This document shows positions 1-58,297 of a DNA stretch of 58,297 bases, in pieces (positions within the stretch are counted from its first letter, which is position 1; each line of letters starts with the position of its first letter). Under the pieces are notes generated by a model. It saw only the letters and a program-made list of their open reading frames with translations. It did not search any database and was not told where the DNA came from. Source of the stretch: Megasphaera micronuciformis F0359 (GTDB taxonomy: Bacteria > Bacillota > Negativicutes > Veillonellales > Megasphaeraceae); assembly GCF_000165735.1 (NCBI RefSeq), contig NZ_GL538181.1, forward strand, positions 1 to 58,297. Direction: 5' to 3'. A program made the translations under genes and the position numbers.

Positions 1-32
1 TCCTTGTCACAAATGTCTTGATACACTACAAT
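1..32 (+). repeat. terminal inverted repeat, left copy
   Basis: The first 32 bases are the exact reverse complement of the last 32 bases (58266-58297), and identity stops at base 33. Read outward, the motif begins ATTGTAGTGTATC. A TGTA-start and a GTGACA box are loosely reminiscent of IS3-family ends, so the window is probably bordered on both sides by copies of one insertion sequence. No transposase lies inside the window to prove this. Confidence 0.6.
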
Positions 33-59
33 CGACTGTCATAATTAACTTCGTATGCA

Positions 60-88
60 TTGCTTTTTATCTCCGTTTCTGTTATAGT
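60..88 (+). promoter_or_regulatory. possible promoter of a short rightward RNA
   Basis: TTGCTT at 60-65 and TATAGT at 83-88 are separated by 17 bases. A strong terminator follows at 120-160, so a transcript of about 65 nt is possible. It contains no convincing reading frame with a ribosome binding site. Confidence 0.35.
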
Positions 89-119
89 TATATAAACCGA
101 TTTTTTCTTTTTCATGGGA

Positions 120-160
120 GGAACGCATCTGTTACGGCAGATGCGTTCCTTTTTTCTTTT
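120..160 (+). terminator. rho-independent terminator (rightward)
   Basis: A perfect 12-bp stem (GGAACGCATCTG / CAGATGCGTTCC, 120-131 with 138-149) with a 6-nt loop is followed by a T-rich run to 160. On the opposite strand there is no U-tract, so it acts rightward. It faces the 3' end of the leftward small membrane gene at 172-381. Confidence 0.75.
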
Positions 161-171
161 ACTAAACAGTT

Positions 172-381
172 TCATGAAATAATAATCAGTACGACAAGGA
201 TTAAGTATACTGCCACAACACTAAGCCCGACTTTGATACCTTTGAATACAGTTTTTATGACCGAGTGATTCGTATTTTTGTTAGACTCGATTATACTTTC
301 TGAGGTTTCCATGATTTGTAGTCTGTAATATCCTTGATTTATCCACGGCGGAAGTACTGCCTTACATCCGTTATATCTCAT
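172..381 (-). CDS. small single-span membrane protein
   Basis: A 69-residue protein of unknown function. The N-terminal half is polar, and the C-terminal third (about residues 47-68) is one hydrophobic helix rich in V, L and I that ends the protein at ...LIIIS. The start is supported by AAAGGAG six to seven bases upstream of the ATG. It lies at the distal end of the leftward early gene series of the element, and a short convergent RNA may end just beyond its stop codon. A small membrane toxin, a holin-like protein or an immunity protein are all possible; I do not recognise a family. Confidence 0.55.
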   Translation of the reverse strand: MRYNGCKAVLPPWINQGYYRLQIMETSESIIESNKNTNHSVIKTVFKGIKVGLSVVAVYLILVVLIIIS

Positions 382-405
382 ATAGCTCTCCTTTAATGGC
401 GTTAC

Positions 406-489
406 TTAACTGCGTTTAATGGCTTGAATCAACAGGGTCAGTGTCACTATCGTGACTACCGCACACGTTACATTGGTCATCCACTCCAT
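406..489 (-). CDS. 27-residue hydrophobic peptide
   Basis: A tiny frame encoding a peptide that starts MEWMTNV, has about 18 hydrophobic residues and ends with Lys-Arg-Ser. AAAGGATG lies six bases upstream of the ATG. It overlaps the frame at 416-613 in another phase on the same strand. Size and layout (one helix plus a basic tail) match type I toxin or phage membrane peptides, but sequence alone does not show a family. Both overlapping frames cannot easily be strongly constrained, so one may be spurious. Confidence 0.3.
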   Translation of the reverse strand: MEWMTNVTCAVVTIVTLTLLIQAIKRS

Positions 490-613
490 CTGTATCATCC
501 TTTCTGGTTAGTGTGACTTTAAATCGTCTGCCTTCCGAGGCATATGCAATATTTAACAAGGTTTCTAAAACTCGCTCGGGATTGAAATTTACGAATTTTA
601 CTTCTGTTTTAAT
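416..613 (-). pseudogene. small protein frame without a standard start codon
   Basis: An open frame of about 65 codons reads ...KTEVKFVNFNPERVLETLL and later has a CNVC motif. It resembles the 55-residue protein at 2680-2847, which has TEVKVIFN at the equivalent place, so the two look like diverged copies. Upstream of the conserved part only ATT/ATA codons occur before an in-frame TAG, and AAGGAG lies directly against ATT at 611-613. It is either initiated at a rare codon, expressed by frameshift, or decayed. Confidence 0.35.
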
Positions 614-679
614 CTCCTTCTTTCGGGTAGTATAATTACTTTGTATAAATCGCTATCAATAAATGGGACCTCCATATGG

Positions 680-685
680 TATACT
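680..685 (+). promoter_or_regulatory. extended -10 promoter for the 709 gene
   Basis: TGGTATACT at 677-685 is an extended -10 element (TG-N-TATACT) placed just before the AAGGAGG ribosome site at 694-700. No good -35 is visible. A near-identical TGGTATGCT lies before the gene at 1433. Confidence 0.35.
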
Positions 686-708
686 TGTTCAATAAGGAGG
701 CGAATCGG

Positions 709-1008
709 TTGACAAATAAGATTACCCACTTTCACGAATTGCCCATTGAGGTGCAAGACCTTTTATTCCATTACATCCATACGACTTACAAGCTGCGAGT
801 TCATATAAATCACAATGTAACGACCTATTATGTGAAACACCACTTCATTGAGCTGTTAAAAGAGTCTCATCGAGAGTGGTTAAAATTAGATATCGCCCTC
901 GGCTGCTTCAAAGAGGCTATGGAATTCTGGGGATTCCGTTCCATGTGGATTGATGATAATCCGGATTCCGGATCAGATTGGGCATTCAATGCCCGCATTG
1001 TCAGATAA
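709..1008 (+). CDS. hypothetical phage-type protein
   Basis: A 99-residue protein of unknown function. A TTG start at 709 is chosen because AAGGAGG (694-700) lies eight bases upstream; an in-frame ATG-like start at 676 has no ribosome site. The protein is mostly helical by composition, with a histidine-rich middle (HINH..., VKHHF) and a Trp/Phe-rich C-terminus (EFWGFRSMW, SDWAF). It is the first of four rightward small genes (709-2016), each with a strong ribosome site, that run against the leftward early genes. I recognise no domain. Confidence 0.65.
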   Translation: MTNKITHFHELPIEVQDLLFHYIHTTYKLRVHINHNVTTYYVKHHFIELLKESHREWLKLDIALGCFKEAMEFWGFRSMWIDDNPDSGSDWAFNARIVR

Positions 1009-1047
1009 TATGAAAATATACTTTTTAACTACAAGGGAGTGATTATA

Positions 1048-1323
1048 ATGCGTGCAACAAAGATTAAAATGAAACCCGGTTGTAAGGACTCTTCCAACCT
1101 TCTCGAAATCGAACAAATTTATATTACGTGCTGCCCGAGAGAAGGTTACTACTACAAAGAAGATATTTACGATGCCTTGGTAAGGCTGCCCGGATGCATC
1201 CAAGTAAACATCTATCCTTTCCCTAACTTAATTCCGGCAATAAGCGGAAAAAAGGAAAAGTATGTGCGTTCCGAGCAGGACGGTTCCCTTCAAGATAACC
1301 TTCTAAATTTACCTCGCGAATAG
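1048..1323 (+). CDS. DUF3892-like small protein
   Basis: A 91-residue protein. It opens with RATKIKMKPG and ends with YVRSEQDGSLQDNLLNLPRE. The TKI(R/K) opening and the final (Y)xRTxxDGxxxDNLLxLPE pattern are the hallmarks of the DUF3892 family found in phages and many Firmicutes, whose function is unknown. The ATG at 1048 follows AAGGGAG (1033-1039) with eight spacing bases. The leader AAGGGAGTGATTATAATG is nearly the same as the one before the 1433 gene. Confidence 0.7.
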   Translation: MRATKIKMKPGCKDSSNLLEIEQIYITCCPREGYYYKEDIYDALVRLPGCIQVNIYPFPNLIPAISGKKEKYVRSEQDGSLQDNLLNLPRE

Positions 1324-1394
1324 AGTAAATTCGTTAATATGTATCTATTTCTTTACAGTTTTACACATCCTTTCATCGAATCACTTCTTTGTGG

Positions 1395-1400
1395 TATGCT
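1395..1400 (+). promoter_or_regulatory. extended -10 promoter for the DUF2513 gene
   Basis: TGGTATGCT (1392-1400) resembles the extended -10 before the 709 gene. It is followed after about 20 bases by AAGGAG and the GTG start at 1433. No clear -35 is present. Confidence 0.35.
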
Positions 1401-1432
1401 TTAGCTGACTTGTCTAATAAGGAGTGATTATC

Positions 1433-1777
1433 GTGAATTTAGATTTAGAACTATTCAGGTCTATCCTAGTGGCTGTTAAAAAGGCCCCTTCCTCAATCGT
1501 TAAGAACAACTATTCAATCCGATTTGATGGGGTACACCCGACAACAACGGACTACCATATTCATTGGCTTATTCAAGAAGGCTTTTTGGCTGCCATTGAT
1601 CCCGAATATAAGGACCGGGAATATGACTACATAAATATCGAGTTAACTCCCAAAGGACGGCAGCTTTTAGACCTTCTTACCAATCAGGATAACTTTGAAA
1701 AGGCCAGGGCTATTCTTGAGGATAGTGCCATTCCCATGACACTAGACGCTCTATTGAGTGTATTTATGAAGCAGTAG
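1433..1777 (+). CDS. DUF2513 winged-helix-like protein
   Basis: A 114-residue protein. The layout DLELFRSIL near the N-terminus, then DYHIHWLIQEGFL in the middle and LTPKGRQLLDLL towards the end matches DUF2513 (hypothetical phage-associated family; DLVRxIL, YHxxLLxEAGL, LTxxGHxFLD), which looks like a winged helix. The usual GHxFLD is GRQLLD here. The GTG start at 1433 follows AAGGAG (1419-1424) by eight bases. It probably acts as a small DNA-binding or phage accessory protein; no partner is evident. Confidence 0.7.
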   Translation: MNLDLELFRSILVAVKKAPSSIVKNNYSIRFDGVHPTTTDYHIHWLIQEGFLAAIDPEYKDREYDYINIELTPKGRQLLDLLTNQDNFEKARAILEDSAIPMTLDALLSVFMKQ

Positions 1778-1809
1778 AACTAACTTTTTTACCTAAGGAG
1801 GTAATTACT

Positions 1810-2016
1810 TTGGAAGAAATGTACGCGTGTTTACTTGGCAAATGGGTAAATCTTACTGCCGAAGAGATGACTATTGAAGGACGTCCCGCCTTAGAATGGT
1901 GGCATGAAAATAGTCAGGATGCACTTGCTGCAGGATACATTGAGATCTATCACCGCAGACGAAAATATCGAATTCATCCGTCATTCATACAAACATATGA
2001 AAAATCAAACTGGTAA
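1810..2016 (+). CDS. hypothetical small protein
   Basis: A 68-residue protein of unknown function. The TTG start at 1810 is supported by AAGGAGG (1795-1801) eight bases upstream. The sequence is rich in Trp and charged residues (LEWWHENSQDAL, YHRRRKYRIHP), with a basic C-terminal third suggestive of nucleic-acid contact. The last 43 bases overlap the 3' end of the leftward gene 1974-2210. Confidence 0.6.
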   Translation: MEEMYACLLGKWVNLTAEEMTIEGRPALEWWHENSQDALAAGYIEIYHRRRKYRIHPSFIQTYEKSNW

Positions 2017-2210
2017 AGGTCATTTTCAAGAGAATCAACTGTTATGCTATTAAGAGATTGGCTATCAAGTCGTATCTTGATGATCTCATCTCTATAACGG
2101 CAGTCTACGAAATGTTTTATGGCTCGCCATTCCGGCTCGCGTAATCCATCAATCAACTCTCGAACCAATTTTACTTTTGCCTTTGCCCTTTCTCTTTCTA
2201 ATGTTTCCAT
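1974..2210 (-). CDS. hypothetical early phage protein
   Basis: A 78-residue protein beginning METLERERAKAKVKLV, a strongly charged amphipathic helix. The ATG at 2210 is preceded by AGAAAGGAGCAGT, nearly the same leader as the 2644 gene, so an upstream in-frame start is rejected. No family is recognised. It belongs to the leftward small-gene series and overlaps the rightward gene 1810-2016 tail to tail. Confidence 0.6.
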   Translation of the reverse strand: METLERERAKAKVKLVRELIDGLREPEWRAIKHFVDCRYRDEIIKIRLDSQSLNSITVDSLENDLYQFDFSYVCMNDG

Positions 2211-2241
2211 ACTGCTCCTTTCTCTAAATGGAGGGGTTATC

Positions 2242-2310
2242 ATGATTTGGGTCATTCAATTTGCAATTCCCATATTTTCTATTATCTTAGCAACAGCCTC
2301 GGTCATTTAA
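2242..2310 (+). CDS. 22-residue hydrophobic peptide
   Basis: A short frame with GGAGG seven bases before its ATG encodes MIWVIQFAIPIFS and nine further residues, almost all hydrophobic. Its stop overlaps a perfect 16-bp palindrome (GGTCATTTAAATGACC, 2301-2316). It runs opposite to the leader of the 1974-2210 gene. It could be a membrane peptide of the type I toxin kind, or chance; nothing but the ribosome site and composition supports it. Confidence 0.3.
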   Translation: MIWVIQFAIPIFSIILATASVI

Positions 2311-2644
2311 ATGACCGATATAAAGTAGATATGTAAGTCTTAATTGTTTGTAAGGGACCTTTTTCTTTATTTTTAGGAACTTGCGGTGTATCATACTTAG
2401 GCATTACGAGAAGGGCATATTCTTCCCCGGTTGAAGACATCTCTTTTATAACCATTTCGTAGGTATCTGTAGATGCATCCCATTTGATATCTATATGGAA
2501 GTTCTCTTTCCTAGGTATAAGATCGAATATGGTCCCAAATAAGCGTATGGCGGTTCTCATTGAAGCCCCAGAGAAAGAGGTTGAATTAAGAATCATACTT
2601 CCAAGGGGCGCATTTCTCTGTCGCCTTTTTTCATTTTCAGTCAT
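2303..2644 (-). CDS. hypothetical early phage protein
   Basis: A 113-residue protein starting MTENEKRRQRNAPLG. The ATG at 2644 has AAAGGAG five to six bases upstream; a longer in-frame start at 2737 lacks a ribosome site and would overlap the neighbouring frame. The middle (NFHIDIKWDAS, YEMVIKEMSSTGEEYAL) looks like an alternating beta sheet domain. Function unknown. It is part of the leftward early gene series. Confidence 0.6.
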   Translation of the reverse strand: MTENEKRRQRNAPLGSMILNSTSFSGASMRTAIRLFGTIFDLIPRKENFHIDIKWDASTDTYEMVIKEMSSTGEEYALLVMPKYDTPQVPKNKEKGPLQTIKTYISTLYRSFK

Positions 2645-2679
2645 TACTGCTCCTTTCTCCCCATAAGGGGACGGAAACT

Positions 2680-2847
2680 CTAAATATGCATTAGCAAGGT
2701 CAGGGTAAAATGTACCCCTTTGTGTTCTTTTTCGCACTCCTCAAAGAAATTAAGTAAATTTTTAATTAGCCTGTCTCTCGTTGATGTCGGGATTTTTCTC
2801 ATATTAAATATTACTTTTACTTCCGTTCCCTTGCTTTTAAATATCAT
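2680..2847 (-). CDS. 55-residue hypothetical protein
   Basis: The protein starts MIFKSKGTEVKVIFN and continues with a helix (RLIKNLLNFFEECEKEH) and a short hydrophobic end. GGAG lies ten bases upstream of the ATG. The TEVKV(I/N)F opening followed by a helix recurs in the damaged frame at 416-613, which argues that both are real members of one small family. It sits just upstream of the 2644 gene in the same operon. Confidence 0.5.
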   Translation of the reverse strand: MIFKSKGTEVKVIFNMRKIPTSTRDRLIKNLLNFFEECEKEHKGVHFTLTLLMHI

Positions 2848-2939
2848 TGTCCATCAGCTCCTTTTCGATATACTCAAGTAGATTATTTAGAATGTTTCTT
2901 CTGCGTCTTTAGATGTCGTCAAAGCGATAGCCGGTAAAA

Positions 2940-3137
2940 TCACAGCGTCGCTTCTTGAATCTTCGCTTCAGCAATAATCAGTCGATCGAGTGCCTCACCA
3001 ACGCTGATATAACTGTCAATCAGCTCTTTATGACCTGAAGTTCCTCTTCTGGATACTTCTACTAATTGGTCATTAATCTGCAAAAGCTTTGCCATTCGTT
3101 GTTGGCTCAATATGCGACAGGTTACTTTATCTTCCAT
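2940..3137 (-). CDS. hypothetical early phage protein
   Basis: A 65-residue, mostly helical protein (MEDKVTCRILSQQRMAKLL..., ...EALDRLIIAEAKIQ). GGGGGAG lies before the ATG at 3137. A short GTG frame of 18 codons overlaps its stop as GTGA but was not accepted as a gene. No family is recognised. Confidence 0.55.
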   Translation of the reverse strand: MEDKVTCRILSQQRMAKLLQINDQLVEVSRRGTSGHKELIDSYISVGEALDRLIIAEAKIQEATL

Positions 3138-3246
3138 CCTCACTCCCCCTTATTGTGTTTTCCTCATTCGTTATTCTTGCTCAATGCCGTTTAGTAAACC
3201 TCCGCAAAACCCGTATTACAATATTCTCGAAGGGAGATGTGTACTT

Positions 3247-3906
3247 GTGAATAAAGAAATCTATATTGGCAACAGTTCGGAAACAATTCCGGTCCCAGCC
3301 ATTTGTCCCCGTTGCCATCAAGGTATGACTCCTGACATTCGTTCCTATGCTCAAAATTGGACTGACGATGATGATTTTGGAGTAGTTTTTTCTTGTCCAG
3401 TATGCAAGCGCATATTTTTTGTTTCTTATGTCTGGGCACACAATGAAAACAATTCATTACTTCCATGGATGGAAATATCTTCGGTTTATCCGTCTTTTCC
3501 CACAATAGAAATTCCTTCAGAAATGGAAACGCTCTATCCAGACTTTTATCAACTATATTCTCAGTCAGCGATAGCCGAAGCTTCAGGCCTAACTCTAATA
3601 TCTGGTATGGGATACAGAAAGGCCTTGGAATTTCTTATAAAAAAATACCTGACGAAAAACAATGCCGAAGAAAATGATGAAATTTTAAAAGAACCGCTTT
3701 CAGTATCAATTAAACGAATTCCATATCCTCGTATCCAAGCGTTGGCCAAAGCTTCATCTTGGCTTGGTAACGACGAAACTCATGTAGTAAAGAAAAATCC
3801 CGAATATAATGTTTCTGATATGAAACGATTTATGCTTGCGCTATGCTATCTCATATTGGCTGAGGATGTATCAGATAAAACTCTTCCGCTATTAAGATCC
3901 ACATAA
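3247..3906 (+). CDS. DUF4145 protein with N-terminal zinc ribbon
   Basis: A 219-residue protein. Near residues 20-60 two Cys pairs (ICPRC and SCPVC) form a probable zinc ribbon. The C-terminal half has RKALEFLIKKYL and a WLGNDETHV motif, the conserved GN-xx-H signature of DUF4145, a helical domain often seen in restriction and defence proteins. The start at GTG 3247 follows AAGGGAG by about ten bases. It is a rightward gene placed among leftward early genes, as expected for a cargo gene expressed from the prophage; a defence role is inference. Confidence 0.6.
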   Translation: MNKEIYIGNSSETIPVPAICPRCHQGMTPDIRSYAQNWTDDDDFGVVFSCPVCKRIFFVSYVWAHNENNSLLPWMEISSVYPSFPTIEIPSEMETLYPDFYQLYSQSAIAEASGLTLISGMGYRKALEFLIKKYLTKNNAEENDEILKEPLSVSIKRIPYPRIQALAKASSWLGNDETHVVKKNPEYNVSDMKRFMLALCYLILAEDVSDKTLPLLRST

Positions 3907-4064
3907 CGTGAATCTATTTCCCCGACCTTGACCCCGTTCGGCAAATAATATTGATAAACATGCCGAGCCGGGTCTTTTTCCGTTCCACTACCACCTACAC
4001 ACGTAACACAAACCACGTTTATTACTTCAGCCCTCCTTACTATCATCCCTTCCGGTAAACCCAT
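3846..4064 (-). CDS. hypothetical small phage protein
   Basis: A 72-residue protein. The central part VVCVTCVGGSGTEKDPARHV followed by QYYLPNGVKVGEID resembles a widespread short phage protein whose members read RGxGTExDPxRxVxQYWDLDGxLL; function unknown. GGAG lies ten bases before the ATG at 4064. Its last 61 bases overlap the 3' end of the DUF4145 gene on the other strand. Confidence 0.55.
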   Translation of the reverse strand: MGLPEGMIVRRAEVINVVCVTCVGGSGTEKDPARHVYQYYLPNGVKVGEIDSRYVDLNSGRVLSDTSSANMR

Positions 4065-4156
4065 GATTACTTCACTCCTTCCTTACGTGTTGATTTTTAA
4101 TTAGGCCTAAATATTTTAGTAATGATATCTACCAATCCACTCTTACCGCTTTAATA

Positions 4157-4411
4157 CTAATATCCCAAGCTCGCTATGCGCTTGAGCGGTGCTTTCGGAA
4201 TAATTGTCGATAAGGGAGTCATCGTTACCTCAACAATGGCGCTCACCTCTAATCGGTCTTCATATATCCACTCTAAAGGACCTATATGTGCGTTTGCGGC
4301 ATCTTCCGTTAGAAATATCATGCTATCTTGAATACTGTTAGATAAACTTCCCTTTAAGTCAGTCGCATAATATTTGCAATGACATATCCTTACCGTTATG
4401 ACGTATACCAT
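4157..4411 (-). CDS. hypothetical early phage protein
   Basis: An 84-residue protein with no recognised domain; it starts MVYVITVRICHCKYY. GAGGAGGTGATACACC lies directly before the ATG. A perfect repressor operator (4440-4457) is placed just upstream, so the gene is likely silenced in the lysogen along with cro. Confidence 0.6.
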   Translation of the reverse strand: MVYVITVRICHCKYYATDLKGSLSNSIQDSMIFLTEDAANAHIGPLEWIYEDRLEVSAIVEVTMTPLSTIIPKAPLKRIASLGY

Positions 4412-4439
4412 GGTGTATCACCTCCTCTTTTGTTCTACT

Positions 4440-4457
4440 TGTTCCTTTTTAGGAACA
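4440..4457. promoter_or_regulatory. repressor operator O1
   Basis: TGTTCCTTTTTAGGAACA is an inverted repeat with 6-bp arms and a 6-bp spacer. The identical 18 bases occur at 4688-4705. It lies between the cro-like gene and the next leftward gene. Confidence 0.75.
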
Positions 4458-4458
4458 T

Positions 4459-4656
4459 TTAGACTAAAAAAAATATATTGGCATCTAATTTATACTTCCG
4501 GCATAAGGTTCTAACTTCTTGCATAGTAAAATCAGTCCCATTTCTGTTAAGCTTAACATTCAAGGTAGACCGTCCAATTTTTAACAAATCAGCGATTTCT
4601 TGTTGCTTTATACCATGTTCGACAAAATAACCTTTTAATTTAGAATAGCCTTTCAC
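4459..4656 (-). CDS. Cro-like HTH regulator
   Basis: A 65-residue XRE/Cro-type DNA-binding protein. The helix-turn-helix is visible as IKQQEIADLLKIGRSTLNVKLN (about residues 16-37). It is probably the first lytic regulator, transcribed leftward from the promoter at 4711-4739 and divergent from the repressor. The GTG start at 4656 follows GGGGGAGG by about seven bases. Confidence 0.75.
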   Translation of the reverse strand: MKGYSKLKGYFVEHGIKQQEIADLLKIGRSTLNVKLNRNGTDFTMQEVRTLCRKYKLDANIFFLV

Positions 4657-4687
4657 TCACGCCCCTCCCCCTTTCTGTCTCTTCTTT

Positions 4688-4705
4688 TGTTCCTTTTTAG
4701 GAACA
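4688..4705. promoter_or_regulatory. repressor operator O2
   Basis: This is a second exact copy of TGTTCCTTTTTAGGAACA. It covers the predicted start point of the leftward cro promoter. Half sites TGTTCC (4726-4731) and GAACA (4781-4785) fall in the spacers of the two divergent promoters, which fits cooperative control by the repressor or Cro. Confidence 0.8.
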
Positions 4706-4710
4706 ACTAT

Positions 4711-4739
4711 AATATACAGCAGTTTTGTTCCTATGTCAA
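4711..4739 (-). promoter_or_regulatory. leftward early (cro) promoter
   Basis: On the minus strand TTGACA (4734-4739) and TATATT (4711-4716) are separated by 17 bases. Operator O2 lies immediately downstream. Confidence 0.7.
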
Positions 4740-4769
4740 TAACATTTTTTATGGTTTAAAGAAAATAAG

Positions 4770-4798
4770 TTGCTTTTATAGAACAGTATAGGTATAAT
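4770..4798 (+). promoter_or_regulatory. repressor promoter
   Basis: TTGCTT (4770-4775) and TATAAT (4793-4798) are 17 bases apart. Transcription would start near 4805, giving a leader of only about 16 bases before the ATG at 4821, or a leaderless message if the ATG at 4806 is used. Confidence 0.6.
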
Positions 4799-4820
4799 TC
4801 TATATATGGATGGTGATAAT

Positions 4821-5201
4821 ATGACTCTAGGTAGCCAATTAAGGCAATGCCGTCAAAATAGAGATTTATCTATGGATAGCCTTGTAAATGAATTTAATCG
4901 CCTGTATGGGCTAAAGACAACGAAAAGCATGATATCTAGATGGGAGAATGATTTATCAACCCCTACGAATGCCTATTTATCAGCATATGCTAAATACTTT
5001 AATCTCGATTTAAATGAATTGCTGGGAATTAATCCTCCAACGGGCTATTACAACGACCCGGAGGTAGCGGAGCTGGCGGAGGAGCTGCGGACAAACCCCG
5101 ATTACCGCATCCTGTTCGACGCCAGTAAGAATTTAACGAAAGAAGATATTGACACCGTTTTAAAGATTATAGAGGGCCTAAAAGCCCGTGAGGGAAAATA
5201 A
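4821..5201 (+). CDS. cI-like XRE repressor
   Basis: A 126-residue regulator. Residues 1-70 form an XRE helix-turn-helix domain (GSQLRQCRQNRDLSMDSL ... SRWENDLSTPT ... FNLDLNELLGI). The C-terminal tail (ELAEELRTNPDYRILFDAS, KEDIDTVLKIIEGLK) is typical of short Firmicute phage repressors without a LexA-like peptidase. I take ATG 4821 because GGTGAT lies within the short leader; ATG 4806 in the same frame is the alternative. It is the likely ligand of the TGTTCC-N6-GGAACA operators. The PBECR gene follows two bases after its stop. Confidence 0.8.
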   Translation: MTLGSQLRQCRQNRDLSMDSLVNEFNRLYGLKTTKSMISRWENDLSTPTNAYLSAYAKYFNLDLNELLGINPPTGYYNDPEVAELAEELRTNPDYRILFDASKNLTKEDIDTVLKIIEGLKAREGK

Positions 5202-5203
5202 TT

Positions 5204-5569
5204 ATGGCAAGACAAATTGCGGTCATTACAAAGAAAGTCATTACGCTACTTTCTCTATCTTGCCCTATTAATACGCCCATATACATCGGACCATCAAATG
5301 AAGCTCATATGAAATCAAGCCATCCGAGAGATTTTGCTAATTATTATCCACATATAGGCCTTATTTTATCTCAGCCGGACTATGTCGGCGTTAATCACAA
5401 GGATGCGTCTATTGAGTACGTCCGCGAATTTAAAGCAAATAATGACTATGTAAAAGTAGCAGTAAGAATTGCTGCTAACAATTATTTCGTACGATCGTTA
5501 TATGTGCTGAACCCTAATCGAGTTGCGAATTTTATTAATAAAGGAACTCTTAAAAAATTTGACGAATAA
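5204..5569 (+). CDS. PBECR-type (barnase/EndoU/colicin E5/RelE-fold) nuclease domain protein
   Basis: A 121-residue protein. IYIGPSNEAHMKSSHPRDF, a YVREF strand, KVAVRIA and the late RSLYVLN stretch are the landmarks of the phage PBECR nuclease-fold families. His35, His40 and the Arg-Ser near residue 98 are candidate catalytic residues. It is translationally close to the repressor (two-base gap, GAGGGA ahead). A strong promoter for a structured RNA begins inside its last codons. By family it could be an RNA-cleaving toxin or effector; activity is inferred, not shown. Confidence 0.6.
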   Translation: MARQIAVITKKVITLLSLSCPINTPIYIGPSNEAHMKSSHPRDFANYYPHIGLILSQPDYVGVNHKDASIEYVREFKANNDYVKVAVRIAANNYFVRSLYVLNPNRVANFINKGTLKKFDE

Positions 5570-5587
5570 GTAAAAGTATTTTATACT
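5559..5587 (+). promoter_or_regulatory. strong promoter of the structured RNA
   Basis: TTGACG (5559-5564, inside the end of the PBECR gene) and TATACT (5582-5587) are separated by exactly 17 bases. Transcription should begin near 5594, at the edge of the structured region. Confidence 0.75.
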
Positions 5588-5593
5588 GTAGTC

Positions 5594-5733
5594 AAGAAAT
5601 ACTTGAGAATCTGAGGACGGAACGGGCAGCCGTCGCCAGAAGGTCATCGACCTGAATAGGAGATGCGGGAATGTCACCCCGCCAATTCTCAAACCTCGAG
5701 AGGGCTACAGTAATATGTAGCCCTCTTTCTTTT
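5594..5733 (+). ncRNA. structured ~140-nt RNA with own promoter and terminator
   Basis: A closing stem TTGAGAAT/ATTCTCAA (5603-5610 with 5685-5692) encloses three hairpins: GACGG/CCGTC (5616-5620, 5630-5634), AGGTC/GACCT with a 3-nt loop (5641-5645, 5649-5653) and GCGGG/CCCGC (5665-5669, 5678-5682). A perfect 10-bp terminator stem (5699-5708 with 5717-5726) and TTTCTTTT follow. No reading frame with a ribosome site is present. The ImmA-like gene starts 20 bases after the terminator. It might be a C4-like antisense RNA, an RNA antitoxin for the adjacent nuclease, or a leader attenuator; I cannot assign a family. Confidence 0.7.
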
Positions 5734-5752
5734 GCGCACATAAGGATTTGAA

Positions 5753-6010
5753 ATGAATATCACTTTGGTTTATCAGAAATTACCGCTAAACGTAAAAACC
5801 TTAGTACGAGAAAATGAAGACGGGGCTTACACTATTCTGATTAACCCCTCATTTAATTGTAAACAGCAAAAAGAAGCGGTGCTCCATGACCTCACACACA
5901 TAGCCAGAAACGACTTTACTCGCGAAGAGCACGCGAATCTTATAGAACAGATGGTTCACTCAGCGGCGAATATTAGTTCTGACACTTATATGGAATTTCA
6001 TTGTCGATAG
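5753..6010 (+). CDS. ImmA/IrrE-like protein with altered metal motif
   Basis: An 85-residue protein. ILINPSFNCKQQKEAVLHDLTHIARNDF (split here as ILINPSF, KEAVLHDLTHI, ARNDF) matches the short phage ImmA-like zinc peptidase family, where the normal motif is HELxHI. Here residues 45-49 read HDLTH, so the catalytic Glu is Asp. AAGGA lies six bases before the ATG. ImmA-type peptidases cleave or inactivate phage repressors; with the Asp this copy may be weakened or work differently. It follows the structured RNA. Confidence 0.65.
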   Translation: MNITLVYQKLPLNVKTLVRENEDGAYTILINPSFNCKQQKEAVLHDLTHIARNDFTREEHANLIEQMVHSAANISSDTYMEFHCR

Positions 6011-6043
6011 CCACGTAATTCTATAAGAAAGGGTGTTGTCACT

Positions 6044-6152
6044 ATGGAATACTTTGTTGTTGCCTGCTTGCGATGAAAATTGCCTAAAAGGAATTCAAGT
6101 CCTGAAGAAAATCATTGAGTTAAGGGGGGAGAGGGAAACTTTAAAGATATAG
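6044..6152 (+). pseudogene. frameshifted small gene remnant
   Basis: AAAGGG and an ATG at 6044 open a frame (MEYFVV...) that stops after ten codons. One base on, the adjacent frame continues as LPACDENCLKGIQVLKKIIE to a TAG at 6150-6152. Joined, they would give a small protein of about 36 residues. It is probably a one-base frameshift near 6059, though the short first frame could also be a leader peptide. Confidence 0.3.
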
Positions 6153-6163
6153 GAGAAAAGAGT

Positions 6164-6451
6164 ATGTACAAAAAATATAGAGTTATTGCAATGCAAGATG
6201 AACACACGGTGCTGATTGATTATGGACTAACAAACGGGGCTCGCATTGGGGGCACTTTGTATATTATAAAGCCCCATAAGGACATAGCACTTAACGGCAA
6301 AGATAACGGATCGTGTGATGAAATAAAGGCGATTATTGAAGTAGTTGCTCCTTATGAAAATTTCTCGGTATGCAGGCATATAGCGCATAAAAACATTGAT
6401 ACAATTAGCACCGTTTCCGCCGGAGATGTCGTTATTCTAACTCGCGAATAG
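6164..6451 (+). CDS. conserved hypothetical protein (beta-barrel-like)
   Basis: A 95-residue protein. The pattern YRVIAMQDEHTVLIDYGLTNGARIGGTLYIIKP, then IKAIIEVVAPYENFSVC is that of a widespread small Firmicute protein with a VLINYGxxxGAxxGDxLxI core and a later Ser-Cys position, resembling a FlgT-C-like barrel. Function unknown. AGGAG lies eight bases upstream of the ATG. The PHK-DIALNGKDNG loop corresponds to the usual DPxTGxxLG segment. Confidence 0.6.
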   Translation: MYKKYRVIAMQDEHTVLIDYGLTNGARIGGTLYIIKPHKDIALNGKDNGSCDEIKAIIEVVAPYENFSVCRHIAHKNIDTISTVSAGDVVILTRE

Positions 6452-6497
6452 CTTTTCTTATTATCCTGTTAGTACGTTCTAAAGAGGTGACGCTACT

Positions 6498-6842
6498 ATG
6501 AACAAAACTACCAGAGATACTTTTATGCGATATTTTTCAAACCCTATACCCTTACGAGAAAACAGTTTTACCTTTCGATGCTTTGAAAAATTACTAGTCG
6601 ATAATGTGGACGCATTGTTCGACAGTACCCAGTATGGCACGTACCTTCCGTTCCAATCCTTGTATGTTGACGGGGCTACTATGGAAGACCAACTCCTAGT
6701 CTGTAATAACTGCAAGACCCCGCTTTTAGAAGCCCGCGAAAGGCTGCACTCAACCGGAGACACTGAGGAGATTTCCATTTACCAATGTAAGACCTGCGGT
6801 AATCTTATTTTTACGAAATATCCGACAACGTTCAAGTACTAA
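6498..6842 (+). CDS. zinc-ribbon protein of unknown function
   Basis: A 114-residue protein. The C-terminal 45 residues carry two Cys pairs (CNNC and CKTC) about 30 residues apart, a probable zinc ribbon. The N-terminal part (TRDTFMRYFSNPIPLRENSF) is not recognised. GAGGTGA lies before the ATG at 6498. It lies between the small 6164 gene and the rhuM gene. Confidence 0.6.
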   Translation: MNKTTRDTFMRYFSNPIPLRENSFTFRCFEKLLVDNVDALFDSTQYGTYLPFQSLYVDGATMEDQLLVCNNCKTPLLEARERLHSTGDTEEISIYQCKTCGNLIFTKYPTTFKY

Positions 6843-6897
6843 CTAAAAAGGAGCGATTGGCATGATGAACTCCGCTTTTTAATGCTGAATAAAATAT

Positions 6898-6925
6898 AGC
6901 AGACCGACAGCAATGTCGGTCTGCT
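6898..6925 (+). other. 12-bp hairpin with GCAA tetraloop
   Basis: AGCAGACCGACA (6898-6909) pairs perfectly with TGTCGGTCTGCT (6914-6925) around a GCAA loop, a stable GNRA type. No T-run follows, so it is not a normal terminator. It lies 48 bases before the rhuM start, preceded by a six-codon frame (MMNSAF, 6862-6882 region) with AAAAAGGAG. An mRNA stabiliser or protein-binding hairpin is possible. Confidence 0.5.
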
Positions 6926-6973
6926 AGTAAGGTGCTAAACATACTGGACTTTCGATACCTTTACGGAGGCTTC

Positions 6974-7963
6974 ATGGATAACATTATTATATATAATACA
7001 GAGGACGGCCAGACTAATGTCCGCCTATATGCAAAAGATGGCACGGTCTGGATGACACAAGCACAAATGGCCGAACTTTTCCAAAAAAATACATCTACTA
7101 TTTCTCGCCATCTTAGTTCAGTTTTTGATGAGCGCGAACTTGATGAAAAAAGCAATTTGCGTTTTATGCAAATTGCTAATTCAGACAAACCCGTCTCATT
7201 TTATAGTTTGTCTGCTATTCTCGCAGTAGGATTCCGAGTACGCTCTCCCCGTGGAACTCAGTTCCGTCGTTGGGCAAATACAACGTTAAAAGAATATATG
7301 CAAAAAGGTTTCGTCATTGACGATGATCGTTTAAAAAATCCGGATGGACGCCCTGACTATTTCGATGAATTATTAGAACGTATCCGCGATATCCGTGCTA
7401 GTGAAAAAAGATTTTATCAAAAATTACGAGATCTCTTTTCTCTTTCGTCTGACTATGACAAAACTGATAAAACAACCCTTCAATTCTTTGCTGAAACTCA
7501 AAATAAGCTCATCTACGGAGTTACAGGAAAAACAGCTGCGGATTTAATTATGGACCGAGCCGATTCACAAAAGCCCAATATGGCACTAACATCATGGAGT
7601 GGTACTATTGTCCACAAAAAAGATATTCTTATTGCTAAAAACTATCTTTCAAAAGATGAAATCGATTCGTTAAACCGTCTTGTAACTATCTTTTTAGAAA
7701 GTGCCGAATTGCGAGTTAAAATGCGTAAAGATTTGACGCTTGTTTATTGGCGTGAAATTGTAGACAAGTTATTAACCGATCACGATATTCCGCTTCTCTC
7801 TCATCACGGGCATCATTCTCAGGAAGAAATGCGGCAGCATGTCAATACTGTTTACCAAACATTCGATGCAAGAAGAAAGCAAGAGGAAGCTCAGAAAGCA
7901 GATATTGACGATTTGAAAGAATTAGAAGACACCATCCCATCAATCCAGTCGCGGAAGAAATAA
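6974..7963 (+). CDS. rhuM: RhuM-family virulence/accessory protein
   Basis: A 329-residue protein. The N-terminal WMTQAQMAELFQKNTSTISRH region (about 20-40) is the conserved helix-turn-helix-like start of RhuM proteins. FRVRSPRGTQFRRWA and LKEYMQKGFVIDDDRLK follow, and the distal YWREIVDKLLTDHDIPLL is also typical. RhuM was named in a Salmonella pathogenicity island, is common on mobile elements, and its biochemical role is unknown. ATG 6974 has GGAGG four bases upstream; a longer frame from 6932 has none. Full length for the family. Confidence 0.85.
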   Translation: MDNIIIYNTEDGQTNVRLYAKDGTVWMTQAQMAELFQKNTSTISRHLSSVFDERELDEKSNLRFMQIANSDKPVSFYSLSAILAVGFRVRSPRGTQFRRWANTTLKEYMQKGFVIDDDRLKNPDGRPDYFDELLERIRDIRASEKRFYQKLRDLFSLSSDYDKTDKTTLQFFAETQNKLIYGVTGKTAADLIMDRADSQKPNMALTSWSGTIVHKKDILIAKNYLSKDEIDSLNRLVTIFLESAELRVKMRKDLTLVYWREIVDKLLTDHDIPLLSHHGHHSQEEMRQHVNTVYQTFDARRKQEEAQKADIDDLKELEDTIPSIQSRKK

Positions 7964-8032
7964 AAAATGGCCCACACTTTGCTACCAATAGATATTGCAG
8001 AATCTAAAGATTGAAAAAATTACAATTTACTA

Positions 8033-8061
8033 TTGAACTTATTGCTTTTATAGGCTATACT
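8033..8061 (+). promoter_or_regulatory. strong promoter of the abi leader RNA
   Basis: TTGAAC (8033-8038) and TATACT (8056-8061) are separated by 17 bases. Transcription is expected near 8068, immediately before the hairpin pair that precedes the abi genes. Confidence 0.8.
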
Positions 8062-8067
8062 AGTAGT

Positions 8068-8150
8068 AGTGAACTGTCCCTTTCGCATTGCGCGGCTGGG
8101 ACACTGAGGTCCTTGCTACTGCCCGTCCACCAGCAAGGACCTCTTTTATT
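8068..8150 (+). ncRNA. ~83-nt structured RNA upstream of tandem abi genes
   Basis: Hairpin 1 pairs TGTCCC (8075-8080) with GGGACA (8098-8103) and holds an inner CGC-ATT-GCG hairpin. Hairpin 2 pairs GAGGTCCTTGCT (8106-8117) perfectly with AGCAAGGACCTC (8132-8143) around a 14-nt loop (ACTGCCCGTCCACC) and ends in TTTTATT, a rho-independent terminator. The loop GTCC could also pair with GGAC of hairpin 1. The abi ribosome site begins six bases later. AbiF systems are known to carry a conserved RNA antitoxin next to the HEPN toxin gene; this RNA is the candidate here. A transcription attenuator is the alternative. Confidence 0.7.
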
Positions 8151-8168
8151 TATATAGGAGAGTTTACC

Positions 8169-9227
8169 TTGACTATTTATGATAAGCCTTTTAAAACGTA
8201 TAACGAACAAATTGAATTGCTCAAGAGCCGAGGATTAATTGTTGAAGATTACGGTTTTGCATACCATGCTCTAAGCACGCTCTCTTACTATGACTTAATA
8301 ACTCGATATCAGAGATATTTCATGCCTGACGGTAAAAAGTTTATTGATAATATAACAATAGAGCTACTATATAATTTTTCATTGTTTGATAGATCCGTCC
8401 AGGCGTTTATATTAAAGTATAGCTTGCTTATAGAAAATACCGTTAAAACAAAGTTATCCCATATAATGGCCAAAGACTTCGGAGTCAATGAGGCTTCATA
8501 TCTTTCTGCTTCTAAATATAGGGAATCATTCAAACTACCTAACAACGAATCGTTAAAATTTAGTTCACTCGCTTTTGAATGTAAAAAGGCTATAATAGAT
8601 CCTAAAATTGCACGCGATCCTACATTATATTATCACCGGAAGCATAATCATATTCCTCCGTGGATTCTATTAAAAAATTTATCATTTAACAATACTATTA
8701 GTCTGATTAAGCTGTTAAGAAACAAACAGCGAAATCGTATTATAAATGAATTAGTCCCTTTTCCTCAAGTGCGTCTACGGGATAAAACCAACTTTGTTTT
8801 CTGCTCTTTAGGGGCAATCAGGCTCTTTCATGACTTTGCGGCTTGCAATTTGGATTTTACTACTCTATATACCTATGAAATCAACCATCTTTCCCCTACT
8901 ATCCTATTTAAACTCCTAGATGATCAATATCTCATAAAATCAGAAAACAACAGAATACCTCTTACTGAAAAAGCTTTCTCAAGAGGACTTTATGGGGTAA
9001 TGCTTTCTATGCTGGTATATCTCAAAGGAAGTCATTTAGTAGGTGAGTTTATTACTGATTTCCTTTACCTTTTTAAAGATTTCAATGATAGTGACAGTGC
9101 GGATAAAAAACGGCTATTCAAATATTATTCAGATATAGCCAATATGCCGGCCGATACGCCTATGCGTTTACAAAGCTATTTATCACAGTACAAACAAGCA
9201 AACAACGATTCCCGGAGTTTCCGTTAA
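8169..9227 (+). CDS. Abi_2 (AbiD/AbiF) family protein, degenerate HEPN motif
   Basis: A 352-residue protein. It opens DKPFKTYNEQIELLKSRGLI, the typical Abi_2 start, then has LSYYDLITRYQRYF and, at about 163-180, the PPWILLKNLSFNNTIS segment typical of the family. Where the RNxxAH ribonuclease motif is expected (about 218-228) it reads IRLFHDFAACN, so the motif looks lost. About 100 extra residues follow. The TTG start at 8169 has AGGAG eight bases upstream; no ATG fits the frame. Its stop is 16 bases before the second abi start. It may be a non-catalytic partner of the next protein. Confidence 0.7.
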   Translation: MTIYDKPFKTYNEQIELLKSRGLIVEDYGFAYHALSTLSYYDLITRYQRYFMPDGKKFIDNITIELLYNFSLFDRSVQAFILKYSLLIENTVKTKLSHIMAKDFGVNEASYLSASKYRESFKLPNNESLKFSSLAFECKKAIIDPKIARDPTLYYHRKHNHIPPWILLKNLSFNNTISLIKLLRNKQRNRIINELVPFPQVRLRDKTNFVFCSLGAIRLFHDFAACNLDFTTLYTYEINHLSPTILFKLLDDQYLIKSENNRIPLTEKAFSRGLYGVMLSMLVYLKGSHLVGEFITDFLYLFKDFNDSDSADKKRLFKYYSDIANMPADTPMRLQSYLSQYKQANNDSRSFR

Positions 9228-9243
9228 AAAGGATTTGATTATT

Positions 9244-10197
9244 TTGTCGGATGATATATTTTTAACTCCCAAAGAACAAGTCCAATATTGCAAAGCAGAA
9301 GGCATCTGTTTTAACCGGATGTCAAAATCTGAAGCCGTAAAATATTTGGAAGTTAACCGCAACTATTTTAAACTACGGACTTTTCGTAATAACTATGTAA
9401 AAGATCCTCACCTTCTAAAATATACGAATTTAGATTTTGCCGACTTAGTCGATTTATCAAACATTGACAGCCAGCTGCGACGTATTTTACTGGAAATGGT
9501 GCTTAGCATTGAACACTTTTCAAAATTACATCTAATACGTATCGTTCAAAAATCAAAAGAAGATGGTTACGCTGTAGTGCGAGATTATATTAATCAACTA
9601 TCTCATGATAATCAAAGACGCTTATCTTCTGATCTGAAGAAAAACAGTCGGAGCCTATATTGCAAATCTTTGTTTGATAACTGTATCAAGAAAAATATCA
9701 CGACATGCCCCGTTTGGGTATTTGTAGAGATAATTTCATTAGGTCAATACCTTCATTTTTATGATTTCTGCCGTCAACGCTACTCACGCCAATCATATGC
9801 AAAAGAGCTTAAAGAAAGATTATATTTGCTATGGACAGTAAAAGACCTAAGAAATGCATGCGCTCACAACAACTGTATTATTAACGATTTTCGTGCCCCT
9901 ACCTCCGCTAAAACTATCCCCAGTCAATCAGTAAATAACGCATTAATAAACTTGGGAATTTCTACTCACGTGCGTCGAAAACATTTGCGAAGAATCCCTA
10001 CCCATCAAATTATTACAACCTTTTATACTCACACGCTAATCGTATCAAGCCCAGAAGAACATAATCACGTGGTAAATGAGCTCCAGAATTTCAAAAAACG
10101 ACTGTTCCTAAATAGTGATTATACGCATAATGACATTATTTACTCTAGCTTCAAGCTACTGGAGAAACTTATTGACAATTGGTTTATTATGATATAA
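9244..10197 (+). CDS. Abi_2 (AbiD/AbiF) family HEPN protein
   Basis: A 317-residue protein of the same family. It opens LTPKEQVQYCKAEGICF, has a CPVWVFVEIISLGQYLHFY segment at about 155-173 and an intact HEPN motif LRNACAHNN (Arg-Asn-x3-His, about 203-208), which in this fold is an RNA-cleaving site. TTG 9244 is preferred because AAAAAGGA ends ten bases upstream; TTG 9235 would have one base of spacing. It would act in the cytoplasm as the likely toxic or abortive-infection effector. A terminator at 10237-10270 closes the unit. Confidence 0.75.
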   Translation: MSDDIFLTPKEQVQYCKAEGICFNRMSKSEAVKYLEVNRNYFKLRTFRNNYVKDPHLLKYTNLDFADLVDLSNIDSQLRRILLEMVLSIEHFSKLHLIRIVQKSKEDGYAVVRDYINQLSHDNQRRLSSDLKKNSRSLYCKSLFDNCIKKNITTCPVWVFVEIISLGQYLHFYDFCRQRYSRQSYAKELKERLYLLWTVKDLRNACAHNNCIINDFRAPTSAKTIPSQSVNNALINLGISTHVRRKHLRRIPTHQIITTFYTHTLIVSSPEEHNHVVNELQNFKKRLFLNSDYTHNDIIYSSFKLLEKLIDNWFIMI

Positions 10198-10236
10198 GAT
10201 ACTGTTACAGAGAAAAAACATTAAATGTTTTTGCGA

Positions 10237-10270
10237 GAGCAGTATCAGTTGATATTGCTCTTATTTTTTT
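10237..10270 (+). terminator. terminator of the abi operon
   Basis: GAGCAGTATCA and TGATATTGCTC pair over 11 bp with one G-U, around a GT loop (10237-10260), followed by TTATTTTTTT. Another A/T hairpin (AAAAACATT / AATGTTTTT) lies just upstream at about 10215-10232. Confidence 0.75.
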
Positions 10271-10337
10271 GTCTTATAATAGGCAGTTATATTATCAATA
10301 TTCTATAAGTTTTTAGATATAGAAAGAGGTGTTCCCA

Positions 10338-10562
10338 ATGAAAACCGAAATTGATAGAGACCTATTTAGACACCGTCTGTACGAATTAATGGTCGAACAG
10401 AATCTAAGCCAATATGACTTGGCTCGGGAAATGAGAATTTCGGTATCAGCACTCAACAACTGGTTTCACCTTAATCACACACCTAGCAAGAGCTCTATCA
10501 AGAAACTATGCATATATTTTAATGTTGATAGTAGTTACTTTTTAAAAGAAAATCCCGATTAG
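10338..10562 (+). CDS. XRE-family HTH regulator
   Basis: A 74-residue protein that is essentially one helix-turn-helix domain: LYELMVEQNLSQYDLAREM, then SVSALNNWFH and IKKLCIYFNVDSSYFL. ATG 10338 follows AAAGAGG (10323-10329) by eight bases; an in-frame GTG at 10329 overlaps that site and is rejected. It lies between the abi operon and the recombinase and may control either one. The 140 bases before it hold the abi terminator and AT-rich sequence with a possible TATAAT at 10275-10280. Confidence 0.75.
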   Translation: MKTEIDRDLFRHRLYELMVEQNLSQYDLAREMRISVSALNNWFHLNHTPSKSSIKKLCIYFNVDSSYFLKENPD

Positions 10563-10581
10563 GGCTATCTAATGAGTCCGG

Positions 10582-10617
10582 GCCCCGCATCAACAAACTG
10601 AGGCGGGGTTTGTTTTT
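10582..10617 (+). terminator. terminator between HTH gene and recombinase
   Basis: CCCCGC (10583-10588) pairs with GCGGGG (10603-10608), followed by TTTGTTTTT. It ends six bases before the recombinase ribosome site (GGAGG, 10623-10627), and no promoter is visible between them. Confidence 0.75.
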
Positions 10618-10634
10618 ACTCCGGAGGCATCTAT

Positions 10635-11957
10635 ATGAACACTAACAAGCGAGCAGCCCTTTATATCCGTGTAAGTACAGAAGAGCAAGCCAGGCATGGA
10701 CTATCCCTAAGTGCACAATTAGAAAATTTGCAACAGTATGCAAAAAATAAAGGGTACGATATAGTCGGAATATATACTGATGATGGTGCTTCCGCTCGTA
10801 AATCCCCTTTTTCTCGTAAGGCCTTTAAGCAGCTGATGGAAGATGTACAATGGAATCGAATTGACCGCATATTATTTATTAAGTTGGATAGATGGTTTCG
10901 TTCGGTCCGTGATTACTATAAAGCCCAAGATATACTGGATGCTCATGGTGTGGACTGGGAAACTACACAAGAGCAATACAATACCACGACTACAAACGGA
11001 CGCCTAATGTTAAACATCAAATTATCTGTCGCCCAAAATGAATCTGATATGACAAGTGATAGAATTCGTTTTGTATTTGAACAAAAACGGGTAAAGCATG
11101 AAGTTCTATCCGGCTTTGCACCTCTGGGTTATAAAATAGAAAATAAACATTTAGTTCCTGATAAGAATGCATCTATAATAGCCAATGCATTTAATCAATT
11201 CATTGCATACCCCAATTTACAACAATTAACCAATTGGTTTCATTCCCAGGGAATTCATTATAATGTAACTTCAATCCGTAAATTATTAAGAAATGAACGA
11301 TATATTGGCCATAATAAGGGTGACTTGGAGTATTGTCCTCCCATCGTATCTGAGCAACAATTCTATACCGTCCAAGATATACTTGACAAGAATTTAACAG
11401 TAAAGAGAACCGCAAGCGGATTAGTATATCTCTTTACCGGTTTATTACGCTGTCCTATTTGCGGCCATAAACTCACCAGTTCATGTGCCTATTCCGGTAC
11501 ACATAAATATAAGCGTTACCGCTGTTCCAGACATTGGCGTAACGAAGACTGCTCCTTTAATCGCGGTATTGCGGAAAGCAAACTTGAAAAACAATTATTA
11601 ACACATTTTGATGATTTGTACGAGCACTTCAATTCCGCTGTACAAGAAGAGCAAAAAAATAACACTCGCATAGATACGCAAGTGATTAAGAAAAAGCAAG
11701 AACGGCTAAAAGAGTTATTTTTAAATGAGCTTATTACTCTAGATGAATATAAAAAAGATTATGCTAAGTATGCTGCCATGTTACCGTCTGAGCCCAGGCC
11801 TTCTATTCAACCTTCACTATATAAGGGTATGAAGGCAGCTGACATAGAACAGCTATATAAGACTCTTCCGGATCGACAAAAGCAAGCCTTCTTACGACAA
11901 ATTATTGACTATATAGACTTTGACGCTGATTTAAAGCCTATTATACATTTTAAATAG
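10635..11957 (+). CDS. large serine recombinase (integrase)
   Basis: A 440-residue site-specific recombinase. The resolvase domain starts ALYIRVSTEEQ with the catalytic Ser near residue 14, and has DRILFIKLDRWFRS, the usual acidic and arginine positions. The recombinase domain follows (FAPLGYKI, IRKLLRNERYIG), then a zinc ribbon with CPICG (about 275) and a later Cys pair (CSRHW, CSF), and a coiled-coil C-terminus. GGAGG lies seven bases upstream. Its stop is within the splice point of the dehydrogenase gene, as for integrases next to their attachment site. It integrates and, with a directionality factor not seen here, excises the element. Confidence 0.95.
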   Translation: MNTNKRAALYIRVSTEEQARHGLSLSAQLENLQQYAKNKGYDIVGIYTDDGASARKSPFSRKAFKQLMEDVQWNRIDRILFIKLDRWFRSVRDYYKAQDILDAHGVDWETTQEQYNTTTTNGRLMLNIKLSVAQNESDMTSDRIRFVFEQKRVKHEVLSGFAPLGYKIENKHLVPDKNASIIANAFNQFIAYPNLQQLTNWFHSQGIHYNVTSIRKLLRNERYIGHNKGDLEYCPPIVSEQQFYTVQDILDKNLTVKRTASGLVYLFTGLLRCPICGHKLTSSCAYSGTHKYKRYRCSRHWRNEDCSFNRGIAESKLEKQLLTHFDDLYEHFNSAVQEEQKNNTRIDTQVIKKKQERLKELFLNELITLDEYKKDYAKYAAMLPSEPRPSIQPSLYKGMKAADIEQLYKTLPDRQKQAFLRQIIDYIDFDADLKPIIHFK

Positions 11958-11990
11958 CTTGTACTATAGGCAACACTTCTAAAGGTAAGG
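11945..11990. other. element-chromosome junction (attachment site)
   Basis: The recombinase stop codon (11955-11957) overlaps the last codons of the truncated dehydrogenase, read on the other strand as ...LEVLPIVQAI. The family normally continues from this position into an active-site region, so the crossover lies within these few bases. The partner site is outside the window, so the core dinucleotide cannot be named. Confidence 0.6.
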
Positions 11991-12495
11991 CTTGTAAGAG
12001 CTCCGGTACGAGTACGGCCCTATCGGCATATAAAGCCTCATGAGCCAAGCCTTTTTTCACCTGCCGCGTAACCAGCGATACAACCGCCACATTGGTCACT
12101 TCACTGCCCGTGCCGCACGTTGAAGGCACCAGAATGAGCTCACTGCCCTTACAAGGCTGTACCGTCCCGTCAAAGAGCTCTGTCAAGGGTATACATTCTT
12201 TCAGGGACAGAAATTTGGCCACATCCAAGATGGCTCCGCCTCCGACAGCTATAATCCGCTGCGGATGTTCTATCATGTCACGGCGAATCGCTTCCACTAC
12301 CTCATCTGTCGGTTCCCCGTCATCATAATCATCCTTTAAGAGAACTTGACACGGTAAATCGAGATTCTCAAAATAAGAACCGTAGATATACCGGTTTGTC
12401 AATAATACGTCATCTTCCCTTACCTTCAAGTCAGCCGCCATGGCACAACATGTGTCATATCGATAAACGGCGGTGTGTAATCCCAGTTCCAGCAT
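11950..12495 (-). pseudogene. iron-containing alcohol dehydrogenase (4-hydroxybutyrate dehydrogenase-like), split by element
   Basis: Only the N-terminal 181 residues of a protein that is about 370 long in the family remain. The NAD-binding landmark GGGAILDVAKFLSL (near 100) and VPSTCGTGSEVTN (near 135) are intact, but the metal-binding histidines of the C-terminal half are missing. AAGGAGG lies before the ATG. The break is at the recombinase gene, so insertion of the element disrupted it; the other half should be at the far end of the element. It is therefore inactive in the lysogen and restored on exact excision. Confidence 0.8.
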
Positions 12496-12551
12496 AACAA
12501 GGCCTCCTTGATTCGTTTATCATTATGTATAACAACAACAAAATGCAGGTC

Positions 12552-13601
12552 TTATGAACGTTGTATCCGCTCTCCCGTATTCGTATGAATATCCCAAACT
12601 TGACAGTCCGTTTCAACACGCACCGTTCCTTCGGGCAAACTGTTATCTTCCTGCCAGGCTGCTACGATTTTAAACGTTGCGGGTAGTTTCATATTTTCAT
12701 TCTTATATCCCCGCGTACGCGACGTATCGCGACGATTATACCGTATAGTCACACGTCCCGTATGTCCCAAATCTTCCAACAAGAAGCGAATTTGTCGTCC
12801 GTAACGAAGCGAATCGACCATATCCCCCATAGCCGGAGCATAGGCACCCGCAAGAACTTGAAGCCCGTCATCTAAATCGGCCGTAGACTGCAACCCCGTA
12901 CGAATACAAGGTATATGATGCCGCAAAAACAGCTCTTTCATATACGCAGACCGGCGTACGGCCTCGTCTATCGTTAAGGGCTCATAATGACCTCTTCGAT
13001 ACATATCTTCCAGCTCCGTATTGGCAATGACGACAACCGGATATATTCGTGTAAAATCGGGTTCTAAGTTACAAACGGCTTCCGTTGTAGCCGTTAAGCT
13101 TGTCCAATCCTCTCCGGGGAGTCCGGGCATGAGCTGTAAGCCTATTGTAAAGCCGCTCTTTTTCAAGAGAGAGACGGCTCGATAAACATCCTCACTCGTG
13201 TGACCTCGCTTCGCTGCCTGTAATACACGGTCATCCATAGACTGCACGCCCAATTCGACGGTCCTCACTCCGTATCTCTTCAAACGGTTTAAGACCTCGT
13301 CATCTATACAATCGGGCCGAGTCGAACAACGAATGGCTGACACAAGTCCATTTTGCAAAGCTTCATAAGCCGGCTGCAATAATTCTTCTTGAAGAGTTGC
13401 CGATACGGCTGTAAAAGAACCTCCATAAAAAGCAACTTCATAAGCAGCGCCCTTTTTACGTGTATAAGTAGCTATTTTTTGTGCCGTATCGGCCCCTGTA
13501 GGTACCTCGGCCTGCCCCGTTACCGTATGTTGATCACAAAAAACACAGCGATGAGGGCAGCCTAAGTGAGGAATAAAAACGGGGATAATCGATGTTTTCA
13601 T
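12552..13601 (-). CDS. radical SAM protein, Elp3-like
   Basis: A 349-residue radical SAM enzyme. The iron-sulfur motif is CPHRCVFCDQH (CxxxCxxC) near residue 15; FYGGSFTA, RCSTRPDCI and VELGVQSM follow as in Elp3-type and YhcC-like proteins. No acetyltransferase domain is present. The role in the cell is not certain, possibly RNA modification. The start at 13601 has GGAG just upstream; a longer frame would run through the rnc terminator. It is separated from rnc by that terminator and is followed by the split dehydrogenase. Confidence 0.8.
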   Translation of the reverse strand: MKTSIIPVFIPHLGCPHRCVFCDQHTVTGQAEVPTGADTAQKIATYTRKKGAAYEVAFYGGSFTAVSATLQEELLQPAYEALQNGLVSAIRCSTRPDCIDDEVLNRLKRYGVRTVELGVQSMDDRVLQAAKRGHTSEDVYRAVSLLKKSGFTIGLQLMPGLPGEDWTSLTATTEAVCNLEPDFTRIYPVVVIANTELEDMYRRGHYEPLTIDEAVRRSAYMKELFLRHHIPCIRTGLQSTADLDDGLQVLAGAYAPAMGDMVDSLRYGRQIRFLLEDLGHTGRVTIRYNRRDTSRTRGYKNENMKLPATFKIVAAWQEDNSLPEGTVRVETDCQVWDIHTNTGERIQRS

Positions 13602-13611
13602 ATTTTCTCCG

Positions 13612-13641
13612 TAAAAAAGGCCGATGCCGCAGCATCGGCCC
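13612..13641 (-). terminator. terminator after rnc
   Basis: On the minus strand GGCCGATGC and GCATCGGCC form a 9-bp stem followed by TTTTTT. It lies between rnc and the radical SAM gene. Confidence 0.75.
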
Positions 13642-13656
13642 TTCACATATCTTAGC

Positions 13657-14373
13657 TTAGAAGGATAAGGCGTTCATTTTTTCCAATGCCGCATAAGCAG
13701 CATGTTGTTCGGCCGACTTTTTCGTTTTTCCCGAACCCATACCCATAGTCGTTCCGTTTACGATAACTTCCATAAAGAAAGTCTTATTATGATCGGGACC
13801 CTCTTCATGACACAAGTGATACTTAATATCCTGTGCGCCGTCACGCTGAAGTAATTCTTGAAAATACGTTTTATAATCCTTACCGTATATTCCTTTTTCA
13901 ACCAACTGCAAGTATCGTTCCAACTGAGTCAAAATAAAGTCGCGAGCCGCTGAATAAGAACAGTCCATATAGATCGCGCCGACAACAGCTTCAAAGGCGT
14001 CTGCCATAATACTGTTACGCGTACGCCCGCCGGTCAGGGCTTCACCCTTGCCCAGTCTCAGGTAGTCCCCCATATGAAATCCTGCACATACACAGGCAAG
14101 GGGCTCTTCACTGACAATACTGGCTCTGGCCTTCGTCAGATTGCCTTCAGGCATGTCGGGATACCGACGGTATAAGTATTCGCCTACAACCATATCCAGT
14201 ACAGCGTCACCGAGAAACTCGAGTCTTTCATTATGCATACTGTGATGAGTCTTATCTTCATTAGTATAAGACGAATGGGTTAATGCCTGGTCGAGCAGGT
14301 GCCAATCCGTAAACGGCCCGATATTAAGGCGTTTCGTAAAATTTCGCAACTGCTCTCTTCTGGCTTTATTCAT
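13657..14373 (-). CDS. rnc: ribonuclease III
   Basis: A 238-residue double-strand RNA endonuclease that processes rRNA precursors and structured RNAs. The signature HNERLEFLGDAVLDMVVGEYL is near residue 45, the second acidic cluster is DAFEAVVGAIYMD (about 120), and a double-stranded RNA binding domain occupies the last 70 residues (YFQELLQRDG ... GSGKTKKSAEQHAAYAAL). Full length. It follows fabF by 15 bases, which is a common arrangement in Firmicutes. Confidence 0.95.
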   Translation of the reverse strand: MNKARREQLRNFTKRLNIGPFTDWHLLDQALTHSSYTNEDKTHHSMHNERLEFLGDAVLDMVVGEYLYRRYPDMPEGNLTKARASIVSEEPLACVCAGFHMGDYLRLGKGEALTGGRTRNSIMADAFEAVVGAIYMDCSYSAARDFILTQLERYLQLVEKGIYGKDYKTYFQELLQRDGAQDIKYHLCHEEGPDHNKTFFMEVIVNGTTMGMGSGKTKKSAEQHAAYAALEKMNALSF

Positions 14374-14388
14374 ATGTAAACACTTCTT

Positions 14389-15645
14389 TTACGCCTCTGT
14401 GTATTTTTTTAACAACAACGTTGCGTTGTGACCGCCGAATCCGAAGGAATTGGATATAGCCACATTCACGTCTGCATCGACTGCTTTCCCGGGTACATAA
14501 TTAAGTCCCAAAGCCTTTAATTCATCATCCGGTTCCACTAAATTAATCGTAGGATGTACTTTTTTATTTTCAATCGTCAACGCACAAGCTATGGCTTCCA
14601 CGGCTCCGCCGGCACCGAGAAGATGTCCCGTCATGGACTTAGTCGAGCTGATAAGCAACTGTTTAGCATGGTCGCCGAAGAGGCGTGCCACAGCCAACGA
14701 TTCGTTCAGATCGTTTAAGTGAGTAGATGTACCGTGTGCATTAACATAGTCCACGTCTTCTACGGAAAGGCCCGCATCATCAATAGCCAGCTTCATACAC
14801 TTGGATTGCTGTAAGCCTTCAGGCGCCGGCGCCGTAATGTGATATGCGTCGGCATTGCTACCGTAACCGGCAACTTCACAATAAATGTGAGCACCTCGTT
14901 TTTTAGCATGTTCCAATTCTTCCAGAACGACAACGCCTGCCCCTTCACCCATAACAAAACCGTCACGATCTTTATCGAACGGTCGCGATGCGTGTACGGG
15001 GTCATCATTTCTCGTAGACAATGCTTTCATGGCTCCGAATCCGGCTACAGCCCCGGGAGACACTGCCGCTTCCGTACCGCCCGCTACGGCTGCATCCAGT
15101 TCACCGCGTTGAATCATGCGGAATGCATCGCCGATAGAGTTCGTTCCGGTAGCGCAAGCCGTAACGACACTGGCACAGTGGCCTTGTAAGCCGAAGGTAA
15201 TCGAAACTTGCCCCGATGCCATGTTGGCAATCATCTTGGGGACGACGAAAGGATTGACACGAGACGGGCCTTTTTCAAAAAGTCCCTTATACAAATTATG
15301 CAATGTTTCCATACCGCCGATACCCGTACCGATAATCGTTCCTATACGGTCGCGATTTTCAGCATCTAAATTCATGCCCGAGTCATCAAGAGCCAATTTC
15401 GTAGCCGCCACGGCATATTGAGTGGACGGATCCATATGCCGAGCTTCCTTGCGGTCAATGCCGTATTGAGTAACGTCAAAGTCCTTTACTTCCCCGGCAA
15501 TACGGGTCGTATACTCGGTTGCATCAAAGTGCGTAATCGGACCGATACCGCTCTTCCCGGACACTAATGACTCCCAGAAAACGTCTTTACCGTTACCGAC
15601 AGGTGAGATTACGCCCAAACCGGTAATTACTACTCGTTTTTCCAA
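14389..15645 (-). CDS. fabF: beta-ketoacyl-ACP synthase II
   Basis: A 418-residue condensing enzyme that elongates acyl-ACP with malonyl-ACP. The Cys-His-His triad is visible as VVTACATGTNSIG, VNAHGTSTHLND and STKSMTGHLLGAGG. Glycine-rich SFGFGGHNATLLL ends the protein. TTG 15645 is preferred because GAGGTG lies six bases upstream; GTG 15654 is the longer alternative. Last fatty-acid gene of the FapR operon. Confidence 0.93.
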   Translation of the reverse strand: MEKRVVITGLGVISPVGNGKDVFWESLVSGKSGIGPITHFDATEYTTRIAGEVKDFDVTQYGIDRKEARHMDPSTQYAVAATKLALDDSGMNLDAENRDRIGTIIGTGIGGMETLHNLYKGLFEKGPSRVNPFVVPKMIANMASGQVSITFGLQGHCASVVTACATGTNSIGDAFRMIQRGELDAAVAGGTEAAVSPGAVAGFGAMKALSTRNDDPVHASRPFDKDRDGFVMGEGAGVVVLEELEHAKKRGAHIYCEVAGYGSNADAYHITAPAPEGLQQSKCMKLAIDDAGLSVEDVDYVNAHGTSTHLNDLNESLAVARLFGDHAKQLLISSTKSMTGHLLGAGGAVEAIACALTIENKKVHPTINLVEPDDELKALGLNYVPGKAVDADVNVAISNSFGFGGHNATLLLKKYTEA

Positions 15646-15681
15646 AGTATTCACCTCATCATTTTGAAAATCAGTCGTGAC

Positions 15682-16638
15682 TTATTCGGGAATCGCTTCC
15701 GTCTCACGCTTAAGATACGCAAAAATTTCCTTAACACTCAAGATTTCATGAATCTCCTGCATTCGCCGACCCGAGAAAACAAGACCCGTTTCGACATCGC
15801 CTTGCTGCGCTCGTGTCAAAGCTCGAATGATACAGTACTTATGACTGCATTTTTTCAGACACGTATCACAGACTTCCGGTTTAGGCGCATGATCCGCCAA
15901 AATCCGTTCGGAAAAAGGGGTCCTGATAGCCTGTCCGGGCAATCCTACGGGACTATGCACAAGAACAAAATCCTCAGGGTTATTGGCTCGCAAGTAGACT
16001 TTCTTCAATTCATCCGAGCTGTTTGCCTCTTCACTGGCTGCGAAACGACTGCCCATTTGGACGCCGTTAGCACCAAGGCGCAACATTTCAACAATGTCTT
16101 CACCGTGCAATACACCGCCTGCACCGATGACGGGCAAATCGACAGCCGCTCTGACTTCAGGAACGATTTCCCTACTGGAACGACTCGTGCCCAAATGGCC
16201 ACCCGCTTCGGCACCTTCTACGACAATAGCCGCAGCGCCGAGGGATTGTGATATTTTAGCTAATTTTGCAGATGAAACGATGGGTACAATAGGGGTACCC
16301 GAATCTTTTCCCAATGCAAACATATCTCGGGAAAAGCCCGCTCCTGCAACAATCAGATCGATTCCTTCTTCAATAGCAGTGGTTACAATGCTGTGAAATT
16401 CACGAGCCGCAACCATTACATTAATTCCTATTATTCCGCCGGGAGATAATCTTCTCGCCAAACGGATTTCAGATCGTAATTCTTCAAAGGGCATTCCCGA
16501 TGCCGCTATCAATCCGATACCGCCTTCGTTGGCAACAGCTGAGGCCAACTTGGCCGTCGATAAACGAATTGCCATGCCGCCTTGTACAATAGGCACTTTC
16601 GCAATGAGCTTACCAATTTTTAATTCAGGCAGCTTCAC
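15682..16638 (-). CDS. fabK: enoyl-ACP reductase II (FabK-like flavin oxidoreductase)
   Basis: A 318-residue FMN TIM-barrel protein of the FabK / nitronate monooxygenase family. PIVQGGMAIRLS, GIIGINVMVA, VVEGAEAGGHLG and VIGAGGVLHGEDI (phosphate-binding glycines) are the key stretches. Its place between acpP and fabF argues for the enoyl reduction step of fatty-acid synthesis. Near residue 270 it carries CDTCLKKCSHKYC (C-x2-C-x3-C-x4-C), not needed in pneumococcal FabK, so a metal site or a different substrate is possible. GTG 16638 follows GGAGG. Confidence 0.8.
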   Translation of the reverse strand: MKLPELKIGKLIAKVPIVQGGMAIRLSTAKLASAVANEGGIGLIAASGMPFEELRSEIRLARRLSPGGIIGINVMVAAREFHSIVTTAIEEGIDLIVAGAGFSRDMFALGKDSGTPIVPIVSSAKLAKISQSLGAAAIVVEGAEAGGHLGTSRSSREIVPEVRAAVDLPVIGAGGVLHGEDIVEMLRLGANGVQMGSRFAASEEANSSDELKKVYLRANNPEDFVLVHSPVGLPGQAIRTPFSERILADHAPKPEVCDTCLKKCSHKYCIIRALTRAQQGDVETGLVFSGRRMQEIHEILSVKEIFAYLKRETEAIPE

Positions 16639-16653
16639 TCTGTTTTCCTCCAA

Positions 16654-16715
16654 TCAAGATCCCGTCAGGGGAAGTGCTCACCGGCCCTTCCCCGGCGGCG
16701 GGTCTTATTGCATAC
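16654..16715 (-). other. structured acpP-fabK intergenic region
   Basis: On the minus strand GGGGAAG and CTTCCCC form a 7-bp stem flanked by CCCG/CGGG. No T-run follows. It may stabilise the acpP message or limit read-through into fabK. Confidence 0.35.
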
Positions 16716-16961
16716 TTACGCTTTCTTTTCCTTTTCGATATAATCAACCGTATCTTGAACGGTTTTGATTTTTTCTGCAACATCGTCAGGGATTTCAATA
16801 TTGAATTCTTCTTCGAAAGCCATGATCAATTCTACGATGTCCAAGGAGTCAGCGCCTAAATCGTCGATATATGCAGCTTCCAACTTGACTTCTTTTTCAT
16901 CAACGCCGAGCTGTTCTACAACGATACCTTTAACTTTCTCAAAAGTTGCTTGTTCGCTCAT
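16716..16961 (-). CDS. acpP: acyl carrier protein
   Basis: An 81-residue acidic carrier protein. Phosphopantetheine attaches to Ser in the [20 protein letters not shown] motif (split as [20 protein letters not shown]), near residue 39. GGGGGTGA lies before the ATG. It is in the middle of the fatty-acid operon, after fabG. Confidence 0.96.
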
Positions 16962-17011
16962 CTTACTTCACCCCCTTTCGATGTGGTATAGACTAAGCCT
17001 AGTCTATGTTA

Positions 17012-17755
17012 TTACATTACCATGCCGCCGTCAACATTCAGAGTCTGACCGGTAATGTAACCTGCCTTTTGTGATGCCAGGAAGACGACTGCTTGAGCCA
17101 CTTCTTCCGGTGCTGCCGTGCGACCCAGCGGAATAGATTTTATCATTTCTTCTTTTACCGCATCGGATAAAACGGCCGTCATATCCGTATCGATACAACC
17201 GGGAGCCACGGCGTTTACGCGAATATTTCGCGATGCCAATTCTTTAGCTACCGACTTTGTAAAGCCGATAACGCCGGCCTTTGCCGCCGCATAGTTGGCC
17301 TGCCCCGCATTGCCCGTTTCACCTACAACGGAAGTCATGTTAATGATTGATCCGCTACGTTGTTTCATCATAATCTTCGTAACGGCTTTCGTGCAATTAT
17401 ACACGCCGGTCAAATTCGTGCTCAAGACGGCATCCCAGTCTTCTCGCTTCATGCGCATAAGCAATCCGTCGCGCGTAATGCCCGCATTATTAACAAAAAC
17501 ATCGATTGTACCGAGCTTTTCGTGCACCATTTTAACCATATCCGTTACGGCGGCTTCATCAGCTACATCGCACTGCACGGCAAAAGCCTTTCCGCCCGCC
17601 TCTTCAATAGCGCGGACCGTGTCTTCCGCCGCTTTTGTATTGCCGGCATAAATAACAGCTACCGTCGCACCTTCAGCCGCCAAAGCTTCGGCTACAGCTC
17701 TGCCGATACCGCGGGAGCCGCCGGTAACGACGGCGCCTTTATTTTCTAAAAGCAT
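17012..17755 (-). CDS. fabG: 3-oxoacyl-ACP reductase
   Basis: A 247-residue short-chain dehydrogenase that reduces 3-ketoacyl-ACP with NADPH. TGGSRGIGRAVAEAL binds the cofactor, NNAG is present (VFVNNAGITRDGLL), and the catalytic Ser-Tyr-Lys appear in MTSVVGETGNAGQ and YAAAKAG. AGGAGG lies before the ATG and only one base separates it from fabD. Confidence 0.95.
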   Translation of the reverse strand: MLLENKGAVVTGGSRGIGRAVAEALAAEGATVAVIYAGNTKAAEDTVRAIEEAGGKAFAVQCDVADEAAVTDMVKMVHEKLGTIDVFVNNAGITRDGLLMRMKREDWDAVLSTNLTGVYNCTKAVTKIMMKQRSGSIINMTSVVGETGNAGQANYAAAKAGVIGFTKSVAKELASRNIRVNAVAPGCIDTDMTAVLSDAVKEEMIKSIPLGRTAAPEEVAQAVVFLASQKAGYITGQTLNVDGGMVM

Positions 17756-17756
17756 C

Positions 17757-18698
17757 CTAGTTTCCTCCTGCCAAGAAGTCGACCGTCTTTTTCAACGACG
17801 GTATATCTTCCGTATTTTCACTGTGAATGGTCTTATCAATTTTACGATTAAAACCGCACAAGGTTTTTCCCGGTCCCACTTCTACAAAGGTATCGGCACC
17901 GAAAGTCTGCATGGTTTGCACACATTTAACCCAGAGCACGGGACTGGCTGCCTGTTTTACCAAAGAAGCCTTAATATCCGCCGCCGTCCGTTCTATTTCA
18001 CCGTTTACATTGGCTACGACGGGAATGACCGCGTCGCGAATCGTAATAGTATCCAAGACTTCCGCCAACCGTTCTGCAGCCGGTTGCATCAGCGTGCTGT
18101 GGAAAGGAGCACTGACATTCAGCATGACGGCTCTCTTCGCACCCGCTTCTTTCATAGATTCTACGGCCTGTTCAACAGCCTTCGTCGCTCCGGCAATAAC
18201 AATCTGCCCGGGGCAATTAAAGTTTACGGCTTCCACCGTTGATCCCTGTGTCGAAATCTGAGTGCAGATAGACTTTATTTTCTCTTCATCCAAGCCCAGA
18301 ATCGCCGCCATAGCTCCTTCTCCCAAAGGAACGGCTTCTTGCATAAACTGTCCACGTAAGCGAACAGTCCGTACGGCATCGGTAAAATCCAAAGATCCGG
18401 CCGCTACCAGAGCCGAATATTCACCTAAGCTGTGTCCGGCTACAATGTCGGGCTGAAAACCTTCTTCTTTGAGCACGAGATTACACGCCGTGCTGGCCGT
18501 TAAAATGGCCGGTTGTGTATTGTACGTGAGCATCAATTCTTCATCGGGACCCTCAAAGCAAAGCTTCGTCAATGAAAAACCCAATGCGTCATCGCTTTCT
18601 TCGAAAAGTTGTCGTACAGATGCATACGAGTCGTACAAGTCTTTGACCATCCCTACTTTTTGTGCCCCCTGTCCGGGGAAAACGAATGCTTTTTTCAT
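17757..18698 (-). CDS. fabD: malonyl-CoA:ACP transacylase
   Basis: A 313-residue enzyme that loads malonate on ACP. FPGQGAQKVGM at the N-terminus, the nucleophile elbow GHSLGEYSALVA near residue 90, the substrate Arg in RTVRLRGQFMQ and the catalytic His in VSAPFHSTLM are all present. AAGGAG lies nine bases before the ATG. It is 15 bases from fabH. Confidence 0.95.
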   Translation of the reverse strand: MKKAFVFPGQGAQKVGMVKDLYDSYASVRQLFEESDDALGFSLTKLCFEGPDEELMLTYNTQPAILTASTACNLVLKEEGFQPDIVAGHSLGEYSALVAAGSLDFTDAVRTVRLRGQFMQEAVPLGEGAMAAILGLDEEKIKSICTQISTQGSTVEAVNFNCPGQIVIAGATKAVEQAVESMKEAGAKRAVMLNVSAPFHSTLMQPAAERLAEVLDTITIRDAVIPVVANVNGEIERTAADIKASLVKQAASPVLWVKCVQTMQTFGADTFVEVGPGKTLCGFNRKIDKTIHSENTEDIPSLKKTVDFLAGGN

Positions 18699-18713
18699 GA
18701 GCTCACTCCTTTA

Positions 18714-19709
18714 TTAATACCATTTCATGACCATTCCGGCCCAAGTCAGTCCGGCACCGAATCCGGTAAGAACCACAATATCACCGCGCTTGATACGGCC
18801 TTCCCGATGGGCTTCATCCAAAGCTATGGGGATGGAGGCTCCCGATGTATTGGCGTACTTATCGATGTTGACAAACACCTTTTCCATAGGTAAATCCAAT
18901 CGTTTAGCTGCCGACTGGATAATCCGAATGTTCGCCTGATGAGGTACGAGAATGTCAATCTCACTCTTGTCGATACCTGCTCTTTCCAAAGCTTTTTCCG
19001 CCGTCTGTCCCATGACCTTGACAGCAAATTTATATACTTCTTTACCGTCCATATGAACATACGTAAGGCCTTTTTCACGTGCTTCATCAGTCGGCAACAC
19101 AGCCGTGCCGCTGGCCGGAATGTTGAGATACTTACCGCCGTTTCCGTCAGCTCCCATATCCATGCCGAGAATACCGTATCCTTCCGGCACAGGACCTAAG
19201 ACGGCTGCGCCGGCACCGTCACCGAAAAGAACGCAGGTATTGCGGTCTTTAAAGTTTAACACGCGACTGAGAATCTCGGCTCCTATAACGAGAACCCGTT
19301 TATACATGCCCGTTTCAATATATTGTGTCGCCGTAATCACTCCGTAAGCAAAACCGGAGCAAGCGGCGTATAAATCGAAAACAGCTGCATTCTTAGCCCC
19401 TAAATTAGCCTGTACAATACATGCTGCTGAAGGAATCGTCATATCGGGTGTCAAGGTGCAGACAATAATCAGGTCAAGATCTTCCGCTGCCGTTCCGGAC
19501 TGTTCCAAAGCCTGTCGTGCCGCTTCAGTACACAAGTCGGACGTATTCACACCCTCCGGTGCAAAATGCCGTTGCTTAATGCCCGTACGCGTACTGATCC
19601 ATTCGTCTGACGTGTCGACGATTTTTTCCATATCCGCATTGGTTACTATATTATGGGGAACACAATGGCCCGTTCCCAAAATACCGGCTCCGTTAAGCTT
19701 CACTTTCAT
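18714..19709 (-). CDS. fabH: beta-ketoacyl-ACP synthase III
   Basis: A 331-residue initiating condensing enzyme (acetyl-CoA plus malonyl-ACP). The Cys is in LYAACSGFAYG (near 110), His in PHQANIRI and Asn in YANTSGASIP. The ATG at 19709 overlaps the end of plsX by 17 bases and is preceded by GAGGGG; a longer frame from 19730 is not supported. Confidence 0.95.
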   Translation of the reverse strand: MKVKLNGAGILGTGHCVPHNIVTNADMEKIVDTSDEWISTRTGIKQRHFAPEGVNTSDLCTEAARQALEQSGTAAEDLDLIIVCTLTPDMTIPSAACIVQANLGAKNAAVFDLYAACSGFAYGVITATQYIETGMYKRVLVIGAEILSRVLNFKDRNTCVLFGDGAGAAVLGPVPEGYGILGMDMGADGNGGKYLNIPASGTAVLPTDEAREKGLTYVHMDGKEVYKFAVKVMGQTAEKALERAGIDKSEIDILVPHQANIRIIQSAAKRLDLPMEKVFVNIDKYANTSGASIPIALDEAHREGRIKRGDIVVLTGFGAGLTWAGMVMKWY

Positions 19710-20715
19710 CCTCTTGCCCCTCTTCTTCAATACTTGACCGAATATGGCCGACTACATCCTCTTCTACCAATTCACCTGCTACGCGAACGGCATGTCGAAT
19801 CGTCTTGGCCTTTGAACTGCCGTGACAGATAATAAAGCTGCCGTCAACACCGAGCAACGGTGCTCCGCCATATTCCGTAAAATCAAGTCGTTTTTTCAAA
19901 TGCTTGAAGGCCGGCATGACGGCCATAGCTCCAAGTTTCGCCAAAATTCCGCCCTTACGAATAGAATCTTTAACCAGTTGCATGATAAAGAGTGCGATAC
20001 CCTCGCCGAATTTCAAAATAACATTTCCTACGAATCCGTCACAGACAACTACATCCACAATACCTTCCGTAATATCACGACCTTCTATATTGCCGTAAAA
20101 AGAAATGGTCTTTGTGGCTTCCAGCATAGGATACGTCGTTTGGGATAATTCATTACCCTTCGACGCTTCCGCTCCGATATTAAGCAAGCCTATTTTCGGC
20201 GACTCGATATTAAAGATATATTTTGCATAATGGGTTCCCATAATGGCCGCTTGTACAAGATGTTTAGGTTTACTGTCCGAATTGGCTCCTGAATCCAAAA
20301 GAACACTCACACCTTTTTTAGACGGAATAGGAGTCGCAATACAGGGTCGTTCAATACCCTTAATACGCCCTAATCCCAATAAGGCCGCCGTAACGGCAGC
20401 GCCGGTGCTTCCCGGGGCTACAACGGCATCACAGACGCCCTCTTTTACCAGGCGGGTTGCCACTACAATAGATGCATCCTTTTTCTTACGAATAGCTTGT
20501 GCCGGATGTTCATCCATTTCAATGACTTCCGCTGCATGAACGATCGTAAGTCGTTCCGATTCTTCGGCTCCGTGGTCGGCCATGACCTTACGTATTTTCT
20601 TTTCATCTCCTACGAGGACAACATCATACTTATATGCCTTAACCGCTTCAATGGCTCCGAGAACCACTTCTTCCGGTGCATAGTCGCCACCCATAGCATC
20701 GACTGCTATTTTCAT
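19693..20715 (-). CDS. plsX: phosphate acyltransferase PlsX
   Basis: A 340-residue enzyme that converts acyl-ACP to acyl-phosphate, the first step of the PlsX/PlsY phospholipid route. IAVDAMGGDYAPEEVV at the start, LLNIGAEASKGNEL and VVCDGFVGNVILK are its landmarks. It links FapR-controlled fatty-acid synthesis to membrane lipid synthesis. It lies 14 bases after fapR and overlaps fabH. Confidence 0.95.
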   Translation of the reverse strand: MKIAVDAMGGDYAPEEVVLGAIEAVKAYKYDVVLVGDEKKIRKVMADHGAEESERLTIVHAAEVIEMDEHPAQAIRKKKDASIVVATRLVKEGVCDAVVAPGSTGAAVTAALLGLGRIKGIERPCIATPIPSKKGVSVLLDSGANSDSKPKHLVQAAIMGTHYAKYIFNIESPKIGLLNIGAEASKGNELSQTTYPMLEATKTISFYGNIEGRDITEGIVDVVVCDGFVGNVILKFGEGIALFIMQLVKDSIRKGGILAKLGAMAVMPAFKHLKKRLDFTEYGGAPLLGVDGSFIICHGSSKAKTIRHAVRVAGELVEEDVVGHIRSSIEEEGQEDESEA

Positions 20716-20729
20716 GCGTATCGCCCCTG

Positions 20730-21272
20730 TTACTCTAATGATTCAATAATAAACTTAGCCCGAAATACTTCTTTCGCGTTTTTGCGAATTTTTACCCATA
20801 CATATCGTTTATCATCCCGTCTACGAATGACTTCGGCTCTGGCGACCAGTTTGTCTCCTACCGTAACGGGTTGCTTATATTTTACATTGCCTACAGCCAT
20901 AATACAAACGGGTATATTGACAACGGCCTTAGCCAACGAGCCTGCCTGCGCATATAAATACTGCGATTTAACGATATGTGCCTCGTCAACCATATCCTCA
21001 GTAGCCGTCATAACGGATATACCGCTTTCTCCGGGAACACATTCCACCAACTCTCCGAGTACACCGGCCAATTTCGTTTCCGGTCCGGCCGCTACGGCCC
21101 GTTGCTTAATGCGAATACGTAATTCAGGTATCCCCAAAGCCATGCGATCCAACCGTATAGTCGCAATGCTGACGGAAAATTCCTCAGCCAACTCTTCATC
21201 ATTGATGAAAGGATTTTCCTCTATTCTCTTTTTCAGCAATTCATGCCGTTCATCTCGTCCCGTTCTCGCCAT
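20730..21272 (-). CDS. fapR: fatty-acid synthesis repressor FapR
   Basis: A 180-residue regulator. Residues 1-60 form a DeoR-like helix-turn-helix (ERHELLKKRIEENPFINDEELAEEF split across two helices, SVSIATIRLDRMALGIPELR). The C-terminal hot-dog domain binds malonyl-CoA. Known FapR represses fab genes until malonyl-CoA builds up. It is the first gene of the operon and a matching palindrome lies in its own leader (21288-21304), so autoregulation is likely. Confidence 0.92.
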   Translation of the reverse strand: MARTGRDERHELLKKRIEENPFINDEELAEEFSVSIATIRLDRMALGIPELRIRIKQRAVAAGPETKLAGVLGELVECVPGESGISVMTATEDMVDEAHIVKSQYLYAQAGSLAKAVVNIPVCIMAVGNVKYKQPVTVGDKLVARAEVIRRRDDKRYVWVKIRKNAKEVFRAKFIIESLE

Positions 21273-21287
21273 GATGTCACCCTAGTT

Positions 21288-21304
21288 TTATGACCAAGTG
21301 TTAA
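21288..21304. promoter_or_regulatory. probable FapR operator
   Basis: Minus strand TTAACACTTGGTCATAA is a partial palindrome (TTA-N2-AC-TTG-GT-N2-TAA). It lies about 11 to 27 bases after the predicted start point of the fapR promoter, where binding would block transcription. It is related in layout but not identical to the Bacillus FapR box. Confidence 0.5.
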
Positions 21305-21321
21305 TAGTACATACTATGAGA

Positions 21322-21350
21322 ATTATATATTGTTTTCCCTCTTTTGGCAA
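21322..21350 (-). promoter_or_regulatory. fapR operon promoter
   Basis: Minus strand TTGCCA (21345-21350) and TATAAT (21322-21327) are 17 bases apart. This is the only good promoter before the eight-gene fatty-acid cluster. Confidence 0.7.
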
Positions 21351-21351
21351 G

Positions 21352-21406
21352 AAAAAAGTATGCATACAGCGTCTTCACTCATACGAAAAACGCCACATGC
21401 ATACTT
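21352..21406 (-). terminator. terminator after ydbC-like gene
   Basis: AAGTATGCAT pairs with ATGCATACTT (21397-21406 with 21356-21365), with an inner GCGT/ACGC pair, and a run of T on the minus strand follows. Confidence 0.65.
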
Positions 21407-21411
21407 CTATT

Positions 21412-21642
21412 TTAATATTTGTCGAAATCCATATCATTTAAAATATCTTTCAACTTCATTAATTCTTCTTTAGTTAACGTAATACCTTTTGTCATAGCCT
21501 GATAATCGGGATCCCAGGAACGCAAATCAAACTTGGCCGCACGATTGTTCCAACTGATATACGTCAGTTCTTTGCGCCAACCGTCCTTGTTTTCCGATAA
21601 GGTGCCGCAAATATCTTCAATATTGAAATTAAGCTGTACCAT
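21412..21642 (-). CDS. YdbC/PC4-like ssDNA-binding protein
   Basis: A 76-residue protein of the YdbC group of PC4 (transcriptional coactivator p15) proteins. The pattern GTLSENKDGWRKELTYISWN, then KFDLRSWDPDY and MTKGITLTKEEL matches it closely. Such proteins bind single-stranded DNA as dimers; the exact role is unknown. It has its own promoter (21714-21741), a leader hairpin (GCGGT/ACCGC around 21662-21680) and a terminator. Confidence 0.85.
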   Translation of the reverse strand: MVQLNFNIEDICGTLSENKDGWRKELTYISWNNRAAKFDLRSWDPDYQAMTKGITLTKEELMKLKDILNDMDFDKY

Positions 21643-21713
21643 ACTTTCTATCTCCTCTACAGGCGGTTTTAAGACCGCTAATATTTTTTTACTAAAAATC
21701 AGTGTTATATGTT

Positions 21714-21741
21714 ATCATATCAAACCGCCGTCCAAAGTCAA
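21714..21741 (-). promoter_or_regulatory. promoter of the ydbC-like gene
   Basis: Minus strand TTGACT (21736-21741) and TATGAT (21714-21719) with a 16-base spacer lie before the ydbC-like gene. Confidence 0.5.
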
Positions 21742-21758
21742 TAAAGAAACTCCGATTT

Positions 21759-22610
21759 TTAATGAGACGAGCCTTTTTTCGAAAATAATCCGCCATGTGC
21801 TTCCTGTATGTCAAAGATGGAAACAAAGGCATTCGGGTCGACTTCATTCACCGTGTCGCGCAATTGCATAACTTCCAATCGGGATACGACACAGTAAAGA
21901 ACCCACATCTTATGTCGCGCATATGCCCCTTCACCGTGTAACAATGTAACACCGCGATGCAGTTCACGCGTAATGACTCGCGATACTTCCTCATCCTTTT
22001 TGGTCACTATAAGTACGCCCTTCATTTCATCCAACCCGTTGGATACGACATCAATAGTCTTGTAAGCAATAAAGTACGCAATAAGAGAATACATGGCGCT
22101 GTTCCACGAAAAGACGAAGCCCGATACACCGAGAATGAAGAAGTTAAAGAACATAATAATTTCACCTACCGAAAAAGGCAGGCGACGGTCACCGATAATG
22201 GCCAACATTTCCGTACCGTCCAAAGAACCGCCGAAGCGAATAATAAGGCCTACGCCGACACCTATAATAATCCCGCCGAAAACAGTGGACAAAAAAGGAT
22301 CCTTCGTTGCCGCCTCTAAGTGCATATAGTCAACGACGCGGCTCCATATGGCCAACCATAAAATGGAATAGAGGGAAGCGATGGTAAAACGAGCCCCGAT
22401 TTTTTTATAGCCTAAATACAAAAACGGTATGTTTAAGACAACGATAAAGGTCGAAAAGGAAAGGTTTGTCAAGGCCGCCGCCATCAATGAAATGCCGACA
22501 ACGCCACCGTCAATAACATGGTTAGGCGTTAAAAACACGTCCAGTCCCAATGTATAGATGAGTGCGCCGAATGCCAAGGCCACGGCTTTCGTAATATATC
22601 TGGTTACCAT
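21759..22610 (-). CDS. YitT family membrane protein
   Basis: A 283-residue membrane protein with about five to six N-terminal helices (VALAFGALIYTLGLDVFLTP, GGVVGISLMAAALT and others) and a soluble C-terminal DUF2179 domain (KGVLIVTKKDEEVSRVI ... GEGAYARHK ... DPNAFVSIFDIQEAHGGLF). YitT proteins are widespread in Firmicutes and their transport role is unknown. ATG 22610 is preferred (AAGGA six bases upstream) and overlaps the end of the previous gene by seven bases. Confidence 0.88.
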   Translation of the reverse strand: MVTRYITKAVALAFGALIYTLGLDVFLTPNHVIDGGVVGISLMAAALTNLSFSTFIVVLNIPFLYLGYKKIGARFTIASLYSILWLAIWSRVVDYMHLEAATKDPFLSTVFGGIIIGVGVGLIIRFGGSLDGTEMLAIIGDRRLPFSVGEIIMFFNFFILGVSGFVFSWNSAMYSLIAYFIAYKTIDVVSNGLDEMKGVLIVTKKDEEVSRVITRELHRGVTLLHGEGAYARHKMWVLYCVVSRLEVMQLRDTVNEVDPNAFVSIFDIQEAHGGLFSKKGSSH

Positions 22611-23020
22611 GTCTTTTTCCTTTCCCGTACATATCTGAGCCCGATAATCCAAGCTACAAAATCGTCTACCGGTTCAGGCGGATATTGCCATGATGTCGGC
22701 ACAAACTTTCTCCACCCCTTACGCGGTGTATACTGCCAATAGAGTTTACGTCCTTCGACGGTCGTGAATTTTTCATTAACATATGAAAAACTCACTTCGT
22801 CATGCCCTTCGCCGATCCATGACTTAACGAGATTCCCCAAGCTTTCGTGACGAGTCCCGTCCCCCATAACTACCGACTTCAGTGCTCCCGAATCGTAACA
22901 CTCCTGTACGTATTGCAACAGGGACTGAGTAGGAATAATTCGCTTTTCTTTCAGTTCTCCGTCTTCATGAACCAGTGCCACTCCCGTTTTTACAGATCCC
23001 GGGTCAATAGCTAAAATCAC
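22604..23020 (-). CDS. RNase H-fold protein (YqgF/RuvX-like)
   Basis: A 138-residue protein opening ILAIDPGSVKTGVALVHEDG, the first strand and acidic Asp of the RuvC/YqgF fold. Middle and late acidic residues (VNEKFTT, PVDDFVAWIIGL) could complete the metal site. It is shorter and different from the main RuvX nuclease of 16S rRNA processing, so substrate is uncertain. Its start is four bases after DUF3084 and its end overlaps yitT. Confidence 0.7.
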   Translation of the reverse strand: MILAIDPGSVKTGVALVHEDGELKEKRIIPTQSLLQYVQECYDSGALKSVVMGDGTRHESLGNLVKSWIGEGHDEVSFSYVNEKFTTVEGRKLYWQYTPRKGWRKFVPTSWQYPPEPVDDFVAWIIGLRYVRERKKTW

Positions 23021-23023
23021 GGC

Positions 23024-24265
23024 TTACCTCCTGTTCGGCTCAACACGAATTTCAATACGCAAAGGTCCGGCCGTAAAGATATTCTGAGTCGTAACGGCTC
23101 GCAACGTAAGTCCCGTATTTCCGTAGGCCTTCATACGGGAAATGGTGTCAAACATTTCGACGGCCGTCAACGCCCCTACGTTACCGCTCAAAGGATCGGG
23201 CAGGATTCCGTCAGCCTGAGCACTGCGATTGACATTATGCAGAAAATGCAGGAGTTGTAATTCCGTTCCGCTCTCAATTTCTTCACTTGTAAAGTATTCC
23301 GTATATACTTCTCTGCCCCGATTATAAACCAGGTTATTATCATATACATTTACATGTACCAAAGCGGGCTCACCCGTAATGATATTTCCGGCAGCCGTAA
23401 CGCGAATCAGTTTACTAGCCTTGGGAGAGTTGCTGAGTTCCTGTACGGTTCGCTCAAACTCGTCAGGAGAAATGTAAAGCAATACGGCTTTTTCATCCGT
23501 AATGTTAAGGCGTTGGCGAATCATATTGTTAATATTCACCATAATACCGCTTAGCTGTGACCTTGTTTCATCCTGAGACTGACCGGCTGTCAAGACGGAA
23601 CTGGAAAGAACTTCGCCTACGCGAAAGAGTACCGTTCCCTCACGAACAGTCAGCATGGATTCATTCAACAAGCGGTTCCGTTCATCCAAAGCGGCAACTG
23701 TCTTTGTTAATCCCGCTTTCGTATGTTCAAGCTCCTCGATTTCTCCCTGAGCCGTCGCCAAGTCCGCATGAACCTGATTAAAGGCCGTCTGAACAATCCC
23801 CAGCTGAGCCGAAGCATCGTCTCGCGCCGCCTGAACCTGCTCCAAGTCCAACAGAGTCAGTCGCAAACGATCGTTGGCTCCGTCCAATTGTTCTTCCTGA
23901 GAAGCCAACTTCACTTCATTATCAGCCAATAAGTCATTTTTTTCCTGCATTTCTCTGGCCAACTTATCCGCCTCGGCTAAAAGTCGATCTCTCTGCTCTT
24001 CCAACACATGCTGTTGTTGGCGCAACTTATTCATACCGAAAAGAGCTACTCTGGCATTTTCCGATAAGACGGACATGACACCCAAGGTAACAACGGCAAT
24101 GCTGATACCCGTCATGATAGTAACCAAGATGGAAGTATACTTAGGGCGTAAGCCCATCAGTTTTATTTTTCTTTTGCCGACCTTAGAACCTATTTTATCG
24201 CCTAAATAGGCAATAAGTCCGCCCATAACGGCAAGAACAATCAACATAAACCAGCCCGACTCCAT
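23024..24265 (-). CDS. DUF3084 membrane-anchored coiled-coil protein
   Basis: A 413-residue protein. Two N-terminal membrane helices (FMLIVLAVMGGLIAYL and SILVTIMTGISIAVVTLGVM) flank the KVGKRKIKLMGLRPKYT motif. Residues about 75-190 form a long coiled coil (many Q, E, R, L), then a mixed domain. This is the DUF3084 layout; function unknown, probably envelope-associated. ATG 24265 has GGAGGGG about nine bases upstream. First gene of a three-gene operon with the RNase H-fold and YitT genes. Confidence 0.85.
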   Translation of the reverse strand: MESGWFMLIVLAVMGGLIAYLGDKIGSKVGKRKIKLMGLRPKYTSILVTIMTGISIAVVTLGVMSVLSENARVALFGMNKLRQQQHVLEEQRDRLLAEADKLAREMQEKNDLLADNEVKLASQEEQLDGANDRLRLTLLDLEQVQAARDDASAQLGIVQTAFNQVHADLATAQGEIEELEHTKAGLTKTVAALDERNRLLNESMLTVREGTVLFRVGEVLSSSVLTAGQSQDETRSQLSGIMVNINNMIRQRLNITDEKAVLLYISPDEFERTVQELSNSPKASKLIRVTAAGNIITGEPALVHVNVYDNNLVYNRGREVYTEYFTSEEIESGTELQLLHFLHNVNRSAQADGILPDPLSGNVGALTAVEMFDTISRMKAYGNTGLTLRAVTTQNIFTAGPLRIEIRVEPNRR

Positions 24266-24315
24266 CAAACGCCCCTCCTTCCGATACAGATTCTCAAATC
24301 ATTTCATAATGTCTT

Positions 24316-24321
24316 ATTATA
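24316..24321 (-). promoter_or_regulatory. extended -10 promoter of the DUF3084 operon
   Basis: Minus strand TGATATAAT (extended -10, TATAAT at 24316-24321) lies about 50 bases before the DUF3084 start. The -35 is poor. The rest of the 260-base gap up to 24489 holds only a weak long-range stem (AAAGAGAAC / GTTCTCTTT, about 24426-24480). Confidence 0.45.
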
Positions 24322-24484
24322 TCATATTTTTACAATGTATCGAATTACCTACACCGCACATTTTGACGAATCCCCTTCATATTTCCGTCTGAATTTTACT
24401 TGAAACAACGTTTCCTAAAGACCTCAAAGAGAACCCACTCCTTCACCTACACATAAAAAGTTCGCATAACGTTCTCTTTTATTA

Positions 24485-24529
24485 TACAAAAATTGTGTTA
24501 CCTCCCGACTAAGAAGGTAACACAATTTT
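24485..24529. terminator. terminator after lptF/G
   Basis: AAATTGTGTTACC pairs with GGTAACACAATTT (about 24490-24502 with 24516-24528), T-rich on both strands. It ends the LPS export operon and could work in both directions. Confidence 0.7.
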
Positions 24530-25623
24530 TAACGAGATTTTTTATAGATAAGCCATATACCGGCAATTCCCGTAATTACGTCGGGAAGAAATGCCGCTAC
24601 GTACGGAGGGATACGCCCCCCGTTTCCCAAGGCATTGGAAATTGTCATAATGCTGTAGTAAATAAAAATAACAATGACACTGATACCGAATCCGATGGAT
24701 GAGCTGCCTCTTTGCTTTTGCAAACCCAGAGGCGCACCTACTAAGGCACAAACCAAACTGGCTAAGGGCATAGAAAAACGATTGAACAGCTCGACTTTCA
24801 TCTTATTCGTATCTACGGAATTATTGTCGAGGACCTTAATCTGCTCCTTCAATTCGCGAATAGTTAATTCATCCGGCTTTTTCTGCGATTCAGCCATCTT
24901 ATTAGGTTTCTGAGAAATTGGCAGGGTCTGATGGTTGAACGTCATGGTTCTTGTTACCTGCTGTTCATCTCCGCCTGAAAGATCGTAAATAATTCCCTTG
25001 TGCATAATCCATTTATCGCCGTCCCATTCAGCATAGTCGGCTTTTTCGACACGTGTCAGTACATCATTATCAAATTCCTGCACCGTCAAATCCTTCAAGC
25101 GTTTTTCCTGGCCGTCATATTGGCGCGCATACATGAGGCTGGAAATATCGGATCCTTTTACGTTTTTCAGAATTATATGATCCTGTGTAGTCGGCTGAGC
25201 CCCGGCCTTCACTTCCTCATTTATAATGCGATTATACGCATTGTTCGCCTTCGGCACGACGAACTCGTTAAAAGCCGTTGTCCCTAAAGAAATACACAAG
25301 GCCGTGATAAAAATGGGCATAGCCAAGCGAGGAAAGTTCTGACCTCCCGACCGCATGACAATGATTTCACTGGCTGCCGACATTCTGCCGAAAGCCATTA
25401 AGGACCCCAGCAGCACGGACATGGGAAAGGTAATGACAATAATGGAAGGCAAAGCCAATACTAAAATTCGAAAAGCCGCCCACATGGACGCCCCGTATTG
25501 ATTGATTAAGTTGGCAATTCTATACAGAGTTCCTGTACCGACAAAAACGCTCGTAAACGCACAGACACCGAAAAGAAAGGGGCCTATAAACTCTTTTAAT
25601 ATATATTTATCAAGTATTCTCAT
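24529..25623 (-). CDS. lptF: LPS export permease LptF/LptG
   Basis: A 364-residue YjgP/YjgQ-family permease. The N-terminus (LDKYILKEFIGPFLFGVCAFTS) and three or more helices before and after a periplasmic jelly-roll domain (about 140-260) fit. Only one permease gene is present, while proteobacteria have the LptF/LptG pair; it may form a homodimer, or a second copy is elsewhere. It would extract LPS from the inner membrane with LptB. Confidence 0.85.
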   Translation of the reverse strand: MRILDKYILKEFIGPFLFGVCAFTSVFVGTGTLYRIANLINQYGASMWAAFRILVLALPSIIVITFPMSVLLGSLMAFGRMSAASEIIVMRSGGQNFPRLAMPIFITALCISLGTTAFNEFVVPKANNAYNRIINEEVKAGAQPTTQDHIILKNVKGSDISSLMYARQYDGQEKRLKDLTVQEFDNDVLTRVEKADYAEWDGDKWIMHKGIIYDLSGGDEQQVTRTMTFNHQTLPISQKPNKMAESQKKPDELTIRELKEQIKVLDNNSVDTNKMKVELFNRFSMPLASLVCALVGAPLGLQKQRGSSSIGFGISVIVIFIYYSIMTISNALGNGGRIPPYVAAFLPDVITGIAGIWLIYKKSR

Positions 25624-25643
25624 CTTATTTATCCCCCGACGTC

Positions 25644-26363
25644 TTACATGGTGAAGTCTTCACCTAAATAGTTTTTCTTCGCCACTTCGTTTTCCGCTAT
25701 TTCCATCGGTGCGCCTTCAAGGAATACCTTGCCGTCAGCCAGCAAGTACGCCTTATCGACAATACGCAACGTTTCTCTCACGTTGTGGTCCGTAATAAGA
25801 ACACCCATGCCTCTTCTCTTCAAATGACTGATTATACCCATAATATCGTTGACTGCCAAGGGATCGATGCCGGCAAAAGGTTCATCGAGCAAAATAAACG
25901 CCGGGTCCATACACAGACACCGTGCAATTTCCACTCGCCGCCGTTCACCGCCGGACAATTGAATCCCTAAGCGATCACGCAACTTTGTAATGGAAAACTC
26001 TTCCATGAGCGCCTCTGCCTTGGCACTTTGTTCCGCCTTGGTAAGTTTCGTCGTTTCCAACATGGCCAGCAAGTTATCCTCTACCGTCAATTTACGAAAA
26101 ATCGACGCTTCCTGCGGCAAATAGCCGATTCCTTCATGGCCGCGTATATGTACGGGCTGCTGAGTAATATCCGTATCGTCAATACGAATCGTTCCCGACG
26201 AAGGCTTTTCAATGCCTACTATCATATAGAAGGTCGTCGTCTTTCCCGCCCCGTTAGGACCGAGCAATCCCACTACCTGTCCCTGATCAACACGAATAGA
26301 CACTCCGTTAACTACATTACGACCGTTATAGGTTTTAACCAAATCATTTGTCTGAATATACAT
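25644..26363 (-). CDS. lptB: LPS export ATP-binding protein LptB
   Basis: A 239-residue ABC ATPase. Walker A GPNGAGKTTTFYMIVG, signature LSGGERRRVEIARCL, Walker B FILLDEPFAGIDPL and switch His in LITDHNVRETL are intact, all in LptB-specific form. It energises LPS extraction together with LptF/G. Stop of lptA to its start is 18 bases. Confidence 0.94.
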   Translation of the reverse strand: MYIQTNDLVKTYNGRNVVNGVSIRVDQGQVVGLLGPNGAGKTTTFYMIVGIEKPSSGTIRIDDTDITQQPVHIRGHEGIGYLPQEASIFRKLTVEDNLLAMLETTKLTKAEQSAKAEALMEEFSITKLRDRLGIQLSGGERRRVEIARCLCMDPAFILLDEPFAGIDPLAVNDIMGIISHLKRRGMGVLITDHNVRETLRIVDKAYLLADGKVFLEGAPMEIAENEVAKKNYLGEDFTM

Positions 26364-26381
26364 GAACTCTCCTCAAAATGC

Positions 26382-27110
26382 CTAGTTGGTCGGTACGATA
26401 ATGAGTGTCGACCGACTCATGGCCTGAGCCGAATCATCGGCCAGACGGATTTGAATATTATCACCGTTCAGGCTGCTGCCGTTTTGCGTTGCGTGCACAT
26501 CACCGAAAAGGTTGATAACACCGTCATTTACGCCGGGTGTTTGGGTATACTCCGCCTTATTCGCATAAGCGGATAAGTTATCCTTCGGCGATTCAATATG
26601 AACACTACCCGTACCGACTGCCAGAATTTTCTTGGTCCAGGCATCGATACGATCAGCCCACATTTGCGACCCCTGAGCTTCCATATAACCGTTACCCGTT
26701 ACGATACCGTAGTCCTGATCCAAGTAATATTCGACCTGGTCGCCGTTCAATTTACGATCACCGTATATGCCGCGAACATCACCGGTAGCTACGACATAAT
26801 TTTTATTCGTCGAATGTAATTTTTGTGCCGTTACATGCATATCCGGCTGTTCCACCGTAACGCCGCCGTCCAAATCGGCTTCGGCCGTCTTCAAATTATA
26901 CATAGCGGTAGCTCCGGTCATAGTCGCATTATCCCGTACGATGACAACATTTCCCTTAGCCGTAGCTACCTGCGTTTTGCCGTCATACTGTAACTGATCG
27001 GCTGTTACGGAAATGGCCGGCTGAGGTGCGGCTACCGTCGACAGCGAAGGTACGGACACGGCAGTTGCAGCCAGTAAGACTGCACAAGTATATATCCATG
27101 TTTTTTTCAT
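26382..27110 (-). CDS. lptA: LPS transport periplasmic protein LptA (OstA)
   Basis: A 242-residue protein with a signal peptide (KKTWIYTCAVLLAATAVSVP) and repeated OstA strands (ISVTADQLQYDGKTQVATAKGNV split in two, YNLKTAEADLDGGVTV, YYLDQDYGIVTGNGYME). It forms the beta-jellyroll bridge that carries LPS across the periplasm. Somewhat longer than the E. coli protein (185), which is usual in this phylum. Confidence 0.85.
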   Translation of the reverse strand: MKKTWIYTCAVLLAATAVSVPSLSTVAAPQPAISVTADQLQYDGKTQVATAKGNVVIVRDNATMTGATAMYNLKTAEADLDGGVTVEQPDMHVTAQKLHSTNKNYVVATGDVRGIYGDRKLNGDQVEYYLDQDYGIVTGNGYMEAQGSQMWADRIDAWTKKILAVGTGSVHIESPKDNLSAYANKAEYTQTPGVNDGVINLFGDVHATQNGSSLNGDNIQIRLADDSAQAMSRSTLIIVPTN

Positions 27111-27113
27111 TCT

Positions 27114-27662
27114 CTATTCCCCCTTGGTAATACGGGCATGACCGGTAAGCGTTACTGCATTAAGTGCCGCGTTGGCCGTAAATGAATCGGCACTCAAGTC
27201 GGTCTGATCGGCACGTGTAATTACGACTTTACCGCCTGTTATTTCACGAGTATCCATATTATAGTATACACTCCCGTCGGTCTGCAACGAATCTCCCTGA
27301 TCCGTATGCGCTTCCAGAGGGGCCTTAAGCTCAATCGTTTTTCCGTTTCTATCTACAATGCCCTGGTCGGCCGTAATCGTCAGTTGAACTCCGTCATCAC
27401 TCACAAAAGTCCCCGTGGGTTTTACAAAGTAGACCTTGCCAGAATCGGGATCAACCAGGATTTTGTCGGCCGTTAAATGCCAGACCAACTTTCCGTCACG
27501 CTTTTCTTCCAGTTCCGATCCGTCAAACTCAACAAAACGCTCCGTATTGACTTCCGCCGGCTTTTCTCCCTCACGCAAAAGAGGAATCAATACGGCGGCA
27601 AATAAAAGGATGAAGGCCCCTACAATCAGCGGCAACTTATATTTTTGAATCCGTTGTATCAT
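27114..27662 (-). CDS. lptC: LPS export protein LptC
   Basis: A 182-residue protein with one N-terminal membrane helix (LPLIVGAFILLFAAVLIPLL) and an LptC-type jellyroll (DGSELEEKRDGKLVWHLTAD, GVQLTITADQGIVDRNGKTI). It connects LptBF/G to LptA. Its start overlaps the acyltransferase end by four bases (translational coupling). Confidence 0.87.
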   Translation of the reverse strand: MIQRIQKYKLPLIVGAFILLFAAVLIPLLREGEKPAEVNTERFVEFDGSELEEKRDGKLVWHLTADKILVDPDSGKVYFVKPTGTFVSDDGVQLTITADQGIVDRNGKTIELKAPLEAHTDQGDSLQTDGSVYYNMDTREITGGKVVITRADQTDLSADSFTANAALNAVTLTGHARITKGE

Positions 27663-28576
27663 ATGCCTTCCTGTCCTCCTTCAGTCTGAAGTGCCGTCAT
27701 TTCCTCCGGTTTCGTGCTCCAACGATGCTGGAACCACAACCATTCTGTCGGATGTTCTCTAATAAATTTTTCCGTAATAATCGCCGTTTGCTTCGTCAAT
27801 TCTGCAATATCCCGCTCTTTATCACCCGTATCTTCAAAGTAAATCGGCTCTCCAATATAGACGCGATTACGATGGTTTTCATCATGATACGGGAAAATCG
27901 GCACGATAGGGGAACGAAATTGGCGAGCAAAAAGAGCAATTCCTCGAGGTGTCGAAGCCAGTTGTCCGAGAAATTCCTGCGGCACACCGTCAAAACCGCC
28001 ATCCTGATCGGCAAGAAAACCGAGAATTTTTTTCTTCTTCAAAGCTCGAGCTGCAATAATCATTTCATTCCCGCCTCGAGCAAAGACTTCCAAACCCATG
28101 CGTTCACGATTTTCATTCAAAAACCGTGTAACCGAATCATTGGGCTGATTTTTTACAATAGTAGTTGCCGGGTATCCGTATAAAGCCAAAGAGGCTCCCA
28201 TCCATTCCCAGTTTCCCAAGTGACCCGTTAAGGCAATAACACCCTTATTTTCTTCCAAGGCTCTTTCAAGTATATCCGGCTGATCCAAGGTTACATACCG
28301 GGAAATACAATCCTTATTCAGACGAGGGGTATATAAGATTTCCATTAATGCCTGACCCAAGTTGGCAAAAACGCCGTCAATAACCGCAACGGCTTCCGCC
28401 TCATCGCACTTAAGCCCGCGCATGACATGAAAAATACCTCGATTGCGTTGTTTCTTCAGGAGTCGTCCCGCAACGGGTCCCAATTTTCGTCCCCATTTGA
28501 CAATTGTATCGTAAGAAAAGAGGCATACAAATCTTCCGATAGCCCTTACTGCATGGTACTGCCAATTTTTTAACAC
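27659..28576 (-). CDS. lpxL: lipid A lauroyl/myristoyl acyltransferase
   Basis: A 305-residue member of the LpxL/LpxM (HtrB) family that adds secondary acyl chains to Kdo2-lipid A. The HX4E motif is TGHLGNWEWMG near residue 120. An N-terminal amphipathic/hydrophobic segment (AIGRFVCLFSYDTIVKWG) anchors it to the membrane. Only one such gene is in the cluster. LpxL versus LpxM cannot be told from sequence. Confidence 0.85.
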   Translation of the reverse strand: MLKNWQYHAVRAIGRFVCLFSYDTIVKWGRKLGPVAGRLLKKQRNRGIFHVMRGLKCDEAEAVAVIDGVFANLGQALMEILYTPRLNKDCISRYVTLDQPDILERALEENKGVIALTGHLGNWEWMGASLALYGYPATTIVKNQPNDSVTRFLNENRERMGLEVFARGGNEMIIAARALKKKKILGFLADQDGGFDGVPQEFLGQLASTPRGIALFARQFRSPIVPIFPYHDENHRNRVYIGEPIYFEDTGDKERDIAELTKQTAIITEKFIREHPTEWLWFQHRWSTKPEEMTALQTEGGQEGI

Positions 28577-28596
28577 TCTAACGGACGCTCCTTTCT

Positions 28597-29127
28597 TTAT
28601 TGTTTAAGCTCGTTCTTACCGCCCTTATAAGCAGCAATAACATCGTCCAACTGTTTCCGAGCCTCCAAAATGTATTCACAAAACTCTCGAACCGCCCCGT
28701 GACCGCCCGGATTGTCCGATACCCAAAGGACCGCTTCCCGTACCTGCCGACATGCATCCTGAGGAGCACCGCTGAAACCGACAGCCGCGATTACAGGCAA
28801 ATCGTTAATATCATCGCCCATGTAGGCAACCTCTTTTTCAGTGACTTGAGCCTTCTCACACAACTCGGCCAAGCCTTCTTTTTTATATGACGATCCTTGT
28901 ATTACGTAGGTAATTCCTAAGTTTTCAGCCCGTTTAGCCACGCTTTGCGATGAGCGACCCGTAATAATGGCAGTGCGCAAACCGGCTGCCTTAACCATAG
29001 AAATACCCATGCCGTCACGGGCGGAAAAGGCTTTCATACAATCACCGTTCGCACCGTAGTACAGAGTTCCGTCCGTAAATACGCCGTCTACATCGAAGGC
29101 AACTACCTTAATATGTTCCGCCTTCAT
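28597..29127 (-). CDS. kdsC: 3-deoxy-D-manno-octulosonate 8-phosphate phosphatase
   Basis: A 176-residue HAD phosphatase. FDVDGVFTDGTLYYG (DxDxT/V), AIITGRSSQSV and YMGDDINDLPVI are its motifs, and the short cap-less size fits KdsC. It releases free Kdo. Its ATG shares a base with the kdsD stop (TAATG). Confidence 0.93.
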   Translation of the reverse strand: MKAEHIKVVAFDVDGVFTDGTLYYGANGDCMKAFSARDGMGISMVKAAGLRTAIITGRSSQSVAKRAENLGITYVIQGSSYKKEGLAELCEKAQVTEKEVAYMGDDINDLPVIAAVGFSGAPQDACRQVREAVLWVSDNPGGHGAVREFCEYILEARKQLDDVIAAYKGGKNELKQ

Positions 29128-30098
29128 TAAACGACACCTTGACGCAATAAGTCCGTCAAATGAATCATACCCGTAACCTTATCGTTTTCATCAATAACCG
29201 GCAATACCGTAATCGGTCGCGGCTGATTTTTTTCCATAATATGTAAGGCTTCGGCAGCCAATTTATCCTGAGAGATCCGTCGGGGGTTCTTAGTCATCAT
29301 GGCATCTACAGGCCACTGTAAGAAATTAGACCCCGTTTCCAGACCGCGTCGTACATCACCGTCCGTAACCAGACCGGCCAAAGTACCGTCTTCACGCGTA
29401 ACGGCTACGGCACCCAATCCCTTTTCCGTCATCATAAAGAGCGCATCCTGAACCGTACTTTCTTCACCGATAACAGGATTATCCACACCCTTATGCATAA
29501 CGTCTTTTACTGTTAAAAGCAATTTTTTACCCAAAGCTCCGCCGGGATGGAATACAGCAAACTGATCCTTCGTAAAGTTGTGCGCCTGTAAGAGGGCTAC
29601 TGCCAAAGCATCACCGAGGGCCAAGGCCACAGTCGTACTGGTAGTCGGAGCCAATCCCAAGGGGCAGGCTTCTTTCTCTACTGTCACATCAAGAACGATA
29701 TCGGCCGTTTTTGCCAACGTTGAGTTCATATTTCCTACAACGGCAATCAGTTTGGGACCGATACGTTTTAAGGACGGCAATATATTCAGGATTTCCGTCG
29801 TTTCTCCGCTATTAGAGAATGCCAACACCGTATCATCAATAGTTACCATGCCCAAATCACCGTGAATCGCCTCGGCCGGATGAAGAAAAAAGGCCGGCGT
29901 TCCCGTACTGGCTAAAGTAGCCGCCACCTTACGGGCTATATGGCCCGATTTCCCCATACCCGTAACGATAACACGTCCCCGAGATTCGAAAATCATATTG
30001 ACGGCATTGACAAAGCGCTGATCCAATGTAGGTATCAGGCGTTCTATTCCTGCCGCTTCCACACGGAGTACTTCTCTTGCTTCTTCCAATATATTCAT
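29127..30098 (-). CDS. kdsD: arabinose-5-phosphate isomerase
   Basis: A 323-residue enzyme that turns ribulose-5-P into arabinose-5-P, the precursor of Kdo. A SIS domain (RVIVTGMGKSGHIARKVAATLASTG split, FSNSGETTEIL) takes up residues 1-180 and two CBS domains the rest. ATG 30098 fits GAGGTG upstream. The next gene starts with a one-base overlap. Confidence 0.92.
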   Translation of the reverse strand: MNILEEAREVLRVEAAGIERLIPTLDQRFVNAVNMIFESRGRVIVTGMGKSGHIARKVAATLASTGTPAFFLHPAEAIHGDLGMVTIDDTVLAFSNSGETTEILNILPSLKRIGPKLIAVVGNMNSTLAKTADIVLDVTVEKEACPLGLAPTTSTTVALALGDALAVALLQAHNFTKDQFAVFHPGGALGKKLLLTVKDVMHKGVDNPVIGEESTVQDALFMMTEKGLGAVAVTREDGTLAGLVTDGDVRRGLETGSNFLQWPVDAMMTKNPRRISQDKLAAEALHIMEKNQPRPITVLPVIDENDKVTGMIHLTDLLRQGVV

Positions 30099-30125
30099 AT
30101 GGCACACACCTCACGTATGAATCGA

Positions 30126-30959
30126 TTACATAGCCGTTTCGGTACTCTTTGCGACAATGGAATGAATAGCAACCATATCACGCAAAACGCCTTCGACTTG
30201 GGATAAATACAGTGAATTCGGTCCGTCGCTTAAGGCTTCAGCAGGATTGTCATGCACTTCCATAAAGACCCCGTCAATCCCCGATCCGGCTGCCGCCCGG
30301 GCAAGATTACCGATAAATTGTCGCTGTCCCGTAGACTTCGTACCGCCACCGCCGGGAAGCTGTACGCTGTGTGTAGCATCAAATACAACGGGATAGCCGA
30401 AGGATCTCATAATGGGAAAGCTACGCATATCGACAACCAGATTATGATATCCCATAGTCACGCCGCGTTCTGTAAGCATGAGATTTTCATTGCCCTTATG
30501 GAGGATCTTTTGAACTACATTTCCCATGTCTTCAGGAGCCAAAAACTGTCCCTTCTTAACATTTACGCACTTTCCTGTTGCCGCCGCCGCTTCAAGCAAA
30601 TCCGTCTGACGGCACAAGAATGCGGGGATTTGCAAAATATCCAAGACCTCCGCCGCTTTTTCGACCTGTTCCACTGCATGAATATCACTAACGACGGGAA
30701 CATTCAATTCTTTTTTGATATGCCCCAGGATTTTCAAGCCTTCTTCCAGGCCCGGTCCGCGGTAAGACGTGAAAGATGAACGGTTGGCCTTATCAAAAGA
30801 TGCCTTGAATACATAAGGCAGTCCCAATTTTTCACAAATCTTCTTCATCTCCCGGCCGATATTCAAGGTGCGTTCCGGGTCTTCTATGACGCAAGGTCCG
30901 GCCAAGACGAATAAAGACGACCCGTCAAGGACCGTATTTCCTACTTTAACAGATTTCAT
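30126..30959 (-). CDS. kdsA: 2-dehydro-3-deoxyphosphooctonate aldolase
   Basis: A 277-residue TIM barrel that condenses arabinose-5-P with phosphoenolpyruvate to Kdo-8-[36 protein letters not shown] and [18 protein letters not shown] (split) are typical. Its ATG overlaps the kdsB stop (ATGA). Confidence 0.95.
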
Positions 30960-31696
30960 CAAACCTTCTCCTTAGCAAAATACTCTCTGACTCGATCTAC
31001 GTCTTCAGGCGTATCTATGCCGATAAACGTATGTGTTGTTTTAATAACTTTTATCTTATATCCGTTTTCCAATACACGCAACTGTTCGAGAGATTCCGTC
31101 GCTTCCAACGGGGTTACTTCCATATTCGCATATTCGAGCAAAAAGGCTCGTCGGTATGCGTAAATCCCTATATGCTTATACGGGCCGTGTTGTACCGTAT
31201 AGTCGTGCCGCGGGTACGGAATCAGGGAGCGGGAAAAATACATGGCTTCGTCCCGCTTATTGACAACGACCTTAACAGCTCCCTTATCATCATACTCTTC
31301 AGGCTGCAAGGGCGTAGCTACCGTAGCCATTTGCAAGTCTGCATCTTCTTCAAAGGCTTGACAAAGCGCATCGATGACTTCCGGTGCAATTAGCGGTTCA
31401 TCTCCTTGAACATTAATGACCACATGGGCATCCTTATAGTGTCCTACCGCTTCAGCTAAGCGGGCTGTACCGTTTTCATGATTCTTATCCGTCATAACCG
31501 CTTGACCGCCGAAGGACATGACCTTGTCATAAATTCTCGGGTCATCGGTAGCCACAACGGTCCCCGACGTTTTTGTCGCCTTACAAGCCTGTTCATATAC
31601 TCGCTGAATCATCGGTTTGCCCGCTAAATCGATTAAAGGTTTACCGGGTAATCGCGTCGATGCGAATCGTGACGGGATTATGCATATAAATTTCAT
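30959..31696 (-). CDS. kdsB: CMP-Kdo synthetase
   Basis: A 245-residue nucleotidyltransferase that activates Kdo with [23 protein letters not shown] near the start, NVQGDEPLI and [17 protein letters not shown] are the landmarks. ATG 31696 has GGGAGG six bases upstream. One base separates it from lpxK. Confidence 0.95.
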
Positions 31697-31697
31697 T

Positions 31698-32828
31698 TTA
31701 TCCTCCCAGCACACGTTTTAATACGCGTTTTACTTCTTCTTCACCGGCTGTAATTTCTATTTCAATCCCCAGCACATATAGGGGAACACTCATAGACTCT
31801 ACCATAGACGGCGAAAGTTTGACCGCATCCTTTTCCGTCGTTACTACAACGGCTCGCTGTGCCGTCGCCAGAGATGAGGCCTCTCGCAAGTCTCTTTCCG
31901 TGTAAACGTGATGATCGTCAAACCGCAAAGAGCGAACAACTTCATATTCCGCTTCTTCCAGAGTTTCCTCAAAAGAATCGGGACTGCCCAAAGCCGATAA
32001 TGCAACGACCTTACTGTCTTCTTCCAGTCCTTCAGCAGATATCTCTCCCTTCAACCATTGCGCATAGGGAACACACCATTTCGGTTGATGTTCCGCTTCG
32101 GCAATGGGTGCGCTTTCATTATAGTATCTTAGGAGAGAATAGATCTTTTCCACTTCATCTCTGTCGGCTTCATCAGCCTTCGTAATAATAAAAAGTCCGG
32201 CACGTTCCAATTCATCAAGAGGTTCTCTTAAAATACCGCGCGGCAATAAGTGTCCGTTACCGACAGGGTTGGCCGCATTAATCAGAACTATGTCCAACTC
32301 TCGCTTCACTTGCCAATGTTGGAAGGCATCGTCCATCAAAATGACATCGGGATGAAACTCGTCTACCGCAATATGCCCCGTTTCCGTTCGGCGCCGCCCC
32401 GATAAAACGGGAACTCCCGGCAGGGAGCGTGCCAAAAGGACAGCTTCATCGCCGGCTTCAGCCGGTGTCAATAAAACGTTATTTCCGTCCGATACAATAG
32501 CACCGGCCTTTTCCGCCTGCGAGCGATATCCGCTGCTCAAAACGGCTACCGTATAGCCCATGCGGCGAATTTCCTTCGTCAGAAAAACCGCCATAGGGGT
32601 TTTCCCCGTACCGCCGACCGTTATGTTTCCCAAACTGATAACCGTAGCATCAAAAGAAGTTTCTTTCTTTATCCCTGATGCATAAGCGTGACGACGACGT
32701 GTAACCGCCTTTTCATAAACTTTTTCAAGCATTTCCAAAAAGGATAGCATCAGGTCATCACCCTTATTTTGTGCTCCCTTTTCCGTCAATTCAAGAAATC
32801 GCTTAGTCACTTTTTCACGTAAAGACAT
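31698..32828 (-). CDS. lpxK: tetraacyldisaccharide 4'-kinase
   Basis: A 376-residue lipid A kinase. The P-loop is in ISLGNITVGGTGKTPMAVFL, and DVILMDDAFQHWQVKRELDIVLINA (split) holds the DDxxQH motif. About 40 extra residues precede the usual start (LELTEKGAQNKGDD...). The gene lies between waaA and kdsB. Confidence 0.92.
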   Translation of the reverse strand: MSLREKVTKRFLELTEKGAQNKGDDLMLSFLEMLEKVYEKAVTRRRHAYASGIKKETSFDATVISLGNITVGGTGKTPMAVFLTKEIRRMGYTVAVLSSGYRSQAEKAGAIVSDGNNVLLTPAEAGDEAVLLARSLPGVPVLSGRRRTETGHIAVDEFHPDVILMDDAFQHWQVKRELDIVLINAANPVGNGHLLPRGILREPLDELERAGLFIITKADEADRDEVEKIYSLLRYYNESAPIAEAEHQPKWCVPYAQWLKGEISAEGLEEDSKVVALSALGSPDSFEETLEEAEYEVVRSLRFDDHHVYTERDLREASSLATAQRAVVVTTEKDAVKLSPSMVESMSVPLYVLGIEIEITAGEEEVKRVLKRVLGG

Positions 32829-32832
32829 ATTT

Positions 32833-34173
32833 CTATCCCCATAACTGCAATTTATCCAACAATTTTTTCAATTCATTTAAATTACGATGCGTTGCCCCTT
32901 GGTTTTCGCCGACAATTTGCAAGCAACTTTCCTTCATATGCTTGGCTCTTGCAGGATTTAACAAAATATCGAGACACGTATCGATAAACTCTTCTTCGTT
33001 ACGTACCATGGCACAAGCGCCACGTCTGCTGAGAAGTTCGTAAATTTCAACGAAGTTAAACATATTCGGTCCAACGACAATAGGCTTTCCGTGTGCTGCC
33101 GGTTCAAGAATATTATGTCCCCCGACTCGAACCAAACTGCCGCCTACGAAAATCAAATCGCCTATGCTGTATACGCGGCCTAACTCACCGATCGTATCCA
33201 AGATAACACCGTCGTAAGGGATATCCGACTTACAACCGGATACCATTTCACTTCGTTTGACCATGGTTACACCTAAGGATACACCTTCGCTGATAATTAA
33301 ATCGGCCTGGTAAATATATCTAGGTGCAATAATGAGCTTCGCCTGCGGAAATTGTTCCTTAACCTTGACAAATGCCTTGTACACGGGAATATTTTCACCC
33401 TTGTGCGTACTTCCGGCAATCATAATCGGATAAGCATCATCATTAAAGCCCATCTCCTTACGCAAGCGCCCCCGTTCTTCTTCCGTTACAATACCGTACG
33501 TCTGATCATACTTCGTATTGCCCGTTACAATAACTTTATTCGGGTCGGCACCGATGCTGATAATATATTGTGCATCAATACGACTTTGCATACAAAAGAC
33601 GCGTATGGAAGAGAGTACATGGCGTGTAAAGAAGGTAATAAGGCGATAACGTGAAGCACTGCGATTACTGATACGTCCGTTCATCATCATGACGGGAATA
33701 TTCTTACTTTCGGCGACACGCAGGAAGTTCGGCCAAATTTCAGTTTCTACCAGGACTATCACCTTGGGGTTGACGATATTCAAAATACGATTCGTAAAAT
33801 ACGGCAAGTCGAGAGGGAAATATAAAATCCCGTCAGCCCCTTCAATGATTCGGTGAGCCATACTGAAGCCTGTAGCCGTTACAACGGATACGATGATAAC
33901 TTCTTCAGGATGTTCTTTCCTCATTTCCCGTACAATCGGACTGGCAGCTACGATTTCTCCTACCGAAGCCGCATGAATCCAAATAGCGTCTCTATCGGAT
34001 ATTTTCTTTTTCAAATCTTCCGGCAGCCAACCGATACTTTGTTTAATCCGTTGAAAAAATCCTTCTTCTCGAAAGAGACGATAAATCAATACGGGAATCA
34101 ACGTAGCCCAATACAAGAGTAGAAGAATATTATATACCCAGTAAAGAAAGTTGGCTTTTATGTTTAGTTTCAA
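32833..34173 (-). CDS. waaA: Kdo transferase
   Basis: A 446-residue GT-B glycosyltransferase that puts Kdo on lipid IVA. A membrane anchor at residues 10-30 (YWVYNILLLLYWATLIPVL), WIHAASVGEIVAA with the catalytic Glu, and IFVGGSLVRVGGHNILEPAA (split) are typical. It begins eight bases after msbA. Confidence 0.94.
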   Translation of the reverse strand: MKLNIKANFLYWVYNILLLLYWATLIPVLIYRLFREEGFFQRIKQSIGWLPEDLKKKISDRDAIWIHAASVGEIVAASPIVREMRKEHPEEVIIVSVVTATGFSMAHRIIEGADGILYFPLDLPYFTNRILNIVNPKVIVLVETEIWPNFLRVAESKNIPVMMMNGRISNRSASRYRLITFFTRHVLSSIRVFCMQSRIDAQYIISIGADPNKVIVTGNTKYDQTYGIVTEEERGRLRKEMGFNDDAYPIMIAGSTHKGENIPVYKAFVKVKEQFPQAKLIIAPRYIYQADLIISEGVSLGVTMVKRSEMVSGCKSDIPYDGVILDTIGELGRVYSIGDLIFVGGSLVRVGGHNILEPAAHGKPIVVGPNMFNFVEIYELLSRRGACAMVRNEEEFIDTCLDILLNPARAKHMKESCLQIVGENQGATHRNLNELKKLLDKLQLWG

Positions 34174-34180
34174 GAGGACT

Positions 34181-35938
34181 CTATCCTTCCGTTACGACTT
34201 CGGGATTAAATTGAACCGCATATAAGCTCGCATATAAGCCGTCGCGGGCAAGCAACTCCTTGTGAGTACCCGATTCGACAATAGAACCGTGATTGATAAC
34301 AACGATTTTATCCGCATTTCGAACCGTACTGAGTCGATGAGCAATGACTAAAGACGTTCGTCCTTTCATCAAGGTTTCCAAGGCCGACTGTACTATTTTT
34401 TCGCTTTCCGTATCCAATGCCGATGTAGCTTCGTCGAGAATCAAAATATGAGGATCCTTCAAAATAGCTCTGGCAATGGCGATTCGTTGACGCTGTCCGC
34501 CGGAAAGCGCGCTACCTCTGTCTCCGACTACAGTCGTATACCCGTCAGGCAGGTCTTTAATAAACTCATGTGCATTGGCCGCCTTGGCAGCTGCCACGAC
34601 TTCTTCCTCCGTCGCATCAAGACGACCGTAGAGAATATTATTCATAATAGATGTATTGAACAACATCGTTTCCTGCGGTACCAGTCCGATTTGGCTGCGC
34701 AATGACGAAAAAGTCACATCTCTCACATCCGTGTCGTCAATTTTCAGAGCCCCTGAGGTTACATCGTAAAATCTGGGTACCAAATTGGCAATAGTCGATT
34801 TGCCGGCACCGCTGGGTCCCACCAGAGCTACGACTTCACCCGGCTCTACAGTAAGGGTAAAGTCCTTTAATGCTTCATGTTCCTCATCATAAGAGAAGCA
34901 TACATTTTCAAACTCTACCTTGCCATGAACGATATTCAAGTCTACGGCATCAGGTTTTTCCTCTACGTCCGATTTTGTATCAAGCGTTTCAAATACTCGA
35001 TCCGCTGCAGCCAACGAACGTTGAATTTCACCGTAAATCTCACTGATTCGACGAACGGGATTCGACAGGTTGATAGCATAAATCAAAAAAGCGATTAAAG
35101 CACCTGCCGTCATAGCTCCGTCAATAACGCTCATGCCGCCGTACCAAATAATTCCTACGACGGCAACAGCTGCGAAGAACTGAATAAACGGCGTCAACAT
35201 AGCTGTTAATCGGGTAGTTGCCATAAGAGCCCAGAAATTCTTGTCATTTTGTTCTACAAAACGATCAATTTCGTGATCTTCCCTGTTAAAAGAACGAATA
35301 ATACGAATGCCTGAAATGGCTTCTTCTATAAGAGCCGTAATGTCGGCCAGTTTTCCCTGAACCTTATGTCCGGCCTTACGTAGACGTTTGCCGAAATAGT
35401 TAATTGTTAAAACGACAAGGGGCACGACTGCCAAGGTTAAAAAGGTCAGCTTCCAATACAGGTAAAACATGGAAACCAGGGACCCGACTAAAATTACGGC
35501 TTCTTGCACAAAGGAAATCAGATTATCGGCAATAGCCGTTTGTAAAGCCGTAACGTCATTAGTGAGGTTACTCATAATATTACCGGTCTTGCGCCTGTCA
35601 AAATAAGACAAAGACATCTTCTGAATATGGCGATAAAGAGCCTCACGAATATCGTTAACAATATGTTGTCCAATGTAACTCATCAAGTATTTCTGCCAGA
35701 AATAAAAGAAGCCTCTAAAGATAAACAGTGCCAGAATACCGACGCAAATCAGATTCAGCGTATGCACATCCTTTTGCGCCAGAACTTTATCGATAACATC
35801 CTTGATAACCCAAGGAACGACAACGTTACTGAGTCCCGAAAAAGCCATACAAACGACGGCAATGGACAACTTCTTCTTATAAGGAACGATAAACCGTAAC
35901 AACCGCTTGTAGCTGTGCCAACTATTGTACTGCTTCAT
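34181..35938 (-). CDS. msbA: lipid A flippase / ABC transporter MsbA
   Basis: A 585-residue half ABC transporter. Residues 1-320 form six membrane helices. The nucleotide domain has Walker A GPSGAGKSTIANLV, signature LSGGQRQRIAIARA, Walker B ILILDEATSALD and VIAHRLSTVRNADKI. Placed between lpxB and waaA, it should flip core-lipid A across the inner membrane. It overlaps the lpxB end by 17 bases. Confidence 0.93.
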   Translation of the reverse strand: MKQYNSWHSYKRLLRFIVPYKKKLSIAVVCMAFSGLSNVVVPWVIKDVIDKVLAQKDVHTLNLICVGILALFIFRGFFYFWQKYLMSYIGQHIVNDIREALYRHIQKMSLSYFDRRKTGNIMSNLTNDVTALQTAIADNLISFVQEAVILVGSLVSMFYLYWKLTFLTLAVVPLVVLTINYFGKRLRKAGHKVQGKLADITALIEEAISGIRIIRSFNREDHEIDRFVEQNDKNFWALMATTRLTAMLTPFIQFFAAVAVVGIIWYGGMSVIDGAMTAGALIAFLIYAINLSNPVRRISEIYGEIQRSLAAADRVFETLDTKSDVEEKPDAVDLNIVHGKVEFENVCFSYDEEHEALKDFTLTVEPGEVVALVGPSGAGKSTIANLVPRFYDVTSGALKIDDTDVRDVTFSSLRSQIGLVPQETMLFNTSIMNNILYGRLDATEEEVVAAAKAANAHEFIKDLPDGYTTVVGDRGSALSGGQRQRIAIARAILKDPHILILDEATSALDTESEKIVQSALETLMKGRTSLVIAHRLSTVRNADKIVVINHGSIVESGTHKELLARDGLYASLYAVQFNPEVVTEG

Positions 35939-37076
35939 GGAGTTGTTTCTCCTTTACAAATTCAGAAATGATTTCAGCCGTACGTCGTACAGCCCCTGCT
36001 TCACCCATTTGACAGCGTACACCGGCCATCAAATGTCGTGCTTCCTCCGCAGCTGCCGCATCCACTAACCAGGGCAAAACGGCGGCTTCTATATTTTCGG
36101 GTGTTACTTCATCCTGCCAGAGTTCCGGCATAATACGATGTCCCGAAATAATATTCGGTAACCCGATACTGTCCAAGTGAACCAAAATCTTTGATAACCA
36201 GTAGGTCAATGCATTGACACGATATACCAAAAGGGTCGGTACTCCCATTAAAGCGGTTTCAAGAGTAGCCGTGCCGGACGCACAAATAGCCGCATCGGCT
36301 ATATTCATCATGTCATATACCCGTTCTTCGCCTATATGAACCTCTAAATTCGCTTCTCGCGCGGCTTCTTCCAACATATGTCTGTCAATGGTAGAAGCCT
36401 TCGGAACCATAAACTGCAACCCTTCAACCTTGTCCTGCAACAATTTTCCTGCCGCCAACATTTTTCCGTATAAGCTTTGTACTTCCTGTACACGACTGCC
36501 GGGCATAAAAAGTACGGTCTTTTTCCCCTGTTGTAAACCGAAAAAGCTGTACGCCTCGTCTTTCGACATGGACGGCTTTACCGTATCCAACAGAGGGTGT
36601 CCGCCATACACAACGTTCGTACCCATTTTCTTATACATTTCGGCTTCAAAAGGAAAAAGTGATACGGCCAAATCCGTATATTCGGCAATAACGTTGCCGC
36701 GGCTCTTATGCCAAGCCCAAATAGTCGGCAGAATATAATAAATTACAGGAATTCCCGCCTCCTTAGCCTTTTCGATGAGCTTCATATTAAACCCCGGATA
36801 GTCGATGCAAACCAATGCATCCGGTTTTTCTTCTTTCATCGTATTGACTAAAAAAGTGCGCAATTTATAAAAGAAAGGTATCTTTTTTATAATCTCTCCG
36901 ATGCCGATAACGCCGAGATTTTTTATGTCATACACAATGCGGACACCGGCCTTACGCATTTGTTCGCCACCCATACCGATTAACTCAACCTGCGAATCTA
37001 CGGCTTTCAATGCTTCGGCAAGATTGGCACCGTGTAAATCACCGGACGCTTCGCCGGCGGAAAGCATGATTTTCAT
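35922..37076 (-). CDS. lpxB: lipid-A-disaccharide synthase
   Basis: A 384-residue GT-B enzyme that joins UDP-diacylglucosamine and lipid X. SAGEASGDLHGANLAEAL at the N-terminus, YIPLPTIWAWHKSRG-like stretch (seen as ILPTIWAWHKSR) and SGTATLETALMGVPTLLVYR are the landmarks. It is 12 bases from lpxI. Confidence 0.94.
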   Translation of the reverse strand: MKIMLSAGEASGDLHGANLAEALKAVDSQVELIGMGGEQMRKAGVRIVYDIKNLGVIGIGEIIKKIPFFYKLRTFLVNTMKEEKPDALVCIDYPGFNMKLIEKAKEAGIPVIYYILPTIWAWHKSRGNVIAEYTDLAVSLFPFEAEMYKKMGTNVVYGGHPLLDTVKPSMSKDEAYSFFGLQQGKKTVLFMPGSRVQEVQSLYGKMLAAGKLLQDKVEGLQFMVPKASTIDRHMLEEAAREANLEVHIGEERVYDMMNIADAAICASGTATLETALMGVPTLLVYRVNALTYWLSKILVHLDSIGLPNIISGHRIMPELWQDEVTPENIEAAVLPWLVDAAAAEEARHLMAGVRCQMGEAGAVRRTAEIISEFVKEKQLHEAVQ

Positions 37077-37088
37077 AGGCTCTCCTCA

Positions 37089-37904
37089 TTAATATGATTC
37101 GTCAACGGCACAAATACAAATACGATGCTCATCTGCCAGTGCCAATACTTCTTCTTGCTCTACAAACAGGGTTTTATGCGCTTCCATTGCCAAAAGCGTA
37201 CATCCGCTTTCAATCATGGATAAGAGTGTCTGTTTACCTACGGCCGGCACGTCAAAACGTACATCCTGATTCGGTTTGGCCACCTTTACCACGCAGGCAC
37301 CGCCTCTTCCCAATGCACCGCCGCGACGAATGCACGCATCGGTTCCTTCAATAGCTTCAATAGCCATGACCGCCTTGTGCTTCACTACAACAGTCTGTCC
37401 TATATCCATGCCGCCCATAGCCTTCGCCGTTTCAAACCCGAAACGAATATCTTCCTTTTCTTCTTCTGTCGGATTTCGTTTTGTCAAAACACCGGGCGGC
37501 GGCATCAACGGTTTCAAGTATGCCGTTTGATCGGCAACCACAAGGTTATCTTTCGCCAATTCGTCGACAATCGCCAACATAATCGTGTCGTCCTTGCGAT
37601 TACGCAACTTCGCTAAAAGCTTCACGGCCCGAAAATCGGGAAATTTTATACCTTTAAAAAGAATTTCTTTTGTTACCTTACCGATCATGGTAACGTCCGT
37701 AACGCCTTCACGGAGCAAAGTCTTAATAATCTTATCAAGCTTCGCCACATTAATCTCGTAGTATGCGTCCGCTTCGGTCTTTAAGGCCGCCGCCGTATCG
37801 GGCACGACGGAAATAACTATTACTTCATGCCCCATTTGATGGGCGGCACGCAAAAACTCGACAGGCAAATTTCCGACGCCTGCCAATAAACCGACTTTAC
37901 CCAT
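37089..37904 (-). CDS. lpxI: UDP-2,3-diacylglucosamine pyrophosphatase LpxI
   Basis: A 271-residue protein of the LpxI (DUF1009) family, which replaces LpxH in many diderms outside gammaproteobacteria. GKVGLLAGVGNLPVEFLRAA, DVTMIGKVTKEILFKG and ATGGALGRGGACVVKVAKPNQDVRFDVPAVG-like region (RRGGALGRGGACVVKVAKP) match. ATG 37904 is chosen because AGGATGG lies before it. First gene of the long LPS operon. Confidence 0.93.
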   Translation of the reverse strand: MGKVGLLAGVGNLPVEFLRAAHQMGHEVIVISVVPDTAAALKTEADAYYEINVAKLDKIIKTLLREGVTDVTMIGKVTKEILFKGIKFPDFRAVKLLAKLRNRKDDTIMLAIVDELAKDNLVVADQTAYLKPLMPPPGVLTKRNPTEEEKEDIRFGFETAKAMGGMDIGQTVVVKHKAVMAIEAIEGTDACIRRGGALGRGGACVVKVAKPNQDVRFDVPAVGKQTLLSMIESGCTLLAMEAHKTLFVEQEEVLALADEHRICICAVDESY

Positions 37905-37939
37905 GTATACCATCCTTACATTAATGTATAGTACATTTT

Positions 37940-37969
37940 ATTATACCAAAAAACGACATTTTCTGTCAG
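37940..37969 (-). promoter_or_regulatory. promoter of the lpxI-lptF operon
   Basis: Minus strand CTGACA (37964-37969) and TATAAT (37940-37945) are 18 bases apart, 35 bases before the lpxI start. Confidence 0.6.
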
Positions 37970-37981
37970 CACGGATATAGC

Positions 37982-38015
37982 AAAAAAGGGTAGGCAAGAC
38001 AACGCTTACCTGCCC
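37982..38015 (-). terminator. terminator after lpxA
   Basis: Minus strand GGGCAGGTAAG pairs with CTTGCCTACCC (one mismatch, one wobble), followed by TTTTTT. It separates lpxC-fabZ-lpxA from the lpxI operon. Confidence 0.7.
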
Positions 38016-38021
38016 TTTTTA

Positions 38022-38834
38022 TCAGTCTTTAGCCCCTCTGCAAATACCGCGTTCCGCATTGCGCAAAAAACGTAATAAGTGTTCTACTTCTTCACTACTG
38101 TTTAATTCCTGTTCCATCGATTCGATGGCCTGACCCAAGTTAAGGCCCGAACGATATAAGAGGCGGAACCCCTTTTTCAGCTCCCGTCGCGTTTCTTCGG
38201 AAATACCGGCACGTGCCAACCCGACACTGTTTAAACCGATAATACGCGCCGGTTGCCCGTCGGCAATAACAAAAGGCGGTATATCCTGAACGACTTTGGC
38301 CAAGCCGCCGATCATGGCATTTCGACCCACCTTGACAAATTGATGCACGCCTGCAATGCCGCCGATAACGACACGATCTTCTACAGTAACGTGACCGGCC
38401 AGGCCGGCACAGTTACTCATAATAACGTGATTACCTACTATGCAATTATGGGCAACATGCGTACAAGCCTGAAACAGGCAGTCGTTACCGATACGGGTTT
38501 CTTCACCTTCACCCGTAGCGCGGCTAACCGTTACAAATTCACGAAATACGGAGCGGTCACCGATAATGACATAACTTTTCTCACCGTTAAACTTTAGATC
38601 CTGCGGTTCCGAACCGATGGATGCACTCGGGAAAAAGCGGCAATCTTTACCGATTGTTGTCCATCCGTCAATAACGACATGCGACATAATCTCCGTACCG
38701 TCGCCGATTTTTACATTAGGCCCTATAACGGCATAAGGACCGATTTTTACGCCTTTTCCGATATCAGCTCTAGGGTCGATAATAGCTGTCGGATGAATAA
38801 GGTCGGCAGATTCTCTTTCTTTTTCGTCGGTCAT
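38022..38834 (-). CDS. lpxA: UDP-N-acetylglucosamine acyltransferase
   Basis: A 270-residue left-handed beta-helix enzyme, first step of lipid A. Hexapeptide repeats run from IDPRADIGKGVKIGPYAVIG onward, and the active site HVAHNCIVGNHVIMSN is near residue 125. ATG 38834 has GAGGAG upstream; GTG 38843 is less likely. It follows fabZ after an unusually long 168-base gap with a TATATAAA stretch but no clear promoter. Confidence 0.94.
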   Translation of the reverse strand: MTDEKERESADLIHPTAIIDPRADIGKGVKIGPYAVIGPNVKIGDGTEIMSHVVIDGWTTIGKDCRFFPSASIGSEPQDLKFNGEKSYVIIGDRSVFREFVTVSRATGEGEETRIGNDCLFQACTHVAHNCIVGNHVIMSNCAGLAGHVTVEDRVVIGGIAGVHQFVKVGRNAMIGGLAKVVQDIPPFVIADGQPARIIGLNSVGLARAGISEETRRELKKGFRLLYRSGLNLGQAIESMEQELNSSEEVEHLLRFLRNAERGICRGAKD

Positions 38835-39002
38835 GAATGTCACTCCTCAATATCCTTTGCACCGAAAGACGGTGCCGTACGTCTGAATTTTTTATATAAT
38901 CCCGTTTTAAGAATTTTTTATAACCGGAAATACAGCCGATTACGGCTCCGTATCTTATCGATTACCGGATTTTCTGTCTTATTCGTCGATTTTCAGCTTT
39001 TT

Positions 39003-39443
39003 TTATTTTTTCTGACCGGGCATGAGAGCAAAAAGATATTCCCCTTCAGCACAAACCGTATCGCCTACGCGACACTGTGCCGTAACCTTTCCCATACGAC
39101 CTTTAATTTTGATAATATCGGCCCGCATAATAACCTGGTCACCCGGTCGAACGGGGTGACGAAAACGCAACTTATCAATACCCGTAAAGAAGGGTATTAA
39201 GCCTCTGTTTTCTTCAGGGTACAACAAGGCTACCCCACCGACCTGTGCCATGGCTTCGGCCAAGAGAACTCCGGGCATAACCGGTTTTCCCGGAAAATGC
39301 CCTTGGAAAAACTGTTCGTTAAAAGTCGCATTTTTGATACCTACAGCATATTTCATAGGTTCCAATTCGGTAATGCGATCCACTAACAACATGGGATACC
39401 GGTGCGGTAAAATTTCCATAATATCCGTAACTTCCAAAGTCAT
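39003..39443 (-). CDS. fabZ: 3-hydroxyacyl-ACP dehydratase
   Basis: A 146-residue hot-dog enzyme that dehydrates 3-hydroxyacyl-ACP. Its site is QGHFPGKPVMPGVLLAEAMAQ (His and Glu), near residue 50. It is in the lipid A operon, where it competes with LpxA for hydroxyacyl-ACP, while the rest of the fab genes are in the FapR operon. Confidence 0.95.
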   Translation of the reverse strand: MTLEVTDIMEILPHRYPMLLVDRITELEPMKYAVGIKNATFNEQFFQGHFPGKPVMPGVLLAEAMAQVGGVALLYPEENRGLIPFFTGIDKLRFRHPVRPGDQVIMRADIIKIKGRMGKVTAQCRVGDTVCAEGEYLFALMPGQKK

Positions 39444-39457
39444 TTCAATTCCTCCCG

Positions 39458-40288
39458 TTACATATCTTCATAAATACACTTAGCCAACAAATTGTTTAAT
39501 TTATGGCTTGATTTAACAGCTATAATATGGCCCTTTAAGGGTCTGCCGATAAGGGATAAATCGCCGATAATATCCAACACCTTATGACGTACCAATTCAT
39601 CATCAGACCGTAATTGAGACAAGCATGTATCCTTATCATATACGACGACGTTTTCTATTGTACCGCCCTTGCCGAGACCCAATTTACGCATCATTTCCAA
39701 CTCTTCCGTAAAAGCAATCGTGCGGGCATAACAAATATCGTCGATATAAGACTGTTCCGTCACTTCACTGTCGAAAAACTGCACTCCTAACAGGGGATGG
39801 GGATTAATGGACGTAAAAGTAATACGAAATCCGTCGTAAGGTAACACGGCTATAAATTTATCATCTTCTTGCACCACCCGTTGCTTCGTTACGGCATATA
39901 CATTACGCGGAGCATCCTGCTCGACAACGCCCGCCTCTTTAATCATATCGACAAAAACGGCGCTGCTGCCGTCACCTACAGGCGGTTCAGGCGAATCCAT
40001 TTCGACAACACAATTGTCAATTTTCAAACCTTGCAAGGCCGATAACACATGTTCTACCGTAAATACCTTGGCTTCTCCCTTTTCCAGAGTCGTCGCACGC
40101 ATCGTGTTGGTTACATACGACTGATTGGCCGGCACGGACGGGTTGCCGGGCAAGTCGGTGCGTACAAAACAAATACCTTCATTAACTCCTGCGGGCTTTA
40201 AGGTCATATGTACAGGCAATCCTGCATGAAGACCTACGCCTTCATAAAAAACAGGTTTGCCGATAGTTCTTTGTTTTTCCGAGGACAC
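39458..40288 (-). CDS. lpxC: UDP-3-O-acyl-GlcNAc deacetylase
   Basis: A 276-residue zinc amidase, committed step of lipid A synthesis. Zinc His residues lie in FTVEHVLSALQGL and near HKVLDIIGDLSLIG, and the catalytic C-terminal His in KSSHKLNN. GTG 40288 is chosen because AAGGAGG lies nine bases upstream; the upstream in-frame start at 40324 has none. Confidence 0.93.
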   Translation of the reverse strand: MSSEKQRTIGKPVFYEGVGLHAGLPVHMTLKPAGVNEGICFVRTDLPGNPSVPANQSYVTNTMRATTLEKGEAKVFTVEHVLSALQGLKIDNCVVEMDSPEPPVGDGSSAVFVDMIKEAGVVEQDAPRNVYAVTKQRVVQEDDKFIAVLPYDGFRITFTSINPHPLLGVQFFDSEVTEQSYIDDICYARTIAFTEELEMMRKLGLGKGGTIENVVVYDKDTCLSQLRSDDELVRHKVLDIIGDLSLIGRPLKGHIIAVKSSHKLNNLLAKCIYEDM

Positions 40289-40341
40289 GAAAATACGCCT
40301 CCTTCCATCTAAACATACAGACATACTTCACATACTGATTA

Positions 40342-40370
40342 ATTATATCCTATTCAGAGCTTGTTGACAA
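40342..40370 (-). promoter_or_regulatory. lpxC-fabZ-lpxA promoter
   Basis: Minus strand TTGTCA (40365-40370) and TATAAT (40342-40347) are 17 bases apart. No obvious extra operator is seen. Confidence 0.7.
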
Positions 40371-40458
40371 ATACTCGCATGGCGGAAAGGTCGCTTTTTT
40401 TCGCATACTTTCTTCTTTGTCAATTTTTTCCCGCCTTCCATTCGTAATTTTATATAAC

Positions 40459-40487
40459 AAAAAAGAAAGGCGCTACAACGCCTTTCT
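40459..40487 (-). terminator. terminator after uvrC
   Basis: GAAAGGCG pairs with CGCCTTTC (40465-40472 with 40479-40486), followed by T6 on the minus strand. Confidence 0.75.
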
Positions 40488-42319
40488 TAAGTTTTTTTGA
40501 TAATCGTTCGTTTTTCATCCGTACCCAGGCGGAAAAAATAGTAAATATTTTCCGCGGCACTGCGATTCATACCGTCTACGGCAGCCAATTCGTCTATAGA
40601 GGCCGCCTTAATATCATCCAACGTCTTAAAAGCTTGCCAAACCGCTTTACGCCTTTTCGGACCGATTCCCTCAATATGATCAAGGACGGATACGAGACTT
40701 CGTTTTCCTCTCAGTTTACGGTGATACGTAATAGCGAAACGATGAGCTTCATCACGAATGGCCTGAAGCAATTGTAACTCCGGCGTATGGTGACTGAGAA
40801 TAATCGATTCACTGCGACCTTCAACGAATACCTCTTCAATTCGCTTAGCTAAGCTGATGACCGGTGCGTCCGTTCCGGCCCGTCTGATAACAGGAAGTGC
40901 CGCATGTAACTGTCCCTTACCGCCGTCAATAATAATCAAGTCGGGAACGGGCCAATCTTTTTCACTGTAACGGCGTTCCATAATTTCGGCCATAGACTTA
41001 AAGTCATCCGGCTTTCCTTGTACGGTCTTTAGCTTAAACCGCCGATATTCCGATTTAGCCGGTCTTCCCTGTTCGAAAACAACCATGGACGCTACCGTTT
41101 CAATCCCTTGAGTATGGGAAATATCAAAACACTCCATGCGTACAGGCAGACACGGGAGATCGAGAACTTTTGCCAGAGCCTCTACAGCCCCTGTCGTCTT
41201 GTTCTTGTCATTCCGCCATTGCAAGCGACGTTGTTCCCAAAGTACTTTTGCATTATTTTCGGCCATTTCGAGAAGCCGTTTCTTCACTCCACGGCGGGGA
41301 ATAATAATATCTACATTTCGCCCTTTTTGCACTCCCAACCGATGTTCGTAAGCCTCTTTATCTTCTACATCAGGGACGACAATTTCACGAGGTATGAAGA
41401 CGCCTTCTACATAATATTGATCCAATACGGCCCCGGTAAGAGCCGCCGTCGATTCATCATTACTGTTATCAAGACTGAAGTTCTCCCGCCCCATAAGCTT
41501 GCCGCCGCGAATGGTATAAATCTGCACGGCCGTTTTATCTCCTTCGGCATAAAAACCTATAACGTCCGTATCGCCTGCACCGGTAGTAACAATATCCTGT
41601 TGTTCCTGAATGATTTTTAAAGCTGCCAGTTGATCCCTATACATAGCCGCCTTTTCAAACTGCTCCGCCGTAGCGGCCGCCTCCATCTTATCCTGTAACT
41701 CCCTGTAGAGAGTCTTGTTGCGACCTTCCAGGGCATCCACAGCCAGTCGGGCCTGTTTCTGATAAGCAGTCTTGCTTATATAGTTTACACAGGGAGCCTC
41801 ACAATGTCCTAAATGGTACTGCAAACACGGCCGTTCCACCTTCATGGAACGACACGTCCGCAAATGTAAGGCCGTCTGCATCAACTTCAGAACGCGATGA
41901 ACCGCCCCGGCATCGGCGAAGGGTCCGAAGTAACGGGCTCCGTCCCGTAAGACGCGTCTTGTCATAAAAACACGAGGATATTCTTCATTAAGCGTCACTT
42001 TAATATAGGGATAGGTCTTATCATCACGCAACATAATGTTATAACGCGGATGATGCTTTTTTATAAGCGTATTTTCTAAAATCAGTGCTTCCGCTTCGTT
42101 GGCGACGACAATTGTTTCCAAGTCGACGGCATGACTCATCATGGCCGCCACCTTGACAGCCCTGTTCGAGTCCTTGCGCACATAACTTTTGACACGATTG
42201 CGTAGATTAACGGCCTTGCCTACGTAAATGATCCGTCCCTTTTCGTCCTTCCATAAATACACGCCGGGTTCGGTAGTCAGTTCTTTAATTTTTTCCAACA
42301 CGTCTTCACGGACGGCCAT
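40487..42319 (-). CDS. uvrC: excinuclease ABC subunit C
   Basis: A 610-residue nuclease that makes both cuts in nucleotide excision repair. A GIY-YIG domain is at residues 15-95 (GVYLWKDEKGRIIYVGKAVN), then a Cys cluster, a UVR motif (about 200-235), an RNase H-type domain (MECFDISHTQG, LIIIDGGKGQL) and helix-hairpin-helix motifs at the end. Last gene of uvrB-uvrA-uvrC; uvrA is four bases away. Confidence 0.96.
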   Translation of the reverse strand: MAVREDVLEKIKELTTEPGVYLWKDEKGRIIYVGKAVNLRNRVKSYVRKDSNRAVKVAAMMSHAVDLETIVVANEAEALILENTLIKKHHPRYNIMLRDDKTYPYIKVTLNEEYPRVFMTRRVLRDGARYFGPFADAGAVHRVLKLMQTALHLRTCRSMKVERPCLQYHLGHCEAPCVNYISKTAYQKQARLAVDALEGRNKTLYRELQDKMEAAATAEQFEKAAMYRDQLAALKIIQEQQDIVTTGAGDTDVIGFYAEGDKTAVQIYTIRGGKLMGRENFSLDNSNDESTAALTGAVLDQYYVEGVFIPREIVVPDVEDKEAYEHRLGVQKGRNVDIIIPRRGVKKRLLEMAENNAKVLWEQRRLQWRNDKNKTTGAVEALAKVLDLPCLPVRMECFDISHTQGIETVASMVVFEQGRPAKSEYRRFKLKTVQGKPDDFKSMAEIMERRYSEKDWPVPDLIIIDGGKGQLHAALPVIRRAGTDAPVISLAKRIEEVFVEGRSESIILSHHTPELQLLQAIRDEAHRFAITYHRKLRGKRSLVSVLDHIEGIGPKRRKAVWQAFKTLDDIKAASIDELAAVDGMNRSAAENIYYFFRLGTDEKRTIIKKT

Positions 42320-42322
42320 GAC

Positions 42323-45172
42323 TTACCTCTTCTTTTTCATCAATTTTTTCGTACGTTCCAAAACAGGGGCTAAAAACTTACCTGTATACGAGGCCGCAAC
42401 CCTGCACACTTCTTCAGGTGTGCCCGTAGCTACTATCGTACCGCCTCCGTTGCCGCCTTCAGGCCCCAAGTCGATAAGGTAATCCGCGACTTTAATAACA
42501 TCCAGATTATGCTCAATAACAACGACGGTATCCCCTCCGTTGACAAGCAATTGCAACACATTCATAAGCTTATGAATATCCGCACTGTGTAACCCCGTAG
42601 TCGGTTCATCGAGAATATATAAGGTCCGACCCGTACTACGTTTTGACAATTCCGTAGCCAGTTTGACACGCTGAGCCTCGCCGCCCGATAAGGTTGTCGC
42701 CGGCTGCCCCAAACGTATATACCCGAGTCCCACGTCTTGCAAAGACTTCAACTTGTTCAGCACTCGCGGCACGTTGGCAAAAAACTCAACTCCTTCGTCC
42801 ACCGTCATATCGAGGACTTCGGAAATGTTTTTACCCTTATACTTCACTTCCAGCGTCTCTCTATTATAACGGGCACCGTGGCATACTTCGCACGGCACAT
42901 ATACGTCCGGCAAAAAGTTCATTTCAATGCGAATGATACCGTCACCGCGACAAGCTTCGCAACGACCGCCTTTAACATTGAAACTGAAACGCCCCGCCTT
43001 ATAGCCGCGAATCTTGGCTTCCGCCGTCTGACTGAAAAGTTGACGAATAAAGTCGAAAACCCCCGTATACGTAGCCGGATTAGAACGAGGAGTCCTCCCG
43101 ATAGGAGCCTGATCTATATTAATAATTTTATCGATATATTCCGTTCCCTTAATGGCCTTAAATTCACCCGGACGATGCGGCGTCCCGTAAACCGCCTCTG
43201 CCATTCCTTTGTAAAGAATTTCATTGACCAGAGTAGATTTACCGGAACCGCTGACACCGGTTACAACCGTAAGCGTGCCTACGGGAATTCGTACATCTAT
43301 ATTCCGTAAGTTGTTTTCTTTCGCGCCTTGAATCTCAATAAACGTACCGTTACCGACTCGTCTTTTTTCCGGCAAAGGAATAAATCTCTTGCCCGATAAA
43401 TACTGCCCGGTTAACGATTCAGGGCATTTCATAATTTCCGCCGCCGTTCCCTGCGCCACGACACGGCCGCCATGTTCTCCCGCAGCCGGCCCGATATCGA
43501 CAATACAATCGGCAGCATGCATCGTGTCCTCGTCATGCTCAACGACAATCAAAGTATTTCCCGCATCACGCAGGTGTTTAAGCGCCGACAGGAGTCTGTC
43601 ATTGTCCCGCTGATGCAACCCGATGGACGGTTCGTCCAGAATATACAGGACTCCCACCAAACCGGCTCCGATTTGAGTCGCCAGTCGAATACGTTGGGCT
43701 TCACCGCCCGACAAAGTGCCGGCCGTTCGTGCCAATGTCAGATAATCGAGACCAACGGTAGCCAAAAAAGACAACCGTGCACGAATTTCTTTTAACACTT
43801 GTTTACCGATGAGAGCCTGCTTTTCCGTTAACTGCAGATCGTCAAAGAAGGTAATCATCCGGCTTACTGTAAGCTCCGTCAATTCATGAATATCCAGGCC
43901 GCCGACCTTAATGGCCAGCGCCTCGGGGCGAAGCCGCGAACCGTGGCAAGCCGAACACGGCTTAACGGACATGAACTCCTCAAACTGATCTCGCATCATA
44001 TCGGTAGATGCCTCTTTATAACGGCGCCGCACCATGGGAATAATCCCTTCAAAAGGTGTGGTAAAGGTCTTTACTTCTCCTCTTAAATTTTCATAGTCAA
44101 AGGTGCATTCTTCTTCCGACCCGTTCATGACCTTGTCTTGAGTTTCTTCATCCAAATCGGCAAAGGTATTCTCCAAGGAATAGCCGTGTCCCGCCAACAA
44201 TCCTCCGAGCTGCCTCATAAACCAGGAATTGGGGTTATTGCTTAAAGCCGCAACAGCACCGTCCAGAAAAGTTTTATGTTCATCGGGTAAAACAAGTTTC
44301 CGGTCCACTTCCATCGTGCTGCCGATGCCGGAGCAGGCCGGGCAAGCTCCGAAAGGGCTGTTAAATGAAAACAGTCGCGGTTCGATTTCCGGTAAGCTGA
44401 CATGGCAATCGGGGCAAGCAAAGTTTTGGCTGAACGTAAAAACTTCCCGAGTATCAACCTTCAGCACATGTACAATACCGTCGCTTAAAGCGGCGGCCGT
44501 TTCCAATGAATCGGTAAGACGTGTCTCGATTTCTTTCTTTACAACCAAGCGATCCACGACGACTTCAATCGTATGTTTTTTATTCTTATCAAGATGAATA
44601 TCGTCGGATAACAAATAAATTTCTCCGTCTACACGTACACGCACATACCCGTCTTTAACAAGCCTTTCCAAAAGCTTTTGATGAGTTCCTTTGCGGCCGT
44701 CAACAACAGGTGCCATGACCATGATTTTCTGTCCGGTTCCCAAGGCCAGGACAGAATCGGTCATCTGTTCTATAGTCTGCTGACGAATGGGTTTACCGCA
44801 CGACGGACAAAAGGCTTCACCTGCACGAGCATAAAGAAGGCGAAGATAATCATAAATTTCCGTAACCGTTCCGACAGTGGAACGGGGATTGCGGCTGGTT
44901 GTCTTCTGGTCGATGGAAATAGCCGGAGATAAGCCTTCAATGTAGTCTACATCAGGCTTATCCATTTGTCCCAAAAACTGCCGTGCATAGGCTGACAGAG
45001 ACTCTATATAACGCCTCTGCCCTTCCGCATAAATCGTGTCAAAGGCCAAGGATGACTTTCCCGACCCGGAAAGTCCCGTAATGACAACGAATTTATCACG
45101 CGGCAATACGAGATCTATGTTTTTTAAGTTGTGCTGTCTGGCACCTTTTATAATAATTTTCGCTTCAGACAT
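42323..45172 (-). CDS. uvrA: excinuclease ABC subunit A
   Basis: A 949-residue damage-sensing ATPase with two ABC modules: [19 protein letters not shown] near 31 and [15 protein letters not shown] near 640, signature [16 protein letters not shown] and [16 protein letters not shown]. Zinc modules are seen as CPACSG... and [14 protein letters not shown]. Full length. Works with UvrB on the DNA. Confidence 0.97.
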
Positions 45173-45175
45173 ACC

Positions 45176-47338
45176 TCAGTCCTTACTCCTCTTCATTGAC
45201 TTTCCTTTTTCTACGGCCTCACTCTTACGACGGCGTGCCGACGGATGGCGAACCTTACGAACCGTGCGTGCCGACGGCATATCGGCCTGTCCGGCCAATT
45301 CTTTCGGTAACGTGTCGTCATGACTCATTTGCGACAGTTCTTGTCGTAACCGTCCCAGGCGATCTCTTATTTCCGCCGCCTTTTCAAATTCCAACTGCCT
45401 TGACGCCTTTTTCATTTCCTGAGTCAATGAGTGAATGACCTTGTGCAAGGCTTCTTTAGTAAGCAATTCATCGGCAGCTCCGTAGCCTTTTTCTTCTTCA
45501 CTCACCTTCGTCAGTTCAATTAAGTTTACAACCTCTTTCTTAACCGACTTGGGTGTAATATGGTGCTCCTTATTATAGGCTTCCTGCACGGCCCGACGAC
45601 GTTCCGTTTCGTCCATAGCCCGTTGCATGGATCCCGTTACCGTATCGGCATACATGATAACGGTGCCGTGTTCGTTACGAGCCGCTCGCCCCATAGTCTG
45701 TATCAAAGCCGTGTCGGATCTTAAAAAGCCTTCCTTATCCGCATCGAGAATAGCGACTAACGAGACTTCCGGCATATCCAGCCCTTCGCGCAACAAGTTA
45801 ATGCCGACGAGAACATCAAATACGCCCGCCCGTAAATCACGAATGATTTCGGCCCGTTCTATAGTAGCAATATCCGAGTGCAAATACCGCACAAGAATAC
45901 CCGTTTCCTTTAAAAATTCAGTCAAATCTTCCGCCATTTTTTTAGTCAGCGTCGTTACTAAAACTCGTTCTTTCTTTTCAATGCGCTTGCGAATTTCACC
46001 GAGCAAATCGTCCATCTGCCCCGTAACGGGGCGGACCTCCACCTTCGGGTCCAGAAGTCCTGTAGGCCGAATGATTTGCTGGGCCAAATTGGTCTGTACT
46101 TCCATCTCATAGTCACCGGGCGTCGCACTGACATAGACAATCTGATTAATCCGTTCCGTAAACTCATCAAAATTCAAAGGTCTGTTATCCTTAGCCGACG
46201 GAAGTCTGAACCCGTATTCGACAAGAGACTCCTTACGTGACTGATCGCCTGCATACATAGCTCTAAGCTGCGGTATGGTAACATGCGATTCGTCGATGAG
46301 AATCATAAAATCGTCGGGAAAGTAATCAAGCAAGGTATACGGTGCTTCTCCGGCCTTGCGGCCCGACAAATGCCGAGAATAGTTTTCTATGCCCGAACAA
46401 TATCCCATTTCTTCCATCATTTCCATATCATACCGCGTACGTTGTTCCAAGCGCTGTGCTTCCAACAGCCGTTCCCGGCTCTTCAAATATTGCAATCTTT
46501 CTTTCAACTCTTCGCTGATTGTACCGAGTGCTCTTTGCATCTTTTCCTTCGTCGTTACGTAATGACTGGCAGGATAGACGGCTATATGCTTTCGTTCAGC
46601 CAAAACTTCCCCTGTCAGCACATCCACTTCCGTCATGCGATCGATTTCATCACCGAACATTTCGATACGAATGACGGAACTGTCGAAAGCCGCCGGAAAG
46701 ACTTCAATCGTGTCCCCGTGTACGCGAAAGGTACCGCGCTGTAAATCTAAATCGTTTCGTGTATATTGAATGTCCACGAGTTTTCGTAAAATTTCAGTTT
46801 GAGATTTCTCCTGCCCTAAACGCAGGGACAGTACCAAATCACTGTAATCTTCCGGGTCACCCAAGCCGTATATACACGATACGGAAGCGACTATAATCAC
46901 GTCACGCCGTTCGAAAAGACTCATCGTCGCCGAATGACGCAGCTTATCTATTTCATCGTTAATGGCCGAATCCTTTTCAATATATGTATCCGTTGTAGGG
47001 ATATAGGCTTCCGGCTGGTAATAGTCATAGTAGCTGACAAAATAGCCCACTTCATTATCCGGAAAAAAAGCCTTGAATTCACTGCATAATTGGGCTGCCA
47101 AGGTTTTATTGTGAGCAATGATTAACGTAGGCTTTTGAACCCGCTCAATCAGTTTGGCCATCGTATATGTCTTACCGGTTCCCGTGGCTCCCAATAATAC
47201 TTGAGCCCACTGCCCGCTTTCAATACCGTGTGCCAATGAATCTATGGCTGCCGGCTGATCTCCCGTAGGTTCAAAGGGAGATTCAACGCGAAAAGGCCGA
47301 GACCGATCATAATCTTTATTTCTTTCTTCTACATTCAT
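45176..47338 (-). CDS. uvrB: excinuclease ABC subunit B
   Basis: A 720-residue helicase-like subunit. Walker [17 protein letters not shown] near 50, the beta-hairpin [12 protein letters not shown], the helicase motif [20 protein letters not shown] and a UVR domain near 640 ([17 protein letters not shown]) are visible. About 40 basic residues are added at the C-terminus. GGAG lies before the ATG and an SOS box is upstream. Confidence 0.97.
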
Positions 47339-47402
47339 AAACTGATGCTCCGTTTCTTTACGAAACTATACTTCGTAAGTCTTATTATTTTAGCACAAGA
47401 CC

Positions 47403-47414
47403 GAACATATGTAC
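47403..47414. promoter_or_regulatory. probable LexA/DinR (SOS) box before uvrB
   Basis: GAACATATGTAC differs by one base from the Gram-positive SOS box GAAC-N4-GTTC. It lies about 65 bases upstream of the uvrB start, which suits SOS control of uvrBAC. Confidence 0.5.
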
Positions 47415-47426
47415 ACGCAAACGGGT

Positions 47427-47457
47427 AAAAAAACGGAGCGGCTACGAACCGCTCCGT
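47427..47457 (-). terminator. terminator after htpG
   Basis: ACGGAGCGG pairs with CCGCTCCGT (47433-47441 with 47449-47457), T7 on the minus strand. Confidence 0.8.
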
Positions 47458-47461
47458 CAAC

Positions 47462-49411
47462 TTATTTAGCCATCATTTTTGCAAGGCGTTGCGCAAAGAC
47501 AACAGGATCTTCCGGCATAATTCCTTCCAACAATAGTGCCTGATCGTATAAGAGTTCACTGTACTCTTTGAATGCATCCTCGTTCGTTTCTCCGTCATGT
47601 AAAGTCTTCAGTTTATTGAATAATTCATGATGAGGATTGATTTCCAAAATACGCCGTGCCTTCATAAACGGATTATCCGCACCGGCAAAAGCCTGTTCCA
47701 TGGCTACAGACGGCCCTGCCGCATCGGCCACGAGGCAAACGGCACCGCTTTTTAACCGATTGGAAAGGCGTACATCCACCACTTTCGATTCCAAGGCTTT
47801 TTTCATGTCTTGTAACAGACCTTCATTATCTTTAGCCAAGTCTTCGTTTTTCTTTTTTTCTTCCTTAAATGTATCGTCATCCAAGTCCAAATCACCGCGG
47901 CTTACAGAATGGAAGGACTTGCCGTCGTATTCATGAAGAGCCTCAATGGCGAATTCATCTACGGGGTCAAAAAGATACAATACATCCAAGTCTCGATCCT
48001 TCAGCAATTCCGTCTGCGGCAAAGCATCAATGCCTTCCTTGTCTTTACCTACAGCATAATAAATCTTCTGCTGCCCGTCCTTCATAGCCTCTACATATTC
48101 TTTCAAGGTAACGAGACGACCTTGACGAGCCGAATAAAAGAGTACCAAGTCCTTAAGCTTGTCCGCATTGTTTTCTCCGGTCATCATACCGCTGTAAATG
48201 CCGATTTTAATCGACTTTCCGAACTCGTTCCAGAACTTTTCGTATTCAGGACGTTCTTTTTCCGCCTTTCGAGCCAGCGTTTTTAAAATAGTCTTTTCCA
48301 AATTCTTACCGATAACTTTTAAATTGCGGCTTTGTTGCAACATTTCACGCGAAATATTGAGGGACAGGTCGGGAGAATCGACAAGCCCCTTGACAAACCG
48401 CAAGTATTCGGGAAGTAAATCTTTGCACTTATCCATAATAAATACATGACGTGAATACAATTGAATGCCCGGTTCATAATCACTGTAATACAGATTCATA
48501 GGAGCACTGCCGGGAATGAACAAAAGTGCCGTGTATTCAACCGTTCCTTCAGCCTTTGTATGGAATACTTCCATAGGCTTTTCCCATTCATAGAACTGAT
48601 GACGGAAAAAGTCGGCATATTCTTCATCCTTAATATCCGACTTGTTCCGAGTCCACAAGGGTTGCATGGAGTTCAAAGTCTTCAATTCCGTTTTTTCAAT
48701 CGGATCAGCTCCTTCAACGGGCTGACCGTCTTCATTTTTCGGTACTTCTTTTACCGTTACATTCATCATAATGGGATAGCGAATATAGTCGGAGTACTTT
48801 TTAACTAATTCGGAAAGGCGACTTTCATCAAGGAAATCATCCTCACCTGTTGTAAATTCATCTTTCAATTCCAGTACGACAGCCGTCCCGTGATGTTTAA
48901 CATCGCATTCCGTTAAGGTGTATGAACCGTCACCCGTAGATTTCCAGCAATATCCGGTATCCGTACCGGCCTTTCTGGTCAAGACCGTAACGGCTTTAGC
49001 AACCATAAATGCCGAGTAAAAGCCGACGCCGAACTGACCGATTAATTCCTTGTCCGATACGTTTTCACTATCTTCTTTTTCCGCTTTCAAACGTTCCAAA
49101 AAGGCCTTAGTCCCTGACCGGGCAATAGTGCCGATATTGGCTTTAATATCTTCCTTGTCCATACCGATACCGTTGTCGGCAACAGTCAAAGTTTTCTTAT
49201 CCTTATCTATGGCCAGTCGAATAGAAAATTCCGTATCGCCTTCCAATAAATCGCGATTCGTCAATGCTTCATAATGTAATTTATCAATAGCATCGGAGCC
49301 GTTGGAAATCAATTCACGCAGAAATATTTCACGGTTTGTATAAATAGAATGAATCATAAGATCCAATAATTGTTTTGTTTCAGCCTGAAACTCATATCTT
49401 TCTTCAGCCAC
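47462..49411 (-). CDS. htpG: chaperone HtpG (Hsp90)
   Basis: A 649-residue Hsp90 chaperone. The GHKL ATP site is in the first 220 residues (LRELISNGSDAIDKL, ADNGIGM, GQFGVGFYSAFMV), then the middle and dimerisation domains. GTG start at 49411 with GGGAG upstream. It has a clear promoter and terminator of its own. Confidence 0.96.
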   Translation of the reverse strand: MAEERYEFQAETKQLLDLMIHSIYTNREIFLRELISNGSDAIDKLHYEALTNRDLLEGDTEFSIRLAIDKDKKTLTVADNGIGMDKEDIKANIGTIARSGTKAFLERLKAEKEDSENVSDKELIGQFGVGFYSAFMVAKAVTVLTRKAGTDTGYCWKSTGDGSYTLTECDVKHHGTAVVLELKDEFTTGEDDFLDESRLSELVKKYSDYIRYPIMMNVTVKEVPKNEDGQPVEGADPIEKTELKTLNSMQPLWTRNKSDIKDEEYADFFRHQFYEWEKPMEVFHTKAEGTVEYTALLFIPGSAPMNLYYSDYEPGIQLYSRHVFIMDKCKDLLPEYLRFVKGLVDSPDLSLNISREMLQQSRNLKVIGKNLEKTILKTLARKAEKERPEYEKFWNEFGKSIKIGIYSGMMTGENNADKLKDLVLFYSARQGRLVTLKEYVEAMKDGQQKIYYAVGKDKEGIDALPQTELLKDRDLDVLYLFDPVDEFAIEALHEYDGKSFHSVSRGDLDLDDDTFKEEKKKNEDLAKDNEGLLQDMKKALESKVVDVRLSNRLKSGAVCLVADAAGPSVAMEQAFAGADNPFMKARRILEINPHHELFNKLKTLHDGETNEDAFKEYSELLYDQALLLEGIMPEDPVVFAQRLAKMMAK

Positions 49412-49459
49412 TTTTCAAAACTCCCTTCTATGTAAGCATACTTTTCTTTATGCTCATCT

Positions 49460-49488
49460 ATCATACCTCATAAAGGGCAAAAAGTCAA
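49460..49488 (-). promoter_or_regulatory. htpG promoter
   Basis: Minus strand TTGACT (49483-49488) and TATGAT (49460-49465) are 17 bases apart. No CIRCE element is seen. Confidence 0.65.
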
Positions 49489-49503
49489 AGTCGCCTAAAC
49501 AAT

Positions 49504-49535
49504 AAAAATTCCGTCTCCCCTGGAGGAAGACGGAA
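49504..49535 (-). terminator. terminator after srlE
   Basis: TTCCGTCT pairs with AGACGGAA (49509-49516 with 49528-49535) on the minus strand, followed by TTTTTATT. Confidence 0.75.
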
Positions 49536-49540
49536 AGAGT

Positions 49541-50515
49541 CTAATACAAGCCTACCGATGCGGCATAGGCCAATAATACGGCCAAAGGACCTGTAATCAT
49601 GCGTGAATACAAGACGGCAGGCACGCCCAGTTCGATGGTTTCCGGTTCCGCTTCACCAAGACTCAGGCCGACAGGAATAAAGTCGGCGCCGACTTGTGCA
49701 TCAATGGCAAAGAGAGCCGGCAGAGCATATTGCGGAGGGATATGCCCCAAACCGATTTCCGCTCCTAAAAGCGTACCTATAACCTGTGCAATAACCGCTC
49801 CCGGGCCGAGGACAGGTGAAATAAAAGGGAGAGCACACACGAGTGCCAAGATCAACATCCCCGGCAAGGATGCGGCGACGGGAGAAATGGTAACAGCTAC
49901 AACATTACCGACACCCGTAGCCGTAATAATTCCTAAAATCATGCTGACAAAGGCCATAAAAGGTAAAATACTTTTGATGGTTATATCGATAGATTCTCTA
50001 CCGGCAGCATAAAATTTATTGACCACCTGGCCGATGCCGATGCCCATCCGGGTCACTATGTTAGCCGATGACTGCCGCACTTTTTCAGGTTCCTTGCTCG
50101 CCGATACGGAGGCAGCTTCTTTTGCCGCTTCGCGCACGACAGCCTCTTTACTTGCATAAGCAAGACACTGCGGCGTCACACCCGATACGTATAAGTCTTC
50201 GGTTATATATTTACTCAAAGGCCCGCTACGCCCGACGGGAACCACGTTAATCGTGTGAATGCCCTTCCGGGGATAAACACCGCACCGTGCCGTACCTCCG
50301 CAATCAATCACGACGGCCAGAATTTCCGAGTCATTGACTCCTGTCGTAAAACCGTCGACAACTTCACACCCCGATAATTCACCGAGTTGCTTGGCAATAG
50401 GGTGAATCCCGCCTCCGGTCACGCTGAGAATAATATGTCGTTGCGCGGTAGGTATCAGTGTAATCGGACCGCCCCAACCGCCGGCGCCTTTACAAACAAC
50501 TACTGATTTATACAT
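49541..50515 (-). CDS. srlE: PTS glucitol/sorbitol-specific IIB(C) component
   Basis: A 324-residue protein like E. coli SrlE. Residues 1-160 are the IIB domain (VVVCKGAGGWGGPITL, DCGGTARCGVYPRKGIHTINV with the phospho-Cys), and the rest has four or so membrane helices (LPFMAFVSMILGIITATGVG and others). It would receive phosphate from a IIA/HPr chain and phosphorylate a hexitol during uptake. No IIA gene lies beside it. Confidence 0.9.
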   Translation of the reverse strand: MYKSVVVCKGAGGWGGPITLIPTAQRHIILSVTGGGIHPIAKQLGELSGCEVVDGFTTGVNDSEILAVVIDCGGTARCGVYPRKGIHTINVVPVGRSGPLSKYITEDLYVSGVTPQCLAYASKEAVVREAAKEAASVSASKEPEKVRQSSANIVTRMGIGIGQVVNKFYAAGRESIDITIKSILPFMAFVSMILGIITATGVGNVVAVTISPVAASLPGMLILALVCALPFISPVLGPGAVIAQVIGTLLGAEIGLGHIPPQYALPALFAIDAQVGADFIPVGLSLGEAEPETIELGVPAVLYSRMITGPLAVLLAYAASVGLY

Positions 50516-50522
50516 GTGTCAC

Positions 50523-51050
50523 CTATACCTTTCGTCCCGCTTTACGATTCATGTATATATAAATTCGTTCCGTAATGATTCCGCGTAAAAAGATAACTAC
50601 TATGCCGATAAGAAAGTAGCGAACCGCTAAATCCCCCAAAGGATATCCCAGTGCCTGAATACCCGCAGCAATACCCATGTACACGAAAAGTTCGCCTCCG
50701 TTGGCATGAGGAAAGAGTCCCGTGACAGGGTGCACAAAGCTTACCTGGGCATCATAAAAAGCCGGCTTATATTTTTCTTCTACAAAACGCCCGAAAGTAA
50801 AGCACATGGGGCTCGTTAAGAAGATAACGGATAAAACGGGTGCTAACGTATAGCGTGTAAGTTTATACTTTGTCGCTTTTCGGGCAAATCCGTAAAACCG
50901 CTGCTCTCCTATGAGCTTAATCAATGAGTTGACGGCCGTCATTAAAACGACTACAAGAGGGATAATTCCCGTAACAAAGCCTGTAAATATTTGCGCCCCT
51001 GCCTTGAACAAGTCGATAAATGAATTGGCATACATGGCAATAAATTCCAT
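50523..51050 (-). CDS. srlA: PTS glucitol/sorbitol-specific IIC component
   Basis: A 175-residue membrane protein. FIDLFKAGAQIFTGFVTGIIPLVVVLMTAVNSLIKLIGEQRF (read in parts) and SPMCFTFGRFVEEKYKPAFYDAQ match SrlA. It makes the substrate channel together with SrlE. Its ATG touches the gutM stop. Confidence 0.9.
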   Translation of the reverse strand: MEFIAMYANSFIDLFKAGAQIFTGFVTGIIPLVVVLMTAVNSLIKLIGEQRFYGFARKATKYKLTRYTLAPVLSVIFLTSPMCFTFGRFVEEKYKPAFYDAQVSFVHPVTGLFPHANGGELFVYMGIAAGIQALGYPLGDLAVRYFLIGIVVIFLRGIITERIYIYMNRKAGRKV

Positions 51051-51457
51051 TATCTCTTGACCTCCTCACCGGCAATCTGTTCCGCCAATTTTTCTTCCAA
51101 GGCGTCCAAAGCCGCAATATACCCGCTGTACTCGTCTCGTGCTTCTTCATTACCGGCTTTAAGTCGAGCGTTTACATCATAAATGGATTGGCCGTTCCAC
51201 TTCCCGTACTCCTTAAAACTATTAAAAACCGTAATTCCTCTCATCAACTCTCCCCCTGTAATCCTTCCTTGCGAATCACAGGCCAGGAGCACTACATAAC
51301 CGGGACCTACCTTCCGCTTTTTAGTGCCTACACCGACGTTCCCTTTTTTATGAAGTCGTTTCAAAGCCTCATTAAATGATTTTATTTGAAACTTGGCCCC
51401 CAAAATCTGTCCTCCTATAAGTAGACAGACCATAATAAAAAACAAAATAATTTTCAT
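51050..51457 (-). CDS. gutM: glucitol operon activator GutM
   Basis: A 135-residue protein of the GutM/SrlM family. A single N-terminal membrane helix (KIILFFIMVCLLIGGQILGA) and the core FNEALKRLHKKGNVGVGTKKR, YVVLLACDSQGRITGGELMRG match. GutM is known as an activator partner of the glucitol operon. GGAG lies 10 bases before the ATG. First gene of gutM-srlA-srlE. Confidence 0.87.
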   Translation of the reverse strand: MKIILFFIMVCLLIGGQILGAKFQIKSFNEALKRLHKKGNVGVGTKKRKVGPGYVVLLACDSQGRITGGELMRGITVFNSFKEYGKWNGQSIYDVNARLKAGNEEARDEYSGYIAALDALEEKLAEQIAGEEVKR

Positions 51458-51510
51458 GTTTTCCCGTCTCCTGCTCGTATATTGTCGTAATTACGGTACA
51501 TACTCCGTAT

Positions 51511-51539
51511 AGAATATCATTATTTTTATATTATTTCAA
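51511..51539 (-). promoter_or_regulatory. gutM-srlAE promoter with overlapping inverted repeat
   Basis: Minus strand TTGAAA (51534-51539) and TATTCT (51511-51516) are 17 bases apart. The -35 is inside an inverted repeat ATTTCAAT / ATTGAAAT (51533-51540 and 51552-51559), which may be a regulator site. Confidence 0.45.
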
Positions 51540-51586
51540 TGAATTTTTATTATTGAAATTTTGTAAACATAATGTACTTTCGTCAA

Positions 51587-51645
51587 TATAAAATACGGGG
51601 CTTCACTCGTCAGCCTCGTACCTGACAAGCAAAGTCCCGTATTTG
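51587..51645 (-). terminator. terminator-like hairpin after the hydroxyacid dehydrogenase gene
   Basis: AAATACGGG pairs with CCCGTATTT (51591-51599 with 51636-51644), with an inner GTCAG/CTGAC stem. The T-run is weak (TTTATAT). Confidence 0.5.
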
Positions 51646-51656
51646 CAAAACCTTTC

Positions 51657-52628
51657 TTATTTACCGTAGCCGCTTTGACGATCTACTTCATGTTCTAATG
51701 CTTTTCCCGCTAAAAAAAGTTCTAAATTTCGAGCGGCAATTTGAATAATGCGATTATGGGTATATTCCAAATGTAATCCGCCCGATACATGCGGTGTAAT
51801 ATAAATTCCCGGCGTATGCCAAAGGCGATGACCTTGCGGTAAAGGTTCAGGTTCGGTTACGTCTAATGCCGCCCCTGCCAACCTGCCTGTCGCTACGGCA
51901 TCACACAAAGCGTCACTGTCTACAACATTGCCGCGACCGGCATTGATAAACCAAGAGTGTTTTTTCATCTTTCCCAATCGCTCTTTCGTAAACAGCCCTG
52001 CCGTTTCCGGCGTATCGGGCAACACACAGGCAACGACCTGTGCCTGTGGCAGGAGACTGTCCAAGTCATCAAGCGTAGCTACCGCATCCGCCCCGTCAAG
52101 TCCCTTCGTAAGACGACGCCGCACAGCCGTAATACGGGCCCCCATTCCTTTCAAGATCCGTCCGAACGTGGCTCCTATATCGCCGTATCCCACAACCAGA
52201 ACTTTTGCCCCGAAAACACTCTGAACCGGTCCTTCATCGTGCCAACGTTCGACCTTTTGATTGTCGTAGTAAGCAGGCAGTCGTTTCATCATCATTAAGA
52301 GCTGTGCCGCCATATGTTCCGCCACGGCCACTCCGTACGCCCCCGTCGCATTGGTTAAAAGAACGTCTTTACCGACGACATCGACATAGCTCCCTACTCC
52401 GGCACTGTTCAGCTGTAACCATTTAAGCTTTTCAGCCTGCTTTAACAGGTGCGGGTCCGCATTCCCGATAATAACGTCGGCATCATTTATGACATCCCGT
52501 TCCACAGGAATAGACAACCCGGTACCTTCTATACTGTCCCCGACATATACAAAAGTATGTCCCGGTGCGATTTTTTCCAACAGTTTTTTATGTGCCTCCG
52601 TTACGGCACAAGTCACAACGATTTTCAC
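51657..52628 (-). CDS. D-2-hydroxyacid dehydrogenase
   Basis: A 323-residue NAD-dependent dehydrogenase. The Rossmann motif VLVVGYGDIGATFGRIL is near 140, and catalytic Arg/Glu/His appear in FINAGRGNVVDSDAL, DVTEPEPLP and PHVSGG. Substrate is not clear (phosphoglycerate, lactate or glyoxylate type). GTG 52628 follows AAAGGAG. It stands alone between the cold-shock gene and the glucitol genes. Confidence 0.88.
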   Translation of the reverse strand: MKIVVTCAVTEAHKKLLEKIAPGHTFVYVGDSIEGTGLSIPVERDVINDADVIIGNADPHLLKQAEKLKWLQLNSAGVGSYVDVVGKDVLLTNATGAYGVAVAEHMAAQLLMMMKRLPAYYDNQKVERWHDEGPVQSVFGAKVLVVGYGDIGATFGRILKGMGARITAVRRRLTKGLDGADAVATLDDLDSLLPQAQVVACVLPDTPETAGLFTKERLGKMKKHSWFINAGRGNVVDSDALCDAVATGRLAGAALDVTEPEPLPQGHRLWHTPGIYITPHVSGGLHLEYTHNRIIQIAARNLELFLAGKALEHEVDRQSGYGK

Positions 52629-52805
52629 GGAAGTCTCCTTTCTTATAGACATACATCACTATGTATAACTTCAAATCATAATTCCGTTTTCGCATTTATT
52701 TGATTCTTTCTAATTATAGTGCTCTTTTATATTTGAAACAAGGGCTGCCTTTTTTTAGCCGGATCGTGTAATAAAGACCGCCCTTCAATCCTTTACGGGC
52801 ATACA

Positions 52806-52837
52806 AACAAAAAAAGACGGTAACCGAAGTTACCGTC
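52806..52837 (-). terminator. terminator after the cold-shock gene
   Basis: GACGGTAAC and GTTACCGTC form a 9-bp stem with a TTCG loop on the minus strand, followed by T7. Confidence 0.8.
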
Positions 52838-52857
52838 ATAAAGGTCGTTACCGTAGT

Positions 52858-53055
52858 TTACGCTTTTGTTACGTTAGCTGCCTGAGGGCCACGAGCGCCG
52901 TCTACGATATCGAATTCAACTTCTTGACCTTCAGTCAAAGACTTGAAGCCGTCTTCCTGAATGGCAGAGAAGTGAACGAATACGTCGCCGCCGTCTTCTC
53001 TTTCAATGAAGCCATAACCTTTTTCTGCACTAAACCATTTTACTTTACCTTGCAT
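52858..53055 (-). CDS. csp: cold-shock protein
   Basis: A 65-residue single-domain RNA-binding protein. RNP1 [11 protein letters not shown] and RNP2 VFVHFSAI are intact. It works as an RNA chaperone. The leader is about 47 bases from the predicted start point, with an AGGAGG ribosome site, shorter than in E. coli cspA. Confidence 0.95.
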
Positions 53056-53108
53056 GACACAATCCTCCTAAGATAAAAACTTCCAGCTATCTTGCTAGCT
53101 ATGGCCTA

Positions 53109-53137
53109 AGTGTAACATAGTTATAATCCAGTGTCAA
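53109..53137 (-). promoter_or_regulatory. cold-shock gene promoter
   Basis: Minus strand TTGACA (53132-53137) and TACACT (53109-53114) are 17 bases apart. An AGCTA/TAGCT repeat lies in the short leader. Confidence 0.75.
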
Positions 53138-53194
53138 CGAATATTTCCAATGTATGCATGTAATAAAAATTCGATAATCAATCTATTTATCGGC

Positions 53195-53683
53195 TTATTT
53201 TCGAACATAATCAATAAAGGAATATGCATATTTATTACTCAACGTTTTTTCAAAGTCATGCCTATCAGTCATAGCCCACTCATTTTTATTTTCTTGCGGG
53301 AAATAGGTATCGGCCGCGAATTCTTCATGAATTTCCGTAATGTACATTCGCTGTGCCAAGGGCAAAAAAGATTCGTAAACCGAAGCTCCTCCAATGACGA
53401 AATATTCCTTGTCCTCCACCAGAGAAGCACATACATCTTCTACAGAATGATATACATCGATACCGTCATGAGACTGTTTGTAGTCTTTCTGTGACGTAAT
53501 TACCATATGTCTGCGATTCGGCAAAAGCCCCGGCAAACTTTCAAACGTTTTGCGCCCCATGATTAAATCATGTCCTGTCGTCAAGGCCTTAAATCGTTTC
53601 AAGTCCGCTGAAATATGGCACAGTAAATCTCCGTCCTTACCGATGCCGCCGTTTTTATCTCGCGCTACAATCAAAGAAATCAT
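53195..53683 (-). CDS. folA: dihydrofolate reductase
   Basis: A 162-residue enzyme that reduces dihydrofolate made by Thy[22 protein letters not shown] holds the N-terminal active site, then [16 protein letters not shown] and [13 protein letters not shown]. Its ATG overlaps the thyA stop by four bases, so the two are co-translated. Confidence 0.94.
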
Positions 53684-54471
53684 ACAGCGACCTCCATGGG
53701 CAATTTCCCCTTGTGCGTATACCCTTCCAGGCGGATATTTTCAGGCCTAAATTCATAAAAATCTGTGATTCCTTCATCAATGACCAGCTGCGGTGCCGGT
53801 AACGCTTCCCGGCGTCTCGCCAACTGCGTTTTCAAAGCTTCTACATGATTTTCGTAAATGTGTGCATTATTGATGACATGAGTAAACAAGCCGGGCCGCA
53901 ACCCGACAGAACGTGCAATCAGGTGAACAAGAACGGCATACTGAGTCATATTAAACGGAATTCCCAAGCCCATATCCCCGCTTCGTTGTACAAGCATGCA
54001 GTTCAATCGGCCATCGGATACATCCCATAAGGTCTGATAAGCGCAAGGCTGCAGAGCCATATCAGGTAAATCTTCAATATTCCACAAAGAAACGATCATG
54101 CGTCGATTTTGCGGATCCGTCCGCAATTGATCCAAAAGCGTATCCACCTGTTTATATTTGCGAATCTGGTACCCGTAGGCCTTACCGATCGTCCCGTCTT
54201 CACGCATCCATTCATCCCATACATGACAGTTCATCTTTTGCAATTCTCGCACATCATTACTCTGCAGCTGCCAAATCCACAGCAGCTCCTTTACAGCCGT
54301 CTTGAAGGCGACAAATTTTGTCGTTAAAATGGGAAACTCTTTTTCCAAGTCGAATTGCATCATCTGATGAGGCAGTTTATAGGTCCGAATACCCGTTCTG
54401 TTCTGATCGAAGTAACCGTGCTCCAGAATATTTTCTACAATATTCAAATATTGTTCATCTGCCAAACTCAT
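53680..54471 (-). CDS. thyA: thymidylate synthase
   Basis: A 263-residue enzyme that makes dTMP from dUMP and methylene-tetrahydrofolate. [12 protein letters not shown] contains the catalytic Cys; the residue after the Cys is Ala where E. coli has His. [20 protein letters not shown] and the C-terminal end [10 protein letters not shown] are typical. ATG 54471 is preferred, with AAGGATG upstream. Ends overlapping folA. Confidence 0.93.
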
Positions 54472-54475
54472 AAAA

Positions 54476-56308
54476 TCAGTCATCCTTTCCGTCACTTACA
54501 ATAATATCAAGAAACGCAGGCCCGTATTTATGTAATTTAAAGTCGCCTATCCCCTTTATACTGTGCAATTCTTCAAGTGTTGACGGCCTTTGTTCCGCCA
54601 ACTCCCAAAGCGTTACGTCGGAGAAAATGACAAAGGGCGGAATATGTTCTTTCCGTGCCGTCTCATATCGAAGTTGTTGTAACTTCGTAAATAAGGGACG
54701 CAATCGTTCCTCATCGTAAATCTTACGCATGCTCCGCTTATGTACGGCTCTTGCCGGCACCGAGTCCTCCATCTTAAGCACACGCATTACGGGAGCACTC
54801 TTACCCGGCCCCAGCAAAGCTCTGCCGGCCGCAGCCAAAGACAAGACGGGGTACTTGCCTGTCGCCACTGATAAATAGTTGCGACTTACGGCATAGCGAA
54901 TCAACGCCGCCATATCGGCCGCCGAATAATCACCGAGCATACCGAAAGACGCATTTCGTTCAAAGCCGTATTGCCTGATTTTTTCCGTCACCGTTCCGCG
55001 CAAGACGGACGACACGACAGTCTGACCGAAACGCCCCTTTAATTCATCTACACACATACAAATGAGTTTTACTTCCCGAGTTATGTCTTCATCCGTTGTT
55101 TCGGCATCACAGTTTCCACAGTTTCCGCACTCTTCATATTTTACAGTTTCACCGAAGTACTCCAAAATCGCACGCCGTAAACACGAAGAGGCTTCACAAT
55201 AATCGACCATTCGATTCATTAAAACCGTGTCATTCTTTTTCTGCTCTTCATCAGTTGATGATACATCGATTAAAAACTTCTGAACCATAATATCGCCGCG
55301 CGTAAAAAGAAGGATACATTCCCCCGGAGCCCCGTCTCGTCCGGCACGCCCGGCCTCTTGGTAATAACTTTCCATATTTTTCGGCATTTGCCAATGAATG
55401 ACAAAGCGAACATTGCTTTTGTCAATTCCCATGCCGAAAGCATTGGTCGCCACAATCAGCTCAATACGGTCATAGGTAAAATCTTCCTGTACACGTCTTC
55501 GCTCTTCATCTGTCAGACCGGCATGATAACGGCCGACCTTAAAGCCGTTCTTACGCAGCATATCGTATACCTTGTCCGTCTCCTTGCGCGTGGCGGCGTA
55601 AATGATACCGCTTTCCTTCTTATGTTCATCCAAATAAGAAATGAGAAAGTCCGTCTTTCGTGCCGTCTTGATAACACGAAAATATAAATTGGGCCGATCA
55701 AAACCGCCTACCAAAACCAGAGGATTTTTCAATCCCAGAAGATTCAACATATCCTGTTTAACGTATTCCGTTGCCGTGGCTGTAAAAGCTCCTACAACAG
55801 GACGTTGCGGTAACGACTCGATCCAGTCTTTTATCAACCGATAACCGGGGCGAAAATCATGGCCCCACTGGGATACACAATGAGCTTCGTCGACAATAAC
55901 GGCCGACACGGTTACACTTTTCATGACGGCTGTGAAATACTCGTTTTGTAATCGTTCGGGCGATATATACAAAAGTTTTACTTTTCCCTGCCGCAAAAGA
56001 AAAAAGCGTTTATTCGCTTCTTCTACCGTACACCGACTGTCAATACTCGTCGCCCCGATTTCTTGTGCTTGCAGAGCATCCACCTGGTCTTTTATCAAAG
56101 ACAACAGCGGCGAGATAACTACCGTTACCCCCTTACTCATTAAGGCCGGTATTTGAAAGCACAGAGATTTTCCCGCTCCCGTCGGCATAATGGCCAATAC
56201 GTCCCGATGCGTCGAGAGTGCTTCTATGACCTCTTCCTGCCCGGGGCGAAAGGATGTATATCCGAAATACTGTTGTAATATATCCGTCGCTTTCATGCCC
56301 TCACCCAT
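54476..56308 (-). CDS. recQ: ATP-dependent DNA helicase RecQ
   Basis: A helicase of about 610 residues. Walker [22 protein letters not shown] box [18 protein letters not shown], motif [12 protein letters not shown], the RQC zinc Cys set ([16 protein letters not shown]) and an HRDC domain at the end are visible. Starts at 56308 or 56296 are both possible; GGA lies before 56308. It is eight bases from thyA's start. Confidence 0.93.
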
Positions 56309-56327
56309 GCCGCTTCCATTCAAACGG

Positions 56328-56373
56328 CAAAAAAAGACTGTAATAAAATGTGTATATACATTTTATTACAGTC
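56328..56373 (-). terminator. terminator after the aminotransferase gene
   Basis: GACTGTAATAAAATG and CATTTTATTACAGTC form a 15-bp stem, followed by T7 on the minus strand. It separates the aminotransferase from recQ. Confidence 0.8.
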
Positions 56374-56403
56374 CCTTGCTTAAGGCAATGCTACATAGCG
56401 CCT

Positions 56404-57591
56404 TTACTTATCCAACTCTTCGTGCAACAATTCTCCCAGGCGTTTTACCCCTTCAACAATGCGATCTTCCGTCATATTCGAATAGTTGAGACGGAAATGG
56501 TTAACTTCTCCTTCGTTGGGATAGAAAATGACTCCCGGAACATAGGCTACATTTTTGGCAATAGCCTTCCGCATTAAAGCCTTGGCATCAATTCCTTCAG
56601 GCAAGGTAACCCACGTAAAGAGGCCTCCCTGAGGTCGATTAAACTTAACTTCTTGGGGGAAATATTTTTCCATGGAGTCGCACATTAAATCACGACGTTT
56701 GGCATACAAATCCGTAATCTGCTTAATATGTGCCTCCATATCATACATCTTGCAGAAGTAAGCGGCCTGCCGCTGACCGAATGTAGACGTGCCGATGTCG
56801 ACGGATTGCTTAACCTTAACAAACTTATCGACAACGTCGTCAGGAGCCACAATCCAGCCTAAGCGAAAACCGGGCATAAACGTTTTGGAGAAAGACCCCA
56901 TAAAGACAACCTTACCCTGAGTATCCATAGATTTCAAAGACGGTAATTTATCGATACCGTAACGAATTTCACCGTACGGATTATCTTCAAGAACGACGAC
57001 ATCGTATTTATTAATGACATCCATAAAGGCCTTACGGCGTTCAACAGGCCATGTAATGCCCGTCGGATTCTGGAATTCGGGAATGACGTAAATCATGCGA
57101 ATGGAATCGTCTGAAGCCAAGACTTTTTCCAACTCTTCAACAACAATGCCGTTTTCATCTGTCGAAACGGTGGTATATCGCGGACCGGACGGATCGAAAG
57201 CCATGATGGCACCCATGTAAGTCGGGCTTTCCATGAGAACTGTATCCCCTTTATCAAGCAAAATCTGGGCTAAAATAAAGAGTGCTTGTTGAGATCCTGT
57301 CGTAATAACAATATTATCGGGAGTGCAGTCAACGAAGAACTTATCTTTCATACGAGCCGCCAGTTGTTCGCGTAACAAATCATAGCCCTGTGTAGGCCCG
57401 TACTGAACGGCTTGACGTCCCTGTTCCGTATAAATGGCTTCGTCTACCTTTTTCATTTCTTCAATCGGAAAAAGTTCCGGTGCAGGCAAACCGCCGGCAA
57501 AGGAAATAACTTCCGGCTTTTGAGTCAATGCCAAAATTTCAGCAATATCGTCAGCCTGTAATGTTTGTGCAAATGTAGAAAAACGTGCCAT
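56404..57591 (-). CDS. PLP-dependent aminotransferase (2-aminoadipate/LysN type)
   Basis: A 395-residue fold-type I aminotransferase. VISFAGGLPAPELFP opens it, ITTGSQQALFILAQILLDKGDT holds the cofactor loop, and the PLP Lys is in FMGSFSKTFMPGFRLGWIV. This is the MocR-linked / 2-aminoadipate transaminase group that acts on several amino acids; exact substrate unknown. ATG 57591 follows AGGGGTGA. Confidence 0.88.
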   Translation of the reverse strand: MARFSTFAQTLQADDIAEILALTQKPEVISFAGGLPAPELFPIEEMKKVDEAIYTEQGRQAVQYGPTQGYDLLREQLAARMKDKFFVDCTPDNIVITTGSQQALFILAQILLDKGDTVLMESPTYMGAIMAFDPSGPRYTTVSTDENGIVVEELEKVLASDDSIRMIYVIPEFQNPTGITWPVERRKAFMDVINKYDVVVLEDNPYGEIRYGIDKLPSLKSMDTQGKVVFMGSFSKTFMPGFRLGWIVAPDDVVDKFVKVKQSVDIGTSTFGQRQAAYFCKMYDMEAHIKQITDLYAKRRDLMCDSMEKYFPQEVKFNRPQGGLFTWVTLPEGIDAKALMRKAIAKNVAYVPGVIFYPNEGEVNHFRLNYSNMTEDRIVEGVKRLGELLHEELDK

Positions 57592-57676
57592 AATGCAATC
57601 ACCCCTAAACATAAATATCTTTAACGATTACGTAAAAGTATACCACCATGCAAATCTATGAGCAATGCGAAAGTTT

Positions 57677-57703
57677 AAAAAAAGACCTCCCGAAGAGGTC
57701 TTT
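57677..57703 (-). terminator. terminator after the FMN-binding gene
   Basis: AAGACCTC and GAGGTCTT flank a TTCGG loop on the minus strand, followed by T7. Confidence 0.8.
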
Positions 57704-57714
57704 CTTAATTTATT

Positions 57715-58089
57715 TTAGAGTAACTGTTTTGCTTCTTCTACTTTTATTTCCAACACTTTTCGCAAGAAGGAGAACTGCTTTTTCATCATCTCATAGTCCT
57801 CACCTTCGTCTATGAGCTTGGCCGTACCGGTAATGCGAAATCCCGTACCCTGATATCCGTTAAACCCTTCCACTTCTCTGGCACCGACGGTAAGGATGAT
57901 CCTATTGTTTACATTCAAGTCCGTTTCCGTACTGTTCATACCGGCAGCCGGAATAAGCAATCGATCATCATCTTTTTCAACGATGTACGTATTCCATGTA
58001 TTGTTTACATGCGGACCCTCAGGCGTCCATGTCGTAAGTGATACAACCCCTTCATAACTCAAGACATCGTGTAATTTTTCCGGTAACAT
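57715..58089 (-). CDS. FMN-binding split-barrel protein
   Basis: A 124-residue protein of the pyridoxamine-phosphate oxidase-like fold. LPEKLHDVLSYEGVVSLTTW, GPHVNNTWNTYI, LLIPAAGMNSTETDLN and GYQGTGFRITGTAKL line up well with the small FMN-binding protein known from Desulfovibrio. It probably takes part in electron transfer or flavin binding. ATG 58089 has AAGGAAG upstream. Confidence 0.85.
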   Translation of the reverse strand: MLPEKLHDVLSYEGVVSLTTWTPEGPHVNNTWNTYIVEKDDDRLLIPAAGMNSTETDLNVNNRIILTVGAREVEGFNGYQGTGFRITGTAKLIDEGEDYEMMKKQFSFLRKVLEIKVEEAKQLL

Positions 58090-58155
58090 ATTTTTCTTCC
58101 TTTCCCTCATAGCCGTTCGTAACACGGCACTCCTTCAACAATCACTAATAGGAGG

Positions 58156-58184
58156 ATTATACACTAAGGAAACGGCTTAGGCAA
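58156..58184 (-). promoter_or_regulatory. promoter of the FMN-binding gene
   Basis: Minus strand TTGCCT (58179-58184) and TATAAT (58156-58161) are 17 bases apart. The remaining bases up to 58265 show no gene. Confidence 0.6.
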
Positions 58185-58265
58185 CATACGGCGGCCTACA
58201 ATAGAACTTCATCTCCCCCTAAGGGTTCTCGTATATTCTTCATCGGGGCGCTATGTTGAATATTA

Positions 58266-58297
58266 ATTGTAGTGTATCAAGACATTTGTGACAAGGA
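58266..58297 (-). repeat. terminal inverted repeat, right copy
   Basis: This is the exact reverse complement of bases 1-32. The flanking bases inside the window differ, so the two ends are independent insertion points of the same repeat. Confidence 0.6.

What the first reader, a model, noticed from the sequence alone, without database searches (positions are those of the whole stretch)
8169..9227. First Abi protein has lost the HEPN catalytic motif
At the place where the second protein has LRNACAHNN, the first reads IRLFHDFAACN. Arg-x4-His is not kept, while the PPWxLL segment before it is. This suggests one active and one inactive subunit, with the inactive one perhaps binding the RNA or controlling the active partner. 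Alignment was by eye.
Basis: partly seen in the sequence, partly recalled or inferred. Interest (0 to 1): 0.55.

Follow-up and report, generated by a model that had tools for sequence, protein, structure and literature searches.

The report
Disarmed phage-defence toxin beside live one
One of two neighbouring bacterial phage-defence toxin genes has lost the amino acids expected to cut RNA while the rest of the protein looks intact, which is rare and makes it a natural dead-toxin case worth testing, although such a dead/live pair was not seen again in the related genomes examined.

Summary
Abi1 (8169-9227) and Abi2 (9235-10197) are both AbiD/F (Pfam Abi_2) HEPN proteins. Of 174 distinct Abi_2 proteins gathered here that cover the motif, 173 keep R and H; Abi1 is the only exception. 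The rest of Abi1 looks maintained: no stop codons, 43 of 47 other conserved positions kept, no unusually long branch, PbAbiF-like model fold. The proposed recurring active/inactive pair is not supported: adjacent pairs are rare in the genomes searched, and in the two other pairs found both copies are intact. The locus reads as two RNA-toxin modules set head to tail: promoter, a diverged leader RNA with terminator, abi1, abi2, then a second small RNA whose -10 box starts at the abi2 stop codon. Both RNA families covary in relatives and neither matched Rfam. Most likely Abi2 is the effector and Abi1 a retained pseudo-enzyme, perhaps regulatory; that last step is inferred, and a functionless relic is the main rival.

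The parts
8033..8061 (+). sigma-A-type promoter of the leader RNA and abi operon: TTGAAC, 17-base spacer, TATACT
   Evidence: read by eye from the sequence; Abi1-type relatives show similar promoters at the same place, also by eye. Not tested experimentally.
8067..8149 (+). leader small RNA (sRNA1, likely but diverged): hairpin plus intrinsic-terminator hairpin ending in a T run, just before abi1
   Evidence: best match of model R1 (12 relatives, no window) in 10 kb around it: 22.4 bits, E 2.1e-4, filters off; model R3 (9 relatives): 21.5 bits. Missed by the default-filter search of the whole window. A probably spurious 23.0-bit match elsewhere (L069) shows the score alone is not decisive; position and promoter support it. 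14 of 19 pairs covary in relatives.
8169..9227 (+). abi1: AbiD/F (Abi_2) HEPN-fold protein, 352 aa, catalytic motif lost
   Evidence: Pfam PF07751, PADLOC AbiD, AF2 model pLDDT 88.0, VIA Z 20.9 over 288 residues to PbAbiF 8vz6
8829..8846 (+). codons of H221-D222-F-A-A-C226, at the place of catalytic R-N-x-x-x-H
9235..10197 (+). abi2: AbiD/F (Abi_2) HEPN protein, 320 aa, intact motif
   Evidence: Pfam PF07751, AF2 model pLDDT 90.2, VIA Z 15.9 over 282 residues to 8vz6
9850..9867 (+). codons of catalytic R206-N-A-C-A-H211 of Abi2
   Evidence: R206, N207 and H211 invariant in the 8 rows of the Abi2-type alignment
10172..10200 (+). promoter of sRNA2 inside the end of abi2: TTGACA, 17-base spacer, TAAGAT; the abi2 stop codon TAA is the first half of the -10 box
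   Evidence: exact TTGACA with a 17-base spacer at 16 of 18 homologous places; 2.6% of random 59-base stretches of the same loci score 9 or more
10195..10269 (+). small RNA downstream of abi2 (sRNA2; the match includes its -10 box): hairpin plus terminator hairpin and T run
   Evidence: model R2 from 7 relatives without the window: 82.4 bits, E 7.5e-16; 9 of 19 pairs covary in those relatives

Best explanation
The locus is two AbiD/F-type RNA-toxin modules of different subfamilies placed head to tail in one transcription direction: promoter - sRNA1 with terminator - abi1 - abi2 - sRNA2 with its own promoter. Abi2 is the working HEPN ribonuclease toxin, presumably held in check by an RNA antitoxin as in AbiFCd/RCd22. 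Abi1 is a pseudo-toxin: it keeps the AbiF fold but has lost R, N and H of the active site and should not cut RNA. It was not simply left to drift. It is most likely kept as a non-catalytic regulator, for example a partner or decoy that lowers Abi2 activity, or a protein acting on its own leader RNA that sets read-through into abi1-abi2. SHOWN here: motif loss, its rarity in the sample, predicted fold and conserved-site retention, the operon-like layout, a covarying downstream RNA with a matching promoter motif, and a weaker match to a covarying leader RNA. INFERRED: no catalysis by Abi1, toxicity of Abi2, antitoxin role of the RNAs, regulatory role of Abi1.
For: Motif: 1 of 174 distinct Abi_2 proteins lacks R and H; 14 of 15 Abi1-type proteins keep R221/N222/H226. 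R202/H207 mutants of AbiFCd lose toxicity and R210A+H215A PbAbiF is reported inactive (PMC12373285, passages). Retention: Abi1 breaks 7 of 50 conserved columns, 3 of them R/N/H; the 14 relatives break 0-10 of 49-54 and never R/N/H. Random drift gave all 3 motif changes, no stop and 4 or fewer other changes in 0 of 3000 runs at each of 6 divergence levels. End branch 1.2 against 0.72-1.20 from the same fork to the four sister tips. Model fold matches PbAbiF. Modules: 12 Abi1-type relatives share a covarying leader RNA, and 8 Abi2-type relatives (L034-L041) have the downstream RNA.
Against: No second genome with a dead/live pair was found, so no recurrence backs a joint function. sRNA1 is more diverged than the protein would suggest: a model built without them scores three held-out relatives at 52.9, 37.7 and 34.2 bits but the window at 21.5, although two of the three (L053, L069) have proteins no closer to the model's members; this fits relaxed need for that RNA. 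In AbiFCd, R202D+H207D weakened RNA binding. Identity of Abi1 to its sister clade falls from residues 1-60 (61% against 67% within the clade) to 291-352 (28% against 51%), which could mean partial decay. No strain-level data, so no direct test of selection; the drift simulation does not rule out selection for inactivation followed by recent neglect. Confidence was lowered from 0.60 to 0.55 after the held-out leader test.
Confidence: 0.55

Rival explanations
1. Abi1 is a relic: a disarmed toxin with no function of its own, kept only because its promoter, leader and translation feed the downstream abi2.
For: No recurring pair; leader RNA more diverged than in held-out relatives; weaker conservation of the second half of Abi1 than among its sisters; abi2 starts 7 bases after abi1, leaving no room for a promoter between them.
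Against: 352 open codons, 43 of 47 non-catalytic conserved positions kept, no unusually long branch; 0 of 3000 drift runs at each of 6 divergence levels reproduce this.
Confidence: 0.29
2. Abi1 is still an enzyme with altered chemistry, H221 and C226 (or the kept H159/H161) replacing Arg and His.
For: Potentially reactive residues stand at the two catalytic places, and H161 is kept by 14 of 14 relatives; the HEPN review notes alternative active-site residues in other HEPN families (PMC3710099, passages).
Against: No other of the 174 Abi_2 proteins has a changed pair, and mutants at the same sites in AbiFCd and PbAbiF are reported inactive.
Confidence: 0.07
3. One reading: a conserved heteromeric system of one active and one inactive subunit.
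For: Same-direction genes 7 bases apart with opposite motif states; AbiF proteins form dimers (PMC12373285, passages), and Cas13 is proposed to descend from fusion of two related HEPN genes (PMC12165695, passage).
Against: Close relatives of each gene mostly stand alone with intact motifs, and the two other adjacent pairs are both intact.
Confidence: 0.08

Closest known systems
AbiF-RCd22 of Clostridioides difficile phi027 (PMC12373285, abstract and passages seen)
   Same: Abi_2 HEPN protein; promoter, small RNA with intrinsic terminator, then the toxin gene by read-through, the layout of sRNA1-abi1; R/H needed for toxicity
   Different: Motif is RNQCAH in AbiFCd, lost in Abi1; RCd22 carries two Rfam abiF motifs, none found here; the abiFCd locus is described with one toxin gene, here there are two plus a downstream RNA with its own promoter motif
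PbAbiF dimer with ncRNA (PDB 8vz6; its paper not read)
   Same: Fold of both models (VIA Z 20.9 and 15.9); profile match over residues 9-294 with R210/H215 on the motif columns
   Different: 13-15% identity; Abi1 lacks the catalytic pair
MtlR and Swt1-type inactive HEPN domains (PMC3710099, passages seen)
   Same: HEPN folds that lost the motif and are proposed there to act as RNA-binding or RNA-sensing domains
   Different: Other HEPN families; that review marks the motif of Abi2/AbiF/AbiD as conserved ('Yes')
CRISPR-Cas13 HEPN pair
   Same: Two related AbiD/F-like HEPN units; Cas13 chains are the next structural matches (Z 6.3-8.5)
   Different: Fused in one chain and guided by crRNA; here separate genes and one motif lost (that both Cas13 domains keep the motif is recalled)

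Membership tests
AbiD/F (Pfam Abi_2 PF07751) | sequence match above the curated cut-off | tested here: met
   77.1 and 81.8 bits against a cut-off of 25.6
AbiD/F (Pfam Abi_2 PF07751) | AbiF-type HEPN fold | tested here: met
   AF2 models match 8vz6
Active HEPN ribonuclease: Abi1 | R-phi-x3-H catalytic motif | tested here: not met
   H221-D-F-A-A-C226
Active HEPN ribonuclease: Abi2 | R-phi-x3-H catalytic motif | tested here: met
   R206-N-A-C-A-H211
AbiF-ncRNA (type III-like toxin-antitoxin) module | adjacent structured small RNA with promoter and terminator: Abi2 with sRNA2 | tested here: met
   transcription itself not tested
AbiF-ncRNA (type III-like toxin-antitoxin) module | adjacent structured small RNA with promoter and terminator: Abi1 with sRNA1 | tested here: inconclusive
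   layout present, but only 21.5-22.4 bits, close to a probably spurious 23.0-bit match in L069
AbiF-ncRNA (type III-like toxin-antitoxin) module | RNA binds and neutralises the toxin | not testable with these tools
   needs binding and toxicity assays
Rfam abiF RNA RF03085 | match to the RF03085 covariance model | tested here: not met
   no RF03085 match in the window; no gathering-level match in 25 loci of relatives
Recurring active/inactive HEPN pair | conserved co-occurrence of one intact and one broken copy | tested here: not met
   only the window; two other adjacent pairs intact in both copies

The most novel reading that the evidence does not exclude
A disarmed AbiF toxin has been recruited as a protein regulator of a second, active AbiF: mixed Abi1-Abi2 dimers, or Abi1 competing for RNA, would give a protein antitoxin on top of RNA antitoxins. 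This would be a stage in how two AbiD/F genes become one asymmetric HEPN pair, the route proposed for Cas13.
Probability: 0.15. Interest if true: 0.75.

Novelty: new variant of a known kind. Interest (0 to 1): 0.45.

Why it matters
AbiD/F toxins are proposed ancestors of Cas13, and the studied ones are restrained by small RNAs. A natural dead copy directly upstream of a live one, with the rest of the protein kept, makes it directly testable whether a HEPN toxin can be turned into a regulator of its neighbour. The two RNA families, one with its promoter built into the end of the toxin gene, give RNA-toxin pairs to test.

Tried and rejected
(1) Single-protein scans of viral contigs with Abi1 and Abi2 found no relatives; the alignment query found 45 loci. 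(2) Rfam abiF RNA: no match. The MIR169 and atoC rows were far below their gathering scores and were dismissed; the MIR169 row (10201-10287) overlies sRNA2. (3) First leader alignment A3 was dropped: the L072 coordinates were wrong and several leaders did not align; A4 (12 leaders) replaced it. (4) I first took L139 (58.8 bits with R1) for an independent leader; it is the same locus as training member L056, so it was discarded and a fair test was run with three leaders held out. (5) Model R1 did not find the leaders of the more distant relatives with filters off: of 9 sources only the training locus L139 was strong, and the other rows were 15.4 bits or less, so R1 describes a narrow leader family. 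In one search (44 sources, default filters) the other rows were 20.1 bits or less, and the window leader was not among them. (6) Model R2 also matched at unexpected places: L179 (upstream of the gene) and L047/L053 (one locus held twice, opposite strand). One of its shuffle controls was not beaten (further pair types, 125 of 500). (7) A frameshift origin of the motif loss was rejected because F220, A225, N227, L228 and F230 stay in register. (8) Terminator-like 5' leaders in 73 of 163 Abi_2 genes against 61 of 326 random stretches: suggestive, too crude to use. (9) No multimer prediction is offered, so an Abi1-Abi2 complex could not be modelled. Not examined for the motif: nine partial family matches without fetched DNA (G241, two of G092, G238, G139, G667, G466, one of G568, G035:C7), and 6 of 180 distinct hits that do not cover the motif. 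The two matches with highest identity over the first 62 residues (L013, 61%; L108, 60%) run off their contigs before the motif.

Full report
SETTING. The window is contig C7 of a 1.76-Mb genome in 37 contigs. Its best named matches for Abi1 include Anaeroglobus geminatus F0357 and Megasphaera sp. UBA1696. The two genes lie in a mobile-looking stretch with a RhuM gene upstream and a serine recombinase downstream.

OBSERVATION. abi1 (8169-9227, 352 aa) and abi2 (9235-10197, 320 aa) are both Pfam Abi_2 and PADLOC AbiD. The Pfam match of Abi1 ends at profile position 157 of 184, before the motif; that of Abi2 spans 5-184. In 15 Abi1-type proteins (A2) the columns R221, N222 and H226 are held by 14 rows, and the window reads H, D and C, while A225 and N227 are invariant. 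In 23 diverse Abi_2 proteins (A8) the same columns are at least 90% conserved and Abi1 again departs. A profile from A8 matches PbAbiF (8vz6, E 3e-55) over residues 9-294 and puts R210-N-x3-H215 on these columns.

HOW UNUSUAL. I pooled loci from the searches for relatives and from PF07751 searches of 398 phylum, 61 order and 380 class genomes (the class set includes the order set, and the phylum sample overlaps both). 255 open frames matched the iterated profile, 180 distinct by their last 200 residues. 6 did not cover the motif, 173 have R and H, and one, the window's Abi1, has neither. An earlier smaller pool gave 120 of 121. Caveats: nine partial family matches without fetched DNA were not examined, and profile searches can miss strongly degenerate members.

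IS ABI1 DECAYING? Against relatives, Abi1 breaks 7 of 50 conserved columns: R221H, N222D, H226C plus I25V, K48Q, F92V and K188R. The 14 relatives, each tested the same way, break 0 to 10 of 49-54, and none breaks R, N or H. The tree puts Abi1 in a clade of five with L050, L051, L052 and L068 (support 95/93), with an end branch of 1.2 against 0.72-1.20 from the same fork to the four other tips. In a simple drift simulation that starts from the present sequence, all three motif positions changed with no stop and at most 4 changes among the other 47 positions in 0 of 3000 runs at each of six divergence levels. So long neutral drift is unlikely; selection for inactivation, or constraint on the rest, is needed. 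Against this, identity to the sister clade falls along the protein (61% in residues 1-60 against 67% within the clade; 28% in 291-352 against 51%), so the second half may be less constrained.

STRUCTURE. AlphaFold2 models of Abi1 (15-row alignment, pLDDT 88.0, pTM 0.87) and Abi2 (8-row alignment, pLDDT 90.2, pTM 0.88) both match the PbAbiF dimer-ncRNA entry first: Abi1 by Foldseek E 5.9e-6 and VIA Z 20.9, rmsd 3.6, 288 aligned; Abi2 by VIA Z 15.9, rmsd 4.8, 282 aligned. The next rows are Cas13 chains with Z 6.3-8.5, a range the tool calls common.

NEIGHBOURS AND PAIRS. The seven closest Abi1-type genes of the order with DNA around the motif (L043-L049) and the nine Abi2-type loci examined (L034-L042) show no second Abi_2 gene within the 6-10 kb fetched, except L034 (G048); L046 starts only 224 bases from a contig end. 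In L034 an Abi1-like gene (intact RNDCAH) precedes an Abi2-type gene 62% identical to the window's. A further pair on viral contig L071 is intact in both copies. From the place tables, adjacent Abi_2 genes occur in 2 of the 84 class genomes with a match (G000, G048) and in 1 of 47 in the phylum sample (G000). PMC12373285 reports that other abi_2 copies are frequent at the -1 or +1 position across bacteria (passage), so pairs may be commoner elsewhere.

TWO RNA ELEMENTS. (a) Upstream of Abi1-type genes lie a promoter, a hairpin and a terminator hairpin. In 12 relatives 14 of 19 pairs show compensatory change, with 88.6% of cells paired against 36-59% for slid controls. The model from these 12 (R1) has its best match in 10 kb of the window at the leader, 8067-8149 (22.4 bits, E 2.1e-4, filters off); the default-filter search of the whole window missed it and listed only a chance-level site. 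In a held-out test, model R3 from 9 leaders scores three left-out relatives at 52.9 (L051), 37.7 (L053) and 34.2 bits (L069), each at its leader, but the window at 21.5. A second L069 match of 23.0 bits away from any leader shows what chance can reach. So sRNA1 is probably a member, and a more diverged one than its protein would suggest. The layout is that of RCd22-abiFCd (passages). (b) Downstream of Abi2-type genes lies another two-hairpin RNA. A model from 7 relatives without the window (R2; 9 of 19 pairs with compensatory change, 95.5% of cells paired against 49-52% for slid controls) finds window 10195-10269 at 82.4 bits, E 7.5e-16. Among 58 further loci it lists 10 matches in 9 distinct loci outside its training set (E 2.8e-6 to 0.065), 7 of them within 30 bases of the 3' end of the Abi_2 gene. 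At 16 of 18 places compared (7 of them training members) the model start coincides with a -10-like box preceded by exact TTGACA at 17 bases. In the Abi2-type genes the stop codon TAA forms the first half of that box (in L035 the gene stops earlier). Neither element has a gathering-level Rfam match.

MECHANISM. Established by others, seen here as abstract and passages: AbiFCd is toxic, RCd22 neutralises it by direct binding, R202/H207 mutants lose toxicity, and R202D+H207D also weakens RNA binding (PMC12373285). By analogy Abi2 should be the RNase toxin and sRNA2 its antitoxin, and Abi1 should be non-toxic. What Abi1 does is inferred: a mixed dimer or decoy that lowers Abi2 activity, or an RNA-binding regulator of its own leader. 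[quoted passage not shown] The relic reading is the main rival, and the diverged leader favours it.

LITERATURE. Full-text searches for AbiF with HEPN, ncRNA, Cas13, tandem copies, and the abiF RNA, and for HEPN with inactive, heterodimer and abortive infection, listed no title on a catalytically dead AbiF or a dead/live AbiF pair; only PMC12373285, PMC3710099 and PMC12165695 were opened, as passages. The library lacks most subscription papers. The PbAbiF study itself was not read; it is cited through PMC12373285 and the PDB entry title.

VERDICT. The motif loss is real and exceptional in this sample, the conserved active/inactive pair is not supported, and the locus is best read as two RNA-toxin modules in tandem with one toxin disarmed. 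Interest 0.45; a new variant of a known kind.

Noticed in passing
window 10172-10269 and homologous loci L034-L041: A small RNA family, without a gathering-level Rfam match in the window, directly after Abi2-type genes, with TTGACA-17-TAAGAT-type promoters built into the last codons; the stop codon is half of the -10 box.
   Followed up: yes
L047 4213-4345 (the same locus is held as L053): An R2-like RNA (35.9 bits) with its own TTGACA/TATAAT-like promoter lies beyond the 3' end of an Abi1-type gene on the opposite strand; in L179 a weaker R2-like match (25.5 bits) lies upstream of the Abi_2 gene instead.
   Followed up: partly
L035 3392-4417 (minus strand): An Abi2-type relative (58% identical) has an in-frame TGA that shortens it to 287 aa, yet its downstream RNA and promoter motif are present.
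   Followed up: no
window 6932-7963: RhuM-family gene (Pfam E 1.8e-101; PADLOC candidate defence PDC-S05, E 1.5e-138) just upstream of the abi genes.
   Followed up: no
window 4806-5569: HTH gene followed by a PBECR3-type nuclease gene (Pfam E 1.3e-23), which looks like a toxin-antitoxin or phage-type pair; a homologue of the nuclease (E 6.5e-80) lies near the Abi2-type gene of L037.
   Followed up: no
window 5606-5689: Rfam skipping-rope RNA (57.5 bits).
   Followed up: no
window 6164-6451 and L044 5734-6150: A small protein gene upstream of abi1 has a homologue directly upstream of the Abi1-type gene in L044 (E 3.5e-19); possible shared neighbour.
   Followed up: no
window 10635-12495: A serine recombinase gene overlaps tail to tail with a 181-aa frame that looks like the first part of an iron-type alcohol dehydrogenase (recalled, not searched); the element may have cut that gene.
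   Followed up: no
window 52810-53195, minus strand: cspA thermoregulator RNA match (101.6 bits).
   Followed up: no
genome contig G000:C12 65906-66487: A third Abi_2 gene of the same genome, with intact motif RNICAH (L131).
   Followed up: partly
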